From positions 1 through 64,000 of the forward strand of contig VFJL01000007.1 in assembly GCA_009886095.1 (NCBI GenBank): 64,000 nucleotides of DNA, read 5' to 3'. Positions 1 through 64,000 of this stretch are shown piece by piece (within the stretch, counting starts at the first letter, position 1; every line of letters starts with the position of its first letter). The notes under the pieces were generated by a model. The model ran no database searches. It saw only the letters and a program-made list of their open reading frames with translations, and had not been told where the DNA came from. Made by a program: the position numbers and the translations under genes. This DNA comes from Nitrosomonadales bacterium. GTDB taxonomy: Bacteria; Pseudomonadota; Gammaproteobacteria; Burkholderiales; Nitrosomonadaceae.

Positions 1-2
1 AG

Positions 3-86
3 ACCGACCTCAATGCCAGCCGCACGCAAAAGAAACTGGTGCTGAAGGAAGTCAAGGCGGATGAGGAGAGCAGCGATAGCGAGTGA
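3..86 (+). CDS. 3' end of an unidentified CDS (partial)
   Basis: An open frame enters from the left edge and ends at TGA 84-86. It encodes a charged tail of 27 residues ending in EESSDSE. Acidic, serine-rich ends are common on cytoplasmic proteins, but the visible part carries no recognisable domain and I cannot name it. The other two plus-strand frames are closed by stops within this stretch. Confidence 0.3.
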   Translation, partial: TDLNASRTQKKLVLKEVKADEESSDSE

Positions 87-203
87 GGTAGCGCGGTTGC
101 GGGGTGTTCTTGTGGTTAGAGCTTCCATATCCGATTGGCCTGCCAGCGTTGAGTGTCGTGTCAATGCGTATGTGTGCCTCGCTTTGACTGGTGACTTTGG
201 CAA

Positions 204-380
204 TCATGGATGAGTTTCTGCCATGTGCCTGCCCATAGAGGGGAGGTCGCGCCGCAGTTCTGTCCGCTGGAACAGAACTGCGACCCTTGGCATTCGTGTT
301 GATCTTGGTTTTCTATTCCGCAGAGAGTAGGTGGTCTTCTCCTTCTCGCTGTCTTCGCCGTTTGGATACCAAACACTCAT
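204..380 (-). CDS. Small hypothetical protein (58 aa)
   Basis: The ATG at 380 is preceded on the coding strand by AAGGAGATGATT, a strong ribosome binding site with good spacing. That is the main reason to believe this short frame. The product begins MSVWYPNGEDSEKEK, is very polar and basic, and has no membrane segment or known motif. Its 3' half contains an 11-bp hairpin (253-282). It could equally be the remnant of a longer, decayed gene. No function is assigned. Confidence 0.35.
   Translation of the reverse strand: MSVWYPNGEDSEKEKTTYSLRNRKPRSTRMPRVAVLFQRTELRRDLPSMGRHMAETHP
253..282. repeat. Perfect 11-bp inverted repeat
   Basis: CGCAGTTCTGT at 253-263 is mirrored by ACAGAACTGCG at 272-282 with an 8-nt loop. 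No T-tract follows on either strand, so it does not look like an intrinsic terminator. It lies inside the small minus-strand ORF. Confidence 0.5.
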
Positions 381-432
381 AATCATCTCCTTGCTTTCAC
401 GATAGTATTCTGGGGTCTTGCATAATGTTAGA

Positions 433-530
433 TGAGCATCCATAAAAACTTAGATTTTGTTAATAATACTTTGTTGCCCACAAGATGTTTCTTTAAATAT
501 CAGCCGTATGCTGCGTCTACGTTTTTACCG
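433..530 (+). repeat. Dispersed 140-bp repeat, copy A (degenerate, 3' end lost)
   Basis: The left end GAGCATCCATAAAAACTTAGATTTT and the core around ATATCAGCCGTATGCTGCGTCTACGTTTTT match the other copies. The right terminal inverted repeat cannot be found, so this copy is truncated. It lies just upstream of the MocR-type gene and may hold or have replaced its promoter region. Confidence 0.6.
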
Positions 531-578
531 TGAATATACAGATATTCAATATTTATTTGGAGCCAGAACCTACGTACC

Positions 579-2123
579 ATGGTGCTGGCAAAAGAAAACA
601 TGGCAATTCCTATCGTACTTAACCACAGTAGCCGTCAATCACTACAAGGCCAGATTTTTGATCAATTGCGACACCTTATCCTTGGCGGAAAACTAAAACC
701 TGGTGCGCCAATTCCGGCAAGCCGAGTACTGGCTGAGCAGCTTGCTATTTCTCGTAACACCGTGCTACTTGTTTATGACCGTTTGATTGCAGAAGGCTAT
801 CTTCAGTCCCGAAGAGCAATTGGAACCTACGTAAATCTTGAGCTGCCTGAGACTAGTCTCGCTGCAGCGCGTCGAGTTGCCACTTTGGCACCGGTTTCGA
901 CTGAGACAGTTATACGTCCCACAATTCCCTTTATTGGACAGTCCCCAGTTGAGAGGAATACGCGGCATCTAGACTTTGATTTCTTCCCCGACCGGCTTGA
1001 TCCTGATCTATTTCCGCACAAAATATGGCATCGCTATATCAATAAGGTATCCACCGGCACCAATACACACTTTAGCGAATATTGTGACCCGGGTGGATTA
1101 CTCAGCCTACGAGAAATGATCGCCGATCACTTGGGGATGGCACGTGGAATCAGCGTCTCACCTGACCAGATCATTATCACTGCAGGTTCCCAGGAAGGAT
1201 TGAATCTTGCAGCACGACTTTTGGTGAAAGATGCAACGTTAGTCGCTACCGAGAATCCATGTTATCCGGGGGCAGCGCTTCTTTTTGAAAGTTATTATGC
1301 AAAGCTGATTCCAGTACCAGTGGATGAAGCAGGGCTGGATGTTGAACAGCTACCGAAGAGTGGTGTGACGCTGCTATATGTTACACCCTCTCATCAGTAC
1401 CCCCTTGGTTTCACACTATCAATTGAACGGCGTCTGAAGCTTCTCGATTGGGCGCGACGGTGTGGTGCATATATTATCGAAGACGATTATGATTCGGATT
1501 TCCAGTATCGTGGATCACCATTAACAGCGCTTATGGGACTCGACGATTATGGCTGTGTGATGTATCTAGGTACTTTCTCCAAATCTATGGGTGCCGGACT
1601 CCGTCTTGGTTATCTCGTCGTTCCCAGAGTATTGATACAAGCGGCACGCTCAGCCAAAGCGCTGCTTAATAATGGGCATGCGTGGTTGGATCAAGCTACG
1701 ATGGCAGAGTTCATTCGAAGCGGATCTTTTGGCAATCATCTGAGGCGTATGCGCCATTTTTATTCCAAGCGCCGGGATTGTCTCATTGAAGCCTTACGTC
1801 ACCATTTTGGTTCGGTACGACTTTCGGGACTGGAAAGCGGACTGCACTTAGCCTGGCATCTACCAGAAGACTTTCCAGATGCGCGCAAGCTACAAGCACT
1901 TGCACTTCGTCATGGCGTAGGAATCTATTCCATTGGCTCCGGTACAGCCTATGATTATGGAAAGTCTGGTTATAGTGCGCGCACTCTTATACTCGGTTTC
2001 TCTTCAGTTAATGAGTATCAGATTCGAGCAGGTATCCAGCGTATCGCCGACGCACTTGCAGATCTACCAGCACCCGATCCACTTTCGGTAGCAACAGGTC
2101 GTGGTGCTGTTGTATCCTCTTGA
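579..2123 (+). CDS. MocR/PdxR-type GntR-family transcriptional regulator with aminotransferase domain
   Basis: A 514-residue protein with the usual MocR plan. An N-terminal GntR winged helix (about residues 20-85, with SRVLAEQLAISRNTVLLVYD) is followed by a fold-type I aminotransferase-like domain. The expected PLP-site features are visible: AGSQEGLNL, the EDDYDSDF stretch and the lysine region GTFSKSMGAGLRLGY. Such proteins bind DNA and sense PLP or an amine, and the best known control pdxST. No pdx gene is adjacent here, so the target is unknown. ATG 600 is an alternative start; neither start has a strong ribosome binding site. The gene converges on the sigma-E operon. Confidence 0.88.
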   Translation: MVLAKENMAIPIVLNHSSRQSLQGQIFDQLRHLILGGKLKPGAPIPASRVLAEQLAISRNTVLLVYDRLIAEGYLQSRRAIGTYVNLELPETSLAAARRVATLAPVSTETVIRPTIPFIGQSPVERNTRHLDFDFFPDRLDPDLFPHKIWHRYINKVSTGTNTHFSEYCDPGGLLSLREMIADHLGMARGISVSPDQIIITAGSQEGLNLAARLLVKDATLVATENPCYPGAALLFESYYAKLIPVPVDEAGLDVEQLPKSGVTLLYVTPSHQYPLGFTLSIERRLKLLDWARRCGAYIIEDDYDSDFQYRGSPLTALMGLDDYGCVMYLGTFSKSMGAGLRLGYLVVPRVLIQAARSAKALLNNGHAWLDQATMAEFIRSGSFGNHLRRMRHFYSKRRDCLIEALRHHFGSVRLSGLESGLHLAWHLPEDFPDARKLQALALRHGVGIYSIGSGTAYDYGKSGYSARTLILGFSSVNEYQIRAGIQRIADALADLPAPDPLSVATGRGAVVSS

Positions 2124-2147
2124 ACTCAGCCCATTATTATCGCTACA

Positions 2148-2191
2148 CTCTTATCCAAAACATATTCTACAAAATTCGTTTTGGATAAGAG
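2148..2191. terminator. Bidirectional terminator-like hairpin
   Basis: A perfect 14-bp stem (CTCTTATCCAAAAC at 2148-2161, GTTTTGGATAAGAG at 2178-2191) with a 16-nt loop sits between the convergent MocR-type and rseB genes. T-rich sequence (CCTTTTGTTTTC) follows about 8 nt later on the plus strand. The position fits a shared terminator, although the T-tract does not abut the stem. Confidence 0.6.
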
Positions 2192-2212
2192 GGACGGCCT
2201 TTTGTTTTCTGC

Positions 2213-3202
2213 TTATCTGGCTTTGTAGTTGATTACCGAGTTACCAATTTGCATTACCGTTGTTGGTGGAACTTCACCCACTGTTGTTACCATATTGTCC
2301 GCCACTATACGGGTATAAATATTGATTGCGCCGTAACCAGGGAAGAGTCCCTGAACCGGTGGCGGAGAATTTCTTTCCACTGGTTCGATAAATACTGATA
2401 CCGCAGCAAGACCGTCTGACAACGCGATGTGGCCGACCGGTGCTGGTTTTCCGGAAAGATTTCGTTTCATTTCAATAATTTTCTTGAACCCTGCCGGAAG
2501 ATTATTGACTTGCCAGCCGAGTTTTTTGTTTCCCATTGCGGAAGATACCAAATTAGTGATGCGCCAGCCCGCAGCTTCCGCAGAGTATTTTGATTTCAAT
2601 ATTTCCTTATCTATCTCGCCACCAATCTTTAGCTGGGCAAAAACAAACTGTTCTACCACACGCCCCTTGTCCACTACTGCAGCTTTAAGTAGGAGGCCAG
2701 TGTGTGGATCTACCCACAGCCTATGACCATAGCGCATGTCGTCCCTGGGTTCCAGCACAATTACCTGGCATTCATAATCGCTGATGCGCTCCGGCTCACC
2801 TTTGCTAATAATATAATTATCATTGAGATTGCTCAGTGGTTCAGGTAGAAGTGCGGGGAAAACTTTCCGTAGCCAGCGCTTTTCAGCCACGATGGTTTTG
2901 CTCTCCGGCAAGTAACATCGCATCTCATCATTGTTACGAATAATCTCGCGTGGCGAACCATCCAGTATTTCAATTTTTTCATGCTCGCCATCCTGATCCA
3001 GCATGTGGACAATGCGCGACGTTTCAATGTAATTACCAGAAGAGTAGATGAAGGTACCTATATAATTATGCTGACGGGGGGCAGTTGCTATTTTTTGCAG
3101 TAAGTTTAATACCTCTATGGATGGATCAGATGAGTTTTGCGCGAATATGGGTTGTACAATGCCAAATAGCAATAACAAGGCAACTAGCGTAACTCTTGTC
3201 AT
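2213..3202 (-). CDS. rseB: Sigma-E factor regulatory protein RseB/MucB
   Basis: A 329-residue periplasmic protein with a cleavable signal peptide (MTRVTLVALLLLFGIVQPIFAQ). The rest has the MucB/RseB layout: a lipoprotein-like N-terminal domain (IGTFIYSSGN) and a smaller C-terminal domain. In known systems RseB binds the periplasmic part of the anti-sigma factor, protects it from proteolysis and senses envelope damage. The start codon overlaps the end of rseA by 4 nt, which suggests translational coupling. No rseC or degP/mucD follows, so the operon is the short three-gene form. Confidence 0.9.
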   Translation of the reverse strand: MTRVTLVALLLLFGIVQPIFAQNSSDPSIEVLNLLQKIATAPRQHNYIGTFIYSSGNYIETSRIVHMLDQDGEHEKIEILDGSPREIIRNNDEMRCYLPESKTIVAEKRWLRKVFPALLPEPLSNLNDNYIISKGEPERISDYECQVIVLEPRDDMRYGHRLWVDPHTGLLLKAAVVDKGRVVEQFVFAQLKIGGEIDKEILKSKYSAEAAGWRITNLVSSAMGNKKLGWQVNNLPAGFKKIIEMKRNLSGKPAPVGHIALSDGLAAVSVFIEPVERNSPPPVQGLFPGYGAINIYTRIVADNMVTTVGEVPPTTVMQIGNSVINYKAR

Positions 3203-3726
3203 CTGGCCGGACTTTCCCGCGACTCTGAAACTGTACGTATATAGCCATGCATCGCTGGAGTCGGTGAAAATTCCCGATGTGCTAGTAGATAGTCATTAAT
3301 CTGGGCAGAAGTTAGGACTGAGCTCGGGATATGGACAGAAGTGGCAATGGGAGTCATCTGTACAGATGGCTGAAGAGCCGGTTCATTGCGGGCAAGATTT
3401 TCTTGCGTACGATCCATGTTTTGCAGGCTCATCCATCCTACTGCGGCTATCACCGCTACCGAGGCTGCTGCCGAAAGAGCAAATACTTTAATCTTGCGTC
3501 CCATCGGTGGTTGTAGTGCGAGTATGGTTGGTTCTACAGCCAGTCTTGCACTAACGCGGGGGGAAATATCAACAGATATTGTCGACTGTCGCAAGGTATC
3601 ACCAATCATATGATAAGTCGCCCACTTGTCGCGCAATTCGTCTGCTTTCTTAAGTTGTATAATCGTACCAGCGACATCTTCAGAATCCAGTTCGCCATCC
3701 ATTAACGCTGATATTTTGCTTTTCAT
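3199..3726 (-). CDS. rseA: Anti-sigma-E factor RseA/MucA
   Basis: 175 residues. The N-terminal cytoplasmic domain has the RseA signature (MKSKISALMDGELDSEDV...LRDKWATYHMIGDTLR) that grips sigma-E. A single membrane segment follows at about residues 82-101 (VFALSAAASVAVIAAVGWM), then a periplasmic tail. It is expected to hold sigma-E at the inner membrane until stress proteolysis. It lies one base after the rpoE stop and overlaps rseB, so the three genes form one transcription unit. Confidence 0.92.
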   Translation of the reverse strand: MKSKISALMDGELDSEDVAGTIIQLKKADELRDKWATYHMIGDTLRQSTISVDISPRVSARLAVEPTILALQPPMGRKIKVFALSAAASVAVIAAVGWMSLQNMDRTQENLARNEPALQPSVQMTPIATSVHIPSSVLTSAQINDYLLAHREFSPTPAMHGYIRTVSESRESPAR

Positions 3727-3727
3727 A

Positions 3728-4333
3728 CTACCACCTCTTGTCTTTACCGGTTCCCAGCATGGGCCGTAATTTTTCTGCTATTGCTTCACGAGCGCGAAAT
3801 ATTCGCGATCGCACCGTGCCGATGGGACAGTTCATGATGCCTGCAATTTCTTCATAACTCAGTCCCTCGATTTCTCTCAGGGTAATTGCCATGCGTAACT
3901 CTTCGGGCAATTCCTGTAAAGTCTGATTCACCGTCTGGGCAATCTGCTTACTCATCAGTTCACTTTCAGGTGTGTTCATCTCCCGTAATTGACTACCTTC
4001 CTCAAAATTTTCGGCATCTTCACTGTCGAATCCGCTGCTCGTAGTGGTTGGTGCTCGCCGCCCTTGAGTTACGAGGAAATTCTTCGCGGTATTAATGCCA
4101 ATCCTGTACAGCCAGGTATAAAATGCACTCTCACCACGGAACGATGGTAATGCCCGGTAAGCCTTGATAAAGGTCTCCTGGGTGACATCTTCTACTTCAG
4201 CGGCATCGCGAATAAACTGCGACAACAACCGTGCCAACCTACGTTGATACTTGATGACCAGTAGATCGAAGGCTTGCTTATCCCCATGCTGTACGCGTTC
4301 CACCAGCTGCTGATCAATCTCCCGGTCACCCAT
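3728..4333 (-). CDS. rpoE: RNA polymerase sigma factor RpoE (AlgU type)
   Basis: 201 residues, the usual length of an ECF sigma-E factor. Region 2 (QAFDLLVIKYQRRLARLL, EDVTQETFIKAYRALPSFRG) and region 4 (LPEELRMAITLREIEGLS and IGTVRSRIFRAREAI) are both present. It directs transcription of envelope-stress genes and usually its own operon. The ATG at 4333 is preceded by GGGGAA. I looked for a GAACTT/TCTGA autoregulatory promoter upstream and found no convincing match. It is divergent from nadB, the common arrangement in proteobacteria. Confidence 0.95.
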   Translation of the reverse strand: MGDREIDQQLVERVQHGDKQAFDLLVIKYQRRLARLLSQFIRDAAEVEDVTQETFIKAYRALPSFRGESAFYTWLYRIGINTAKNFLVTQGRRAPTTTSSGFDSEDAENFEEGSQLREMNTPESELMSKQIAQTVNQTLQELPEELRMAITLREIEGLSYEEIAGIMNCPIGTVRSRIFRAREAIAEKLRPMLGTGKDKRW

Positions 4334-4584
4334 GCTACTTGTTCCCCGAATTTTATGATTTGTACTTGTGCATGCCGCTACATCATATGGCAGTGAATCA
4401 AGTATACCCGTTCAGGGGTTCATCCGGGAACCGTACGCGACTTATCACGCATAACTTGAATCAAGAGACAGCGGATGACCAGGATTAGTTCACTCGATAA
4501 AGTGGGTATTCTAAAAAATAGAGATGGAAACGCCAAGTCTGTTATGATTTTCAATTCATACGAATGTAATTATCTTAGACTAAA

Positions 4585-6171
4585 ATGCCTCAACTTGATT
4601 TTGACACACTTATTATTGGCAGTGGTCTCGCTGGTCTTACGCTTGCACTCAATCTGGCGCAAAGTAAAAAAGTTTGTCTTGTCACTAAACAAGCTCTGCT
4701 TGACAGTGCTAGTGGCTGGGCCCAGGGTGGCATTGCCGCAGCACTATCAGAAGAGGATTCCCCCGATGCACATATCCGTGACACTCTTGCCGCGGGTGCT
4801 GGGTTGTGTGATGAGGTGGTTACCCGCTATGTGGCAGAGAACGGTCCGCGAGCCATTGAATGGCTGATCACTCAAGGGGTGCCGTTCACTCGTGATCAGA
4901 ATAACGAAACCGGTTATCACCTGACGCGGGAAGGTGGCCATAGCGTTCGCCGGGTGATTCATGCGGCAGATACCACCGGGCAGGCAGTGCAGCTAACGCT
5001 GGGTGAAAAAGTCCGTACTCATCCAAATATTACCGTACTTGAGCACCATATCGCAATTGATCTTATCACCAGCGCGAAACTGGGTCACCCCGATAAAAAT
5101 AACAATTGTTGCTATGGCGCTTATGTGCTGGATAGCACGGCAGGCAGAGTCGACACCATCGCCGCGCATTGCACGGTGCTGGCGACTGGTGGTGCCGGCA
5201 AAGTTTATCTCTACACTACTAATCCCGACACGGCTACCGGTGATGGTATCGCTATGGGCTGGCGCGCAGGTTGCCGCGTTGCCAATATGGAATTCATCCA
5301 GTTTCACCCTACTTGCCTTTATCATCCCCATGCCAAATCATTTTTGATTTCCGAGGCAGTACGCGGCGAAGGTGGCTTGCTAAAACTTCCTGATGGCTCG
5401 CGTTTCATGCCTTGGCATGACGAACGCATCGAACTCGCACCACGCGACATTGTTGCCCGTGCTATTGACTTTGAAATGAAAAAACGTGGCCTGGATTGCG
5501 TTTATTTGGACATTTCCCACAAGCCTGCAAATTTCTTGCGAGAGCACTTTCCCAACATTTACGCCCGCTGCCTGGAGCTGGGTATAGATATAACCAAACA
5601 GCCAATCCCCGTAGTACCCGCAGCTCATTATACCTGTGGTGGTATCGTCACCGATTGGAACGGCAAGACCGATCTAGACAATCTTTACGCCATCGGTGAA
5701 ACTGCCCATACCGGACTGCATGGTGCCAACCGTCTGGCGAGCAATTCGCTACTGGAGTGTCTGGTATTTGGACAGGCGGCAGCTACAGATATTCTTCGTC
5801 AACGGTCCATGTCCGCTGTACAGTTGCCGCAATGGGACGAAAGCCGTGTTACTGATGCCGACGAGGAAATCGTTATTTCTCACAACTGGGATGAGCTGCG
5901 GCGTTTTATGTGGGACTATGTGGGCATAGTTCGTACCAGCAAACGCCTACAACGCGCGCAGCATCGCATCAAGTTGTTACACGAAGAAATCAACGAGTAT
6001 TATGCTAATTTTCGCGTGACCAGTGATCTGCTGGAATTACGTAATCTGGTGGATACCGCCGATCTTATCGTACAAAGTGCGATGCTGCGCCACGAAAGTC
6101 GCGGCTTACACTTTAGCCGGGATTATCCTGATCTTCTGCCGCAAGCGCAAAATACAGTATTGAAACGCTAA
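4585..6171 (+). CDS. nadB: L-aspartate oxidase NadB
   Basis: A 528-residue flavoprotein that oxidises L-aspartate to iminoaspartate, the first step of de novo NAD synthesis. The FAD-binding motif [11 protein letters not shown] is at the N-terminus. The active-site region has HLTREGGHS and QFHPTCLY, and the second FAD segment is [13 protein letters not shown]. The helical C-terminal domain of the fumarate reductase superfamily is complete. The ATG at 4585 matches the family N-terminus, but the Shine-Dalgarno is poor. nadA and nadC are not in the window. Confidence 0.96.
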
Positions 6172-6176
6172 CGCCT

Positions 6177-6331
6177 CATTCCAATTCCAGTCTGAAAGTG
6201 AACGAGGCAATGACGAACGAATGTCGCAGACAGTACCTCCTCCAATGGGGCTGCCTTCCTGGCGAATAGTACGGTCATGTACGAGTGAGAATATCAACGA
6301 AGTGCCACTGTGATGAAATGGAATTGGAATT
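6177..6331. repeat. Short element bounded by a 12-bp inverted repeat
   Basis: ATTCCAATTCCA near 6179 and TGGAATTGGAAT near 6319 form a perfect 12-bp inverted repeat around roughly 130 bp without a gene. It lies between nadB and the convergent ygfX. It does not share sequence with the dispersed 140-bp family. It could be a second small non-autonomous element or a long-range hairpin. Confidence 0.45.
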
Positions 6332-6770
6332 AGCCCGGGTCTTTCCACTTCCAACGTAATAGTACCCTCAACTGCCTGAACTGCTCGACATCTATTCCGT
6401 CTGCTAGAATTACCACGCTACGGGTAAAAAATCTACCAGATGGTTTTAGGTTCAGCACTGTCAGATAAGGTGCAACAAAGCTGCTACCGAGCAGGGTACA
6501 GGCAATGCGATCGCCACGCCGCGTTTCAAGTGTGCAGGTCATTTCTTCTGACAGATCGAAAGTCACTATCGATCCGGGTGAGCGCAACAATGCATAATAT
6601 CGCAAATAATAAAATAGACTAATGGCAAATATTATTGTGCCTATTAGTTTAACCGCCATCGGCAATGCCAGTGGCCACAACATGCCGATAGCGGCAAAAT
6701 GGGCGAAACTCAGTATCACGGCTAAGCGTATGGAAGGTTTGAGGCGGATGACGAGTGAGGTGGTAACCAT
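6330..6770 (-). CDS. ygfX: YgfX-like inner membrane protein (CptA toxin family)
   Basis: 146 residues. Two closely spaced hydrophobic segments (about residues 14-55) are followed by a soluble domain rich in beta strands (SPGSIVTFDLSEEMTCTLE), the plan of the YgfX family (DUF1434). In E. coli YgfX pairs with YgfY/SdhE and has been reported to affect MreB and FtsZ. No sdhE gene is adjacent here. The nadB-ygfX-ygfZ neighbourhood supports the name, since these genes cluster in many proteobacteria. Confidence 0.7.
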   Translation of the reverse strand: MVTTSLVIRLKPSIRLAVILSFAHFAAIGMLWPLALPMAVKLIGTIIFAISLFYYLRYYALLRSPGSIVTFDLSEEMTCTLETRRGDRIACTLLGSSFVAPYLTVLNLKPSGRFFTRSVVILADGIDVEQFRQLRVLLRWKWKDPG

Positions 6771-6792
6771 ATGTTGATTATCGCACTTCCAT

Positions 6793-6909
6793 GCGCCTCT
6801 AAAAATTCAGATTTCATAACGATACTATGTTATCCACAAATAATATATTCCCCAATATATCAGTCATATGCTGTGTCCTGTTTATAACTTTAAATTTTTA
6901 GCGGCGTCC
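6793..6909 (+). repeat. Dispersed 140-bp repeat, copy B
   Basis: It starts GCGCCTCTAAAAATTCAGATTTC, has the core ATATATCAGTCATATGCTGTGTCC, and ends AAATTTTTAGCGGCGTCC. The ends form the terminal inverted repeat of the family. It fills the intergenic space between the divergent ygfX and ygfZ genes and ends about 50 nt before the ygfZ ATG, so it probably affects the promoters of both. Confidence 0.8.
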
Positions 6910-6962
6910 TTTTGTCGATTGATCATATAATCGACATTTCTCATCAGCTCTATGTTTCCGGT

Positions 6963-7988
6963 ATGAACTCAACTTGGCAAGCCTACCTGCAAGCTCGCAA
7001 TGCAATTATTCAAGACGGCTGCATTAGCCACTATGGCGATGCTGCTGCCGAACTTAAAAGCGCCCGCTTGGGTACGTTGCTGACTGATCTTTCACACTTT
7101 GGCCTGATTCATTTTTCCGGTGAGGATGCACAGGCTTTCCTGCAGGGGCAATTGAGTTGCGATGTTAGAAAAATAGACTTATCAAATGCCCAATACGGCA
7201 GCTATTGCACCCCCAAAGGTCGGATGCTGGCGAGTTTTCTGGTATGGCACGGTGACGGCTATATTATGCAACTGCCATTTTCGCTACAAGTGGCAATCCG
7301 CAAGCGTCTTTCCATGTTCGTATTGCGTGCCAAAGTTGAGTTGGTCGACAGCAGCAATACACTGGTGCGCATGGGTGTGGCTGGAAGTCGTGCCGCAGCA
7401 TTACTGGTAGAAGTTCTGGGTACAGTTCCAGGCACGCATCTTGGCGTGATTCACAGTGAGCAGGGAAGTATCATCCGTCTTGCGCAAGACCGTTTTGAAC
7501 TCGTTACTCTGCCAGAGCAGGCGCCTGCACTGTGGGAGCATTTGAGCAAAGAGGCTACTCCAGTAGGGGCACCCTGTTGGAACTGGCTGGAAATCAAAGC
7601 GGGCATTCCCGTTATTACTCCCGCTACTCAGGAACAATTCATACCACAAATGGCGAATCTGGAAGCCATCGGCGGAGTGAGTTTTCAGAAAGGCTGTTAT
7701 CCGGGGCAGGAAATCGTTGCGCGTACCCAGCATCTGGGCAAGGTCAAGCGCCGTATGTATCTAGCCAATATCCAATCGTTAAATCCAGTTGCGGCCGGAG
7801 ATGAGTTGTTCAGTACTGATATGACAGGGCAATCCAGCGGCATGGTGGTCAATGCAGCACCTTCGCCCGATGGCGGCTTCGATGTGCTGGCAGTAATACA
7901 GATAAGCAGCGTCGAGGCCGGTAAGATTCATTGGAAAGAGCTGGATGGTCCCACGCTGGAGATTGTGCCGTTACCTTATTCACTTTAA
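6963..7988 (+). CDS. ygfZ: Folate-binding Fe-S cluster/tRNA-modification protein YgfZ
   Basis: A GcvT-fold protein of 341 residues from ATG 6963. The frame also allows TTG 6912 directly behind the repeat element, but homologous sequence begins near MNSTWQAYLQAR. The family signature KGCYPGQEIVARTQHLGKVKRR is complete, including the conserved cysteine. YgfZ uses tetrahydrofolate and supports Fe-S enzymes such as MiaB. The upstream repeat element occupies its promoter region. Confidence 0.9.
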   Translation: MNSTWQAYLQARNAIIQDGCISHYGDAAAELKSARLGTLLTDLSHFGLIHFSGEDAQAFLQGQLSCDVRKIDLSNAQYGSYCTPKGRMLASFLVWHGDGYIMQLPFSLQVAIRKRLSMFVLRAKVELVDSSNTLVRMGVAGSRAAALLVEVLGTVPGTHLGVIHSEQGSIIRLAQDRFELVTLPEQAPALWEHLSKEATPVGAPCWNWLEIKAGIPVITPATQEQFIPQMANLEAIGGVSFQKGCYPGQEIVARTQHLGKVKRRMYLANIQSLNPVAAGDELFSTDMTGQSSGMVVNAAPSPDGGFDVLAVIQISSVEAGKIHWKELDGPTLEIVPLPYSL

Positions 7989-8069
7989 GGTATTTTGTTC
8001 GGGAGAATCATTTATAGTCATGGCTTCCATCGACCGGCAAATTTGCGTTACTGGATACTTGCATAGGGT

Positions 8070-10007
8070 TCAGGCGGGGTTACAAAAGAACCGTTCCACT
8101 TCGGTCAAATCGCGTGTGCGTTTCATTGGTGGCAAGCTTTGCCAGATTTTCTTTCCGTAGGATTTCGTAACGAGGCGGGGGTCGCAGATCATCAATACCC
8201 CGCGATCAGTTTCGTCGCGGATCAATCGCCCTGCACCTTGCTTCAGGTTGATGATAGCGCGCGGAAGCTGATATTCCATGAAAGCATTGCGCCCATCCTT
8301 GTTGATTTTCTCGATACGTGCCGACAACACCGGGTCATCGGGCGGTGCGAACGGAAGCTTGTCTATCACTACCAGCGACAATGCTTCACCGCGAACGTCT
8401 ACTCCTTCCCAAAAAGATTGGCTGCCAATTAGTACTGCATTGCCCAGTTTTCGAAAGCGCTCTAGCATATCGGAACGCGAACTCTGTCCTTGCAACAATA
8501 CGGGATAATTGAGTTGTTCGCGCTCAAATGCTTCCAGCAGCAATTCATGCACCCGTTGCATTGCCCGCAGACTAGTACATAAGAAGAATGCACGACCGCC
8601 ACTGGCCTTCAGTACTGGCAGCGCAGCCTTTACCACCTCTTCGGTGTATTCACGATTACTCGGTTCGGGCAAGCCAGTTGGTACATAGAGCAGGGCTTGA
8701 TTGGCGAAATCAAATGGGCTATCCCAGCAGGCGGACTGTGCCGTAGCCAGACCCATCTCATCGAGATAATGTGAGAAATTGCCGTTTACCGCTAATGTTG
8801 CAGAAGTAAATATCCATGCACGCGGCGAGGCATTTAACTGTTTGTTGAATATCTCAGCAATCGACAACGGCGTGGCGTTGAGCTGTAGCGCATGGCTAAA
8901 TACTTCCAGCCAGCGTACGAACCCTTCGGTTTCCGCTTGGTCGCGCCAGTGTTTTATGTTGATAGCGATTTCACACGCACGTTGCCAGCAGTTTTCCAGT
9001 CCCTCAGAACGCTCAGCCTGGCTTTCCAGCATTGCCGTCAGTATGGTAAGTTTTTCCAGCAACTCATCCAGCATACTGCCAAACTTGGGATTTTTCATTA
9101 CTGCAACTAGCGGTAGGCGAGTGTTGTCACCTTCGATAGTCAGGCGTAAATCGCGCGTCGCTTTTTCCATCGCCGCAATAGCGTCAGGCAGTACAGTAAA
9201 GTCCTTGGCACCCAGCAGCGCTTCAGTCTCAGTATCGTGTGCGAGTTCCAGCAATTGGCTGGTGCTCACCGATTCACCGAAAAACAGGCTGGCAGTTTCC
9301 GGTAACTGGTGAGCTTCGTCGAAAATTACTGTATTACAAGCAGGTAATAGCTCTGACAGACCTTCATCGCGTAGCATCACATCAGCAAAAAATAAATGGT
9401 GATTGACCACCACTACATCTGCTGACAGTGCCTGTTTTCGAGCTTCCATAACGAAGCAATCCTTGTAGCTAGGGCAATCTGAGCCGAGGCAACTTTCGCG
9501 CGTGGAAGTTACTTGTTGCCAGACTGTGGCATTTTCAGGTACTTCGCTTAGACTACTTTTATCGCCGCTTCTGCTGACATTTGCGTAACGCTCGATCAAT
9601 TTTAGATACTTTACCTCGTCGCGACTGGTAAAACTGGCACGTCCATCCTGTAAGGTGCGTTCCAGATGATAATGGCACACATAATTGGCACGCCCCTTCA
9701 ACAATGCCACTGTGACCGGCACTTTGAGTGCAGTGCGTACGGTAGGAATATCGCGACTGAAAAGTTGATCCTGCAGTGTCTTGGTGCCGGTGGAAATTAT
9801 TACCTTACCGCCTGCCAGCAGCGCAGGGACGAGATAAGCAAAGGTCTTGCCAGTACCGGTGCCTGCCTCTGCCACTAGAATGCGGTTTTCAGCAATAGTG
9901 TCGGCTATTGCTTGTGCCATTGCCAATTGCTGCGTACGCGCACGGTAGCCCGGTACAGATTGTGCCAGCACACCGTTGATGGAAAAAAAAGGATCGAGAT
10001 CAGGCAT
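8070..10007 (-). CDS. yoaA: XPD/DinG-family ATP-dependent helicase, YoaA type
   Basis: 645 residues, closer in length to YoaA than to DinG. The Walker A motif (EAGTGTGKT), the DEAH box (VIFDEAHQLPE) and the C-terminal motif VI region (LKQGAGRLIRDETDRG) are present. Four cysteines suited to a 4Fe-4S cluster are visible (CHYH, then CLGSDCPSYKDC). These are 5'-3' helicases for repair of blocked replication. In E. coli YoaA works with the chi subunit HolC, which is also encoded in this window at 34.1-34.6 kb. Confidence 0.9.
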   Translation of the reverse strand: MPDLDPFFSINGVLAQSVPGYRARTQQLAMAQAIADTIAENRILVAEAGTGTGKTFAYLVPALLAGGKVIISTGTKTLQDQLFSRDIPTVRTALKVPVTVALLKGRANYVCHYHLERTLQDGRASFTSRDEVKYLKLIERYANVSRSGDKSSLSEVPENATVWQQVTSTRESCLGSDCPSYKDCFVMEARKQALSADVVVVNHHLFFADVMLRDEGLSELLPACNTVIFDEAHQLPETASLFFGESVSTSQLLELAHDTETEALLGAKDFTVLPDAIAAMEKATRDLRLTIEGDNTRLPLVAVMKNPKFGSMLDELLEKLTILTAMLESQAERSEGLENCWQRACEIAINIKHWRDQAETEGFVRWLEVFSHALQLNATPLSIAEIFNKQLNASPRAWIFTSATLAVNGNFSHYLDEMGLATAQSACWDSPFDFANQALLYVPTGLPEPSNREYTEEVVKAALPVLKASGGRAFFLCTSLRAMQRVHELLLEAFEREQLNYPVLLQGQSSRSDMLERFRKLGNAVLIGSQSFWEGVDVRGEALSLVVIDKLPFAPPDDPVLSARIEKINKDGRNAFMEYQLPRAIINLKQGAGRLIRDETDRGVLMICDPRLVTKSYGKKIWQSLPPMKRTRDLTEVERFFCNPA

Positions 10008-10029
10008 GCGAAATGAGTTGTCGGCTACT

Positions 10030-10168
10030 GGGCAGCTTTAATAATTTAGAGTTCTAAACTGGATAAGGTGAGAATGAAAAATGTAGGCGCGGCGTATGAT
10101 TGATATGTAAGGAAATTTTTTGTGAACAATGAAGTATCGTGACGAAATCCGGACTTTCAGAGGCAGCC
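10030..10168 (-). repeat. Dispersed 140-bp repeat, copy C (inverted orientation)
   Basis: Read on the minus strand it starts GGCTGCCTCTGAAAGTCCGG, has the core ACATATCAATCATACGCCGCGCC and ends near TTATTAAAGCTGCC. It fills the gap between ppk2 and yoaA. Its left end abuts or includes the ppk2 stop codon (10168-10170), so it may have trimmed the 3' end of that gene. Confidence 0.75.
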
Positions 10169-10974
10169 TATCGTGCCAGTAGATTTTTTTCTGGATAGAT
10201 CGCATCGTATGTCGATACAATTTTCAGGTCTGGCAGGATTAGCCGCTCGGCTTTATCTGCGTAATCCAGCCGACTGAGCATATCCTTGATGATATTGAGT
10301 CGTGCCAGTTGCTTGTCGTCGGCATGTACAATTGTCCAAGGGGTTATGAGATTGTGGGTTTGTGCCAGCATTTCATTGCGCGTCAGACTGAATTGTTTCC
10401 ATTTTCTGAGCGCCTGGTTGTCAAGTGCGCTGATTTTCCATTGTGTGAGAGGATCCAATCTGCGCTTATCCAAGCGTCTCTTCTGCTCGGGTTTGCTGAT
10501 ATCGAGGTAATACTTGAAGAGCTTAATGCCAGAGCAAACTAACATATGCTCGAAATTTGACACTGATCCAATGAATTCCTTGTATTCGGCGTCGGTACAA
10601 AACCCCATTACCCGCTCGACACCTGCCCGGTTATACCAACTGCGGTTAAACAGTACGAGTTCCTGGGCTACAGGCAGATATGAGACATAACGTTGAAAAT
10701 ACCACGAACTGAGGTCTCGATCAGAGGGTTTACCAAGGGCTACGATCCGTGTTTCACGCGGACTTAAATGCTGAACAATGCGCTTGATCGTCCCATCTTT
10801 GCCAGATGCATCTCGGCCTTCAAAGATGATCAGTATCTTTTCGTTGTACTTTATGAAGTGTCGCTGCAGCTTAACAAGCTCAATCTGAAGTTTATTCAGA
10901 CTATCCTCATAGGCTTTTTTAGATATCCCAGACGAAGACTTACTCACATTTTTTTTATCTATTTTTCTGCTCAT
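10168..10974 (-). CDS. ppk2: Polyphosphate kinase 2 (PPK2)
   Basis: A 268-residue single-domain PPK2. It has the P-loop FEGRDASGKDGTIKRI and the lid and Walker B features FQRYVSYLPVAQELVLFNRSWYNRAGVERVMGF split around residues 100-135, then DPLTQWKISALD. PPK2 enzymes transfer phosphate between polyphosphate and nucleotides. In a cell with PPi-linked enzymes nearby, it fits a phosphate-anhydride energy reserve. The start lies shortly after M-S-R-K-I-D-K-K, a basic N-terminus. Confidence 0.93.
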   Translation of the reverse strand: MSRKIDKKNVSKSSSGISKKAYEDSLNKLQIELVKLQRHFIKYNEKILIIFEGRDASGKDGTIKRIVQHLSPRETRIVALGKPSDRDLSSWYFQRYVSYLPVAQELVLFNRSWYNRAGVERVMGFCTDAEYKEFIGSVSNFEHMLVCSGIKLFKYYLDISKPEQKRRLDKRRLDPLTQWKISALDNQALRKWKQFSLTRNEMLAQTHNLITPWTIVHADDKQLARLNIIKDMLSRLDYADKAERLILPDLKIVSTYDAIYPEKNLLAR

Positions 10975-11010
10975 AGCTGAGTACCTATTTAATCTAAATC
11001 CGGCAGTTGG

Positions 11011-11130
11011 ACAGGGTAGAGTGTACGGTTTTTGGGGTGCAGGGCAAGACGCAATGACGCGGAATGGTCATTCCATTCCAAGAAGTTGCAACGCAGCCAT
11101 GTACTGCAAAAACCATGTAATCTACCCTGT
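11011..11130. repeat. Imperfect long inverted repeat (MITE-like or large hairpin)
   Basis: ACAGGGTAGAGTGTACGGTTTTTG (about 11011-11034) is mirrored by CAAAAACCATGTAATCTACCCTGT (about 11107-11130). A nested GGAATGG/CCATTCC pair lies in the middle. The 255-bp region between ppk2 and pgl holds nothing else I can recognise. It differs in sequence from the 140-bp family. Confidence 0.6.
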
Positions 11131-11229
11131 AGCGAACTCACCCAGAAGGTAAAGAGCAAACACTACAAAAAGTTACTATAAATCATATCGTTAAATTGAA
11201 AGATGAGCGGTCAACTGCCGGGTTTAGGT

Positions 11230-11955
11230 TTAAAGATTCTTGACAGACAACGGCATCAGTAGTGCAGATTCTACCAACACATCAACACCTGTTGCTGGCA
11301 ATATTGCTCGTGCAGGAATATTTTCTCCGTTACGCCACTTAGCTACCGCTTCATACTTGGACTCACCGGCGACCAGGAATATCACTTGCCGCGAACGGCT
11401 CAACCGCGCCGCGCTCAGCGACACGCGCTGCAGCGGTGGCTTGGGTGCATTAAATATCGCTAATGTGTCCGGTGAGCCAGGCGCGATGCCCCATTCATGA
11501 TCGGGAAACAGGCTCGCAGTATGGCCATCCTCACCAAGCCCGAGCAGTACCAGATCGAACATACCGATAGTGCGCAAAGTTTTAGCATATTCACGAGCTG
11601 CTGTGTCTGCTCCAGCTTCACCCGGAATTATATGCAACTGGGTTGCGGGTATGGGTACGTGATCGAACCATGCTGCTCCAGCCATGCGCGAGTTTCTGTC
11701 TGCGCTGGTTGGCGGCAGGCAGCGTTCGTCGCTGAAGTAAATATGCCATACAGACCAGTCAGTATCCGCCAAGCACAATTGTCGATAGATCTCGCGTGGC
11801 GTCTCTCCACCGGAGATCACCAGATGGAATTGTCCGCATTGCTGAATTGCCAGCGTTGCGCTGCCGAGAATTGCATTCAGTGCCGCGTGCTGCAGCGCCG
11901 ATAGATCGGCGACCGCATGCCAGCGGCACTCTTCAGAAATAATGGGATTGGTCAC
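11230..11955 (-). CDS. pgl: 6-phosphogluconolactonase (Pgl/DevB)
   Basis: 241 residues of the NagB/RpiA-like fold. The DevB-type motifs are present: ISGGETPREIYRQL, YFSDERCLPPTSADRNS and LGLGEDGHTASLFP. It hydrolyses 6-phosphogluconolactone in the oxidative pentose phosphate pathway. zwf and gnd are not in the window. The gene stands alone, with the inverted repeat element downstream of its 3' end. Confidence 0.93.
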   Translation of the reverse strand: MTNPIISEECRWHAVADLSALQHAALNAILGSATLAIQQCGQFHLVISGGETPREIYRQLCLADTDWSVWHIYFSDERCLPPTSADRNSRMAGAAWFDHVPIPATQLHIIPGEAGADTAAREYAKTLRTIGMFDLVLLGLGEDGHTASLFPDHEWGIAPGSPDTLAIFNAPKPPLQRVSLSAARLSRSRQVIFLVAGESKYEAVAKWRNGENIPARAILPATGVDVLVESALLMPLSVKNL

Positions 11956-12047
11956 TTCGACACGTACAATGCAGTCCCATACACCATCCAGTGCCTCAGC
12001 CTCAGCTGGTTTTCAGCTGTTCGATGGATAATGAACTTAAGACGGCT

Positions 12048-13736
12048 TTAGAAGCGAATGACATACTGGACATAAATGAGATCCGGCGAGACATTGCCTC
12101 TGCCACCAGTGGGGGTCGTAGTGTTTTTGATAAAGTCACCGGCCCACAGTTTGGAATAGCCGAGCAGGACATCCTGATGGCGGTTGATGTGGATATTGAA
12201 GCGCAAATCCAGTTCGTCACCTACATCCCTACCTGCCTGACCGGTGGAATCCTGACGGTAGGCTACACCTGAAGCATTGTATAAGGCGTCATGTGAATTA
12301 GCCAGAAAGAACCGATGGTACTGGGCAATGAATGTGAACCAAGGCTGCGGATGCAGAGTAAACTGGGCATTAAAGTCGTGGATATTTTGTCGGCCCACTC
12401 TATCCAGGAAACCCATGTAATAGTGTCCGAACGGAAAGAGCTGGTTAAAGGTATTAGTTTGACCATCATTAGGATTTCTGTCGCCGGAAGCGTAGTCGTA
12501 GCGTAGCCATAGCTGTGGATTCATGGGTAACTGGGAAAATTGATAGCCGATACCGGAGGCTATCGCGCCAGCGGAGATATCCGTAGGAGCGCCGCTGCTG
12601 ATAATGGTTGATCTGCCAAATTGATACATACCCTCCAATTCATAGAGGAACTGGTTGTAATTGCCGACATAGCGGCTACCTACGGTATGTACGACAGAAT
12701 TTCCCGTATTCAGGGTACCTATAATCTTGGGCGAAACACCGGAGTTATTATTGTCCAGGCTCAGGAAATAGAGGTCAGCAAAATGGCCTCTTTGGGGTTT
12801 ATACGTTGCCCACAAGCCATAGAAATCTCGATTCGTATCCCAGTTGTCAAAGTTGGTCGGGTTCACATTCATCGGGCGTACCCAGAATGCATCCAGATCC
12901 AATTTCGGACTATGCCAGAAAGTTTTGACACCCTGAAAGGTTCGTCGCGTGTTAACCCAGTCGAGGGTGGAAATCAATCTCTGGGAGCCGTACAGCAGCT
13001 CTTGCCGACCGACGCGAAGATAGGCCTGACCATCCTTCACGTCTGCTATCTTGATATCAGCAAACAGGTTCAGCATATCGGTATGATTTGCGTCGACAGC
13101 CAGGGGAGCTTTCTCTTGAGAGTAGCTGCGGGAGTCTATACCCTCGGCAAAGAGCCGAATCTTATCCCGGTACCACAAATCGGCGTGAAGTCGAGTTCGT
13201 AACAGGTTATAAGTATTATCCCCGGGCTCAAGGCGACTTCCCGACTCTCGCATATTCCGGAACCAGAAACTTCCGCCAAAAGACAGGAGCCAGTCGCTAC
13301 CAAGATGGATACGTTTGACTGGGTCAAAGACGTCCTTCTCATAGCCTGGCTTTTCCATATACCGGAAATCCAATTCAGATGATGAGACCGGAAGAAGGCC
13401 GAAAGGAGCATGCGGGGCAACAGGTGGGGCTTTACGTTCATTCCCGGTGAGCAAATCCCAGAGGGAGTAATACCCGGGTCCTGAAGGTGGCACTATAAAT
13501 ACTCCCGGACGAGGCATTGGTGTCACGGGAGGGACTTTGGACCAATCAAACTTACTCTCAACTACCGGAGTTGCTGCAGTATTTTTAGGGGCGACGGCAG
13601 TTGGGTTTGCAAGAACCTGAAAGGTTAGGCCTAAGATCCCCACGCCTAGGCAAAATTTCGGCAACCATCTGCGCGCACCCATTGCGCGATGACCGGTGAT
13701 TATGGCTGGGGAAGACAGAGGGTAGGGCGGTTTCAT
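12048..13736 (-). CDS. Alginate-export-family outer membrane porin
   Basis: 562 residues. Alternating amphipathic beta strands run from about residue 150 to an aromatic C-terminus (LIYVQYVIRF), the outer membrane sorting signal. Family features of the alginate export domain include RIHLGSDWLLSFGGSFWFR and a strand with RVGRQELLYGSQRLI. A signal peptide is visible in WLPKFCLGVGILGLTFQVLA, so M19 (13682) is a plausible start. A proline-rich linker follows. No alginate synthesis genes are adjacent, so the substrate is unknown. Confidence 0.8.
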   Translation of the reverse strand: MKPPYPLSSPAIITGHRAMGARRWLPKFCLGVGILGLTFQVLANPTAVAPKNTAATPVVESKFDWSKVPPVTPMPRPGVFIVPPSGPGYYSLWDLLTGNERKAPPVAPHAPFGLLPVSSSELDFRYMEKPGYEKDVFDPVKRIHLGSDWLLSFGGSFWFRNMRESGSRLEPGDNTYNLLRTRLHADLWYRDKIRLFAEGIDSRSYSQEKAPLAVDANHTDMLNLFADIKIADVKDGQAYLRVGRQELLYGSQRLISTLDWVNTRRTFQGVKTFWHSPKLDLDAFWVRPMNVNPTNFDNWDTNRDFYGLWATYKPQRGHFADLYFLSLDNNNSGVSPKIIGTLNTGNSVVHTVGSRYVGNYNQFLYELEGMYQFGRSTIISSGAPTDISAGAIASGIGYQFSQLPMNPQLWLRYDYASGDRNPNDGQTNTFNQLFPFGHYYMGFLDRVGRQNIHDFNAQFTLHPQPWFTFIAQYHRFFLANSHDALYNASGVAYRQDSTGQAGRDVGDELDLRFNIHINRHQDVLLGYSKLWAGDFIKNTTTPTGGRGNVSPDLIYVQYVIRF

Positions 13737-13807
13737 GGCTAAAATTCCAATGGATTAATCAATAAATCTATTTGAGTGATAAAGTCTGCTTGGCAGCAAG
13801 CGACAAG

Positions 13808-13827
13808 CATATTACGTGGGTAATATG
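13808..13827. promoter_or_regulatory. Inverted repeat CATATTAC-GTGG-GTAATATG
   Basis: A perfect 8-bp inverted repeat with a 4-nt spacer lies about 70-90 bp upstream of the porin start and downstream of the glcG-like gene. No T-tract follows on the minus strand, so an operator is as likely as a terminator. Confidence 0.4.
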
Positions 13828-13963
13828 CAATTTTTATGCGTGACTATGACTTTAGTCGCGTCATTAGGAGCTTCATAGCACGATAGATCAAGTGTAAACA
13901 GGATAAACGGGTATGTAAATATTGATTAAATAAATTGAACAATAGCGACTGGTCGAGGACATG

Positions 13964-14374
13964 TCAACTGGATTTTAGCAGTGCATCTACCCCAGCTTGA
14001 GCGATTTGCGTATCTTGATTGGAACGTACACCACTGATGCCGATCGCACCGATGAATTGCCCATCTACAGTGATAGGCAAGCCTCCCTCGATCGGTAGAG
14101 TTCCGGGTAGGCCAAGATATCGCATAGACCCATCCGCGATATGCTCCTGCCACACTTTGGTAGGACGGCGGAAGGCAATTGCAGCGCGGGCTTTCTGAAT
14201 CGCCACTTCGATACTGCCAAACTGGGTGCCGTCAAGGCGTAGCAGATGGAGCAAGTGAGCCCCATCATCGACGATGGCAATCACTACTAGCCAGCCGTTA
14301 TTTCTGGCTTCTGCTTCTGCAGCAGAGGCGATTTTCTTTGCATCATCAAGCGTGAGAGTAATCTTGTTATTCAT
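13964..14374 (-). CDS. GlcG/HbpS-family protein
   Basis: 136 residues from ATG 14374; the frame extends to 14437 but similarity starts at MNNKITLTLDDAKKI. The fold is the GlcG/HbpS alpha-beta domain with VVIAIVDDGAHLLHLLRLDG, the AIQKARAAIAF helix and PIEGGLPITVDGQFIGAIGISG. Relatives bind heme or are encoded with glycolate oxidase or other redox enzymes, but no reaction is established for most of them. There is no signal peptide, so it is cytoplasmic. It lies downstream of hppA and is separated from it by a strong hairpin. Confidence 0.8.
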   Translation of the reverse strand: MNNKITLTLDDAKKIASAAEAEARNNGWLVVIAIVDDGAHLLHLLRLDGTQFGSIEVAIQKARAAIAFRRPTKVWQEHIADGSMRYLGLPGTLPIEGGLPITVDGQFIGAIGISGVRSNQDTQIAQAGVDALLKSS

Positions 14375-14434
14375 CGGGAATATCTGGGAAATATATTGCA
14401 ATAGAGATTGACCGAATTTGATTTTTACCAATAA

Positions 14435-14466
14435 CAAGGCACGCGGGAATTTCCCAGCGTGCCTTG
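14435..14466 (-). terminator. Hairpin terminator after hppA
   Basis: CAAGGCACGC at 14435-14444 pairs with GCGTGCCTTG at 14457-14466, and the loop itself contains GGGAA/TTCCC. On the minus strand the hairpin directly follows the hppA stop. The following T-tract is weak (TTATTGG), so efficiency is uncertain. Confidence 0.6.
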
Positions 14467-14481
14467 CGAAATAACAAAAAT

Positions 14482-16524
14482 TTACAGCAGTGGCACAATT
14501 AGCAGCGCAGTAATATTCATTATTTTAATCAACGGATTGATTGCAGGTCCAGCGGTGTCCTTGTAGGGATCACCTACGGTGTCGCCGGTTATGGCAGCCT
14601 TGTGTGCTTCTGAACCCTTTCCGCCGAAATGCCCGTCCTCAATATATTTCTTGGCATTATCCCAGGCACCGCCACCGGCAGTCATGGAGATGGCCACGAA
14701 AATACCGGTGATAATGGCGCCGATCAGTACGCCGCCTAAGGCTACCGGGCCAAGCAATAGACCAACGAGTACCGGTACCGCCACGGGAAGCAGCGAAGGA
14801 ACAACCATTTCCTTAATGGCCGCTTTAGTCACCATGTCTACCGCTCTAGAATAATCCGGTTTGGCTGTACCTTCCATAATGCCTGGAATTTCCTTGAACT
14901 GGCGGCGTACTTCCACTACCACCGAGCTGGCGGCACGGCCGACCGCTTCCATCGCCATCGCTCCGAACAGGTAGGGCACCATGCCACCAATGAACAGGCC
15001 GATAATTACCATGTGATCGGACAAGTCAAAGGTTAGCATCTTGCCTTCGCTGGAAAGCGCATGAGTATAATCGGCAAACAATACCAGCGCAGCCAGACCG
15101 GCGGAGCCGATGGCATAACCTTTGGTTACTGCTTTGGTCGTATTGCCGACGGCGTCCAAAGGATCAGTGATATCACGAATTTCTTTTGGCAATCCGGCCA
15201 TTTCTGCGATGCCACCGGCGTTGTCAGTGATCGGGCCATAGGCATCAAGCGCAACGATGATGCCGGCCATGGACAGCATTGAAGTTGCGGCAATGGCAAT
15301 GCCATACAATCCCGCCAGCTCATGAGCACACCAGATCGAAAGACATACGACCAGCACCGGAGCGGCAGTGGACTTCATGGAGACACCCAGACCTGCGATC
15401 ACGTTGGTACCGTGGCCGGTACTGGATGCCTCCGCAATATGTTGCACTGGCCCATATTCGGTGGAGGTGTAGTACTCGGTAATCCACACCATGGCGGCGG
15501 TTAGTGCCAGACCGACCAGTCCAGCAAGGTACAAATTCATCGCTGAGATATTCTTGCCGCCAATTACTACACCATCGCCCAACATCGTGGTAGTAATAGG
15601 ATAATAAACGATTGCTGCCAGTATGCCGGCAACTGCCAGGCCGCGATAAAGCGCGTTCATGACCTTGCCACCATCACGTGCTTTGACAAAGTAACAGCCA
15701 ATGATGGAGGCGATGATGGAAAATCCACCGAGCACCAGTGGGTAGATCACTGCATTTGCACTTGTAACCGGGTCGGTGATCAGCAATCCACCCAGTAACA
15801 TGGTAGCGATGATGGTCACGGCGTAGGTTTCAAACAAGTCGGCGGCCATGCCGGCACAGTCACCCACGTTATCGCCAACATTGTCAGCGATAACCGCCGG
15901 ATTGCGCGGATCATCCTCAGGAATGCCAGCCTCAACCTTACCTACCAAGTCAGCACCTACGTCGGCACCTTTGGTGAAAATACCGCCACCAAGACGGGCG
16001 AAAATTGAAATCAGCGAACTACCAAAGGCCAAGCCCACCAAGGAATGGGTTGCATCCTCTGCAGTGGTGCCCAGACCGACGGTAAGAAAAGCGTAATAGC
16101 CCGCTACGCCCAGAAGACCCAAGCCGACCACCAGCATGCCAGTGATTGCCCCGCCCTTGAAGGCGACATTAAGTGCGGCGTTGAGACCTTCTCTGGCGGC
16201 TTCTGCGGTACGCACATTGGCACGAACCGACACGTTCATGCCGATGTAACCGGCAATACCCGACAGAAACGCACCAAGAGCAAAACCGACTGCGGTTTTC
16301 CAACCCAAGGCAGCAAAAATGGCCACCAGCAGAATCACGCCGACTATACCAATAGTAGTGTATTGCCGATTCAGATAAGCGGAAGCGCCTTCTTGAATCG
16401 CAGTGGCGATCTCGCGCATGCGATCGTTGCCAGCTGGCAAACTCAGAATCCATTTAATCGAAAACGCTCCATACAGAAGCGCAGCCATCGCGCAACCGAT
16501 TGCGATGATTAGACCATTACCCAT
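14482..16524 (-). CDS. hppA: Membrane-bound proton-translocating pyrophosphatase HppA
   Basis: 680 residues with about 16 membrane helices. The PPi-binding signature [20 protein letters not shown] and the following [13 protein letters not shown] are intact. The [10 protein letters not shown] segment carries lysine where potassium-dependent enzymes have alanine, so this should be the K+-independent H+-pumping class (family knowledge). ATG 16524 is chosen because GGAG lies just upstream; an upstream ATG (16536) is less likely. With the neighbouring PPi-PFK it points to PPi as an energy currency. Confidence 0.96.
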
Positions 16525-16673
16525 TAAAATCTCCAATTGAAGTCAGACCGTCTGAGAATGCATACGGAATTTCGGCCCAATAATTCCGTATAACAGTTTG
16601 TACGTGAAACAAAATACAAGGGGAAAGCATTGTTTTTAGATGCTACCGCAAGATATATCAAGTTTGATGAGAC

Positions 16674-17933
16674 TCAAATCTTGAAATCACCCAGTTTTTT
16701 CTTAACTGCCACGTTCTTTAGTCGCACGTAATTGGGCAAACCATCCTTGTAAGGCGGATAGTCCTCACCTTTGATGAGCGGAGTCAGATATTCGCGGCAT
16801 TTGTCAGTAATGCCAAAACCATCTTTGGTGATGAAATTGCCAGGCATCATTTTTTCCACATTGGCGACTTTGGAGAGTTGTGCCATACCAACTTTCCATT
16901 TGTAGGGTTTGTTGGACAGGCGTTCTATCGTAGGCATTACCGAGTTATGTCCCTTAATGGCAAATTCCACAGCAGCCTTGCCCATCGCATAAGCCTGCTC
17001 AACGTCGGTTTTAGACGCAATATGACGGGCAGCGCGTTGCAGATAGTCTGCCACACCCCAGTGATATTTCAGTCCGAGGCCGTCCTTGATAATATTTGCC
17101 ACCACTGGCGCAACACCACCTAACTGGGCATGACCGAAAGCGTCACGTAGCCCCTGGTCGGAGAGAAAATTGCCATCTGCACCTTTTACGCCCTCGGACA
17201 CCACCACTGAGCAGTAACCGAATTCCTTGACGTAGCTATCCACCTTGGCGAGAAATTTTGCTTTATTGAATGCGATTTCCGGAAATAAAATGATAATTGG
17301 AATTTCACAGTCCTTACTCGACGCCAGGCCACCCGCGGCTGCGATCCATCCGGCATGGCGCCCCATTACTTCCAGCACGAATACCTTGGTCGATGTTTTT
17401 GACATACTGGCCACGTCAAAGCTTGCTTCGCGTGTCGATACAGCGATATATTTTGCCACCGAACCAAAGCCGGGGCAGCAATCGGTAATAGGCAGATCAT
17501 TATCAACGGTTTTTGGAACGTGAATGGCCTGGATCGGATAACCCAGCGTATCAGCCAGTTGCGATACCTTAAGGCAGGTATCGGCGGAATCACCACCGCC
17601 GTTATAAAAGAAATAGCCAATATTATGCGCCTTGAATACTTCGATCAGGCGTTCATATTCGCGCCGGTTCTGTTCAAGGCTTTTTAATTTGTAGCGGCAG
17701 GAGCCAAACGCGCCGGAGGGCGTATGACGCAACGCTCTGATTGCCGCGATGGAATCCTTGCCGGTATCGATCAGGTCTTCGGTCAGGGCGCCGATAATAC
17801 CGTTGCGGCCAGCATAAACTTTACCGATTTCTCCCTTTCGCTTGCGTGCGGTTTCGATAAGACCGGCGGCAGATGCATTGATGACAGCGGTGACTCCACC
17901 AGATTGGGCATAAAAAGCATTTTTCGCAACCAT
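16674..17933 (-). CDS. pfp: Pyrophosphate-dependent 6-phosphofructokinase
   Basis: 419 residues. The phosphofructokinase fold is clear from YAQSGGVTAVINASAAG, YNGGGDSADT and PKTVDNDLPITDCCPGFGS. The GGGDS motif, where ATP enzymes have GGDGS, marks the PPi-using group. The substrate region MGRHAGWIAAAGGLA is conserved. It catalyses reversible phosphorylation of fructose 6-phosphate with PPi, so it can serve glycolysis or gluconeogenesis. The start has a perfect AGGAG. It lies between adk and hppA, all on the minus strand. Confidence 0.93.
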   Translation of the reverse strand: MVAKNAFYAQSGGVTAVINASAAGLIETARKRKGEIGKVYAGRNGIIGALTEDLIDTGKDSIAAIRALRHTPSGAFGSCRYKLKSLEQNRREYERLIEVFKAHNIGYFFYNGGGDSADTCLKVSQLADTLGYPIQAIHVPKTVDNDLPITDCCPGFGSVAKYIAVSTREASFDVASMSKTSTKVFVLEVMGRHAGWIAAAGGLASSKDCEIPIIILFPEIAFNKAKFLAKVDSYVKEFGYCSVVVSEGVKGADGNFLSDQGLRDAFGHAQLGGVAPVVANIIKDGLGLKYHWGVADYLQRAARHIASKTDVEQAYAMGKAAVEFAIKGHNSVMPTIERLSNKPYKWKVGMAQLSKVANVEKMMPGNFITKDGFGITDKCREYLTPLIKGEDYPPYKDGLPNYVRLKNVAVKKKLGDFKI

Positions 17934-18044
17934 ATTATTTTCTCCTGATTATCCAAATCGTTTGCAGTCTTGGCGGCACTGGATTGCTCCGTTTTTGAAT
18001 GAGAACCCAGTTACGATAAAGTCCGCATGTCATCATAATTTAAG

Positions 18045-18713
<669 letters not shown>

Positions 18714-18722
18714 CTAAATAAA

Positions 18723-18749
18723 ACTCCCCGCGGGAATGGCGGGGGAGTG
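18723..18749 (-). terminator. Terminator or attenuator hairpin in the adk leader
   Basis: ACTCCCCCGC/GCGGGGAGT pair with one bulged base, and on the minus strand the stem is followed by TTTTATTT. This has the form of an intrinsic terminator, yet it sits about 25 nt before the adk start with no upstream gene on the same strand within 18.7-21 kb. It may be left from a lost neighbour or may attenuate adk. Confidence 0.65.
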
Positions 18750-18812
18750 GATACTCGTCTCAGCGACGCCCAAGATTATATCGTAAACAGGCTGAATTCT
18801 CGAGCTTTTTGC

Positions 18813-18831
18813 TACTCGTATAATATGAGTA
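18813..18831. promoter_or_regulatory. Near-palindromic operator over a TATAAT promoter element
   Basis: TACTCGTATAATATGAGTA is a 19-bp near-perfect palindrome (one mismatched pair) with a perfect -10 hexamer TATAAT at 18819-18824. No clear -35 is seen. It lies between divergent adk and the DUF2796/ABC operon. Fur/Zur-type operators have similar AT-rich symmetry, so metal control of the operon is plausible but not shown. Confidence 0.5.
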
Positions 18832-18856
18832 TCTACCTTCTCGGCAAACCGAAAAA

Positions 18857-18926
18857 TGGAGTCCATCCAATTTTACTCCAGTCGTGGACTCAATCCCCCT
18901 GTAGGAGCGGTCTCCGGGCCGCGATA
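18857..18926. repeat. Short inverted repeats, including a REP-like unit
   Basis: TGGAGTCCA/TGGACTCA form one inverted pair (18857-18892). It is followed by TGTAGGAGCGGTCTCCGGGCCGCGA (near 18900-18924), a REP-like palindrome common in proteobacterial intergenic regions. Both lie in the leader of the DUF2796 gene. Confidence 0.4.
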
Positions 18927-18959
18927 TACTCGGTGGTCACCAACCAGAAGAGGTAAGCA

Positions 18960-19544
18960 ATGAAACAATTATTGCGTTTTATGAGTTCGGTAGTGTTAAT
19001 TGCCATGATATCTTTGGGTGTCATGCCAATGGCAAAGGCGAACGAACCCGGCGCCCATGTGCATGGCATGGCCACTCTGGAAATTGCGATCGATGGCGCG
19101 GCAGTACAGATTAACCTGGGCAGCCCGCTGGATAATTTGCTGGGTTTCGAGCGCGCGCCGCGAAATGAGAAAGAGCGTCAGTCAGTCAAAGCTATGGCAT
19201 TGAGACTCTATCAAGCTGATACTTTGTTCATCTTTACGCCTGCGGCTCAATGCCGGTTGGAGTCGACCAGACTGGAATCAGCTGTGCTTGCACCCAGCCT
19301 GCTGGCGCCTGCTCCGGACTCTGGCAAGAGTGGTGACACAGCCAAAGCCGACACGTCCGATGTGCATGCAGAGCTGGCCGCTACATGGCATTTTCAATGT
19401 GCGGTGCCACAGGCTTTGCAGGGGGTCGAGGTGCACTTGTTTCAAAAGTTTTCCAGCCTCAAACGTATTGATGCCGCTGTAGTTGGACCCAAAGGCCAGT
19501 CAAGTGCAAAGCTCTCACCTAAATCTACGCGATTGAAGTGGTAA
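18960..19544 (+). CDS. DUF2796/ZrgA-like secreted protein
   Basis: 194 residues with a signal peptide ending near MPMAKANE. The mature start HVHGMATLEIAIDG is the hallmark of the DUF2796 family, of which Vibrio ZrgA is the known member. Histidines and acidic residues suggest metal contact. The gene starts an operon with a LolD-like ATPase, an FtsX-type permease and a DUF3299 protein, the same content as the Vibrio zrg zinc-acquisition locus. Zinc handling is therefore inferred from context. The ribosome binding site AGAGG is well placed. Confidence 0.75.
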   Translation: MKQLLRFMSSVVLIAMISLGVMPMAKANEPGAHVHGMATLEIAIDGAAVQINLGSPLDNLLGFERAPRNEKERQSVKAMALRLYQADTLFIFTPAAQCRLESTRLESAVLAPSLLAPAPDSGKSGDTAKADTSDVHAELAATWHFQCAVPQALQGVEVHLFQKFSSLKRIDAAVVGPKGQSSAKLSPKSTRLKW

Positions 19545-19553
19545 GATTCTGGC

Positions 19554-20261
19554 ATGAGCCAGTTTGTTATCGACATTCAGAATCTGATTTTTCAATGGCC
19601 CGGCAAACAAGGTTTCCGGCTTTCGATTCCCCGATTTCAGGTGGAACGTGGAGAGCGTGTTTTTTTGCACGGTGCGAGCGGTAGCGGCAAGAGTACGCTG
19701 CTGAGCCTGCTGGGCGGAGTAATGGTGCCGCAGCAAGGCCGTTTGCATGTGCTCGATACCGACTTGACGGCACTAACATCCAGCGCGCGTGACCGATTCC
19801 GGGTTGATCATGTAGGCTTATTATTTCAGCAGTTCAATCTGGTGCCTTATTTATCGGTGCGTGAAAATGTGCTGTTGCCCTGCCGCTTCTCGCAGCGCAG
19901 GTGCGTGCGCGCGCTGGAATCGGCTGACTCACTTGAGCAATCCGCAGACCGGCTACTCAATCAACTGGGACTGAACCTGACTTTGGCGCGACAACCGGTA
20001 ACGGCATTGTCGGTCGGGCAGCAGCAGCGCGTCGCAGCGGCACGCGCCCTGATGGGACATCCCGAGCTGATTATTGCCGATGAGCCCACCTCGGCATTAG
20101 ATGCAGACCGGCAAGCAGAATTTCTCGATGTGCTGCTGGGACGTTGCAATGATGAGGATGTCACCCTGATTTTTGTCAGCCATGACCAACGCCTGGCACA
20201 TCACTTTAACCGCAGTATCAACTTGAATGAATTGTGTGAAGTCACCGAGGGTGAGATATGA
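19554..20261 (+). CDS. ABC transporter ATP-binding protein (LolD/MacB type)
   Basis: 235 residues with Walker A (GASGSGKSTLL), the Q-loop, signature LSVGQQQRVAAARAL and Walker B (ELIIADEPTSALDADRQ). It belongs to the group that powers mechanotransmission-type FtsX permeases rather than substrate import. It lies 9 bp after the DUF2796 gene and overlaps the permease start by 4 nt, so the complex is almost certainly formed with the next product. Confidence 0.88.
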   Translation: MSQFVIDIQNLIFQWPGKQGFRLSIPRFQVERGERVFLHGASGSGKSTLLSLLGGVMVPQQGRLHVLDTDLTALTSSARDRFRVDHVGLLFQQFNLVPYLSVRENVLLPCRFSQRRCVRALESADSLEQSADRLLNQLGLNLTLARQPVTALSVGQQQRVAAARALMGHPELIIADEPTSALDADRQAEFLDVLLGRCNDEDVTLIFVSHDQRLAHHFNRSINLNELCEVTEGEI

Positions 20262-21520
20262 AACCCTTGCTGTTCCTCGCATTCGCCAGCGCCTGGAATC
20301 GGCGCGCCACGCTTGGGTTGATGGCGATCAGCATTGCGCTTTCAGTCATGTTGCTGTTGGGTGTCGAGCAATTACGTACCCAGGCACGGGAGAGTTTTTC
20401 ACAATCCATATTGGGAACCGATCTGGTGGTGGGTGCGCGTACCAGCCCGGTCCAGCTCATGCTTTATGCCGTGTTCCGCCTGGGGGATGCAACCCACAAT
20501 ATCCGCTGGTCAAGTTTTCAGATGCTGGCAGAGCATCCGTCCGTGGCATGGGCAGTGCCGATTTCACTGGGGGATTCACATCGCGGTTTTGCAGTGGTTG
20601 GCACTACAACCGCTTATTTCGAACATTTTCGTTATGCCGAGCGCCGCTTACTGGCGTTTGCTTCCGGCAAGCCCTTTGCGGACATTTTTGATGCAGTGAT
20701 TGGCGCGGATGTCGCCGAACAACTTGGCTATCAGCTGGGTGATAGTATTGTTCTCAATCATGGCGCGGGGGGTATCGCTCTGGCCGAGCATGCCGACAAG
20801 CCGTTCAAGGTGAGTGGTATTCTTAGACGCACCGGCCTGTCGGTAGACCGTAGCGTTCATATCAGTCTTGAGGCCATTGAAGCAATTCATCTCGACTGGC
20901 AGGGTGGCGCACCGATGCCAGGGTTATCTATCCCGGCTGAATATGTACGCAAATTTAATTTAGCTCCCAAGGAAATTACCGCAGCCTTCATTGGGCTAAA
21001 AAGCCGGGCAGGGGTTTTCCAGATGCAGCGCCATATCAACCAGTATAAGGCCGAGCCGTTGCTGGCAGTTCTGCCCGGAGTGGCACTGGATGAGCTCTGG
21101 TCCATCGTCAGTATTGTCGAAAAATCTCTGCTGGCCATTTCCGCGCTGGTGGTTGCAGTCGGCCTCAGCGGTCTGGTGGCGGTGGTGCTGGCCGGACTCG
21201 GTGAGCGCAGACGTGAGTTGGCAGTTCTGCGCTCAGTCGGCGCCGGTCCGCGCGTGGTCTTCATGCTGCTGGCTATCGAGGGGTTGATGGTAGTCGTGGC
21301 GGGTTCACTGCTCGGCTTGTTTGGTTTAATCGCGCTCAGCCTATTTGCTACACCGATTCTGGAAACACACCTGGGGATTTCTCTGGCAACATGGACGTTA
21401 TCGGCTGAAGCTTGGCAACTGCTGCTACTGGTGATGGCAACGGGTTTTCTGGTCAGCCTGATACCTGGCTATCGCGCTTACCGCTTGTCCCTTGCCGATG
21501 GCTTAACACCAAGATTATAA
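20258..21520 (+). CDS. FtsX-type ABC transporter permease
   Basis: 420 residues. An N-terminal membrane helix (residues 12-35) leads into a large periplasmic domain, then three C-terminal helices with the FtsX-domain sequence LGERRRELAVLRSVGAGPR. This is the MacB/LolCE architecture. Its partner ATPase is encoded directly upstream with an overlap. The transported or extracted substrate is unknown; context suggests metal or metal-binding protein handling in the envelope. Confidence 0.88.
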   Translation: MKPLLFLAFASAWNRRATLGLMAISIALSVMLLLGVEQLRTQARESFSQSILGTDLVVGARTSPVQLMLYAVFRLGDATHNIRWSSFQMLAEHPSVAWAVPISLGDSHRGFAVVGTTTAYFEHFRYAERRLLAFASGKPFADIFDAVIGADVAEQLGYQLGDSIVLNHGAGGIALAEHADKPFKVSGILRRTGLSVDRSVHISLEAIEAIHLDWQGGAPMPGLSIPAEYVRKFNLAPKEITAAFIGLKSRAGVFQMQRHINQYKAEPLLAVLPGVALDELWSIVSIVEKSLLAISALVVAVGLSGLVAVVLAGLGERRRELAVLRSVGAGPRVVFMLLAIEGLMVVVAGSLLGLFGLIALSLFATPILETHLGISLATWTLSAEAWQLLLLVMATGFLVSLIPGYRAYRLSLADGLTPRL

Positions 21521-21524
21521 AAAT

Positions 21525-22172
21525 ATGATTATCTCTTTGTGCTTTACATGGTTATCACAGCAACACCGGCTCCCGGCGGTTCTGCTTGCCGGATTGCTGA
21601 TATTTACTACGCAGACAACAACTGCTACCGGCTACAGCGTAGGCGAGCGGTTGCCGTCTGTTCCCGCGAAGAGCACTGGCAAAGCAATACCTCCAACAAC
21701 CCCCTCGACAACTTTGGCAACCACTTACAAAGAAATAACGTGGGACAACTTGATGCCCAAGAACTGGGATCCAATGGCCCCGTTAAAAGGATTGAAGCTC
21801 GACAATCTCAGAGACGGTGATCCGCGTGCGATCGACGCATTGGAGAAAATACGCGAGGCATGGAGCAACGCACCGATTGAGCCTGCCTTAAACGGCGCGC
21901 GCATTCGTCTGCCGGGGTTCGTGATTCCTCTGGATAAAGTGGGCGACAAGGTTAGCGAATTTTTATTCGTGCCTTATTTTGGCGCCTGCATTCATACGCC
22001 GCCACCGCCGTCCAATCAGATCATTCATGTGACGGTATCAAAACCCATCACTGGCATGCGCACGATGGATACCATGTGGGTCAGCGGCGTCATGCATGCC
22101 GGCAAGGTCGATACTGAAATGGGGCAAGCCGGTTACCAGTTGAAGGCCGAAGTGGTGGTGCCTTACAAATAA
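21525..22172 (+). CDS. DUF3299 exported protein
   Basis: 215 residues with an N-terminal signal/anchor (LPAVLLAGLLIFTTQTTT) and a DUF3299 domain: WDNLMPKNWDP, IRLPGFVIPLD and EFLFVPYFGACIHTPPPPSNQ with a conserved cysteine and histidine. The family commonly follows ABC genes in zrg-like operons and is probably periplasmic. It starts 4 bp after the permease gene. A degraded copy of its 3' third lies at 24348-24590 beyond the beta-lactamase-like gene. Confidence 0.78.
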   Translation: MIISLCFTWLSQQHRLPAVLLAGLLIFTTQTTTATGYSVGERLPSVPAKSTGKAIPPTTPSTTLATTYKEITWDNLMPKNWDPMAPLKGLKLDNLRDGDPRAIDALEKIREAWSNAPIEPALNGARIRLPGFVIPLDKVGDKVSEFLFVPYFGACIHTPPPPSNQIIHVTVSKPITGMRTMDTMWVSGVMHAGKVDTEMGQAGYQLKAEVVVPYK

Positions 22173-22335
22173 CCTTAACGGGTATTTTCCTTAAAATTCT
22201 CTACAAAAGAGGCAAGAATAGTAGATTAAATCGAGTCTGATCTTATTTGTTTTTTTCTCCAACTTTTAGTTGGATGCTACTGATACCGTATACACTCTCT
22301 TGTATGTTTAACAAAAATTAAAGGATGAAACTATT

Positions 22336-24132
22336 ATGGCCGTGAGATTCTACAATCGCAACATTCCCGACGAATGTCATCTGCAGATGAAGGCCATTGG
22401 AAAATCGGGAGACGGCATTGCCTGGGTCGCTTTTGCACCCGGCGCCAACCATTTCAGTATTGTCGCGAAGAACGGAGGATATTTTAATCGTAATATCCCG
22501 GATGAATGCCACAAACAGATGGGCGAGTTGTCGAAAAATGGCGCTAAGATTATCTGCGTGGCGTTTCCGCCAGCGGGTGGAAACAGTTTCAGTATTATTA
22601 ATGATCACGGCGAGTACTTCAATCGCAACATTCCAGATGAATGCCACACACAGATGGGCAAGTTATCGAAAAATGGCGCCAAGATCATCTGCGTGGCATT
22701 TCCGCCGGAAGGTGGAAATCGCTTCAGTATCGTGAATAATCAGGGCGCATATTTCAATCGCAACATTCCAGATGAATGCCATACACAGATGGGCGAGTTG
22801 TCGAAAAATGGCGCCAAAATCATTTGTGTGGCGTTCCCAAAGCAGGGGGGGAACAGTTGGAGCATCGTCAATGACCAGGGTGGCTTCTTCAATCGCAATA
22901 TTGACGAAGAAGCACACATGATCATGCGGTTCCAAAGCTCGGTTTATGGTCCACTGAGAATCGTCGCGTTCGACGGGGATGGCAAAGGATGGTCGGTCAC
23001 ATCAAAAGTCACAAAGGCTGAGAAAATCTGTGATGCGACAAAGTGTGCGTCGATTGCGGAAATCTACGAAAAAATTCAGGCAAGGTTGGACGGCAAGGTG
23101 GTCGGGTACGCGTGCACGGTGGGTGCTGGTGCGGTCAGCACTTTCTCGCAGGGATGGGCGCGAACGGCGGCCGATGCACCCGCGAAGCAGTTCCTGCCTT
23201 CCACGAAAATTACGGTGGCGAGTGTCGCAAAGTTCGTCACTGCCGTGGCGGCGATCCGCGTATTGGCAAAAAATAATGTAGGCCTTGACACGGCAATTGG
23301 CGGGCATTTGCCGGGTGATTGGACGCTGGATGCGAGCGTTTCGTCGATCACGTTCCGGCAGTTGTTGTCGCACAGCAGCGGTATCAAGGATTATGGGAAT
23401 GTCAGCATGGATTACGCTCAGCTGAAGAAATTTTTCACGCAGACGGTGGATAAGACTAAAAACACGTCATGCCAAGGGGCTCAGGTGGTGAACCCGGCGA
23501 ATCCGATTAACCCGAATAATAAAGGACGCTGCTACAGCAATTACAACTTCGCGATCTTCCGCGTGCTGTTGCCGTGGATTGACGGGTTCACGGACGATCT
23601 GGCGCATCGTCCACAGAAATTAGCGGATGCCTACGTAAAAATTGTGGAGAAGAACGTTTTTGCACCGGTTGGTGTAACCGGTATGCTGGCGAAACCACCG
23701 GCTTCTGGACCTCAAGCGACGAGCTATGCGTTCTCTTACAAGTTCCCCGGAACGAGCAAAGGTGTGGACTGGGGCGATGGGACGTTAATTGTGGGCGCAG
23801 CCGCGTGGTATCTGGCGATCGAGGACATTGCCGCCGTGTTGTTCAGCTTAAACAAGAAGGATGACCGCATTCTGACAGACGCACAGATCCAGGACATGGA
23901 GACAACGGTGATGGGCTGGGATAAAGCGACGGATTCGGCGGGTAATCGATGGGTGGAGAAGAACGGTGGCTGGGGCGCGAATGGTACGACAATCAGTACC
24001 TCGGTCGCGTTATTTGGACCAGGACTGTTCGGCGCATTATTCCTGAACTCGGATATTGCGGGGGAAGCCGGGGTAGGAGCGGAGACAGTGCTACATGATG
24101 CTTGGCTTGCGGCAATGAAACCGAAGAGTTGA
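22336..24132 (+). CDS. Beta-lactamase-family serine hydrolase with five N-terminal 45-residue repeats
   Basis: 598 residues in two parts. Residues 1-225 are five tandem repeats of about 45 residues built on FNRNIPDECHxQM, KNGAKIICVAFP and GGNSFSIV; the fifth is divergent. Residues about 240-598 are a class C beta-lactamase/DD-peptidase-like domain with the serine motif S296-V-A-K and the tyrosine motif Y400-S-N. The protein has no signal peptide, which is unusual for this hydrolase family. I do not recognise the repeat domain; it may bind a ligand or surface. A ribosome binding site AAGGAT precedes the ATG. The gene lies between two copies of DUF3299 sequence. Confidence 0.8.
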   Translation: MAVRFYNRNIPDECHLQMKAIGKSGDGIAWVAFAPGANHFSIVAKNGGYFNRNIPDECHKQMGELSKNGAKIICVAFPPAGGNSFSIINDHGEYFNRNIPDECHTQMGKLSKNGAKIICVAFPPEGGNRFSIVNNQGAYFNRNIPDECHTQMGELSKNGAKIICVAFPKQGGNSWSIVNDQGGFFNRNIDEEAHMIMRFQSSVYGPLRIVAFDGDGKGWSVTSKVTKAEKICDATKCASIAEIYEKIQARLDGKVVGYACTVGAGAVSTFSQGWARTAADAPAKQFLPSTKITVASVAKFVTAVAAIRVLAKNNVGLDTAIGGHLPGDWTLDASVSSITFRQLLSHSSGIKDYGNVSMDYAQLKKFFTQTVDKTKNTSCQGAQVVNPANPINPNNKGRCYSNYNFAIFRVLLPWIDGFTDDLAHRPQKLADAYVKIVEKNVFAPVGVTGMLAKPPASGPQATSYAFSYKFPGTSKGVDWGDGTLIVGAAAWYLAIEDIAAVLFSLNKKDDRILTDAQIQDMETTVMGWDKATDSAGNRWVEKNGGWGANGTTISTSVALFGPGLFGALFLNSDIAGEAGVGAETVLHDAWLAAMKPKS

Positions 24133-24347
24133 TCGCCTTGTTGACTGAATTTTCTCAGAGTACGATAAACGTCTGCTAGCCGTAGCGGCCCAATAATATA
24201 ACGAAGCAAAGGGTCATGCAAAGCCAGGGATCAGGTTGCAATGCTGTTCGGTTAAATTGGATTTGCGGATCGCTGTCGCAGCGGTAGCGGTTTAGGCTCA
24301 AGCATACCAACGGTGCAGTCGTCGCGGATAATGATGATCATGCCGAA
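24133..24347. other. Intergenic, no gene seen
   Basis: About 215 bp between the hydrolase gene and the DUF3299 remnant. Stops occur in all frames and no tRNA, terminator with T-tract or known repeat is apparent. Confidence 0.4.
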
Positions 24348-24590
24348 GCGTAGGGCGAGTTTTTACTCGTGCCTTATTTCGGTGTTTGCATTCACATGCT
24401 GCCGCCGTCCAATCAAATCACTCGTGTGCCGGTACAAACGCCATCCTTGGTATGCGCACGATGGATGCCGTGTGGGTCAGCGGCGTCATGCATGCTGGCA
24501 AGGTCGATACTGAAATAGGGCAGGCCGGTTACCAGTTGAAGGCTGAAGTGGTGGTGCCTTACAAATAATTTCAACGGGTCTTTGGGATAC
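24348..24590 (+). pseudogene. 3' fragment of a second DUF3299 gene
   Basis: The stretch from TTTTTACTCGTGCCTTATTT to the TAA near 24568 repeats the last third of the gene at 21525, including the final residues GYQLKAEVVVPYK and the following CAACGGGT. It has point changes and a small deletion that shifts the frame near the CCGCCGTCC position, and its 5' two thirds are absent. It is a decayed duplicate, not a working gene. Confidence 0.8.
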
Positions 24591-24684
24591 TCAGAGTAAC
24601 CTACGGCCAAACTGGCTCTGTCATTTGACACTCGGATAGGCTGGTTTTACATTCCATCTTTGTGCTCAGATATTCATCATACAA

Positions 24685-27600
24685 ATGCTTGGTCAATTTT
24701 CTGATTTCTACAATAGTCTTGATGCCGACCCAGCCAAGCGGGGCAAGCAGTTCGAACACTTCGTCAAATGGTTCCTGAAAGCCGATCCTGAATGGTCAAC
24801 CCAAGTTGACCAGGTGTGGCTGTGGGATGAATGGCCGGGGCGATGGGGTGCGGACTGCGGCATTGATCTGGTGATTCTCCACAAGGACGGCAATCACTGG
24901 GCGGTGCAGGTCAAGTGCTATTCACCCGACTATCACATCACCAAACATGATGTAGACAAATTCCTCAGCGAATCGAACCGGCCGCTCATCAAACACCGCC
25001 TGCTGATCGCCACTACCGACCGTATCGGAGCGAATGCCAAGCAAGTCTGTGAGGCGCAAGAAAAACCCGTCATACGCTTTCTGCTGTCCGACTTCGAACG
25101 CGCCGCGCTAGATTACCCCGCCAATTTTGCCGCACTCTCACAAGCCAAACGCAAAGCTCGTCCCGAACCGCGCGACCACCAGCACGAAGCCAGAACCGCC
25201 GTGGTGCAAGGGCTGCAAACCGCTGACCGTGGCCAGCTCATCATGGCCTGCGGCACGGGCAAAACTTACGTCACGCTGTGGATCAAAGAGCAGTTGGACG
25301 CGCAACGCACCCTGGTGCTGGTTCCGTCCTTGGGGCTGCTGTCCCAACTGCTGCGCGAATGGACATTTGCCGCCGCCACCCCGTTTGAAGTGCTGTGCGT
25401 TTGTTCCGATCAAACCGTTGGCACCAAGGGCAACGACGAAGCCATCCACAGCGTGGCTGATCTGGCATTTCCCGTCACCTCGGATGCCGACGAAGTAAAA
25501 CATTTTCTCAGTGGCGCAGGCAACCGCGTGGTTTTCTCTACCTACCAATCTTCCTCCGTCATCGCCGCCGCCCAAGCCGACCCAGCCATCCCCGCGTTTG
25601 ATCTGGTCGTGGCGGACGAAGCCCACCGTTGCGCGGGCAAGGTTAGCAGCGACTTTACCACCATCCTGGACAATGCACAGATACGCAGCACCAAGCGGCT
25701 ATTCGCCACCGCCACCCCGCGCACTTACTCCAGCACCGTCCATAAAGCTGCCGAAGATCGCGGCGTCGAAGTGGTCGGCATGGATAACGCTGCCCTGTTT
25801 GGCGAGGTGCTGTATGCCCTGCCGTTTGGCAAAGCCATCGAACGCAAACTGCTCACCGATTACCGCGTTGTCATCATCGGCGTGGACGACCCCACCATCG
25901 CGCAGTGGATCGCCAACCGCGAACTGGTCACCATCGGCACGGGAATCGAGACCGACAGCGAATCGCTCGCCGCCCAGATTGGCCTGCTCAAAGCCATCAA
26001 AGACTACGACCTCAAGCGCATCATCAGCTTCCACAGTCGCGTCAATCGCGCCGAAGCTTTTACCACCGACATCCAAAGCATCATGGCATGGATCAGCGAC
26101 GAACATCGCCCCAGCGGAACCCTGCGCACCGACTTTGTCTCCGGCAACATGCCCGCCAACAAACGCAAGATCAAGCTCGATCAACTCAAAGCCCTGAGCG
26201 CAGATGAACGCGGCGTGCTGAGCAATGCGCGCTGCCTGTCCGAAGGCGTGGACGTGCCCTCCCTCGATGGTGTGGCGTTTATTGACCCGCGCAGCAGCCA
26301 GGTGGACATCATCCAGGCCGTGGGTCGCGCCATTCGCCTGAGTGCTGACAAGAAGGTCGGCACGATTGTATTGCCGGTGTTTATCGCAGCCGGACAAAAT
26401 GCCGAAAACACGATAGAGGCCAGCAACTTCAAGCCTATCTGGGATGTGCTGAACGCGCTCAAAGCGCACGATGATGTGCTGGCTTGCGAACTGGATCAGA
26501 TTAGAACTGAGATGGGGAGGAAATCCGGGGCAGGCATTAGCGCTGACGGCCTGCGAAAAATTACCATTGACCTACCCACTACAGTAGATACGAATTTCGG
26601 CAGCGCACTGCGCACCTATCTGCTGGAGCAAGTCACGGCGTCTTGGAATTTTTGGTTTGGGTTGTTGGAGGCGTTCGCAGATCGAGAGGAGCATGCCAAG
26701 GTTCCTCAAGATTACAAAACGGCAAATGGATATCGTCTTGGTCAGTGGGTAGGAAGCCAGCGAAACAAAAAAGACAACATGCCACTGGAGCGCAAAGCAC
26801 GGCTGGAAGCATTAGCTGGTTGGAGTTGGGATGCTTTGTCAGATAAGTGGGAAGAAGGATTTCGCCATCTCAAGAAATTCGCAGATCGAGAGGGGTATGC
26901 CAAAGTTTCTCAAGGTTGTAAAACGGTAGATGGTTATCGAATCGGAACCTGGGTAAGTTTTCAACGAGTAACAAAAGACAAAATGTCGCCGGAACGCAAA
27001 GTTCGGCTGGAAGCCTTGCCCGGTTGGAGTTGGGATGCTCGTGCAGATAATTGGGAAGAAGGATTTTGCTACCTTAAAAAGTTTGTAGAACGTGAGGGGC
27101 ATTGTTTGTTTCCCGCACTATATAAAACAGAAGATGGATATCGACTCGGTGGCTGGGTAAGGGAACAACGAACAGCAAAAGACAATCTATCACCAGAGCG
27201 CAAAGCGCGTCTGGAAGCGTTAGCTGGTTGGAGTTGGGATGCTTTGTCAGATAAGTGGGAAGAAGGATTTCGCCATCTCAAGGAATTCGCAGAACGTGAG
27301 GGGCATTGTTTGCCTCCTGCGCGATACAAAACGGCCGATGGATACCGCCTTGGTCAGTGGGTATCAAAACAGCGGCAAAAAAAGGACATCATGTCACCAG
27401 AGCGCAAAGCTCGGCTGGAAGCTTTACCCGGTTGGAGTTGTGATCCTTTTAAGGATATATGGGAAGAAGGATTTCGCTACCTCAAGGAATTCACAGAACG
27501 AGAAGGGCATGCCAAAGTTTCTCAAGGTTGTAAAACGGTAGATGGTTATCGACTCGGTGGCTGGATAAGGAACCAACGAACAACAAAAAACAACCTTTCG

Positions 27601-27861
27601 CCGGAGCGCAAAACACGGCTGGAAGCATTGCCCGGTTGGAGTTGGGCTACACATGTAGATAATTGGGAAGAAAGATTTCGCTATCTCAAGGAATTCGCAG
27701 ATCGAGAGGGGCATACCAAGGTTCCCGCGCTATACAAAACGGCAGATGGATATCGCCTTGGTCGGTGGGTAAGTAACCAACGAGCAATAAAAGACAACCT
27801 GTCACCGGAGTGCAAAGCACGGCTGGAAGCATTACCTGGTTGGGTTTGGCGAGTTGAGTGA
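24685..27861 (+). CDS. Nuclease-SF2 helicase fusion with six helicase-associated repeats
   Basis: 1058 residues. The N-terminus (about 1-150) has a Mrr-like restriction endonuclease core with GIDLVI and AVQVKCY. The SF2 helicase follows: Walker A ACGTGKT (about 188), [10 protein letters not shown] (about 309), FATATPRTY and the motif VI region [14 protein letters not shown]. From about residue 650 to the end there are six helicase-associated repeats of about 68 residues, each with [17 protein letters not shown], YRLGxWV, QR and [17 protein letters not shown]. Such proteins are thought to act on DNA, often in mobile or defence regions. Repeat copies are also similar at DNA level, so copy number may vary. 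Confidence 0.85.
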
Positions 27862-27929
27862 GGTCATTTTTTTGTTAGGCGTCGACTTGCGGTTGCTGCA
27901 AACGGCGAACTTCGACATACGAGATACTT

Positions 27930-28937
27930 ATGCACGCATTCACTAAACGCAATCACTATAACCCCTGCTTCTGGACCGGTCTGTGGAATCATGATTACTT
28001 CGAGGCTCGAAAGCGTGGCACTCGAACCAAACCAGCTCGGGCGCAACATGTGTTCGCGCTTGGCATTCGCGCCAACAAGGTTTATCCGACCGTAGTTGAC
28101 AATGTTCATTACGCGGAAGGTCTCGGGGTTGCGGAGATTACGCCAGAAACTATGAAGCAGTTCTGTCAGAAGCGGTTTCCTGATCAGCACGAAAAATTGG
28201 CATGTTATGTGGACGAACATCCAGAAAGCCTGTTCATGGATTTCGAAGATATTCTGGTGGGCGTCGAGCAGAAAGGTAAGTATGACCTCCTGATCGATGC
28301 AGCCATGCTCGGCGGCTTTTCTTCAAACGAGCATAAGGGCTTCATAACGTGCCTGCTCGTCATTCATGCGATGCGGAGCTACGAAATGATGGCATCAATG
28401 GTCGAGTTGTCTGAGTCCATCGGCATGCCAAAATGGGAGTACTTCTGGCTTCTGAAGAACGCTTGGGCGAACCAGTTCGTGCTCGCTCGCGCCACCGTCG
28501 CGCTGGCCTGTGCCCGGTGGACTTTGTATCGAACCGACGAACATCGCTTTCCGCTTTGCGATTCGCCGATCATGATGGGTCGGGATTCGATGATGGCCGT
28601 TCTATCCCCCCGGCTGCTGGTTGAGATCGATTTGAAAGTGGCTTCTTCCGAAGACTCGTGGGTGATCCGCGACGGAATCAGCTTCAGCAAGTACCGCGAA
28701 TTCCGAAGACGATCGATCGGTAATACGTTTCGCGAGATAATCTTCCATGATTCCAAAGAACTTGAGTGCTGGCGCGACACGCCGGAATTCAAGGCACGGC
28801 TTCGGTCCCTCGCTGAGCCCACAGCCGCGCGTCAACTTGTGGCCGATGCCGCCAACCGCGTCATCTGGGGTCTAAACGGTTTTGGACGCGTGCCCAGAGA
28901 GTTTGAGAGTTGGATCAAAGATCGGGTCGATGCCTAG
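27930..28937 (+). CDS. DUF4238 domain protein
   Basis: 335 residues. The N-terminus HAFTKRNHYNPCFWTGLWN has the NHY-P-W pattern of DUF4238, and the later FPLCDSPIMMG and MAVLSPRLLVEID match the family's second conserved part. No catalytic role is established for it. It is cytoplasmic by sequence. It follows the nuclease-helicase on the same strand after 68 bp, so it is part of the same accessory segment. GTTAGGC at 27874-27880 just upstream resembles a recombination core, but that alone is weak. Confidence 0.65.
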   Translation: MHAFTKRNHYNPCFWTGLWNHDYFEARKRGTRTKPARAQHVFALGIRANKVYPTVVDNVHYAEGLGVAEITPETMKQFCQKRFPDQHEKLACYVDEHPESLFMDFEDILVGVEQKGKYDLLIDAAMLGGFSSNEHKGFITCLLVIHAMRSYEMMASMVELSESIGMPKWEYFWLLKNAWANQFVLARATVALACARWTLYRTDEHRFPLCDSPIMMGRDSMMAVLSPRLLVEIDLKVASSEDSWVIRDGISFSKYREFRRRSIGNTFREIIFHDSKELECWRDTPEFKARLRSLAEPTAARQLVADAANRVIWGLNGFGRVPREFESWIKDRVDA

Positions 28938-28965
28938 AATTAAAGAGGTTCGAATTATAATTAAA

Positions 28966-29063
28966 GGGGCCAGGTTCAGATTAAATTGTTGGCAAGAAGT
29001 TATCAGGCAATTGAACCAAAAGGGCCAGGTTCGGATTAAATTGTTGGCGAGAGGTTATCAGGC
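28966..29063. repeat. Two tandem copies of a 55-bp unit
   Basis: GGGCCAGGTTCAGATTAAAT...GTTATCAGGCAAT occurs at 28967 and again at 29022 with three changes. The GGGGCCAGGTTC head resembles the ends of REP-associated elements, and a related string (GGGGCTGGGTTCAAAATCAAG) occurs near 30630. The unit lies downstream of the DUF4238 gene and reaches the antitoxin stop. Confidence 0.7.
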
Positions 29064-29375
29064 AATCGTCATAAGTCCTTTTTTCTGAATCAAGGCCAAC
29101 AGCCGCAAGGCCGGGCCACCAGGTTTTTTGACACCGCGCTCCCAATCGGAAACCAGATTCTTGGAGACGTTCAGGTAACGGGCAAAAACCGGCTGGGAGA
29201 TGTGCTCACGCATCCGCAGGGACTTAATTTCCTCAGGGCTAAGTGTGTGCACGGGGGTCAGGCAGGTTTCATCAAACTCGCGCATCGTCTGTTTGTTGAC
29301 GACACCCACATCGTGCAGCGCCTCCATCGTTTCATGGATGGCGGCGAAAGCATCACTGCGATATTTTTTAGGCAT
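29058..29375 (-). CDS. XRE-family antitoxin (HigA/NadS-like)
   Basis: 105 residues. The helix-turn-helix is in the C-terminal half (LSPEEIKSLRMREHISQPVFARYLNVSKNLVSDWERG), as in NadS/HigA-type antitoxins encoded after their toxins. It ends with a family-typical LRLLALIQKKG. It overlaps the toxin frame by 8 nt. It probably binds the operon promoter, but the upstream toxin gene has lost its normal 5' end, so expression is uncertain. Confidence 0.85.
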   Translation of the reverse strand: MPKKYRSDAFAAIHETMEALHDVGVVNKQTMREFDETCLTPVHTLSPEEIKSLRMREHISQPVFARYLNVSKNLVSDWERGVKKPGGPALRLLALIQKKGLMTIA

Positions 29376-29694
29376 TTTTTACAACCTCCTCAAACTGTCC
29401 GTTTGCAACCAACTTACTCAACTGCGCGTCCGTCAGGGACAGGACGTATTTGGCCATTTTCTTGAACTGCACCTCTTCATCCTCGCGGATGTTGCCAAGC
29501 TCGCTCTTGGAAAAACCGTACACGAAGAATGACAACTTGTCCTTGCGAAAAAGAATGATGCTACGGTAGCCCTTGGACTTGCTTTCTCCGGAACGTGCAA
29601 TCCGTTGTTTGATGACACTGCCGCCCAAGTCTGCCGAGTCCTTGCTAAAACTCTTACTGACGTTACCTTCCCAGTGCCGCCCGGAACAGTGCAC
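29368..29694 (-). pseudogene. RelE-family toxin, 5'-truncated
   Basis: The frame encodes the later part of a RelE-type toxin (SADLGGSVIKQRIARSGE, GYRSIILFRKDKLSFFVYGF, then a helical tail), which normally begins with about 35 more residues such as a K-W-F segment. Here those are replaced by sequence overlapping the 3' end of the arginase gene (MHCSGRHWEGN). The toxin is therefore probably inactive or altered, while the antitoxin is complete. A translocation or deletion joined the arginase end to the toxin body near 29640. Confidence 0.65.
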
Positions 29695-30529
29695 CCGCAG
29701 CCTTTGCAGTTAGCTGGCCGCGATCATGGTGCGGGTTGTATTCGACGATTTCCATTGCCAGCATTGCTGGATCATCCCGCAACTGGTGCAGTGCTTGTTC
29801 CAGTTCGCTGCACAATAAACCGCCGGACGCCGGGCTGCCGACGCCGGGCTCTTCGGAGGGGTCGAGCACATCCAGATCAATACTTACGCCGTAGCCTGCT
29901 GTGCCGTTGCTGGCAATGGTTATTGCTTCAGCCAGGGTTGCTGGCACGCCACGCTTGCGTATTTCTTCCATGCCGATCACCCGCACGCCCAGTTTTTTCA
30001 GGAGCGCAGCCTCACCTTCTTCAAAGCTCCTGACACCGAGCAGGCACACATGTTCTGGATGCAATTTGGGCGCAGTTGTCCCGATTGCGGTCAACGCTTG
30101 CTCGCCATAGCCCAGCAAGCAGGCCAGGGGCATGCCGTTCAAGGCTCCGCTGGGAGTAGTGACGAAAGTATGGCTGTCCATGTGGGCATCTATCCAGACC
30201 AGGCCGAGTGAGCCGCGTGTTCCCAACCATTGATGCACGCCGCTCCATGTGCCGATGGCGCAGGAATGATCTCCGCCGACGACGAGGGGAAAATGATCAG
30301 CCTCCAGCACATTTTGTACATGAGTCGCGAGGCGGGAACATAGCTCTGTGATTGCCGCGATAGGTGATTCCAGGCTGGCGGGGCCAGGCCGTAATATGTC
30401 TTCCCATGCAGCCGGAATATCACCGTCCTGAAACACCTTGAGTTCACGGAGAAACAGCGGGCCATCCGCGCAACCGTGATCCGGTGCGCCAAGACCGCAG
30501 GCGACGCCGATCAACTTTACCGGATGCAT
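29663..30529 (-). CDS. rocF: Arginase
   Basis: 288 residues of the ureohydrolase family. The manganese ligand motifs are present: GGDHSCAIG, WIDAHMDSHT and SIDLDVLDPSEEPGVGSP. Arginase (rather than agmatinase) is favoured by the start VKLIGVACGLGAPDHGCADGP. It splits arginine to ornithine and urea. In an ammonia oxidiser the urea could feed urease, but no urease gene is in this window. Its stop lies inside the remains of the toxin gene. Confidence 0.9.
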   Translation of the reverse strand: MHPVKLIGVACGLGAPDHGCADGPLFLRELKVFQDGDIPAAWEDILRPGPASLESPIAAITELCSRLATHVQNVLEADHFPLVVGGDHSCAIGTWSGVHQWLGTRGSLGLVWIDAHMDSHTFVTTPSGALNGMPLACLLGYGEQALTAIGTTAPKLHPEHVCLLGVRSFEEGEAALLKKLGVRVIGMEEIRKRGVPATLAEAITIASNGTAGYGVSIDLDVLDPSEEPGVGSPASGGLLCSELEQALHQLRDDPAMLAMEIVEYNPHHDRGQLTAKAAGALFRAALGR

Positions 30530-30642
30530 GAGATGTGTCTTCCGGGAAAATCTAACCTGTCAGGGAATGTCGTTGTTTGCATGCGTAAGGCCTATGCCTA
30601 TGCCTATGTATTTCTGAGGGAATAAAAAGGGGCTGGGTTCAA

Positions 30643-30682
30643 AATCAAGTTACCTCTAACTTTACCGGAGGTAACCTTGATT
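30643..30682 (-). terminator. Inverted repeat after valS
   Basis: AATCAAGTTACCTC at 30643-30656 pairs with GAGGTAACCTTGATT at 30668-30682 with one bulge. On the minus strand it follows the valS stop by about 35 nt and is followed by TTTTG, so it can act as a terminator. Upstream of it a small GCCTAT triplet repeat (near 30593-30606) is seen in the 187-bp gap. Confidence 0.55.
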
Positions 30683-30716
30683 TATAAACGGGATCAATTT
30701 ATAGCCCTAAAACTAC

Positions 30717-33700
30717 TCAACCTAGTTTTCGTAATTGTTCCTGCAGCTTTTCCAGTGTTGCAGCGAAATTTATCAGGCGTTCCTTTTCCTGCTGCACTAC
30801 CTTGGTCGGGGCACGTTCGACGAAACTGGGATTGGCAAGTTTGATTTCGGCCTTGGTGGTTTCACCTTCGATGCGGGCAATTTCCTTGGCCAGGCGTTCA
30901 CGTTCAGCGGCTATATCAATCTCGATTTTCAGCATCAATCTGAATTCGGCAACGATCGCTACTGGCGCATCGGCATCGGGCAATTTATCCTGCATAATTT
31001 CTACACCGGATAACTTAGCCAGCGCCATCAGGTAGGGAGAGAAATCGGTCAGGGTCTGCTGATTTCCCGCCGCCAGCAGCGGGACTCTTGCTGCTGGGGA
31101 TAGATTCATTTCACCCCGCAGAGTACGGCAGGCGTTGATTATTTCCTTGAGTTCAGCGGTGCGCTTGCTGGCATTTGCGTTAATGCGGGTGGCATCGGCC
31201 TTGGGGTAGGGCTGGAGCATGATGCTCGAACCTTGCTTGCCTGCAAGCGGTGCGATTTTCTGCCACAACTCTTCGGTAATGAAGGGAATGATGGGATGGG
31301 CAAGCCGTAACGTGGTTTCCAGTATGCGTACCAGAGTGTGGCGGGTAGCGCGTTGAACCGCATCGTTGCCACCATTGAGCTGCACTTTGGCAAATTCCAG
31401 GTACCAGTCACAATATTCATCCCAGACGAATTCATAAATTTCCCGCGCTGCGATATCGAAACGGTAATCGTGAAATGCTTGCGCTACCGCACTCTCTGCC
31501 TGCTGCAAGCGACCGATGATCCACTGGTCAGCATCGGAAAATTCCAGCGGCAGCTCATTAGTCGAATCAGCATCCAGACCGGTATCCTTTCCCTCACAAT
31601 TCATCAGCACATAGCGGGTGGCATTCCACAGCTTGTTGCAGAAATTGCGGTAACCTTCACAACGTTGCATATCGAACTTGATGTCGCGGCCGTGGGAGGC
31701 GAGGCTGGCAAAAGTAAAACGCAGCGCATCGGTACCGAATGCGGGGATGCCTTCGGGGAAATGCTTACGGGTGATTTTTTCAATCGACTCAGCCTGACTG
31801 GGATTCATCAGCCCGGTGGTACGCTTGGCGATCAGATCCGGTAGCGCGATCCCGTCGATGAGATCCAGCGGGTCCAGCACGTTACCTTTGGACTTGCTCA
31901 TCTTGTGGCCTTCCGAGTCGCGGATCAGGCCGGTTACATAGACTTCGTGGAAGGGCACCTTGCCGGTGAAATGCAGCGACATCATCACCATGCGGGCCAC
32001 CCAGAAGAAGATGATATCGAAGCCAGTGACTAGCACCGACGTCGGCAGAAAAGTCTTGAGTTCCGGCGTTTCTTCCGGCCAACCCAGGGTCGAAAATGGC
32101 CACAGCGCGGAAGAAAACCAGGTATCGAGCACATCCTCATCCCGCATGAGTTCACGCTCGCCGGCTTGCTGTTGCGCTTCCTCCTGGCTGTGGGCAACGT
32201 AGATATTGCCATCCTGGTCATACCATGCGGGAATCCGGTGTCCCCACCATAATTGGCGTGAGATGCACCAGTCTTGAATATTTTCCAGCCATTGGTTATA
32301 AACGTGGCTCCAGTTATCTGGCACGAATTTTACTTCGCCCTTTGCTACCACTTCTAGACCGCGCTTGGCCATACCTTCCATTGCCACATACCACTGATCA
32401 GTGAGCATCGGCTCGATCACTGCATGGGTGCGGTCGCCGCGCGGCACCATTAGCTTGTGTGGTTTGATCTCTGCCAGCAACCCCAGTGCGTCAAGGTCAG
32501 CGATGATTTTATTGCGCGCGGCGAAGCGATCCATGCCCTGATACTCAACTGGCGCGAGATCATTTATTTTTCCGTCCAGTGTGAAAATATTGCGTGGAAC
32601 CAACTTGTGCCGCAACCCCATTTGGTAGTCATTGAAATCGTGCGCCGGGGTAATTTTCACGCAACCGGTGCCGAATTCCGTATCCACATAGGTGTCGGCA
32701 ATGATCGGAATGCTATGCCAGGTTGCAGGGGTACTGGCCGATAATGGCAGATGCATAGCGCGGCCAATCAGGTACCGGTAACGCGGATCATCCGGATGCA
32801 CGGCAACTGCCATATCACCCAGCATGGTTTCAGGACGAGTGGTGGCAACAACGAGATGGGTTAGTCCATTTTGCAGATCCGGCTCCACCAGCGGATAGCG
32901 AATATGCCAGAGGAATCCATCTTCCTCGGTCGACACCACTTCCAGATCGGATACTGCAGTTTGCAGCACCGGGTCCCAGTTCACCAGCCGCTTGCCACGG
33001 TAGATCAGCCCCTCGCGATAAAGCCGTACGAACACTTCGGTGACAGCACGGGATAAGCCTTCATCCATGGTAAAGCGCTCGCGTGACCAGTCGCAGGAAG
33101 CCCCCAGCCGCCGCATCTGGCGGGTGATGGTGGAGCCAGACTCTTCCTTCCACTGCCACACGCGTTTGAGAAATTCCTCGCGTCCCAGGTCACGGCGGTT
33201 GATGTTCTGCTGATCCAGTTGCCGCTCAACCACGATCTGGGTGGCGATACCGGCGTGATCGGTTCCCGGTTGCCACAAGGTGTTGTCACCGAGCATACGG
33301 TGATAGCGAGAGAGCGCATCCATCAAGGTGTGCTGGAACGCATGCCCCATATGCAGTGTGCCGGTGACGTTGGGCGGCGGCAGCATGATGCAGTAGGCGG
33401 GAGCAGTTGCAGCAAGCACTTCATCGGTCATGGGTTTGAAATAACCGGCGGATTCCCAGACGGAATACCAGCGGTTTTCAATAGGCTGAGGGTCAAAACT
33501 TTTTGTGAGATCCATGATGATCTGGCTTGAATCTGTTGGCGCTGAAAAGTTGGTCATTTTAGAGGAAGGTGTAGGCACAGGGATCATGACGGGTTGATTC
33601 CAATCCGCTTTCAAGCTGGAGTCGGAATGAGATGAGTTTTGCAAAAAGCATGCGTCCACATCTGAATTATAATTTTCAGCGTGATTTGGATTAAGCGCAA

Positions 33701-34082
33701 CCGGAGATGCTTGCAAATGCCGTTCCAGCGCCCGAATCAATGCTACTTGCGCCACGCTATCCAGATCAATCTTCGCTTCCTTCAGCGCAGTATCCAGAAT
33801 CTGTCGTAGCGGTGGCTTGATCTCGGATTGGAGTATCGGGGTTGCAGCAGAGAGAAATACTACCTCTGTGAGGGTAGGGATGTCACCGGTTGCTGAGGAT
33901 ATGGTTAGCTGCGTTGTGCTATCAAAGATCTGGGTGAGAACCGGAATTGATACTTCATTACTATCCACTTCAGTTTCAGTTGCTGCGGCGACCTTGCCCT
34001 GGTGCCTGCTCAGTAACGCATTCAGCTTGTCCAGAACCTCATTATGATCGGACTTTGGCGAATTTTTATTGTCGTCTGTCAT
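30717..34082 (-). CDS. valS: Valyl-tRNA synthetase with about 190-residue N-terminal extension
   Basis: 1121 residues, where ValS normally has about 920-960. The synthetase proper starts near residue 190 ([17 protein letters not shown]), where ATG 33515 could be a separate start. It has the HIGH variant [16 protein letters not shown], the editing domain, the KMSKS motif ([14 protein letters not shown]) and the C-terminal coiled coil. The extension is acidic, low in hydrophobics, and has a repeated pattern [15 protein letters not shown], like small uncharacterised beta-proteobacterial proteins. It runs in frame with no stop. Neither start has a good ribosome binding site. The gene is last in pepA-holC-valS. 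Confidence 0.93.
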
Positions 34083-34142
34083 GGAGGTGAAAGGTGATCG
34101 GCGTACCGGAGCGAGTATTGGAGGATGCTGAACCTACTCTAT

Positions 34143-34565
34143 TTATACGCCACCCAGCTTGTGATAGCGAATTTCGTATCCCCGGTCATGGTAGAAACGG
34201 TAGCGCTTGCGTGCCGCCTGCATATCTTCTGGCGTAGTTCCCGTGATCTCAATCAATCGCCGGAAGCGGCTGAAGAAAGGCGGATATTCGATGTGCAGGT
34301 TGAGCAGCACATCATCGTGCGGGAGCTTTTCGGCCTGATGGCAAAATATGACCGGGGTTACATCAACCAGCTTGTCGTCAGCATGGCAATGAGGAATAAA
34401 GCCGGTAGAGGAAAATGTCCACAATAGCTTGTCGAGCCGCTCGACGATAGCACTATCAGGCGTATAGATTATCACTTTTAAGCCTTGCTGCACTGCTTTA
34501 GCACTCAGACGACAAGCGGTATGCAGCTTGTCGTCTGTGCCGGAGTAGAAGTCGATTTGGGTCAT
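34143..34565 (-). CDS. holC: DNA polymerase III chi subunit HolC
   Basis: 140 residues with the HolC pattern: TQIDFYSGTDDKLHTACRL at the start, VIIYTPDSAIVERLDKLLW in the middle and YRFYHDRGYEIRYHKLG at the end. Chi links the clamp loader to SSB and, in E. coli, also binds YoaA. The gene is between pepA and valS in the order found in most proteobacteria. A repeat element (copy D) now lies between pepA and holC and ends about 12 bp before the holC start, which may weaken coupling. Confidence 0.93.
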   Translation of the reverse strand: MTQIDFYSGTDDKLHTACRLSAKAVQQGLKVIIYTPDSAIVERLDKLLWTFSSTGFIPHCHADDKLVDVTPVIFCHQAEKLPHDDVLLNLHIEYPPFFSRFRRLIEITGTTPEDMQAARKRYRFYHDRGYEIRYHKLGGV

Positions 34566-34576
34566 ATTGATGTTAT

Positions 34577-34718
34577 GGCCATCTCTAAAAATCCAGATTT
34601 CATCACAATACTTCGTTGCTCACAAAGAATGTTTCCTTACATACCAGTCATATGTTGCGTCTATATTTTTTGTTCCGGCTTCCTCTTGTTTAGAGTTTTC
34701 GAATTTTTAGAGATGCCC
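34577..34718 (+). repeat. Dispersed 140-bp repeat, copy D
   Basis: It starts GGCCATCTCTAAAAATCCAG and ends GAATTTTTAGAGATGCC, so the terminal inverted repeat is nearly perfect over about 15 bp. The core CATACCAGTCATATGTTGCG matches copies B, E and F. It lies at the pepA-holC joint, overlaps the 3' end of pepA, and supplies its final codons. Confidence 0.88.
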
Positions 34719-36226
34719 TTATTCACCTTTTTAATCTCTTGCGCTGCGCGTCCGATCAGAAATTGCGTTAGCAGTGGTACCGGCCGGCCAGTTGCGCCCT
34801 TGTTCTTGCCGGATTTCCACGCAGTGCCAGCAATGTCCAAGTGTGCCCAACGATATTTTTTGGTGAAGCGTGATAGGAAACAGGCAGCAGTTATGGTTCC
34901 CCCTGCACGTCCGCCGATGTTGGCCATATCGGCAAAATTGCTTTTTAGTTGCTCCTGATAATCGTCCCATAGCGGCAGATGCCAGGCACGGTCTGCAGCT
35001 TGTTCGGAGGCATGCAACAGTTCCTGCGCCAGTTCGTCATTATTACTGAGCAGGCCAGATGCCACATGCCCCAGCGCGACGACACAGGCGCCGGTGAGAG
35101 TGGCGATATCTATTACCACTTCGGGTTCATAGCGCTCGGCATAAGTCAGCGCATCACACAAAATCAATCGCCCTTCAGCATCAGTGTTTAGAATTTCAAT
35201 GGTCTGCCCAGACATACTGGTGACGATGTCGCCGGGTTTAGTGGCATTGCCACCTGGCATGTTCTCAGTGGTGGGAATGATGCCAACTACGTTGATCGGC
35301 AGATGCATTTGCGCAATCGCTGCAAGAGTACCCAGCACACTGGCAGCCCCACACATGTCATACTTCATCTCGTCCATTTCTGCTGCCGGTTTCAACGAAA
35401 TGCCACCGGTATCAAAGGTGACGCCCTTGCCCACCAGCACGATGGGCTTTTCCATTTTTCCACGGCCCCGATATTCCAACGCGATCAGCTTGGCAGGCTG
35501 ACGGCTGCCGCGCGCAACCGCCAGCAATGATCCCATGCCCAGCTTTTCCATATCCTTCTGCTCAAGAATGGTAGCCTTGAATTTGTAGGTCTTGGCCAGG
35601 CCCATGGCCTGTTGCGCCAGATAGGTGGGAGTACAAATATTGGGCGGAAGGTTACCCAGGTCCTTGGCTAGATTCATGCCGTGGGCGATGGCGAGTCCTT
35701 GCTGCAGAGCCTCTTCACTGGTGGTAGGCTTCGCTTGACTTGTCATGCCCAGCGTGACTTTGCGCAGATGCCGCTTGATTTCCTCAGGTTTACTTTTGAG
35801 ACTATCGGAGCGGTAGATGCTTTCCAGCGCGATAATTGCAGTCTGAGAAATTTTCCACGCGGCATCACGTTTTTTTAGCGGAATTTCAGTCAAATACAGG
35901 GTGGCATCCGCAGCAGCGGTTTCATGCAATGCCGTGAAAGCGGCACGCACCGCATCACAATATCCCTTATCGTGAAATTCTGATTCCTTACCCAACCCCA
36001 CCAGCAATATCCGTTCACATAGGACATGAGGCACATTATGCAACAGCAGAGTCGAACCCGCCTTACCCTCCATATCGCCATGGCTTAATATGCCGCTGAT
36101 ATATCCCTTGGCGACCTTGTCCATAGCTTCCGCAGCTTCAGTCAATTTATGTGGTTCGAACACGCCTACCACCACACAGGCACTACGCTGTTTGTCCGGG
36201 CTTTCATTTTTTATGCTAAATTTCAC
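34661..36226 (-). CDS. pepA: Leucyl aminopeptidase PepA with repeat-derived tail
   Basis: 521 residues of the M17 family, usually about 500. The metal and active-site segments are complete: VGKGVTFDTGGISLKPA, MKYDMCGAASVLG and NTDAEGRLILCDALTY. It removes N-terminal residues from peptides; in E. coli it also binds DNA at cer/carAB. The family core ends near TGRPVPLLTQFLIGRAAQEI. The last 20 or so residues (GISKNSKTLNKRKPEQKI) are encoded by repeat copy D. First gene of pepA-holC-valS. Confidence 0.94.
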   Translation of the reverse strand: MKFSIKNESPDKQRSACVVVGVFEPHKLTEAAEAMDKVAKGYISGILSHGDMEGKAGSTLLLHNVPHVLCERILLVGLGKESEFHDKGYCDAVRAAFTALHETAAADATLYLTEIPLKKRDAAWKISQTAIIALESIYRSDSLKSKPEEIKRHLRKVTLGMTSQAKPTTSEEALQQGLAIAHGMNLAKDLGNLPPNICTPTYLAQQAMGLAKTYKFKATILEQKDMEKLGMGSLLAVARGSRQPAKLIALEYRGRGKMEKPIVLVGKGVTFDTGGISLKPAAEMDEMKYDMCGAASVLGTLAAIAQMHLPINVVGIIPTTENMPGGNATKPGDIVTSMSGQTIEILNTDAEGRLILCDALTYAERYEPEVVIDIATLTGACVVALGHVASGLLSNNDELAQELLHASEQAADRAWHLPLWDDYQEQLKSNFADMANIGGRAGGTITAACFLSRFTKKYRWAHLDIAGTAWKSGKNKGATGRPVPLLTQFLIGRAAQEIKKVNKGISKNSKTLNKRKPEQKI

Positions 36227-36285
36227 TTTTTACTCCTTAATTCGTTGTGTTGCTGACAGATTGCTTAAGCCGGATAACGATCAAT

Positions 36286-36425
36286 GAGCATCTCAAAAAT
36301 CCAGATTTCGTCGCAACATTTCGTCGTTCATGGAAAATGTTTCCTTGCATATCAATCATATGCTGCGTCCATATTTTTTGTTTCCGCCTCGCCTTGTTTA
36401 GGACTTCGAGTTTTTAGAGGCACCC
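36286..36425 (+). repeat. Dispersed 140-bp repeat, copy E
   Basis: It starts GAGCATCTCAAAAATCCAGA and ends GAGTTTTTAGAGGCACCCC, with the core GCATATCAATCATATGCTGCG. It lies between the divergent pepA and ogt genes and so likely forms part of both upstream regions. Confidence 0.88.
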
Positions 36426-36564
36426 CAATTATCGCCGGACTGTTCGCACAAAGTCAAAGCAGACAAAAAATAACTTCGCCGGAAAATAACTGTCGCGAAC
36501 CAGATTGGATGCTGTAGTGCTGGATGTTGATCTGCCGGAGCATAATGATTTGACCAATAAGATC

Positions 36565-37068
36565 ATGAACAAACCTATGGCTATTTCAAAAACCAGGCTG
36601 GCAAATGATTATCAGGCAAAACTTGCCACACCGTTTGCGCTGCTCGGCATTCGTACTGAAGAAGACTGGCTGACCGGTATCGAATACCTACCCATCGATA
36701 CACCCCTGCTTGCGCCGCAAAATCCGCTTGCCAGGGAAGTCTGCCAGCAGCTGCAGGCATATCTAGTTGACCCCGGTTTTATCTTTGATCTGTCGCTGCA
36801 TATCAGTGGCACCATTCACCAACGCCGGGTATGGCATACCATTCAGGCGATTCCCTGTGGCACCACCCGCAGTTATGCCGATATTGCCACGCAACTGCAC
36901 TCTGCTCCCCGCGCCGTAGGGCAAGCGTGCGGTGCCAATCGGCTACCGATGATCATTCCTTGTCATCGCGTTATCGCTAAAAACGGTGGATTAGGCGGGT
37001 TTATGAATGCCAGCGATGGAGTCCCGCTCGCCATCAAACGCTGGCTATTGCACCATGAGTGCACCTGA
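36565..37068 (+). CDS. ogt: Methylated-DNA--protein-cysteine methyltransferase
   Basis: 167 residues from ATG 36565; the frame is open from 36505, but the upstream part resembles no family sequence. The acceptor motif LPMIIPCHRVI and the DNA-binding helix-turn-helix (TTRSYADIATQL...AVGQACGANR) are intact. It transfers the methyl group of O6-methylguanine to its own cysteine, so each molecule acts once. Its 3' end overlaps the xerD start by 14 bp, so the two are co-translated. Confidence 0.9.
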   Translation: MNKPMAISKTRLANDYQAKLATPFALLGIRTEEDWLTGIEYLPIDTPLLAPQNPLAREVCQQLQAYLVDPGFIFDLSLHISGTIHQRRVWHTIQAIPCGTTRSYADIATQLHSAPRAVGQACGANRLPMIIPCHRVIAKNGGLGGFMNASDGVPLAIKRWLLHHECT

Positions 37069-37966
37069 GCTTAATACAGGATTGCTGGATGAATTTTCTG
37101 ATGCCTTGTGGCTGGAGGATGGTCTGTCGCGCAATACACTGGAAAGCTATCGCAGTGATCTGCGAAAATTCTCTGAATGGCTGGAAAAACAGAGCTGTAG
37201 TGATGGGGTATTGATAAACGCAACACATTCTGACTTGCTTGGGTTTCTCGCCTACAAAGTATCGACCAAAGTCAAAGCCAGTACCACCAGTCGCGAGTTG
37301 TCGAGTCTAAAGCGTTTTTATCGTTTCCTGTTGCGCCAAGGGAAAATCCAGGTTGACCCCAGTCTCAACATTGATACCCCAAAACTTCCGCGCAATCTGC
37401 CCAAGAGCTTGACCGAAGTGGAGGTGGAAGCCTTACTTAAGGTGCCTGATGTGGAGCGGCCATTGGGTTTGCGTGACCGCGCCATGCTGGAAGTGCTGTA
37501 CGCCAGCGGTTTGCGGGTATCGGAACTGGTTACCCTGAAGGTTGCTCAAGTAAGTCTGAATATGGGCGTGGTGCGCGTAATGGGCAAGGGCAGCAAAGAA
37601 CGTTTGGCGCCGCTGGGGGAGGAAGCGCTGGATTGGATAAATCGTTATATCATAGAAGCCCGGCCTGTATTATTGGGCGGGAAAATCAGTGATGCATTAT
37701 TTGTTACTGCCCGCAGTGCGGCCATGACACGCCAGGCGTTCTGGCACCTGATCAAGCGCCATGCCCGGCAGGCAGGTATCGACAAGCCGCTGTCACCACA
37801 TACATTACGCCACGCTTTTGCTACTCACTTGCTCAACCACGGCGCTGACTTGCGCGTGGTGCAACTGCTACTGGGTCATGCCGATATTTCCACCACGCAG
37901 ATTTACACCCATGTGGCGCGCGAACGGTTGAAGCAACTCCATGCCAAGCATCATCCACGGGGGTGA
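37055..37966 (+). CDS. xerD: Site-specific tyrosine recombinase XerD
   Basis: 303 residues from ATG 37055, inside the end of ogt. An N-terminal SAM-like domain (LEDGLSRNTLESYRSDLRKF) is followed by the catalytic domain with R (YASGLRVSELV), K (GKGSKER), H-x-x-R (SPHTLRHAFATH), H (LLGHADISTTQ) and Y (IYTHV). With XerC it resolves chromosome dimers at dif. It is a housekeeping recombinase and lacks the extra helix expected of an integron integrase. Confidence 0.95.
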   Translation: MSAPELNTGLLDEFSDALWLEDGLSRNTLESYRSDLRKFSEWLEKQSCSDGVLINATHSDLLGFLAYKVSTKVKASTTSRELSSLKRFYRFLLRQGKIQVDPSLNIDTPKLPRNLPKSLTEVEVEALLKVPDVERPLGLRDRAMLEVLYASGLRVSELVTLKVAQVSLNMGVVRVMGKGSKERLAPLGEEALDWINRYIIEARPVLLGGKISDALFVTARSAAMTRQAFWHLIKRHARQAGIDKPLSPHTLRHAFATHLLNHGADLRVVQLLLGHADISTTQIYTHVARERLKQLHAKHHPRG

Positions 37967-37970
37967 TGGG

Positions 37971-39716
37971 TTACCTGTCTCCCGCTGCATTCGAGCGCGA
38001 GTTGGATTGCTGCGCTAATGGTGCAACTGTAGTCGCGCCACGCGGATCATTGGCTATAAATGAGTGGTGGGTTTCTTTATTGAAGAATATCAACTGCATA
38101 TTGCCCCATTTCTGTGCTGCAATTCTTACCCGATGTCCTTTCAGCCTGAGTCCGGAAATTTGCTCTTCATGAAATGAATCTGGCTCAATCTCAATCTGAT
38201 CCGGCAGATGCTGGTGATGAAAGCGTGGGTTCCTGACGATTGCTCCCGGATCAATTTGTTTATCGTCGACGAAATTGACAATTGCTAATAAAACCATGCT
38301 GATGATGCGCGAACCGCCAGGGGTGCCGACAATCAGTATACCTTTCTTATTTTCTACAAAAGTTGGTGTCATACTCGACAGCGGACGTTTGCCTGGCCAA
38401 ATGGCATTAGCTTGTTTCCCCTGTAGGCCGTAGACATTAGGCACATCGGGAGCAATGGAGAAATCGTCCATTTCGTTGTTTAATAACACCCCGGTATTGC
38501 CGGCAATGAAACCCGAGCCGAAATTTGTATTAATACTCAGGGTTGCCGCAACGCGGTTTCCTTCCCGATCCATGATCGAAAAATGAGTAGTTTCGGTTCC
38601 ACCTGCGCGCGTTGTTGAGTTATTATCAGGTTCGGTATCTGGCACCACCCGATTCAAATTGATCGTAGTTGCCCGTTCACGTCCATAGTCTTTGCTCATA
38701 AGTTTTTCTGTTGGCACATTGATAAAATCACTGTCGCCCAGATATTCAGCTCGGTCTTGATAGGCACGGCGCAGCGCCTCTGTAATAAGATGGATTCTGT
38801 CGATCTCGTTCAACTGCGCTAATGAAAAATTTTCAAGGATATTAAGTCCTTGTGCCAAGGTTAATGCGCCGGACGAAGGTAAGGGTGCTGTTGTGATAAT
38901 CGCGTCACGATAGGTAAATTTAGCTGGTGCACGCTCAATTACACGGTAATGTGTCAAGTCTTCGTGCTCCCAGATGCCACCAGCCCGTTTGACTGACTGC
39001 ACCATTTCATCTGCTACCCAGCCACGGTAAAAACCATCTTCGCCATGCCGTGCAATTTCTGTCAATGTCGCGGCAAGTCGTGGCTGGAGCAGGATAGAGC
39101 CCGGAACGGGTACCAGATTATCATGCAGAAAAATACCCGCAACATGTGGATCTGCACGTAATTTACCCTGATAATTCCTGACCACCTCGCTAAAGCGCGG
39201 ATCCACCTTAAAACCATTGCGCGCCAACGCTATTGCAGGTGCGAGACTACGCGCCAACGATAATCTGCCATAATTCTTCGCAATGTGAACCAGCCCAGCC
39301 GGCACTCCGGGAATCGCTGCTGCCAAGGGGCCATTGAGCGAAGCTGCAGTGACTGGCTTGCCCTTCGCATCCAAATACATGTCGGGAGAAGCTTTGCCAG
39401 GAGCGGTTTCACGCCCATCTATCAGTACCTCCCATTTGTCCCTTGCGCGATGCAGTAGCCATAGACCGCCACCACCCAGACCGGAAGAATACGGCTCGAC
39501 CACTGCCAACACCGCACTGACAGCCACTGCTGCATCAAACGCATTGCCGCCTTGCCTAAGGATTTTTTTACCCGCTTCAGTGGCAAGGGGGTGAGCGGAA
39601 GCAATCGCCTGTGAGTGAATAAAATCAGGGGCTCCCCATGCCGGAGCAAGAAATGCCAGCAGCAGAAACCCTGCTTGCAAGAAAATCCAGAAAGGTTTAT
39701 TCCAATTTAATTTCAT
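37971..39716 (-). CDS. ggt: Gamma-glutamyltranspeptidase Ggt
   Basis: About 581 residues from ATG 39716, where a signal peptide (PFWIFLQAGFLLLAFLAPAWGA) begins; the frame extends 15 codons further. The self-cleaving N-terminal nucleophile is in ETTHFSIMDREGNRVA, and the small-subunit motif NNEMDDFS and PGGSRI are present. Ggt is a periplasmic Ntn-hydrolase that cleaves gamma-glutamyl bonds of glutathione. It converges on xerD with only four bases between the stops. Confidence 0.93.
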   Translation of the reverse strand: MKLNWNKPFWIFLQAGFLLLAFLAPAWGAPDFIHSQAIASAHPLATEAGKKILRQGGNAFDAAVAVSAVLAVVEPYSSGLGGGGLWLLHRARDKWEVLIDGRETAPGKASPDMYLDAKGKPVTAASLNGPLAAAIPGVPAGLVHIAKNYGRLSLARSLAPAIALARNGFKVDPRFSEVVRNYQGKLRADPHVAGIFLHDNLVPVPGSILLQPRLAATLTEIARHGEDGFYRGWVADEMVQSVKRAGGIWEHEDLTHYRVIERAPAKFTYRDAIITTAPLPSSGALTLAQGLNILENFSLAQLNEIDRIHLITEALRRAYQDRAEYLGDSDFINVPTEKLMSKDYGRERATTINLNRVVPDTEPDNNSTTRAGGTETTHFSIMDREGNRVAATLSINTNFGSGFIAGNTGVLLNNEMDDFSIAPDVPNVYGLQGKQANAIWPGKRPLSSMTPTFVENKKGILIVGTPGGSRIISMVLLAIVNFVDDKQIDPGAIVRNPRFHHQHLPDQIEIEPDSFHEEQISGLRLKGHRVRIAAQKWGNMQLIFFNKETHHSFIANDPRGATTVAPLAQQSNSRSNAAGDR

Positions 39717-39961
39717 GGAGATAAAAATGTTTTTAACATGCGGAGATATTAGCTTGTTCATCCGGAGTACAGCTTGGCGTAATGCTGGTATCTAGTGTAC
39801 ATAGCAGTACTCCAGAGTAGCTATTGGCAAAGGCATTAAATTTTAATTTTACTTTAATTTTGTAAATCTAACCGGCAGCGGCCTAAAGGATTTTCGGAGT
39901 TCATTGTAAAACCATATAGAATAGCGGCCTTTTTGCAGCCCTACTTTTCAGGAAACAAGCT

Positions 39962-41566
39962 TTGATCACCACCGCCAATATCACCATGCAGTTTGGGGCC
40001 AAACCCCTGTTCGAAAACGTCTCCGTTAAATTCGGCGATGGCAACCGTTACGGCCTAATCGGCGCCAACGGCTGCGGCAAGTCTACTTTCATGAAAATCC
40101 TCGGTGGAGATCTGGATCCGACTTCCGGTAATGTCAGCATTGACGCCAACGAACGTGTGGGAAAGTTGCGACAGGATCAATTCGCTTTCGAGAACTGTCT
40201 GGTGATCGATACGGTGATGATGGGGCATGATGAGTTGTGGCGGGTGAAAGAGGAACGCGATGCGATTTATGCCAATGCTGATGCCACCGAAGCCGATTAT
40301 ATGCATGCTGCCGAACTTGAAGCACACTTCGCTGAGCTAAATGGTTATTCCGCCGAAGCCCGCGCCGGGGAGCTGCTGCTGGGTGTGGGCATTCCGCTAT
40401 CCCAGCACAGGGGATTAATGAGCGCGATTGCGCCCGGATTCAAGCTGCGCGTGTTGCTGGCACAGGCACTATTTGCCAATCCGGAAATTTTACTGCTGGA
40501 TGAGCCAACCAATAATCTGGATATCAATACCATCCGCTGGCTGGAAGATGTAATTAATGTAAGTAAAAGCACCATCATCATCATTTCGCATGACCGCCAC
40601 TTCCTTAATAGCGTCTGTACTCACATGGCCGATCTGGATTATGGCGAAATACGCATTTACCCCGGTAATTACGATGAATATATGACTGCATCTATTCAGG
40701 TGCGAGAGCGCATGCTGGCTGATAATGCCAAGAAAAAAACCCAGATCGCGGAGTTGCAGTCTTTTGTCAGTCGTTTTTCCGCTAATGCTTCCAAGGCGCG
40801 GCAGGCAACCAGTCGAGCACGTCAAATCGAGAAAATAAAACTGGAAGACGTAAAACCTTCCAGCCGTCAGTATCCCTACATCCGTTTTGATGTGGACGAA
40901 CGGGACAAACTGTATCGCCTGGCAGTATCGGTGCAAAGTGTCAGCAAGAGCTTTTCTGGTATGGAAAAAGTGCTGCTGAATAGATTCAGCCTTAACGTTG
41001 AGGCTGGTGAGAAAGTCGCCATCATCGGTCCGAATGGTATCGGCAAGACCACGTTGCTGCGTTGTCTTGTGGGCAACTTGACACCCGATGCAGGGGAAGT
41101 GAAGTGGGCGGAGAAAGCGCGCCCAGGTTATGTCGCGCAAGACCATGCTGCTGATTTTGAAATGGATATGTCGCTTACCGACTGGATGACACAATGGCGG
41201 CGTGAAGGCGACGATGATCAGGCTGTGCGTAGCGTTCTCGGCAGACTGCTGTTCTCGGGCGATGAAGTGAAAAAATCAGTAAAAGTAATTTCCGGCGGGG
41301 AGCAAGGGCGTATGTTGTTTGGCAAATTTATTTTGCAGAAACCCAATGTGTTACTGATGGATGAGCCTACCAACCATCTTGACATGGAGTCTATCGAATC
41401 ACTTAATAGCGCATTGGAGAAATATACCGGCACTCTTATTTTTGTCTCCCACGACCGGGAATTTGTATCCTCACTGGCCACTCGTATCATCGAAATGAAA
41501 CCGGATGGAATCACTGACTTTAAGGGGGAATACGAAGAGTACTTGCGGAGCCAAGGTGTGGAATGA
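39962..41566 (+). CDS. ybiT: ABC-F ATPase, YbiT type
   Basis: 534 residues with two ATP-binding domains: [11 protein letters not shown] and [11 protein letters not shown] Walker A, SGGEQGRM signature in the second, and [16 protein letters not shown] Walker B motifs. It has no membrane segment. The sequence follows E. coli YbiT closely over its full length, including the [16 protein letters not shown] linker. ABC-F proteins act on the ribosome. Translation starts at TTG with an AGGAAA site upstream, so the rare start may reduce expression. Confidence 0.93.
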
Positions 41567-41613
41567 GGATGCTGCGAGTTTTTGAAGATATGAAAAATCA
41601 ACATGTCCCGTTT

Positions 41614-42195
41614 TTATAATGATTCTTTACCTAAAAAGCAGGCAGCATGTTGCCTGGTAGTAAGCAACGCCGTACGGTAGCGCTCCCAGTCAAAATATGG
41701 ACCAGGATCGGTTTTGCGTCCTGCAGCAATATCGGAATGTCCGACGATGTCCATAATAGGATAAGTTTCTTGTAGCATTAAACTGAGCACGGTCAGCGCC
41801 GCATATTGAGCGTCAGCGAAAGGTTGGGTATCGCTGCCTTCAAGCTCCACTCCGATGGAGAAATCATTACACTGAGTCTTACCCTGCCAGCAGGAGATTC
41901 CCGCATGCCAAGCGCGCTTGTTGCAGGCGACGAACTGGATGACCTCGCCGTCCCGGCGGATAAAAAAATGAGCGGAAACCTTGAGGTTGTGAAGAGCCTG
42001 GTAGTAGGGATGAATTTCTGGATCGAGCTGGTTGGTAAATAGTTTGATTACCCCATCACCGCTGAATCTATCCGGCGGTAAACTGATGTTGTGGATTACC
42101 AGCAAGTTTATTGCGCACTCGGTCGGTCGCTCGTCGCAATTGGGTGAAGGGATGAAGCGCACGCTGTCCAGACAGCCACTTGCGTTAATTTGCAT
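41614..42195 (-). CDS. ampD: 1,6-anhydro-N-acetylmuramyl-L-alanine amidase AmpD
   Basis: 193 residues, typical for AmpD. Zinc ligands are visible as H in VIHNISLPP, the WHAG segment and D in GRKTDPGPYFDW, with the catalytic GHSDIAAG. It is cytoplasmic and recycles cell-wall anhydro-muropeptides. An ampE neighbour is absent; it lies downstream of pilR in the same direction after 62 bp. Confidence 0.94.
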   Translation of the reverse strand: MQINASGCLDSVRFIPSPNCDERPTECAINLLVIHNISLPPDRFSGDGVIKLFTNQLDPEIHPYYQALHNLKVSAHFFIRRDGEVIQFVACNKRAWHAGISCWQGKTQCNDFSIGVELEGSDTQPFADAQYAALTVLSLMLQETYPIMDIVGHSDIAAGRKTDPGPYFDWERYRTALLTTRQHAACFLGKESL

Positions 42196-42257
42196 TCGCC
42201 CGGCCTGCGTTCCACAACGGTAATCGGGGTGCCTCGAGATGCTGTACGGTTAGAGAA

Positions 42258-43670
42258 TTATTCATTATTCAGTCCCAGGCGTTCCATGCGATAGCGCATG
42301 GATCTGACAGTGATCCCCAGTAATCCAGCCGCAGCGGTGCGGTTATACCGGGTCTTTTTCAAGGCTTCGATGATAGATTCTTTTTCCAATTGATCAAGAT
42401 AACCTTGCAACGGCAATCCGTCGCTGGATACGGCTGGTTGCGGTATCGAAGTATCATTCAATACTACAATTGATGCCAGTTGCAGGCCATCCCGACCAAT
42501 CTCAACATCAGGGCAGAGCGTCAGCGTACGCTCCAGAATATTTTCAAGCTCGCGAACGTTGCCGGGGAAAGCATAGTGTTCCAGCGCCTCCAGTGCACCG
42601 GCGCTGAAGCTACACCTGGCTCTCCCATTTTCTTGGCATAGTCGGTCGAGAATAGTGTTTACAATTAAAGGAATATCTTCTTTCATCTCACGTAATGCAG
42701 GTGTTTTCAACTCAATCACATTTAGGCGGTAATATAAATCCTGACGGAATTTTCCATTTTCGACACACTCACTCAATTTCTGATGAGAGGCGCTGATAAT
42801 GCGTACATCTACATTTTCCTCCTGAGCGGCGCCAATTTTCCGCACCCGTTTTTCCTGGATTACCCGCAGCAGTTTAACTTGCATGGTTAGTGGCAAGTCG
42901 GCTACTTCGTCGAGAAATAAGGTACCGCCATCAGCCGCCTGAAAAAAACCGTCACGCTCGGTATCAGCACCGGTAAAAGCACCTTTCCGGTAACCAAAAA
43001 ATTCGCTTTCCATGAGACTCTCGGGGATCGCGCCGCAGTTGACTGGGATAAAGAGGTTGTCGCGGCGAGTGCTATTTTCGTGTATTGACCTTGCCGCAAG
43101 CTCCTTACCGCTGCCAGATTCGCCGTTGATATAAACCGGTGCCTGGCTGCGTGCAAGTTTCTCGATCATCGTGTGTAGTTGCTGCATTGGCAGTGATTTG
43201 CCGAGCAGGGCATATCTGCCTTTTTTGGAAGTGGCGGTAGTCTTTTCCTGTGGCGGCAATAGATTCAATGCAGATCTCACCAGAGAACGCAACTGTTTCA
43301 GTGGCACGGGCTTCGCCAAGTAATCGAACGCGCCTGCCTTGAGCGCGGCCACTGCGTTCTCCGTGGTACCATAGGCAGTAATCACTGCCACCGGTAAATT
43401 GGTATAATGGTCGACGATATGTCGCACCAATTCCAGTCCTTCGCCGTCAGGCAGACGCATATCGGTCAGACACAAATCAAAATGACGCGAATCGAGCAAA
43501 TGCCGGGCGCCGCTCACCGTCATGGCGCGCTCCACGTCCAGCCCCATGCGCACGAGCGTCAGTTCAAGTAGTTCCAGGATATCCGATTCATCATCGACGA
43601 TAAGCACTGCCGGGGTGGTTGATTTGCCACCGTCACCAGATGGCATAATTTGTTCTCTATGTTTAGGCAT
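42258..43670 (-). CDS. pilR: NtrC-family response regulator PilR
   Basis: 470 residues: receiver domain with phosphate acceptor in DLCLTDMRLPDGEG, a sigma-54 AAA+ domain (GESGSGKELAAR, GAFTGAD, GGTLFLDEVADLP, R-finger region) and a Fis-type helix-turn-helix (NRTAAAGLLGITVRSMRYRMERLGL). With PilS it activates type IV pilin transcription through sigma-54. The GAFTGA loop is intact. It overlaps the pilS end by 8 bp. No pilin gene is in the window, so its target is elsewhere. Confidence 0.92.
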   Translation of the reverse strand: MPKHREQIMPSGDGGKSTTPAVLIVDDESDILELLELTLVRMGLDVERAMTVSGARHLLDSRHFDLCLTDMRLPDGEGLELVRHIVDHYTNLPVAVITAYGTTENAVAALKAGAFDYLAKPVPLKQLRSLVRSALNLLPPQEKTTATSKKGRYALLGKSLPMQQLHTMIEKLARSQAPVYINGESGSGKELAARSIHENSTRRDNLFIPVNCGAIPESLMESEFFGYRKGAFTGADTERDGFFQAADGGTLFLDEVADLPLTMQVKLLRVIQEKRVRKIGAAQEENVDVRIISASHQKLSECVENGKFRQDLYYRLNVIELKTPALREMKEDIPLIVNTILDRLCQENGRARCSFSAGALEALEHYAFPGNVRELENILERTLTLCPDVEIGRDGLQLASIVVLNDTSIPQPAVSSDGLPLQGYLDQLEKESIIEALKKTRYNRTAAAGLLGITVRSMRYRMERLGLNNE

Positions 43671-45294
43671 GACTCACGCTTTTTCTGCAAACAATTCTGA
43701 AATGGCCGCCAGTGGTACTCTCCAGGCAATCGAGTGCAGCCCCATTAACTTTGCACATCTCTCGTGCAATATAGAGACCGAGACCGCTGCCGCTTGCCGC
43801 AGTGGTAAAGAAAGGCTCGAATGAATGGCTCAGCAGCGCCGAGGGGATGCCGGGACCATCGTCGATCACGTCTAGATTAATATTATTTCCAGCCGCTCTT
43901 TCGGTCGCTCTCAGCTGGATACTGCCCGGCTGCTTGCAGCAATAACGCCAAGCATTGTGGCATAAATTCCACAGTACCTGATTCAAATGTCCCCGATCAA
44001 AATTAACAATATACTGATCGGTAATATCCAGTACAAATACGTCACTGGAAATCTTTTCGGCATGACAGAAATCGGTGATAAAAGTGTGTACAAAACTCAC
44101 CAGATGAAGCGATTCCAACGTAGCTCGATCTCTGCGGTTCAGTTGCAGGACATTCTGCACTATTTCGTCAAGACGCTGAGTATTATCCCGGATAATACGT
44201 AACATCCGCAGGTGGGCGGGATCGGGATTTTTTTCTTCTTCTAGTAACTCGGCAGCATGACTGATGGCTGAAAGTGGGTTGCGAATTTCGTGAGCAATAT
44301 TGGCGGTAAGTCTGCCAAGAGCAGCGAGCTTCAATTGTTGCGCCTGTGCCTGGATACGGCTGATATCTTCAAGAAAAATAACCGTATTGATGCGACGGTC
44401 GCCCTTCACTGCTACGAACCGTGCTCGCACCAAGGTATTGCTGGCTGACATCTGTAATAGGTCAAAATCAATATTTCCGCTGTTGCGCCAAGCCTCAAGC
44501 TGCGATGCCAGAAGCGGTGCACAATCAGCAAGCTCCTGGACTGCAGCTCCTCCTGGAGTCAGGCTGATGAATCTCTCCGCTTGTAGATTATGCTGCCGGA
44601 TTTTACCGTTTTCATCCACGACCAGCACGCCGTCCTGCATGTCCTGAATCACTAGTTGATTCACTTCTGCCATGCTGGCAAGATCGATCCCGCGCTGCCA
44701 TGCCAGTTTTTCGTTGGCGATGGCATGTTTGGCAAGTTTATGCGCCAGCCATGCGACGGCAAAATAGCCCAAGCTAAGCAAACCTGCCTGCAGGTATTGG
44801 GCATGATAACCTTCCACATAGAGAAGGGCGTAGGATTCCTCCAAGAGTATGCCAATACTGGCAATAGATGCATAAAACAGCGCTAACCTGCCGCGACTGA
44901 TCAACCCGGCTGCGGCCAGTGGCGCTAGCAGCAATGGGCCCAGTCCGCTTTGAATACCTCCGCTGGAGTACATCAGAATGGCGACGAATACCACGTCGCC
45001 ACAGATCTGGACTGCAAGCTGCCAATTGAAATATAGCCGCTGCATACGGGTTAGCAGCAGCGCTATTCCACTAAATGCAGTATAGGTTAGCGCCGCGTAT
45101 AAAAATAATCTGGGGTTATAAGAGCCGAAACTGGATTCAGGAGATAGCCATGTAGTCGCCACAATCCCACTTGCCATCAGCAGGCGATATACATTGAAAT
45201 AAAGCAGCGAACGCCAGAATGGCTCAGGGTAAATGGTGGCCGATGCATCGGCAGTTGATTGCCACGATTTCGCTTGCGGCAAAGAAGTGGTCAT
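43663..45294 (-). CDS. pilS: Sensor histidine kinase PilS
   Basis: 543 residues. The N-terminus has about six membrane helices (residues 28-185), the sensor arrangement of PilS. A PAS-like domain (LVIQDMQDGVLVVDENGKI) follows. The kinase core has the histidine (LTANIAHEIRNPLSAISHAAELL), N-box (LCHNAWRY), DDGPGIP and GSGLGLYIAREM. It phosphorylates PilR. The two genes overlap, so they form one unit. Confidence 0.92.
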   Translation of the reverse strand: MTTSLPQAKSWQSTADASATIYPEPFWRSLLYFNVYRLLMASGIVATTWLSPESSFGSYNPRLFLYAALTYTAFSGIALLLTRMQRLYFNWQLAVQICGDVVFVAILMYSSGGIQSGLGPLLLAPLAAAGLISRGRLALFYASIASIGILLEESYALLYVEGYHAQYLQAGLLSLGYFAVAWLAHKLAKHAIANEKLAWQRGIDLASMAEVNQLVIQDMQDGVLVVDENGKIRQHNLQAERFISLTPGGAAVQELADCAPLLASQLEAWRNSGNIDFDLLQMSASNTLVRARFVAVKGDRRINTVIFLEDISRIQAQAQQLKLAALGRLTANIAHEIRNPLSAISHAAELLEEEKNPDPAHLRMLRIIRDNTQRLDEIVQNVLQLNRRDRATLESLHLVSFVHTFITDFCHAEKISSDVFVLDITDQYIVNFDRGHLNQVLWNLCHNAWRYCCKQPGSIQLRATERAAGNNINLDVIDDGPGIPSALLSHSFEPFFTTAASGSGLGLYIAREMCKVNGAALDCLESTTGGHFRIVCRKSVSHA

Positions 45295-45524
45295 GCGTTG
45301 AATATCATCCTATGGTAAATTTCGATTAAGCAATAATTGAACGAATGGTGAATCCTTTCTGGTGCATATTGCTGGCAACCGCAGAATAAGTACGACAAAT
45401 ACGAGGTGCAGATCAAAAACTATAGCTTAGTCTACCCCGCACGGGAGTGCAACGCACCTCAACCATACACTTCTTGCCGCCCATAGAGGTTTCATTCAGG
45501 AATTTCCTTAACCATTTTCGGCAT

Positions 45525-46118
45525 ATGAATAAAGCATTTATAAAAGAAACTGAAGGAATCGACGATTCTGAGGAAGATACAGGTGTCGACCTCCTGCCAT
45601 CCAGCAGCAAAAACTACATTACTCCGGGTGGTTATACGAGACTGATGGACGAGTTTCTATGGCTGATGAATAAAGAGCGTCCTCAAATGACTGCTACAGT
45701 GTCGTGGGCTGCCGGTAATGGTGATCGCTCAGAGAATGGTGACTATATTTATGGCAAGAAGCGTTTGCGTGAGATCGATAGGCGTATCCGTTTTCTCACC
45801 AAACGGTTGGATATGGCTGAAGTGGTAAATCCTGCAACTCTGAGAGAAGATGAGACGCAAATCTTCTTTGGTGCCACAGTCACCTATTCCAATCTAGCAG
45901 GTGAAGAAAAAACGGTGTCCATCGTCGGGGTCGATGAAGTTGATACGACCCGTGGTTACATTAGCTGGATTTCACCGATGGCACGGGCGCTGATCAAGGC
46001 AGAGGAGGGTGATACAGTGACGCTACGCGCTCCGGGTGGGGTTGAGGAACTGGAAGTTCTTGCAGTTAAATACCAACTCATTCCAATGGATCCGTTCCAA
46101 TCAATTATTTCCCGCTAG
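45525..46118 (+). CDS. greB: Transcript cleavage factor GreB
   Basis: 197 residues from ATG 45525; the frame is open from 45447 but the added part is not family-like. A coiled-coil finger with acidic tip (AAGNGDRSENGDYIYGKKRLREIDRRIRFL) and the FKBP-like C-terminal domain are present. The extra acidic N-terminal 35 residues (EGIDDSEEDTG) are longer than usual. GreB rescues backtracked RNA polymerase. It is divergent from pilS. Confidence 0.9.
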   Translation: MNKAFIKETEGIDDSEEDTGVDLLPSSSKNYITPGGYTRLMDEFLWLMNKERPQMTATVSWAAGNGDRSENGDYIYGKKRLREIDRRIRFLTKRLDMAEVVNPATLREDETQIFFGATVTYSNLAGEEKTVSIVGVDEVDTTRGYISWISPMARALIKAEEGDTVTLRAPGGVEELEVLAVKYQLIPMDPFQSIISR

Positions 46119-46126
46119 CGTGTGAT

Positions 46127-47782
46127 TCATGAATAATTCTGCCTGCGGGGCTCTTCCGTTTTTTCTCCACCTGCAACGATATTCAAAGCTAGGGCTTCTG
46201 CCACCTTAATGCCGTCCACAGCCGCAGAAAGAATCCCCCCTGCATAACCGGCACCTTCGCCCGCAGGATAAAGTCCAACGGTGTTCAGGCTCTGGTAATT
46301 TTCACTGCGTTTGATGCGGATCGGCGAGGAAGTGCGCGTTTCAACTCCGGTCAACACGGCATCATTCATGGCAAACCCATTGATCTGTTTGTCAAAAGCG
46401 GGAAGAGCCTCGCGTATTGCCACGATGGCGTAATCCGGCAAAGCGGTGCTCAAGTCGCACCAATGCACGCCAGGAGTATAGGATGGAATCACCGTGCCAA
46501 GCGCTGTGGATGCCCTGCCTGCGAGAAAATCACCTACCAGTTGTGCTGGTGCTTGATAATTGCACCCGCCTAGTTCGAAGGCGCGCTCCTCCCAGTGACG
46601 CTGAAAGGCAATGCCTGCCAGTGGATGGTCAGGATAATCAGTTGGCGTCACGCCGACGACGATGCCGCTATTAGCATTGCGTTCGTTGCGTGAATACTGG
46701 CTCATACCGTTGGTTACGACTCGTCCCGGTTCCGATGCTGCCGCCACCACCGTGCCGCCCGGACACATGCAGAAACTGTAAACCGAGCGCCCATTGGCAC
46801 AGTGATGCACCAACTTATAATCGGCCGCGCCCAGCAATGGGTTACCGGCGTTGTCACCGAAGCGACAGCGGTCTATCAGCGATTGCGGATGTTCGATGCG
46901 TAAACCGACAGAAAAAGGCTTGGCCTCGATATATACCCCCCGGTCATACAGCATCTGAAAGGTATCGCGTGCACTGTGGCCAACGGCCAGCACAACATGG
47001 CTCGTTGCGATATGTTCACCATCAGCCAGCATCACGCCGCGTACTTGCCCGTTGTCAATTTCAATATCATTCACCCGGCTCTGGAAGCGAATTTCACCGC
47101 CGAGCGAGGTGATGGTTGCACGCATTTTTTCCAGCATACCCACCAACCTGAATGTGCCAATATGTGGTTTGCTTACATAGAGAACTTCCGGCGGAGCACC
47201 CGCCTTGATGAATTCCATGAGCACTTTCCGGCCGTAGTGTTTCGGGTCCTTGATCTGGCTGTGGAGCTTGCCGTCGGAAAATGTGCCCGCACCGCCTTCG
47301 CCGAACTGAACATTGGATTCAGGGTTGAGCTGCCCCTGTTTCCACAGGCCAAAGGTATCCTTGGTACGCTCGCGCACGGCCTTTCCGCGCTCCAGTATGA
47401 GTGGGTGGAATCCCATCTGCGCCAGAATCAGCCCGGCAAATAATCCGCATGGCCCTGTGCCAATTACTACCGGACGTGACTGTGAAGCTGGGACATGTGC
47501 TGCTCGCGCAACGAAATGATAGTGCATATCCGGAGTGGATGAGACACGGTTATCTGCTTGCAGACGTCGTAGTATCGTTACTTCATCCGCTTTATTCTTC
47601 AGTTCGGCGTCCAAGGTATAAATAAAAGTAACTGCTCCCCGTTTGCGGGCATCGTAGCTACGGCGCGCGATCGAAAACTCTGTAAGCTCATCCGCCGCGA
47701 TTCCCAAGCGTTGAAGAATGGCGGCCACGAGTTCGCTTTCAGTATGATCCAAGCGGAGCTTGATTTCAGTCAGACGTAACAT
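46127..47782 (-). CDS. FAD-dependent dehydrogenase (uncharacterised, YhiN/COG2509-like)
   Basis: 551 residues. An N-terminal ferredoxin-like segment leads to the FAD motif RPVVIGTGPCGLFAGLILAQMG. Family signatures include FGEGGAGTFSDGKLHSQIKD and the C-terminal GLYPAGEGAGYAGGI. These proteins are widespread and lack an assigned reaction; the name is based on the fold only. It is cytoplasmic and converges on greB with 8 bp between the ends. Repeat copy F lies directly upstream. Confidence 0.85.
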   Translation of the reverse strand: MLRLTEIKLRLDHTESELVAAILQRLGIAADELTEFSIARRSYDARKRGAVTFIYTLDAELKNKADEVTILRRLQADNRVSSTPDMHYHFVARAAHVPASQSRPVVIGTGPCGLFAGLILAQMGFHPLILERGKAVRERTKDTFGLWKQGQLNPESNVQFGEGGAGTFSDGKLHSQIKDPKHYGRKVLMEFIKAGAPPEVLYVSKPHIGTFRLVGMLEKMRATITSLGGEIRFQSRVNDIEIDNGQVRGVMLADGEHIATSHVVLAVGHSARDTFQMLYDRGVYIEAKPFSVGLRIEHPQSLIDRCRFGDNAGNPLLGAADYKLVHHCANGRSVYSFCMCPGGTVVAAASEPGRVVTNGMSQYSRNERNANSGIVVGVTPTDYPDHPLAGIAFQRHWEERAFELGGCNYQAPAQLVGDFLAGRASTALGTVIPSYTPGVHWCDLSTALPDYAIVAIREALPAFDKQINGFAMNDAVLTGVETRTSSPIRIKRSENYQSLNTVGLYPAGEGAGYAGGILSAAVDGIKVAEALALNIVAGGEKTEEPRRQNYS

Positions 47783-47818
47783 AGGCTATATCAAAAAATA
47801 AGGCACAGCGATAACAAA

Positions 47819-47953
47819 CCACCTCTGGAAATCCGGATTTAGTCACAATATTTCGTTGTACATAAAAAATTCCATATATATCAGCTATATATAACGCTCA
47901 CATTTCTTGCTTCCACTTCGTCTTGTTTGGGATTTCTAATTTTTAGAGGCGCC
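47819..47953 (+). repeat. Dispersed 140-bp repeat, copy F
   Basis: It starts CCACCTCTGGAAATCCGGATTT and ends CTAATTTTTAGAGGCGCC, with the core ATATATCAGCTATATATAACG. It lies between the divergent FAD-protein gene and tmk. It is among the more diverged copies in the core, yet both terminal repeats are clear. Confidence 0.82.
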
Positions 47954-48092
47954 TAACAGATTTATCCAGAGGCATATGGCACTATTAGAACCAGATCGGG
48001 CAATGCCCGGCCAGGACTGTTACCGCTTGCGAGTATAAGATAAACTGCGTAATGGAGAATGATTTCTCGCCAATCAACAGCATTCGGACAAA

Positions 48093-48710
48093 ATGATACC
48101 AGGTAGATTCATCACCCTAGAAGGCATAGACGGCGCAGGCAAGAGCACTCATCTTGCCTGGCTGGAAAATTTTTTGCGGGGCAGGGGGCTGACTGTGGTA
48201 GTAACCCGTGAGCCGGGTGGTACGCCTTTGGGTGAGAAGTTGCGTGCGCTCCTGCTCGACAACAACCAGGCAATGCATCCTGAAACCGAGGCACTGCTAA
48301 TGTTTGCGGCACGACGGGAACATTTAGACAAAGTGATATTGCCGGCGCTCGAGCGGGGTGAATGGGTAATTTCAGACCGTTTCACCGATGCGAGCTTTGC
48401 CTATCAAGGCGGTGGCAGGGGATTGGCTACAAATCGGCTTGACGATCTGGAACGGTGGGTGCAGGGAGAGTTTCAGCCTGATCTCACGCTTTATTTCGAT
48501 GTGAGTGTTGAGCTGGGCAGACAACGGGTTAATGCCATCAAGACGGCCGACCGGTTTGAAAAAGAGCAGGATGAGTTCTTTCGGCGGGTGCGAGAAGCCT
48601 ATCTGCAAAGAGCGCACAAGTTTCCTCAGCGGATACGTCTGATTGATTCCAGCCAGACGCTGGATAAAGTTAAAGAATCACTTCATGATATTATTTTATC
48701 TATTTGTTAA
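48093..48710 (+). CDS. tmk: Thymidylate kinase Tmk
   Basis: 205 residues with the P-loop LEGIDGAGKSTHLAW, the DR motif (ISDRFTDASFAYQGGGRG) and LID (RFEKEQDEFFRRVREAY). It makes dTDP from dTMP. The stop codon overlaps the holB ATG (TAATG), which shows tight coupling with DNA synthesis genes. Confidence 0.96.
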   Translation: MIPGRFITLEGIDGAGKSTHLAWLENFLRGRGLTVVVTREPGGTPLGEKLRALLLDNNQAMHPETEALLMFAARREHLDKVILPALERGEWVISDRFTDASFAYQGGGRGLATNRLDDLERWVQGEFQPDLTLYFDVSVELGRQRVNAIKTADRFEKEQDEFFRRVREAYLQRAHKFPQRIRLIDSSQTLDKVKESLHDIILSIC

Positions 48711-49786
48711 TGAATAATATTTATATCTGGCAAACTGATATTTGGCGGATGCTGACACAGAGTCAGGCTACCCGAGGTCACGCTCTGTTGCTTAAGGGGC
48801 GAAAGGGTATCGGCAAGCTCACATTCGCCCGTAATCTGGCCAAATCTCTGCTATGTGAGAAACCATCCACTGACACTGAGGCATGTGGAAGCTGCCCAAG
48901 TTGTGGCTGGTTTGAGCAGGAAGGGCACCCTGATTTTCGTCTGGTCGAACCAGAAGCACTGGCGGCATTGGCCGATGAAGCCATGGCGGAGACAAGCAGT
49001 GATGCCGAGACCAATACCGAAATGGTACCCGGCAGCGCAAAAGGGAAGAAAAAGCCCAGCAAACAAATTGGAGTCGAGCAGATTCGAGCGCTTACGGATT
49101 TGGTGCATATGTCCAGCCACCGCAATGGCTACAAAATCATTTTGATTCATCCTGCAGAAACGATGAACCTGGCGGCGGCCAACGCCTTACTGAAAAATTT
49201 GGAGGAGCCGCCGCCGCAAACCTTGTTCATCCTGGTGACACACCGCCCACAGAGTTTGCTACCGACCATACGCAGCCGCTGCCGACAAATCACCATGCCT
49301 ACGCCCGATCTTGCCACCGCCATTGCCTGGCTTAAGCAGCAGGGTGCGAAAGATCCCGAAACCAGCCTTGCCGCCGCAGGCTACGCGCCGCTGGCAGCGC
49401 TGGAGTTTGACGATGATGATTATCTTACGCGGCATAAAACCTTTATTCGGCAAATCGGTACGCCAAGTGGTTTCAATCCCATCCTGCTGGCTGAGGAAAT
49501 GCAGAAATTCGATCTGCCGACAGCCGTTAGCTGGATGCAGAAATGGTGTTATGACTTAATGAGTTTCCGTACCACCGGGAAAATCCGCTATCATTTACCC
49601 ATGCTCGCCACTATTAAATCACTGGTATCTGAAATTGATCCGCGCTCACTTGCCAGTTATTCACGCAGCTTGATCTCAACCCAGCGCCTGGCACGGCACC
49701 CGCTTAATCCCCGTTTATTTCTGGAAGAAATGCTACTTTCCTACGCTATGCTGATAGCCCCCGCCCGAAGCAAGTATGCTGACTGA
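48710..49786 (+). CDS. holB: DNA polymerase III delta' subunit HolB
   Basis: 358 residues from the ATG that overlaps the tmk stop. A clamp-loader AAA+ protein with a P-loop-like GRKGIGKLTFARNLA, zinc cysteines (C-E-K... CGSCPSC), the sensor region and the SRC motif (IRSRCRQI). A low-complexity insert near residues 90-120 (ETSSDAETNTEMVPGSAKGKKK) lies in the first domain. In many relatives a PilZ gene follows; none is present here. Confidence 0.92.
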   Translation: MNNIYIWQTDIWRMLTQSQATRGHALLLKGRKGIGKLTFARNLAKSLLCEKPSTDTEACGSCPSCGWFEQEGHPDFRLVEPEALAALADEAMAETSSDAETNTEMVPGSAKGKKKPSKQIGVEQIRALTDLVHMSSHRNGYKIILIHPAETMNLAAANALLKNLEEPPPQTLFILVTHRPQSLLPTIRSRCRQITMPTPDLATAIAWLKQQGAKDPETSLAAAGYAPLAALEFDDDDYLTRHKTFIRQIGTPSGFNPILLAEEMQKFDLPTAVSWMQKWCYDLMSFRTTGKIRYHLPMLATIKSLVSEIDPRSLASYSRSLISTQRLARHPLNPRLFLEEMLLSYAMLIAPARSKYAD

Positions 49787-49831
49787 GAACCGCACTTGGA
49801 GCTATGCTATTTGGCGCAGACATTACTAACC

Positions 49832-50596
49832 ATGCTTGTTGACTCTCACTGCCATCTTGATTTTCCTGATCTTGCCAGCAACCTTGATGAGTTGCTGGCT
49901 AAAATGCGGGACAACGAAGTTAGTCACGCCCTTTGCGTCAGCGTTAATTTACAGGATTTTCCGCGTGTATTGGCGCTGGCGGAAGCCTACTCCAATCTTT
50001 TCGCCTCGGTCGGCGTTCATCCCGATTACGAGAATCTGGCCGAACCGCAGGCGGCACAACTGGCCGCATTGGCCGCTCATCCCCGAGTTGTCGCCATCGG
50101 TGAGACCGGGCTGGATTATTTTCGCCTTAAAGGCGACCTGGAATGGCAGCGGGAACGCTTCCGTCAGCATATCCGTGCTGCCCGACAATGCAATAAGCCG
50201 CTTATCATTCATACCCGCGAAGCTGCGGAGGATACGCTCCGCATCATGGCGGAGGAGGGCGCGGACAGCGTCGGTGGGGTGATGCACTGTTTTACCGAGA
50301 GTTGGGAGGTGGCGCAGCGGGCGATGGAGATGAATTTCTATATTTCTTTTTCTGGTATTGTAACTTTCAAGAAAGCTGTTAGTCTTAAAGAGATTGCCAG
50401 AAGGATCCCGCTGGAGAGAATGCTGGTGGAAACAGATTCGCCCTATCTTGCCCCCGTGCCGCACCGTGGCAAAATGAATCAGCCCGCCTTCGTGCGGCAT
50501 GTTGCGGAAGAAATCGCCGAATTGCGCGGCATCACTGTGAACGAAGTGGCCACTGCCACCACTCGCAATTTTTTTAAATTATTCAAGGTTGCCTGA
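49832..50596 (+). CDS. TatD-family metal-dependent hydrolase (YcfH type)
   Basis: 254 residues from ATG 49832 (the frame begins earlier, but MLVDSHCHLDF is the family start). Metal ligands HxH (DSHCHLDF), the glutamate in GETGLDYFR, and ETDSPYLAP near the end are complete. It is most like the YcfH group found after holB. Relatives act as DNases or D-amino-acyl-tRNA deacylase-like hydrolases. It is in the tmk-holB unit. Confidence 0.92.
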   Translation: MLVDSHCHLDFPDLASNLDELLAKMRDNEVSHALCVSVNLQDFPRVLALAEAYSNLFASVGVHPDYENLAEPQAAQLAALAAHPRVVAIGETGLDYFRLKGDLEWQRERFRQHIRAARQCNKPLIIHTREAAEDTLRIMAEEGADSVGGVMHCFTESWEVAQRAMEMNFYISFSGIVTFKKAVSLKEIARRIPLERMLVETDSPYLAPVPHRGKMNQPAFVRHVAEEIAELRGITVNEVATATTRNFFKLFKVA

Positions 50597-51253
50597 ATGA
50601 TTAATTCACTAAAAATACCCCATTTGCTCATTGGTCTGCTGCTCGCTGCCAATTTATGCTTCCCAGTGAATGCTGCTGCGGGTATCCACGAAGATCTACT
50701 CTGGGCGGTGGAAGGCAATAATGCTACCGATCTAGCCAAGCTGCTGGCGAAAGGCGCTGATCCCAATACGCTGGATAAACGCGGAAATACGCTCCTGATG
50801 ATCGCAGTCCAGAATAAAGGTAGCGATCTTGTCCGGCTATTGCTGGAGGCCGGCGCAAACCCCAACCTGCGCAATCATTATGGCGAGACTGCCATTATGC
50901 TCGCTAGCTACCATGGTGAAGCCAGCATGACCAAGCAGTTTTATATCAAGGGTGCAGAGATCAACCACAGGGGATGGAATCCGTTGATTTATGCTGCAAC
51001 CAAGGGCCACACAGAGATCGTCGAGATGCTGCTTGGCGTAGGTGCGAAAATTGATTCGACTTCTGATAATGGAACTACCGCGCTAATGATGGCGGCAAGA
51101 GGTAATCATTTTGATGCGGTCAAGCTGTTGTTGAAGAATGGTGCAAACCCCAATATCCAGAATGAATCCGGTGGTACTGCACTGAGTTTTGCCCTAAGCA
51201 GAGAGCATCTTGAGGTTGCCAAACTACTTAAGAATAATGGTTCAACATATTGA
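50597..51253 (+). CDS. Exported ankyrin-repeat protein
   Basis: 218 residues with a signal peptide ending near CFPVNAAAG, then about five ankyrin repeats (for example LLMIAVQNKGSDLVRLLLEAGANPN and GTTALMMAARGNHFDAVKLLLKNG). Ankyrin repeats bind proteins, here probably in the periplasm, with an unknown partner. It begins directly after the tatD-like stop, so it is part of the same operon. Confidence 0.85.
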   Translation: MINSLKIPHLLIGLLLAANLCFPVNAAAGIHEDLLWAVEGNNATDLAKLLAKGADPNTLDKRGNTLLMIAVQNKGSDLVRLLLEAGANPNLRNHYGETAIMLASYHGEASMTKQFYIKGAEINHRGWNPLIYAATKGHTEIVEMLLGVGAKIDSTSDNGTTALMMAARGNHFDAVKLLLKNGANPNIQNESGGTALSFALSREHLEVAKLLKNNGSTY

Positions 51254-51381
51254 TTAATGATATCTATTACAAAATAAATTGCAGAAATTTTCGGCGACTT
51301 TCAGTAATTACTCCAGCTGTTCGCTGCTTCCCTAATGAATCTCTGCGTAACCTAATCCTTTCATAACTACCGGGAATCCAC

Positions 51382-51795
51382 GTGGCTACGATAGGTCTTA
51401 ATCATTACAATCTGCGCGCACCGCGTGAACTCTTGGATATTCTCAAAGAATTCTACTGCAAGGTGGTTGGTCTTGAGCAGGGTCAGCGACCGCTGCTGGA
51501 AGGCTCTGGCTACTGGCTCTACGCCAGCGGACAAGACGTGCTCCACTTAAGCCAGACGCACCCAGACGAAACACGCCTCACCCATGTCGCCACCACTTTT
51601 GATCACGTGGCATTCACCTGTACCGAGCGACAAGAAATGGAAGCTCGACTGAGCCAGCACAATATCCAGTTCGAGACAGCTCGCATGCCCCTGACTGGCA
51701 AGGTTCAACTGTTCTTTAAAGACCCGGCAGGAAACGGTGTGGAGCTAAACTTTGCCAATGACACCATTCCTGATGCCCCTACACACGATCTATAA
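51382..51795 (+). CDS. VOC (glyoxalase-like) protein
   Basis: 137 residues starting at GTG. Two beta-alpha-beta-beta-beta units include metal-ligand positions in LNHYNLRAP, FDHVAFTC and GNGVELNF. This is the layout of VOC metalloenzymes such as FosA-like and dioxygenase-like proteins, but no substrate can be assigned. It stands alone between the ankyrin and SDR genes. Confidence 0.75.
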   Translation: MATIGLNHYNLRAPRELLDILKEFYCKVVGLEQGQRPLLEGSGYWLYASGQDVLHLSQTHPDETRLTHVATTFDHVAFTCTERQEMEARLSQHNIQFETARMPLTGKVQLFFKDPAGNGVELNFANDTIPDAPTHDL

Positions 51796-51941
51796 GGCTT
51801 CCATGGTATAAAATAGAGCAGGGCGCCGATGAGTTAGCGATAGGGCAGGTTTACCAGATAAACGGCTCATAACTGATAGATATAGATTAACAATCAGTCA
51901 TTTTACCTGCTTAAGATAAGAGCCTTTAAACCTCAAAGATC

Positions 51942-52682
51942 ATGAAAGTGCTCCAGAACAAAGTTGCCATTGTTACCGGATCCTCCCGCGGCATCGGTGC
52001 CGAAATCGCACGGACGCTGGCTAACGCTGGTGCAAAAGTGGTCATCAACTATGTTGCACGGCAGCAGGACGCTGAAGTGGTTTGCGCTGCAATCACGGCC
52101 GCAGGTGGCGAGGCGCTGGCCGTGCGGGCGGATGTCAGCAAATCGGCAGAAGTGCGCAGGTTATTTGACGCAGCCATTGAACGCTACACCCGTGTCGATA
52201 TCCTTATCAACAACGCTGGCATGTTGCTCTACAAGAAAATTGGGGACACCAGCGACGAAGAGTTCGATCAGATCTTGAGCAGTAATATCAAAAGTGTCTT
52301 CTACGCCTTGCGTGAAGCCGCCACCCGGCTGGCGGATGATGGGCGTATCGTCAGTCTGTCTAGCACTGTCACGCGACTGATGCTGCCGAACTATGGCGCC
52401 TATGCCGCGAGTAAAGGCGCTGTCGAGCAACTGACGCGGATCTTCGCCAGGGAGGTGGGTGCGCGCGGCATCACGGCCAACATCGTCTCACCCGGACCGG
52501 TAAATACTGAGCTCTTTACTACTGGCAAGAGCACGGAGGACATCAAACGTATGGCTGGTATGACTATGCTGAATCGTATCGGCAAACCGGAGGATATTGC
52601 CCGCATAGTACTTTTCCTGGTTAGTGCAGAAGCCAGTTGGGTCACAGGACAGAACATCGGTGCTAATGGTGGTATCGCCTGA
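51942..52682 (+). CDS. Short-chain dehydrogenase/reductase (SDR, FabG-like)
   Basis: 246 residues of classical SDR type: cofactor motif VTGSSRGIGAEIAR, NNAG, the catalytic serine (SLSSTVTRL) and Y-x-x-x-K (YGAYAASKGAVEQL), ending GANGGIA. The R at the start of the second strand region (NYVARQQDAE) suggests NADPH preference (inference). The substrate is unknown; it need not be the fatty acid enzyme. Confidence 0.88.
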   Translation: MKVLQNKVAIVTGSSRGIGAEIARTLANAGAKVVINYVARQQDAEVVCAAITAAGGEALAVRADVSKSAEVRRLFDAAIERYTRVDILINNAGMLLYKKIGDTSDEEFDQILSSNIKSVFYALREAATRLADDGRIVSLSSTVTRLMLPNYGAYAASKGAVEQLTRIFAREVGARGITANIVSPGPVNTELFTTGKSTEDIKRMAGMTMLNRIGKPEDIARIVLFLVSAEASWVTGQNIGANGGIA

Positions 52683-52774
52683 GTTTTGAAAAGTAGTTGT
52701 GTCCGTGCCAGCGTTATTAATCTACCAAAATTGAACTTTAATCTTATTTAATATCAAATGATTACGGTAGTATC

Positions 52775-52828
52775 ATGAATATCAATTTAAGAATGTCCGG
52801 ATGCAATAATCCGGTGACAAACTATTAG
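52775..52828 (+). other. Short leader ORF with hairpin
   Basis: A 17-codon frame (52775-52828) ends 9 bp before the next gene's ATG region and overlaps a hairpin (TGTCCGGAT at 52794-52802, ATCCGG-T-GACA at 52809-52819). It could be a leader peptide, or the hairpin alone could influence translation of the following gene. Support is only positional. Confidence 0.25.
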
Positions 52829-52837
52829 GACACATCT

Positions 52838-53164
52838 ATGGCCGCATGGTTGATTCCTGCGCTAAAGGCGGTTCTCCCACATGTGGGAGCAATCATCTCA
52901 GTCGCTACTCCTGTATTCACCAAGAAAAAAGTTGATGCAACAGCCGATCAGACGCTGCAGCAGCAGATCAGCGAGCTGCAAGCAGCTGCATCGCAGAACT
53001 CGGCCCAGATCAAAGAACTGGCAGAACAGCTCCAGAGTACGGTCGCGGCAGTGGAGCAGGCAGCCTCAGTTGCTGAAGCAAAGCTACGGCGGATACTATC
53101 GTTCTGCGTTGCTACGACCGCTGTATCGCTCTGTCTGGTGCTATTTTTGTTGTTGAACCGATAA
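52838..53164 (+). CDS. Small coiled-coil membrane protein, unknown
   Basis: 108 residues. A moderately hydrophobic N-terminus (LIPALKAVLPHVGAIISVA) is followed by a heptad-rich coil (about 35-85) and a C-terminal membrane helix (FCVATTAVSLCLVLFLLL). It resembles small tail-anchored scaffolds but no family is recognised. The next gene begins about 20 bp later. Confidence 0.55.
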   Translation: MAAWLIPALKAVLPHVGAIISVATPVFTKKKVDATADQTLQQQISELQAAASQNSAQIKELAEQLQSTVAAVEQAASVAEAKLRRILSFCVATTAVSLCLVLFLLLNR

Positions 53165-53184
53165 TTCCAACTATCTATTCACTA

Positions 53185-53583
53185 ATGGAACCGTGGGTTA
53201 GTTACATTACACTCGGCGTCACCGATTTGGAGAAGGCTAGCCAGTTCTATGAAGAATGTCTGGGCCTGCCTCGACTCAAGGCTCCGCCATCGGTCACTTT
53301 CTTCTCACTCGGGCAAACGCGGCTCGCGCTCTGGTCACGTGAGAGTTTGGCGGCTGACGCCGGACTTGTCCCCGAAGGAGTCGGTTTTCCGGGTTTCTCT
53401 CTGGCCCACAATGTGCGTACCCAGGTAGAGGTAGATGCTCTGCTGCAACATGTCGCCTCCTATGGGGCCAGAGTGCTGAAGCCGGGGCAGCCGACCGATT
53501 GGGGTGGCTACGCCGGTTATTTCACCGACCTGGATGGGTTTCTCTGGGAGATTGTCTATAACCCTAAGTTTCCCCATGCATAG
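53185..53583 (+). CDS. VOC family protein
   Basis: 132 residues of the vicinal oxygen chelate fold: WVSYITLGVTDLEKASQFYEECLGLP, then the middle strands and GYAGYFTDLDGFLWEIVYNP. The glutamate in WEIVYNP fits the last metal ligand. Members of this subgroup are widespread and mostly uncharacterised. It is not closely related to the first VOC gene at 51382. Confidence 0.78.
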   Translation: MEPWVSYITLGVTDLEKASQFYEECLGLPRLKAPPSVTFFSLGQTRLALWSRESLAADAGLVPEGVGFPGFSLAHNVRTQVEVDALLQHVASYGARVLKPGQPTDWGGYAGYFTDLDGFLWEIVYNPKFPHA

Positions 53584-53865
53584 CATTCAACATCTCCCAG
53601 ACATTCAAAAACATGCTTGGCGCAGAAGTCATATCCGAATTCAAGTTCGCCAGCACCAGTGAAGTTGTGGGTAAGGATTTCGCCTGTAATAAAAAATCAT
53701 GCCGAGGAAGGCGTGCTTAAATTGCTCATAATGTATATTATGTTAAATTGTATAAATTAGTGGCGGTTGTGAAAAGAATCGCAGCCCTCGCCAGTAAGCT
53801 ACTCACTTCCCCGCTGTCCCCCCGTTTGGCTAATTGCTGAGAACCCTACATTATGGAGGGTTCAA
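53584..53865. other. AT-rich intergenic region with a small palindrome
   Basis: No gene is seen. The palindrome CATAAT-GTAT-ATTATG lies at 53727-53742 in a strongly AT-rich part that probably holds the promoter of the following short genes; the palindrome could be an operator for the helix-turn-helix product. Confidence 0.4.
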
Positions 53866-53970
53866 ATGGCATCCAAAAATTCCAGAAGGCTCCTTAATCT
53901 CAGCGTTATCGTTTTATTCCCTGCAGTTCGTCAGAGTCATAATTCATGCCTTAGTGAGAAAAAATCATGA
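53866..53970 (+). CDS. Candidate small protein (34 aa), coupled to next gene
   Basis: Too short for standard calls. ATG 53866 has GGAGGG five bases upstream, a strong site. The product is basic with a short hydrophobic run (LLNLSVIVLFPAV). Its TGA overlaps the ATG of the next gene (ATGA), whose own ribosome binding site is poor. It may work as a leader that couples translation rather than as a protein. Confidence 0.4.
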   Translation: MASKNSRRLLNLSVIVLFPAVRQSHNSCLSEKKS

Positions 53971-54392
53971 ATGATGAACTCAACGCCTCGATTGAGATGA
54001 TCCAGCGAATCACCGGCGCCAGCACCAAAACCATCAAACGCTGGAAAAATGGCACCTGCGTCCCACCTGAGTCAGCCAGTCGGCTGTTAAGGTTTCACGT
54101 CCTGGGCGATGCCTCCGCCCTCCTCGGCCAATCGTGGGAAAACTTCTATTTTCGGGACGGGCTGCTTTTTATCGGGGAATGGCGCCGCGGGTTGGAGCCA
54201 ACCGAAATCCGGGGGATTTTTTGGCAGGTGCAGCAGGTCGCCGGATTGCAGCGGGAAATCCGCCAGCTAAAGCAAGAACTGGAACGGCGCAGTGAGGAGA
54301 TCGACGTCCTGGAGGTTAAGGCAGATTTCTACCGGCGGCAGGTGGCACTAGAAAGCCGGTTCGGGATGATGCTAGAACGCACATTTGCTTAA
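53967..54392 (+). CDS. Phage-type helix-turn-helix protein (DUF3653-like)
   Basis: 141 residues. The first 60 residues have a helix-turn-helix (MIQRITGASTKTIKRWKNGTCVPPESASRLLRFH), then a segment with FYFRDGLLFIGEWRRG like the DUF3653 phage family, and a coiled coil (QREIRQLKQELERRSEEIDVLE) that suggests dimers. It is likely a DNA-binding regulator of phage or mobile origin. The family assignment is tentative. Confidence 0.6.
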   Translation: MNDELNASIEMIQRITGASTKTIKRWKNGTCVPPESASRLLRFHVLGDASALLGQSWENFYFRDGLLFIGEWRRGLEPTEIRGIFWQVQQVAGLQREIRQLKQELERRSEEIDVLEVKADFYRRQVALESRFGMMLERTFA

Positions 54393-54459
54393 ATTGCTAG
54401 TTCAGAGACTCGCTATTTGCGACATGTCCCTTGGAAGAAGGGTTGGAGGACGATAGAAA

Positions 54460-56481
54460 TCAATCCGGTAAAGTTGGTTGACCAGTAAGCCAAGAGTAGA
54501 TCCATAGCGTGACTGAATACTCAATTTTTTGAGTAACTTCACGCACAGTTTTTCCGGTCAACCAGCTATACCATCCCCAGCCTACGCTAATGCAAGCCAA
54601 TATGGGAAGTAACGTTTTGATCACTGGAGCAATCGAATCCGTATCTGGTATGAGGCCTGCACCAACAATCGAACCTGACAAGAGTAACACACTAAAAAAG
54701 GCCATTACAGAGCCCGTGAACACTTTGGAAAAAAACTTTGCTCTGCGAGATGCAGTAAGAACAATGCTCCTCTGATCCTCGAGAAGTCTTTGTTTCTCAT
54801 CATCTGCCTCTTGGAGTGCCTTATCTTGTGCCTCGATGGATAGATTAGCATTCGTCAACTGACCTTCAAAGATGGCACGATCTGCGGCCGCAAGTATCTT
54901 TTGGTCACTTACCAGGCTTTCCTTCACCCGGTCGAGAATCTCCCTTAGACCGTGGCCTGTTAATGCTTGTTCATCCCCTAAAGTGAGGTCCATCAGTTCA
55001 CGTTGTGCCAAGGGCGATAGCCGGAGGATTGCATGATCCTGTTCGGAAATGTTCCCAGTACTCCGAAGCAGTTCCATTTTCTCCACATACTTTCGGAAAA
55101 GTTCCTTGCTGGGCTCAAGCGCTGCATAGCAAAATGCCAAAGTTTCTTTCTCGGGTAACGATGGACGTTTCATCGGTGCCTTAAGCCAAGCAACATTCGC
55201 GAGGCTGTAATCAGTTATTACGCTCGAAACTTCTTTCGATGAGTTGTGCGTTTTTCCAAATTCAAAGGCAGTTTTGGCTAGTTTCGTATTTGATGTCACG
55301 AAAACTGCTACGGAATCTTCGAGTCGAGCTGGTGAAACGCCTTGGCGCAGAACATAGATGCTGCGTACTGAATTAATATCATTTTTTATCGCATGAACTC
55401 TGGGATAATGAATTTCATCTTCCAGCGCGCCTTGAAAGGTGGTTTCATCGATCTGAAAATCGCTTACGTATTCCGGAGTCGTCTTTACTCGAACATGTAA
55501 GGACGACAGTCTCTCAGGCAGCTGGTCAATATAAACGAGGAGATCGGAAAGTGTTATTCCACTATTGCGCATTTCCCGCAGGATTCTCGAAGTTGATTGC
55601 GGGTCATCAAAGTGTCTAGCTGCGTATCGAAGTACACCTTTAGTTTCATCAACAATGTGAGAAAAGACTCCAATGTTCCCTTTCAAGTCGCGCAAAAGAG
55701 TAATAAGTTCTTCCGCCGCTTGGCCAAACCCTTTTCCTTGTAGTCCAAGTAAACTAAGAACCAAAGGTGTATCGAGATAGAAGGAAACATGATTAAATTT
55801 CTTCTCTAGGGACTCTAGGTCAGGGCAGGTTAGCGCATTCGCATACATTTGCCCTTTAACTAACACAATAAAGTCTTCAAATAGGGGGCGATTGGTCTCG
55901 TGGCAATGCTGCAGAAAACGACTGACAATATACAATTCCTTTGATCCGGTATCTAGAATCCGCGGTAGAGCCGTGTTGAATACGTAACTCTTTAGGCAGT
56001 CAACGGTAAACCTGGCGAGAAATCCGAGTATCGCTTTGCTCGCATCGGTATCGGACCAATTTGGGTCTGGTTGGATAGATAAACTGAATTGGCATAGGGC
56101 ATCGTATACGCGCTGTATCTGAGACGCGGCCTCCAATCGTTTCACTGCAATACCAGTGTCCGGCAACTCGGATGCTGGATAGAAGACTTCATTCTGTTTT
56201 TTAACATACCCATCACGTGCCAATTTTCGCAGTACATGCTGAACAGCCTTCGCCGGAACCATTAAGCCAAAGTCTTTCTCCAAAAATTCAGCGACTTTGG
56301 TATCTGTAACAAATTCCGGCTTGTGCGAGGCAAGAACACTCAATACGAACTGCGCAAGATAATCTATGTAATTTCGATGACGTTCATCAATATCGACCTT
56401 CAATATTGCAAGGCTCGTTAACGTGAGGGTTTGTTGAACGAGACGAGAGTCTTTATCGATTTGTCCAAAAGACATATTCAT
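54460..56481 (-). CDS. Unrecognised 673-aa membrane-anchored protein with PIN-like domain
   Basis: N-terminal winged-helix-like region (about 40-100: DTKVAEFLEKDFGLMVPAKAVQHVLRKLARDGYV). A central segment resembles a PIN nuclease: HVSFYLDTPLVLSLLG (D237), an acidic DETKG near 278, and FVTSNTKLAK near 400. Then follow a coiled coil (about 540-585) and two membrane helices (about 590-640) with a cytoplasmic end. I know no named family with this set. The combination of nuclease-like core and membrane anchor recalls membrane-associated defence effectors, but that is inference. Confidence 0.65.
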   Translation of the reverse strand: MNMSFGQIDKDSRLVQQTLTLTSLAILKVDIDERHRNYIDYLAQFVLSVLASHKPEFVTDTKVAEFLEKDFGLMVPAKAVQHVLRKLARDGYVKKQNEVFYPASELPDTGIAVKRLEAASQIQRVYDALCQFSLSIQPDPNWSDTDASKAILGFLARFTVDCLKSYVFNTALPRILDTGSKELYIVSRFLQHCHETNRPLFEDFIVLVKGQMYANALTCPDLESLEKKFNHVSFYLDTPLVLSLLGLQGKGFGQAAEELITLLRDLKGNIGVFSHIVDETKGVLRYAARHFDDPQSTSRILREMRNSGITLSDLLVYIDQLPERLSSLHVRVKTTPEYVSDFQIDETTFQGALEDEIHYPRVHAIKNDINSVRSIYVLRQGVSPARLEDSVAVFVTSNTKLAKTAFEFGKTHNSSKEVSSVITDYSLANVAWLKAPMKRPSLPEKETLAFCYAALEPSKELFRKYVEKMELLRSTGNISEQDHAILRLSPLAQRELMDLTLGDEQALTGHGLREILDRVKESLVSDQKILAAADRAIFEGQLTNANLSIEAQDKALQEADDEKQRLLEDQRSIVLTASRRAKFFSKVFTGSVMAFFSVLLLSGSIVGAGLIPDTDSIAPVIKTLLPILACISVGWGWYSWLTGKTVREVTQKIEYSVTLWIYSWLTGQPTLPD

Positions 56482-56549
56482 AATATTTCTTCCCTGGCCT
56501 CAAGACTTGTTTCATGTTGGATCGCCGTGCGCATTCATGCAGCATATGA

Positions 56550-56600
56550 TGGCACCGGTTGAATATTGACCATCTGTACCGGTTGAACACTGACCAGACG
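56550..56600. repeat. Tandem 24-bp repeat ACCGGTTGAAYAYTGACCA
   Basis: Two copies in a row (ACCGGTTGAATATTGACCATCTGT and ACCGGTTGAACACTGACCAG). Similar repeated GTTGA-TGACC boxes occur at ends of some insertion sequences, so this may be a remnant terminus. It lies upstream of the cassette array. Confidence 0.5.
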
Positions 56601-56631
56601 ATTGTAACCTAACAGGTTGTTGTTATTTATT

Positions 56632-56698
56632 TTCTATTGGCTCAATCATGATCAGTCGTCAACCGGCAAACAACTTAAAATTTAATGAATTTTTAACC
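56632..56698. repeat. Left copy of a flanking direct repeat
   Basis: CTATTGGCTCAATCATGATCAGTCGTC...GGCAAACAACTTAAAATTTAATGAATTTTTAAC is repeated, with about one change in five, at 61122-61188 in the same orientation. The two copies bracket the cassette array. No transposase remnant is seen next to either copy. Confidence 0.7.
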
Positions 56699-56824
56699 CG
56701 CGCCAATAATCTCAGCCCCTTTCGGGACTGGAATCGTTGCAGACTGACTGTGTCAGACTGCAAGTTTAGTGGAGGCCGGAGTGAAATAGCAAAGAAAAAG
56801 CAACGAAAAATTTTCATGAATTGC

Positions 56825-56853
56825 TTGACGAGAGGCACACCGAAACCTAAATT
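56825..56853 (+). promoter_or_regulatory. Candidate promoter ahead of the cassette array
   Basis: TTGACG at 56825 and TAAATT at 56848 are 17 bp apart; the -10 is a partial match, and TATATT at 56853 is an alternative. It would give a leader of about 190 nt rich in GC hairpins (56870-57035) before the first cassette gene. Nothing else is seen in this 560-bp gap besides the repeats listed. Confidence 0.35.
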
Positions 56854-57041
56854 ATATTAACGAGAAGCAGAAGCAGCAGCAGAGGAACCCGCGTGGAGTA
56901 TAGAGGGCCAGCGGGAGCAGCGAGGCGGATACCACGCCAGCGGGGAAATGTGCTGTCATGCTACCCGCGTAGGTTTAGCCTTGTCTTTAGAAGGCCGGGG
57001 CAGATTGATAAACGGAGCACTCCACTAAACAGGAGAAAATC

Positions 57042-57293
57042 ATGTTAAAAAGTGGAACCCGAGTTCGATATATCGGAACATGGAAAACCATGCTTGAAAA
57101 AACAGGAACAGTAATACAACATTGGCCAGAAGATAGAGACGCTGGGGAAATCATCCCAGCATGTGCAAGAGTAAGGCCGGATCACTTGCAGAAATGCAAA
57201 ATCCACGAAAGGGCTGCACTGATGCCCAATCCGGCGCTCAACCTCGTTCCTTTTCGCTGGACGCTGCGCGATAAAGTCGCGCAACGCCAGTGA
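57042..57293 (+). CDS. Small unknown cassette protein (83 aa)
   Basis: The ATG has a perfect AGGAG seven bases upstream. The first half (MLKSGTRVRYIGTWKTMLEKTGTVIQ) looks like a small SH3-like/beta-barrel fold; the last 25 residues (MPNPALNLVPFRW...) are encoded by the attC-like site, as often seen in integron cassettes. No function is known. Confidence 0.6.
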   Translation: MLKSGTRVRYIGTWKTMLEKTGTVIQHWPEDRDAGEIIPACARVRPDHLQKCKIHERAALMPNPALNLVPFRWTLRDKVAQRQ

Positions 57294-57307
57294 CTTCTAC
57301 GTCGGGT
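57224..57307 (+). repeat. attC-like recombination site 1
   Basis: GCCCAAT (57224) and GTCGGGT (57301) are degenerate R'' and R' boxes. Between them lies CGGCGCTCAACC and a strong hairpin, TGCGCGA-TAAAG-TCGCGCA. The 84-bp layout and position right before the next gene fit an attC site. The core GTT is changed to GTC, so it may be inactive. Confidence 0.6.
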
Positions 57308-57317
57308 GCCATAGAGT

Positions 57318-59988
<2,671 letters not shown>

Positions 59989-60034
59989 TCGCAGCATAAA
60001 TGCCTTCGAGGTCTTCTGGCTAGGGAAAACGGCC

Positions 60035-60092
60035 AGCTAACAATCGGTTGCGGCGGACGGCGTTCCGTTGCCGCTGAACTGGAGCATTAGGC
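60035..60092 (+). repeat. attC-like recombination site 3
   Basis: The 58-bp site reads AGCTAACAATCGG...GCCGCTGAACTGGAGCATTAGGC. It follows the classic 59-base-element plan (CTAACAAT at one end, GCGGCTTAACTCAAGCGTTAG-like at the other), with ATTAGGC in place of GTTAGGC. It lies directly between katG and the deaminase gene. Confidence 0.8.
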
Positions 60093-60127
60093 CATGTTTT
60101 TATGGAATTTCCCAGGAGTTAATTAGA

Positions 60128-61102
60128 GTGAGTGACTTATCTGATTCGATTTCACCAACACAATATAGCGATGAAGAGAAGGAGAGGCATCGGATTTATT
60201 GTTACCTTGTTATGTCTCTCCTTGCGCACTATTGGAATCCGTGGAAAAAAGGTGTCGATGGACAATATAATTGGACTGGGGACCTTTCAGCCACACCTTC
60301 AACGTATCTTGGTCACAATATCGCCTGTATTGCAGTTGATGGCAATGGCAAAATTGTTGATTTTGACTTCAATCACAATGAAATATTTAACAGTTCCATT
60401 GAGCATGCCGAGGCACGCCTCCTGCGTCGCTTATTTTCTCTAAACACCCACTTTCACTCATCAAATACTTTCGCACTTCCACGAATCCCAGACGATGAAT
60501 CTAGCTTAGTTAGTAAAGCGTTAAATGTCGGTGCAGATATATTAGAAACATGGGAAGCGAATTTCAGGAAATCTCAAAGTAATTATTGGAAGGCACTCGA
60601 AGATGTAACTATTTATACATCACTGGAATCATGCGCGCAATGCTCAGGCATGATGGCGATAGGTGCAGTAAAGGAAGTTGTTTTCGTACAACAAGATCCA
60701 GGGCAAAGGAGCATCGGAAACATACTGTTCAATCTAAACGAAGGCAGCGCATTCTCGGCACCCGAGCCGATACCGGCGAATAAGATTGACTTGGTTGAGT
60801 TTCAATATCTCGACATAGCTTTCAAACATTTTGTCGAAGGCGTAAAGAGTCTTCCATTCCATGAAGACGGTAATAATAAAGACACGTCACCTTCGATCAC
60901 ATCATTTCTTTGTACAAAAGAAGCTTTGGAAATTTTTAAACATGGAAGACATAAAATGAAAACTCTTCAATTGCAACATAAACTATGGAAGCCAAATCAA
61001 TCACCGGCTACTTTAACGAACGAAGGGGTACTTGAGCATGTGCGCATCTGCCACAACCGAGCTATTGCTGTAGGGCGCAGGGCGACACCCCAGACACGTT
61101 GA
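60128..61102 (+). CDS. Cytidine-deaminase-fold protein, unknown substrate
   Basis: 324 residues from GTG 60128, which has AGGAG eight bases upstream. Zinc-site motifs are HAEAR (H93-A-E) and SLESCAQCSGMM (C169-x-x-C172). The spacing of about 75 residues between them is longer than in free nucleoside deaminases, with an inserted helix-rich piece. About 120 further residues at the C-terminus have no known similarity. It may act on a nucleoside, nucleotide or nucleic acid. AT-rich relative to katG, it is the third cassette. Confidence 0.75.
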   Translation: MSDLSDSISPTQYSDEEKERHRIYCYLVMSLLAHYWNPWKKGVDGQYNWTGDLSATPSTYLGHNIACIAVDGNGKIVDFDFNHNEIFNSSIEHAEARLLRRLFSLNTHFHSSNTFALPRIPDDESSLVSKALNVGADILETWEANFRKSQSNYWKALEDVTIYTSLESCAQCSGMMAIGAVKEVVFVQQDPGQRSIGNILFNLNEGSAFSAPEPIPANKIDLVEFQYLDIAFKHFVEGVKSLPFHEDGNNKDTSPSITSFLCTKEALEIFKHGRHKMKTLQLQHKLWKPNQSPATLTNEGVLEHVRICHNRAIAVGRRATPQTR

Positions 61103-61109
61103 GACAAAT

Positions 61110-61116
61110 GCCTAAC
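61110..61116 (+). repeat. Partial attC start (R'' box)
   Basis: GCCTAAC lies 8 bases after the deaminase stop, the position of an attC start. The expected remainder is missing; instead the right copy of the flanking direct repeat begins within 10 bp. It appears to be an attC cut by that repeat. Confidence 0.45.
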
Positions 61117-61121
61117 TTTAT

Positions 61122-61188
61122 ATTCTATCGGTTCGATCATGATCAGTTGTCGATCGGCAAACAACTCAAAATTTAATCAATTTTCAAC
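61122..61188. repeat. Right copy of a flanking direct repeat
   Basis: TATTCTATCGGTTCGATCATGATCAGTTGTC...ATCGGCAAACAACTCAAAATTTAATCAATTTTCAAC matches the left copy at 56632-56698. The rest of the 408-bp gap (61189-61511) shows no gene, terminator or further repeat. Confidence 0.7.
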
Positions 61189-61511
61189 TGGCGACGACAC
61201 AGTTACGCATTGCACGTCCTGGCAGCGTAGATTATGCTATCGGTTTGCATATATACCATTTGCTCATCCTGCCGTAATATTCTCCATGTGAATTTATCCG
61301 GAATCTCCTTAGCTGGCTGTTGAAATTTGATTCGTAAAGACGATTTGTAAAATTCTTTTTTTGGTTTTTGGGGTATCGAACCTTTGCCAAAGTATAGAAA
61401 ATAAATTGCAGAACGTTTTGAGAGGCCTTTTTTTCATGGGTCATCTTGTAATGCGAATTGCAACAGCCAGTCAAGTAGACCGGCAATCCACCATCTGTAA
61501 AAGCGTAAAAT

Positions 61512-62105
61512 ATGAAATATATGCGATTAACAACAAACATCGGGCTTGTGCTGACATTGCTGGCACTTCCTGCCTCTGCCGGAGACTTTGAAGATGGACA
61601 GAAGTTCTTTGCCAGTAAAGACTACTCCAGAGCAGTAGAATCTCTTACAAAGGCTGCGGAGCAGGGAAATGTGAAGGCACAACTGCAGCTTGGTATCAGA
61701 TACTTTATCGGCTTGGCTGTTACACAAAACTACCAGCAATCTTTGTATTGGTATCTCAAGGCAGCAGAGCAGGGATCTGCAAGCGCACAACTTCAGCTTG
61801 GTGGCATGTATGACGATGGCACTGGTATTGCACGAGACTACCAACAGGCTTTAATTTGGTATCTAAAAGCTGCGGAGCAAGGAAATGCAGTGGGACAAAT
61901 AAAGCTGGGGAATATGTACACCTATGGCAAAGGTGTCATGCGGGATTATACCGAAGCATATAAATGGTTCAGTCTTGCTGATACAAGCGGTCATAAGGAT
62001 GGGAGAAAAAACCGTGAGCTTGTCGAGAAGCACATGACGCCAGAACAAATTGCCGATTCAAAACAACGAATAAGCGATTGGATGGCAGAGCATCAGTCGC
62101 CCTGA
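61512..62105 (+). CDS. Exported Sel1-repeat protein
   Basis: 197 residues with a signal peptide (IGLVLTLLALPASAG). Three clear Sel1-like repeats follow (AQLQLGIRYFIGLAVTQNYQQSLYWYLKAAEQG and two more), and a helical end. Sel1 proteins are adaptors in envelope or signalling complexes; the partner is unknown. The start could also be ATG 61521. It converges on the tRNA genes. Confidence 0.85.
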   Translation: MKYMRLTTNIGLVLTLLALPASAGDFEDGQKFFASKDYSRAVESLTKAAEQGNVKAQLQLGIRYFIGLAVTQNYQQSLYWYLKAAEQGSASAQLQLGGMYDDGTGIARDYQQALIWYLKAAEQGNAVGQIKLGNMYTYGKGVMRDYTEAYKWFSLADTSGHKDGRKNRELVEKHMTPEQIADSKQRISDWMAEHQSP

Positions 62106-62118
62106 CTGGATGATAATT

Positions 62119-62192
62119 TGGAGGCGGGGGTCGGAATCGAACCGGCGTCCACGGCTTTGCAGGCCGCTGCATGACCACTCTGCCACCCCGCC
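62119..62192 (-). tRNA. tRNA-Cys (GCA)
   Basis: The minus strand folds as a 74-nt tRNA: acceptor GGCGGGG with encoded CCA, D arm AGAGTGGTCATGCA, anticodon loop CTGCAAA (anticodon GCA) and T arm GGTTCGATTCC. Gene order with tRNA-Gly, pgsA and uvrC is the one known in many gamma- and betaproteobacteria. Confidence 0.95.
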
Positions 62193-62324
62193 GTTGTTGT
62201 GCAACCAATAAAACAGGCTGTGTTACAACGATATAGTAAAAACTTAAAATAGATTCTTTCAGTAAAGAACATGCAAGCTGCATGCATGAGATTTCATACT
62301 GGAAGATCCATTTCTACTGAAAAA

Positions 62325-62399
62325 TGGAGCGGGAAACGAGGCTCGAACTCGCGACCCCAACCTTGGCAAGGTTGTGCTCTACCACTGAGCTATTCCCGC
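62325..62399 (-). tRNA. tRNA-Gly (GCC)
   Basis: The minus strand gives GCGGGAATAGCTCAGTGGT..., anticodon loop TTGCCAA (anticodon GCC), T arm GAGTTCGAGCCTC and encoded CCA. It lies 133 bp upstream of tRNA-Cys in the transcription direction. Confidence 0.95.
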
Positions 62400-62473
62400 A
62401 AATGAGGCATCTCTATATTTCTTGAGACACCTTGAAAACAAAGCAGGGATTATAGAGATGCTGGTATTTTTGT

Positions 62474-62498
62474 CAAGAAAAGTCACGTAACGACGTGA
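62474..62498 (-). terminator. Terminator after pgsA
   Basis: TCACGT-AACG-ACGTGA at 62483-62498; on the minus strand the stem is followed by CTTTTCTT. It lies between the pgsA stop and tRNA-Gly, so it may end the uvrC-pgsA transcript before the tRNAs. Confidence 0.65.
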
Positions 62499-62511
62499 TT
62501 TTAAAATTATC

Positions 62512-63084
62512 TCAACTGTGCTTTAACGCTTGCGGAATTGCAACTTTCAGGTAATACACCATGGACCACAGCGTCAGTACGGCTGCCAGATAAATCAGCC
62601 ATGTTCCAACTTCCTGCGGGTTGAAACCTTCACCAATTTTTTCGTGATACAGCAGTAACGGGATGGCGATCATTTGCGATGCAGTTTTTATTTTACCCAT
62701 AAAGGAAACACCTACGCTTTTACTTTTGCCGATTTGTGCCATCCACTCGCGCAGAGCTGAAATGGTAATTTCACGGCCAATGATAATAAAGGCGATAAGC
62801 GCATCAAGTCTCTCCAGTTGTACCAGTACGACCAGTGCCGCTGCCACCATTAACTTGTCTGCCACCGGGTCAAGAAATGCGCCAAAAGCCGAAGTCTGGT
62901 TTAGTACCCGGGCCAGATAACCATCGAGCCAATCGGTGATGGCCGCACCGGCAAAGATAACGGTGGCGATCAGATTTTGGTTAGAGTAGGACAACCATGC
63001 CGGTGGAAAATAAAAAATCCCAACGAATAGTGGAATCGCCAGTATCCGTAACCAGGTGAGAATATTGGGTAGATTAAAAGGCAT
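62512..63084 (-). CDS. pgsA: CDP-diacylglycerol--glycerol-3-phosphate 3-phosphatidyltransferase PgsA
   Basis: 190 residues with four to five membrane helices. The CDP-alcohol phosphotransferase motif is complete: TDWLDGYLARVLNQTSAFGAFLDPVADK (D-x-x-D-G-x-x-A-R ... G-x-x-x-D-x-x-x-D). It makes phosphatidylglycerol phosphate in the inner membrane. It follows uvrC on the minus strand. Confidence 0.95.
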   Translation of the reverse strand: MPFNLPNILTWLRILAIPLFVGIFYFPPAWLSYSNQNLIATVIFAGAAITDWLDGYLARVLNQTSAFGAFLDPVADKLMVAAALVVLVQLERLDALIAFIIIGREITISALREWMAQIGKSKSVGVSFMGKIKTASQMIAIPLLLYHEKIGEGFNPQEVGTWLIYLAAVLTLWSMVYYLKVAIPQALKHS

Positions 63085-63141
63085 AAAGACCGGAATATGT
63101 CGCTAAAATGTAACCCGGGTGTTCAGTCGTCAGATTAGGAT

Positions 63142-64000
63142 TCAATGTAGTTCCTTATAAATTTTTTCTGCCAGCGCGCGGCTAATGCCCTCGGTCTGTT
63201 GTATTTCTTCAATGCTCGCGATCAGCACGCCTTTCAATCCACCAAACCGTGCCAGCAGATTTTGCCGGCGTTTGGCACCGATCCCGCTAATCTGCTCCAG
63301 GCTTGAGCTGGTGCGGGATTTGCCCCGCCTGGCACGATGGCCTTGAATCGCAAAACGATGGGCTTCATCACGAATTTGCTGGATCAGATGCAAGCCGGGA
63401 TGATCCTTTGGCAATTGTAACGGCTTTTTCATACCTGGAAAAATCAATTGTTCCAAGCCGGGTTTGCGCTCCTCACCTTTCGCCACGCCCAGCAGGTTCG
63501 CATCGTTCAACCCGAGTTCTACCAATACTTCCTGGGCAACGTTTACCTGCCCTTTACCGCCATCTATCAAAATCAAATCAGGCAGTCTACCTTCTCCCTC
63601 GGCAACTTTATGATAACGCCGTGACAGAACATCGCGCATTGCGGCATAGTCGTCCCCTGGCGTAATGCCGCTAATGTTGTAGCGGCGGTATTCACTGTTA
63701 CGCATAGAGAAGTTGTCGTAAACCACACAGGAGGCGACGGTGGCCTCACCCAGCGTGTGACTGATATCGAAGCATTCGATACGGGCCAAACCAGCGATAT
63801 CCAGCGCCTGTTGCAGGGCCTGCAAACGTTCTTCCTGGCTGATCTGCCGTTCCAGCATTTGCTTCAGCGCAAGCTGCGCATTTTCTGTTGCCATCTCCAG
63901 CCATTTGCGACGTTCGCTGATGGGATTAAGACTGATCGCAACTTTATGGCCGCATTGCTGGGTAAGCAAGATTTGCAATACTTCCCGGTGGATTTTCTCA
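63142..64000 (-). CDS. uvrC: UvrABC system protein C, C-terminal part (partial)
   Basis: The frame is open to the right edge, so the 5' part lies outside. The visible 286 residues hold the RNase H-like nuclease domain ([38 protein letters not shown]) and the C-terminal helix-hairpin-helix pair ([42 protein letters not shown]). UvrC makes the 3' and 5' incisions of excision repair. The GIY-YIG domain is off the window. Confidence 0.95.

Follow-up and report, generated by a model that had tools for sequence, protein, structure and literature searches.

The window analysed here, meaning the whole stretch of 64,000 nucleotides, comes from a Nitrosomonadales bacterium whose genome assembly amounts to 2.11 Mb in 81 contigs. 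On its forward strand, at 22,336-24,132, an open reading frame (ORF) of 598 residues with an ATG start encodes a five-repeat N-terminal domain followed by an S12/class C beta-lactamase-like hydrolase, as established from the ORF list, Pfam and close homologues; its coordinates and length are exactly those given by an earlier reading made without database searches (the sequence-only reading). A likely ribosome-binding site, AAAGGA (22,320-22,325, forward strand), can be read 10 nt upstream of the ATG, and AAGGAGG is read at this position in the copy carried by Candidatus Nitrotoga SPKER. Five tandem repeats of about 45 residues each (43-45) span residues 5-226, N-terminal to the hydrolase domain: a diverged repeat 1 (residues 5-48; 22,348-22,479), repeats 2 (49-93; 22,480-22,614), 3 (94-138; 22,615-22,749) and 4 (139-183; 22,750-22,884), and a degenerate repeat 5 (184-226; 22,885-23,013), all on the forward strand. 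Repeats 2, 3 and 4 agree pairwise at 37 of 45 residues and repeat 5 matches them at 13-14 of 45, while repeat 1, at 44 residues, is one shorter than repeats 2-4, its low ungapped identity count reflecting a comparison out of phase by one residue; these identities thus mark out three near-identical copies (2-4) and two diverged ones (1 and 5). In the DNA the repeat period is 135 bp (Tandem Repeats Finder score 504), with three copies of 196 nt that are 74-100% identical to the reference copy and five copies of 40 nt that are 68-100% identical to theirs, so that the regular five-by-45-residue repeat described by the sequence-only reading is borne out in both DNA and protein.

The identity of the hydrolase domain is nearly certain. 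Residues 252-568 (23,089-24,039, forward strand) match the beta-lactamase-like family PF00144 at E 3.3e-21 and 76.3 bits, against a curated cut-off of 27, which upholds the sequence-only assignment, and the two motifs then listed as intact are confirmed by sequence and by alignment with relatives: S296-V-A-K299 (23,221-23,232) and Y400-S-N402 (23,533-23,541), both on the forward strand. To these the alignment with relatives adds a third, previously unlisted, K542-N-G544 (23,959-23,967, forward strand), which aligns, beside a gap, with H-N-G in a Roseibium relative and H-D-G in a Nonomuraea relative, and SxxK, YxN and K/H-x-G are therefore all present. By analogy with the family, we take S296 to be the nucleophile and K299 the general base. 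The enzyme itself is one of a very large superfamily of hydrolases. A profile of four sequences (window, MKT, SPKER and Nonomuraea) has its best match in the Protein Data Bank (PDB) in Pab87 (2qmi, E 2.8e-10), and also matches Flp, D-Ala-D-Ala carboxypeptidases, LACTB and esterases. The likeness to Pab87 and the CubicO S12 peptidases lies in the hydrolase domain and its SxxK and YxN motifs, but the window protein has K-N-G where CubicO has H-x-G, and an N-terminal repeat domain instead of a C-terminal lipocalin domain. Of the two features by which CubicO peptidases are defined in the available part of the source, a C-terminal lipocalin-like domain and an FFYLN motif (PMC2651629), the window protein has neither, ending 30 residues past the PF00144 match and reading CYSNYNF in the corresponding stretch.

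Upstream, the conserved edge of the site is formed by a DUF3299 gene (21,525-22,172, forward strand; PF11736, E 3.6e-43), present in seven of nine same-genus genomes, the window's own included. The downstream edge of the cargo is a degenerate second copy of the 3' end of this gene (24,355-24,583, forward strand), which matches 21,955-22,187, that is the last ~230 bp of the DUF3299 gene plus its 3' flank, at 201 of 233 columns (86%, with gaps). A similar arrangement occurs in another genome of the genus (G007; contig C66, 1-4200, locus L016), where two more 3'-end copies lie downstream of the DUF3299 gene, separated by other small ORFs, one of which is methyltransferase-like by eye. Elsewhere in the genus the gene is followed by other genes (G006 and G001), directly by a valS-like gene (G002) or by a contig end (G003). 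The recurrence of DUF3299 3' ends past the cargo suggests an insertion hotspot that copies the end of the gene, and the hydrolase gene is best read as accessory cargo in this insertion-prone site. Beyond the second copy, at 24,685-27,861 on the forward strand, lies a gene for a 1058-aa protein with an Mrr-type endonuclease, a superfamily 2 helicase and six helicase-associated (HA) repeats of ~68 residues, the first ~600 residues of which are recognised by PADLOC models of type IIG/I restriction enzymes; the 335-aa ORF directly after it (27,930-28,937, forward strand) is matched neither by a Pfam model above cut-off nor by PADLOC. PADLOC also returned no match for the hydrolase.

Relatives and movement between lineages

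The proteins of Candidatus Nitrotoga MKT and SPKER are 95% and 94% identical to that of the window over their whole length. Silent and amino-acid-changing codons number 59 and 16 in the N-terminal part and 74 and 12 in the C-terminal part against MKT, and 62 and 20, and 81 and 13, against SPKER; by these counts the gene is evidently under purifying selection in both halves. In DNA the window's hydrolase gene is 90.1% and 89.3% identical to the MKT and SPKER copies, whereas the valS ORF (30,717-34,082, a valyl-tRNA synthetase by eye) reaches 70.5% and 70.4%; at the protein level, valS (matched over residues 167-1121) is 73% and DUF3299 56% identical to the counterparts in the same two genomes. 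MKT and SPKER are 89.3% identical to each other in the hydrolase and 87.9% in the valS region, and three same-genus genomes have a valS that is 79-84% identical to the window's. Since the hydrolase gene is 90% identical in DNA to the Nitrotoga copies while valS is 70% identical, the simplest reading would be a recent horizontal transfer between the window's lineage and Nitrotoga, which is nitrite-oxidising, or else into both from a shared donor. Judged from these genes, the window's lineage is probably not Nitrotoga itself. The MKT and SPKER copies sit at another locus, beside a CorA-type gene (by eye); this CorA-type gene was not found in the nine same-genus genomes at E <= 1e-40, a search that was run without a positive control and shows little. 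The apparent passage of the hydrolase gene by itself from one lineage to another suggests that it is useful on its own.

Beyond the three close copies, the nearest relative of the repeat domain is an unannotated ORF of the actinomycete Nonomuraea gerenzanensis (locus L006, 3908-5746), with five repeats and a PF00144 domain (E 1.6e-41), 36% identical to the window protein over the N-domain and 30% overall. The whole two-domain architecture is alike; the Nonomuraea ORF differs in having a twin-arginine-type leader (RRRFLTLAG), H-D-G as its third motif and a different sequence before YxN. The sequence-only reading had proposed looking for the repeat in other proteins, and in the collections covered here it was found in MKT, SPKER and Nonomuraea. 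Otherwise it is scarce: 27 records of a plasmid collection match the whole protein and, of the 20 listed, none but Nonomuraea extends over most of the repeats; the N-domain is absent from all 40 relatives and all 397 other genomes of the phylum that were drawn (the draws overlap), and the whole-protein profile found nothing in 368 other genomes of the class at E 1e-30. A phage origin was rejected, the N-domain being unmatched at E <= 0.1 in 50,697 phage records, and viral contigs giving 1 and 41 pattern matches, none of them a confirmed relative. The architecture is rare and mobile, its repeat unmodelled, but a structural counterpart has been published.

Affinities and fold of the repeat domain

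In scans of the window protein and of its N-terminal part, no Pfam or NCBIfam model credibly fits the repeat domain. NusG_II reached 32.5 bits on the N-terminal part alone (cut-off 29.6) but 28.8 bits, below that cut-off, on the whole protein, and its signal, consisting of two short stretches, was judged spurious; together with DUF7099 and the FitA-like RHH family it was rejected as a score accumulated across the repeats, the best stretches being 12-41 residues long and nothing elsewhere lending support. The NCBIfam model dsbE was discarded likewise (19.2 bits against 123).

Comparison of profiles is more informative, and at that level the link to WD40 (PF00400) is much stronger than that to BTRD1 (PF17660). 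Aligned with hhalign, 20 repeats of the present type against 17 bacterial WD40 repeats (those usable from 20 loci, L045, L049 and L035 being left out) gave a probability of 94%, P 1.3e-7 and a score of 33.6, where 100 column shuffles reached at most 14.4 and the reversed profile 8.4; Nitrotoga-type repeats alone scored 29.2 and those of Nonomuraea alone 31.9. Against 23 BTRD1 repeats the score was 12.7 (P 0.019), a value equalled or exceeded in 3 of 200 shuffles, with Nonomuraea alone at P 0.0058 and Nitrotoga-type repeats alone at P 0.35; these 23 were picked by hand, omitting duplicates in L057 and degenerate or cut units of L056, L033, L032 and L059, and an earlier comparison with 12 repeats had scored 11.2, with 4 of 100 shuffles as high. 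The BTRD1 and WD40 profiles show no mutual resemblance (scores 8.0 and 6.8). A BTRD1 unit has ~50 residues, a helix followed by two strand-like segments, and the weak profile similarity to the window's repeat runs in the same helix-strand-strand phase; the window's repeat lacks the W-x-A-R-H-G signature, however, having VAFPPxGG and PDECH instead, and does not match the Pfam model. The remark of the sequence-only reading that it recognised no family for the repeat holds in that there is no credible Pfam match, while the match to a well-described domain that it named as a refutation is partly borne out, WD40 being a detectable relative and BTRD1 a weak one.

In several of the proteins examined BTRD1 units also stand five in a row, and in some they are fused to peptidase-like domains. 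One such protein (L033, 940-2244, reverse strand, genome G071) shows no evident leader and joins five BTRD1-type repeats to a stretch resembling annotated papain-like cysteine proteases; in two others, L032 (2347-4191, reverse strand, genome G412), which has five, and L059 (genome G618), the repeats stand behind a region that is M23-peptidase-like by eye. The BTRD1 profile built here matches the polyglycine hydrolase structure 7tpu in the PDB at E 2e-8 with one significant stretch, which ties BTRD1 to the N-domain of those enzymes; the top row of that search, a designed PPR protein at E 1.2e-12, had no significant single stretch and was read as a repeat artefact.

As to the fold, two AlphaFold2 runs on input alignments of 3-4 rows both turned the PDECHxQMxxL stretch of every repeat into a helix, five in all, mostly followed by strands, in models of low confidence (mean pLDDT 44.5 for the full length; 58.9, with pTM 0.50, for the N-domain); a leading strand of at least 3 residues appears in four of five repeats in the first model and in two of five in the second. 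Independent support for the helix comes from the hydrophobic period of this segment, which, averaged over 14 distinct segments, has its maximum at the helix value of 100 degrees per residue (0.287, against 0.178 at 170). The corresponding figures are 0.167 against 0.096 with a peak at 115 for BTRD1, and 0.259 against 0.215 with a peak at 140 for the 7-residue stretch of WD40 strand d. Hydrophobic residues, counting Ala and Cys, occupy i, i+4 and i+7 in 17 of 20 repeats, 15 of the 20 coming from three near-identical proteins. Foldseek found no match at E <= 0.001 for the full-length or N-domain model, and most of the 50 VIA matches listed for the latter bear titles of WD40/NHL-type propellers, with Z 6.5-7.5, values that may reflect only a common arrangement. 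Cysteines spaced 16 residues apart, one in helix and one in strand, recur in repeats 2-4 (58/74, 103/119 and 148/164), and Nonomuraea has one pair so spaced (95/111, numbered along its translated frame); these cysteines may be buried thiols or disulfides.

These observations bear on what the N-domain is. That it is a divergent five-bladed WD40-like beta-propeller, with PDECHxQM as the outer strand d and a role as a protein-protein docking platform, draws on the hhalign score and its persistence in the Nitrotoga-type and Nonomuraea repeats taken separately, on a sub-threshold Pfam WD40 match in Nonomuraea (21.9 bits, cut-off 27), on a profile match of the N-domain to the WD-40 structure 2ymu (E 2e-11 summed over repeats, 0.07 for the best single stretch) and on the propellers that dominate the listed structural matches. 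Repeat length is similar too, but the likeness is confined to 24 columns around VAFxPxG (L-x(n)-V-x-x-VAF-x-P-x-G), the GH and WD signature dipeptides are absent by reading, the window protein has no Pfam WD40 match, there are five units where WD40 propellers usually have seven, and the segment that should form strand d has a helical hydrophobic period and is predicted as a helix in both AlphaFold2 runs, so that we regard a true propeller as doubtful. We entertain just as tentatively the idea that the repeat represents an unnamed family joining two folds that are treated as unrelated, WD40-like blades and the strand-helix-strand-strand (EHEE) units of the polyglycine hydrolases' N-domain, the outer strand of the blade having turned into a helix; if true, this would be a cytosolic serine protease or amidase, guided by a repeat disc and passed among bacterial lineages, which would make it easy to use in testing the role of that orphan N-domain.

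The published counterpart is the fungal polyglycine hydrolases, which, in the available text of their structural description, carry five 44-residue EHEE repeats before a class C beta-lactamase-like domain, as seen in Fvan-cmp (PDB 7tpu), the N-domain being a novel fold that occurs across all kingdoms and has no known function (PMC9912923). Of the sequence-only verdict of a novel repeat domain, what survives is that the repeat is poorly catalogued; the architecture, on the same partial source, had already been published (PMC9912923). With Fvan-cmp, Bz-cmp and Es-cmp the window protein shares the order of five ~44-residue repeats (here 43-45, with the helix and strands of an EHEE unit predicted at low confidence) and class C beta-lactamase-like domain, the nucleophile motif and the AmpC-type tyrosine, but its repeats are highly alike where theirs are poorly alike. 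Domain order, repeat number, repeat length and the weak in-phase BTRD1 match would all suit a true relative of these enzymes, with a BTRD1-type barrel as N-domain and glycine-rich linkers as its target. We nevertheless consider such kinship distinctly improbable: the PF17660 model matches nothing in the window's genome at E <= 10, and 7tpu was absent from PDB sequence matches of the whole protein (E <= 1), the N-domain (E <= 10) and the profile (E <= 0.1). Moreover, the fungal enzymes are secreted and the third motif of Fvan-cmp has phenylalanine in place of glycine, as given in the available text (PMC9912923), whereas the window protein is leaderless with K-N-G intact. 7tpu was also not among the 60 of 70 matches listed in a further PDB search, nor among the listed structural matches of the full-length and N-domain models, from which no exclusion follows. 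Given the missing sequence link to 7tpu, the missing leader and the intact third motif, the window protein likely works in a similar way, by analogy, rather than belonging to the family.

Site of action and proposed working

Where the enzyme acts depends on its leader. An in-frame stop lies 8 codons 5' of the ATG in the window, giving a stop-to-stop frame of 606 aa, and the MKT and SPKER copies, with an identical start MAVRFYNRNIPDECH, have theirs 8-9 codons ahead of the ATG; in all three proteins, from two different loci, repeat 1 begins directly at the N-terminus with like first residues. The window alone has a short hydrophobic stretch in another frame (MLLIPYTLSCMF), ended by a stop before the ATG and not kept in MKT or SPKER, and the other upstream frames of the three hold no common leader. 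The absence of a signal peptide noted by the sequence-only reading thus extends to all three close copies, and a missed upstream signal peptide, which it had named as the way it might be wrong, is excluded for these sequences, since each starts at repeat 1 just after a stop and no leader is common to them upstream. That reading also held a cytoplasmic location to be odd for the fold, yet cytoplasmic members are not unusual, NylB and EstB being examples. The missing leader would place the action in the cytoplasm, barring some export route that goes unrecognised. What speaks against so simple a location is that the cysteines C232, C237, C379 and C399 are conserved in an Aquabacterium relative, together with a leader-like stretch in that relative's frame (judged by eye); the Roseibium relative has a cysteine near C379 and one at C399. 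These features and the twin-arginine-type leader of Nonomuraea would fit an exported hydrolase of the cell wall or of D-peptides that leaves by an unrecognised route or has recently lost its leader, an alternative we think unlikely, because the three copies, from two different loci, share their first residues and all start at repeat 1, and silent changes far outnumber amino-acid changes among them.

Our preferred reading, to which as a whole we assign a probability of about 0.55, is that the protein is a substrate-guided S12 (class C beta-lactamase-like) serine peptidase or amidase with a built-in binding disc; the disc-like EHEE fold and the guiding role of the N-domain are what we infer. Each repeat would fold as strand-helix-strand-strand and the five units together would form a small closed disc or barrel like that of polyglycine hydrolases. 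The disc would bind a partner, protein or peptide, and thereby bring a flexible segment to the active site, where S296, activated by K299 and Y400, would attack an amide or ester bond, forming an acyl-enzyme that water then frees. Peptide bonds or D-amino-acid/N-acyl amide bonds seem likelier substrates than beta-lactams. Within the library searched, and as far as its available texts extend, the enzyme is not described in the literature on polyglycine hydrolases, the bacterial tandem repeat domain or Nitrotoga beta-lactamases, and the words 'lactamase' and 'peptidase' are absent from the available main text of the Ca. Nitrotoga fabula genome paper (PMC6050957).

The hydrolase is real and conserved, and its body plan resembles that of a known fungal protease rather than being wholly new. 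As a leaderless bacterial protein with compact, partly near-identical repeats, it offers a simple system for asking what an N-domain of the polyglycine-hydrolase type binds, and the WD40-like signature of its repeat would hint at the origin of that fold.
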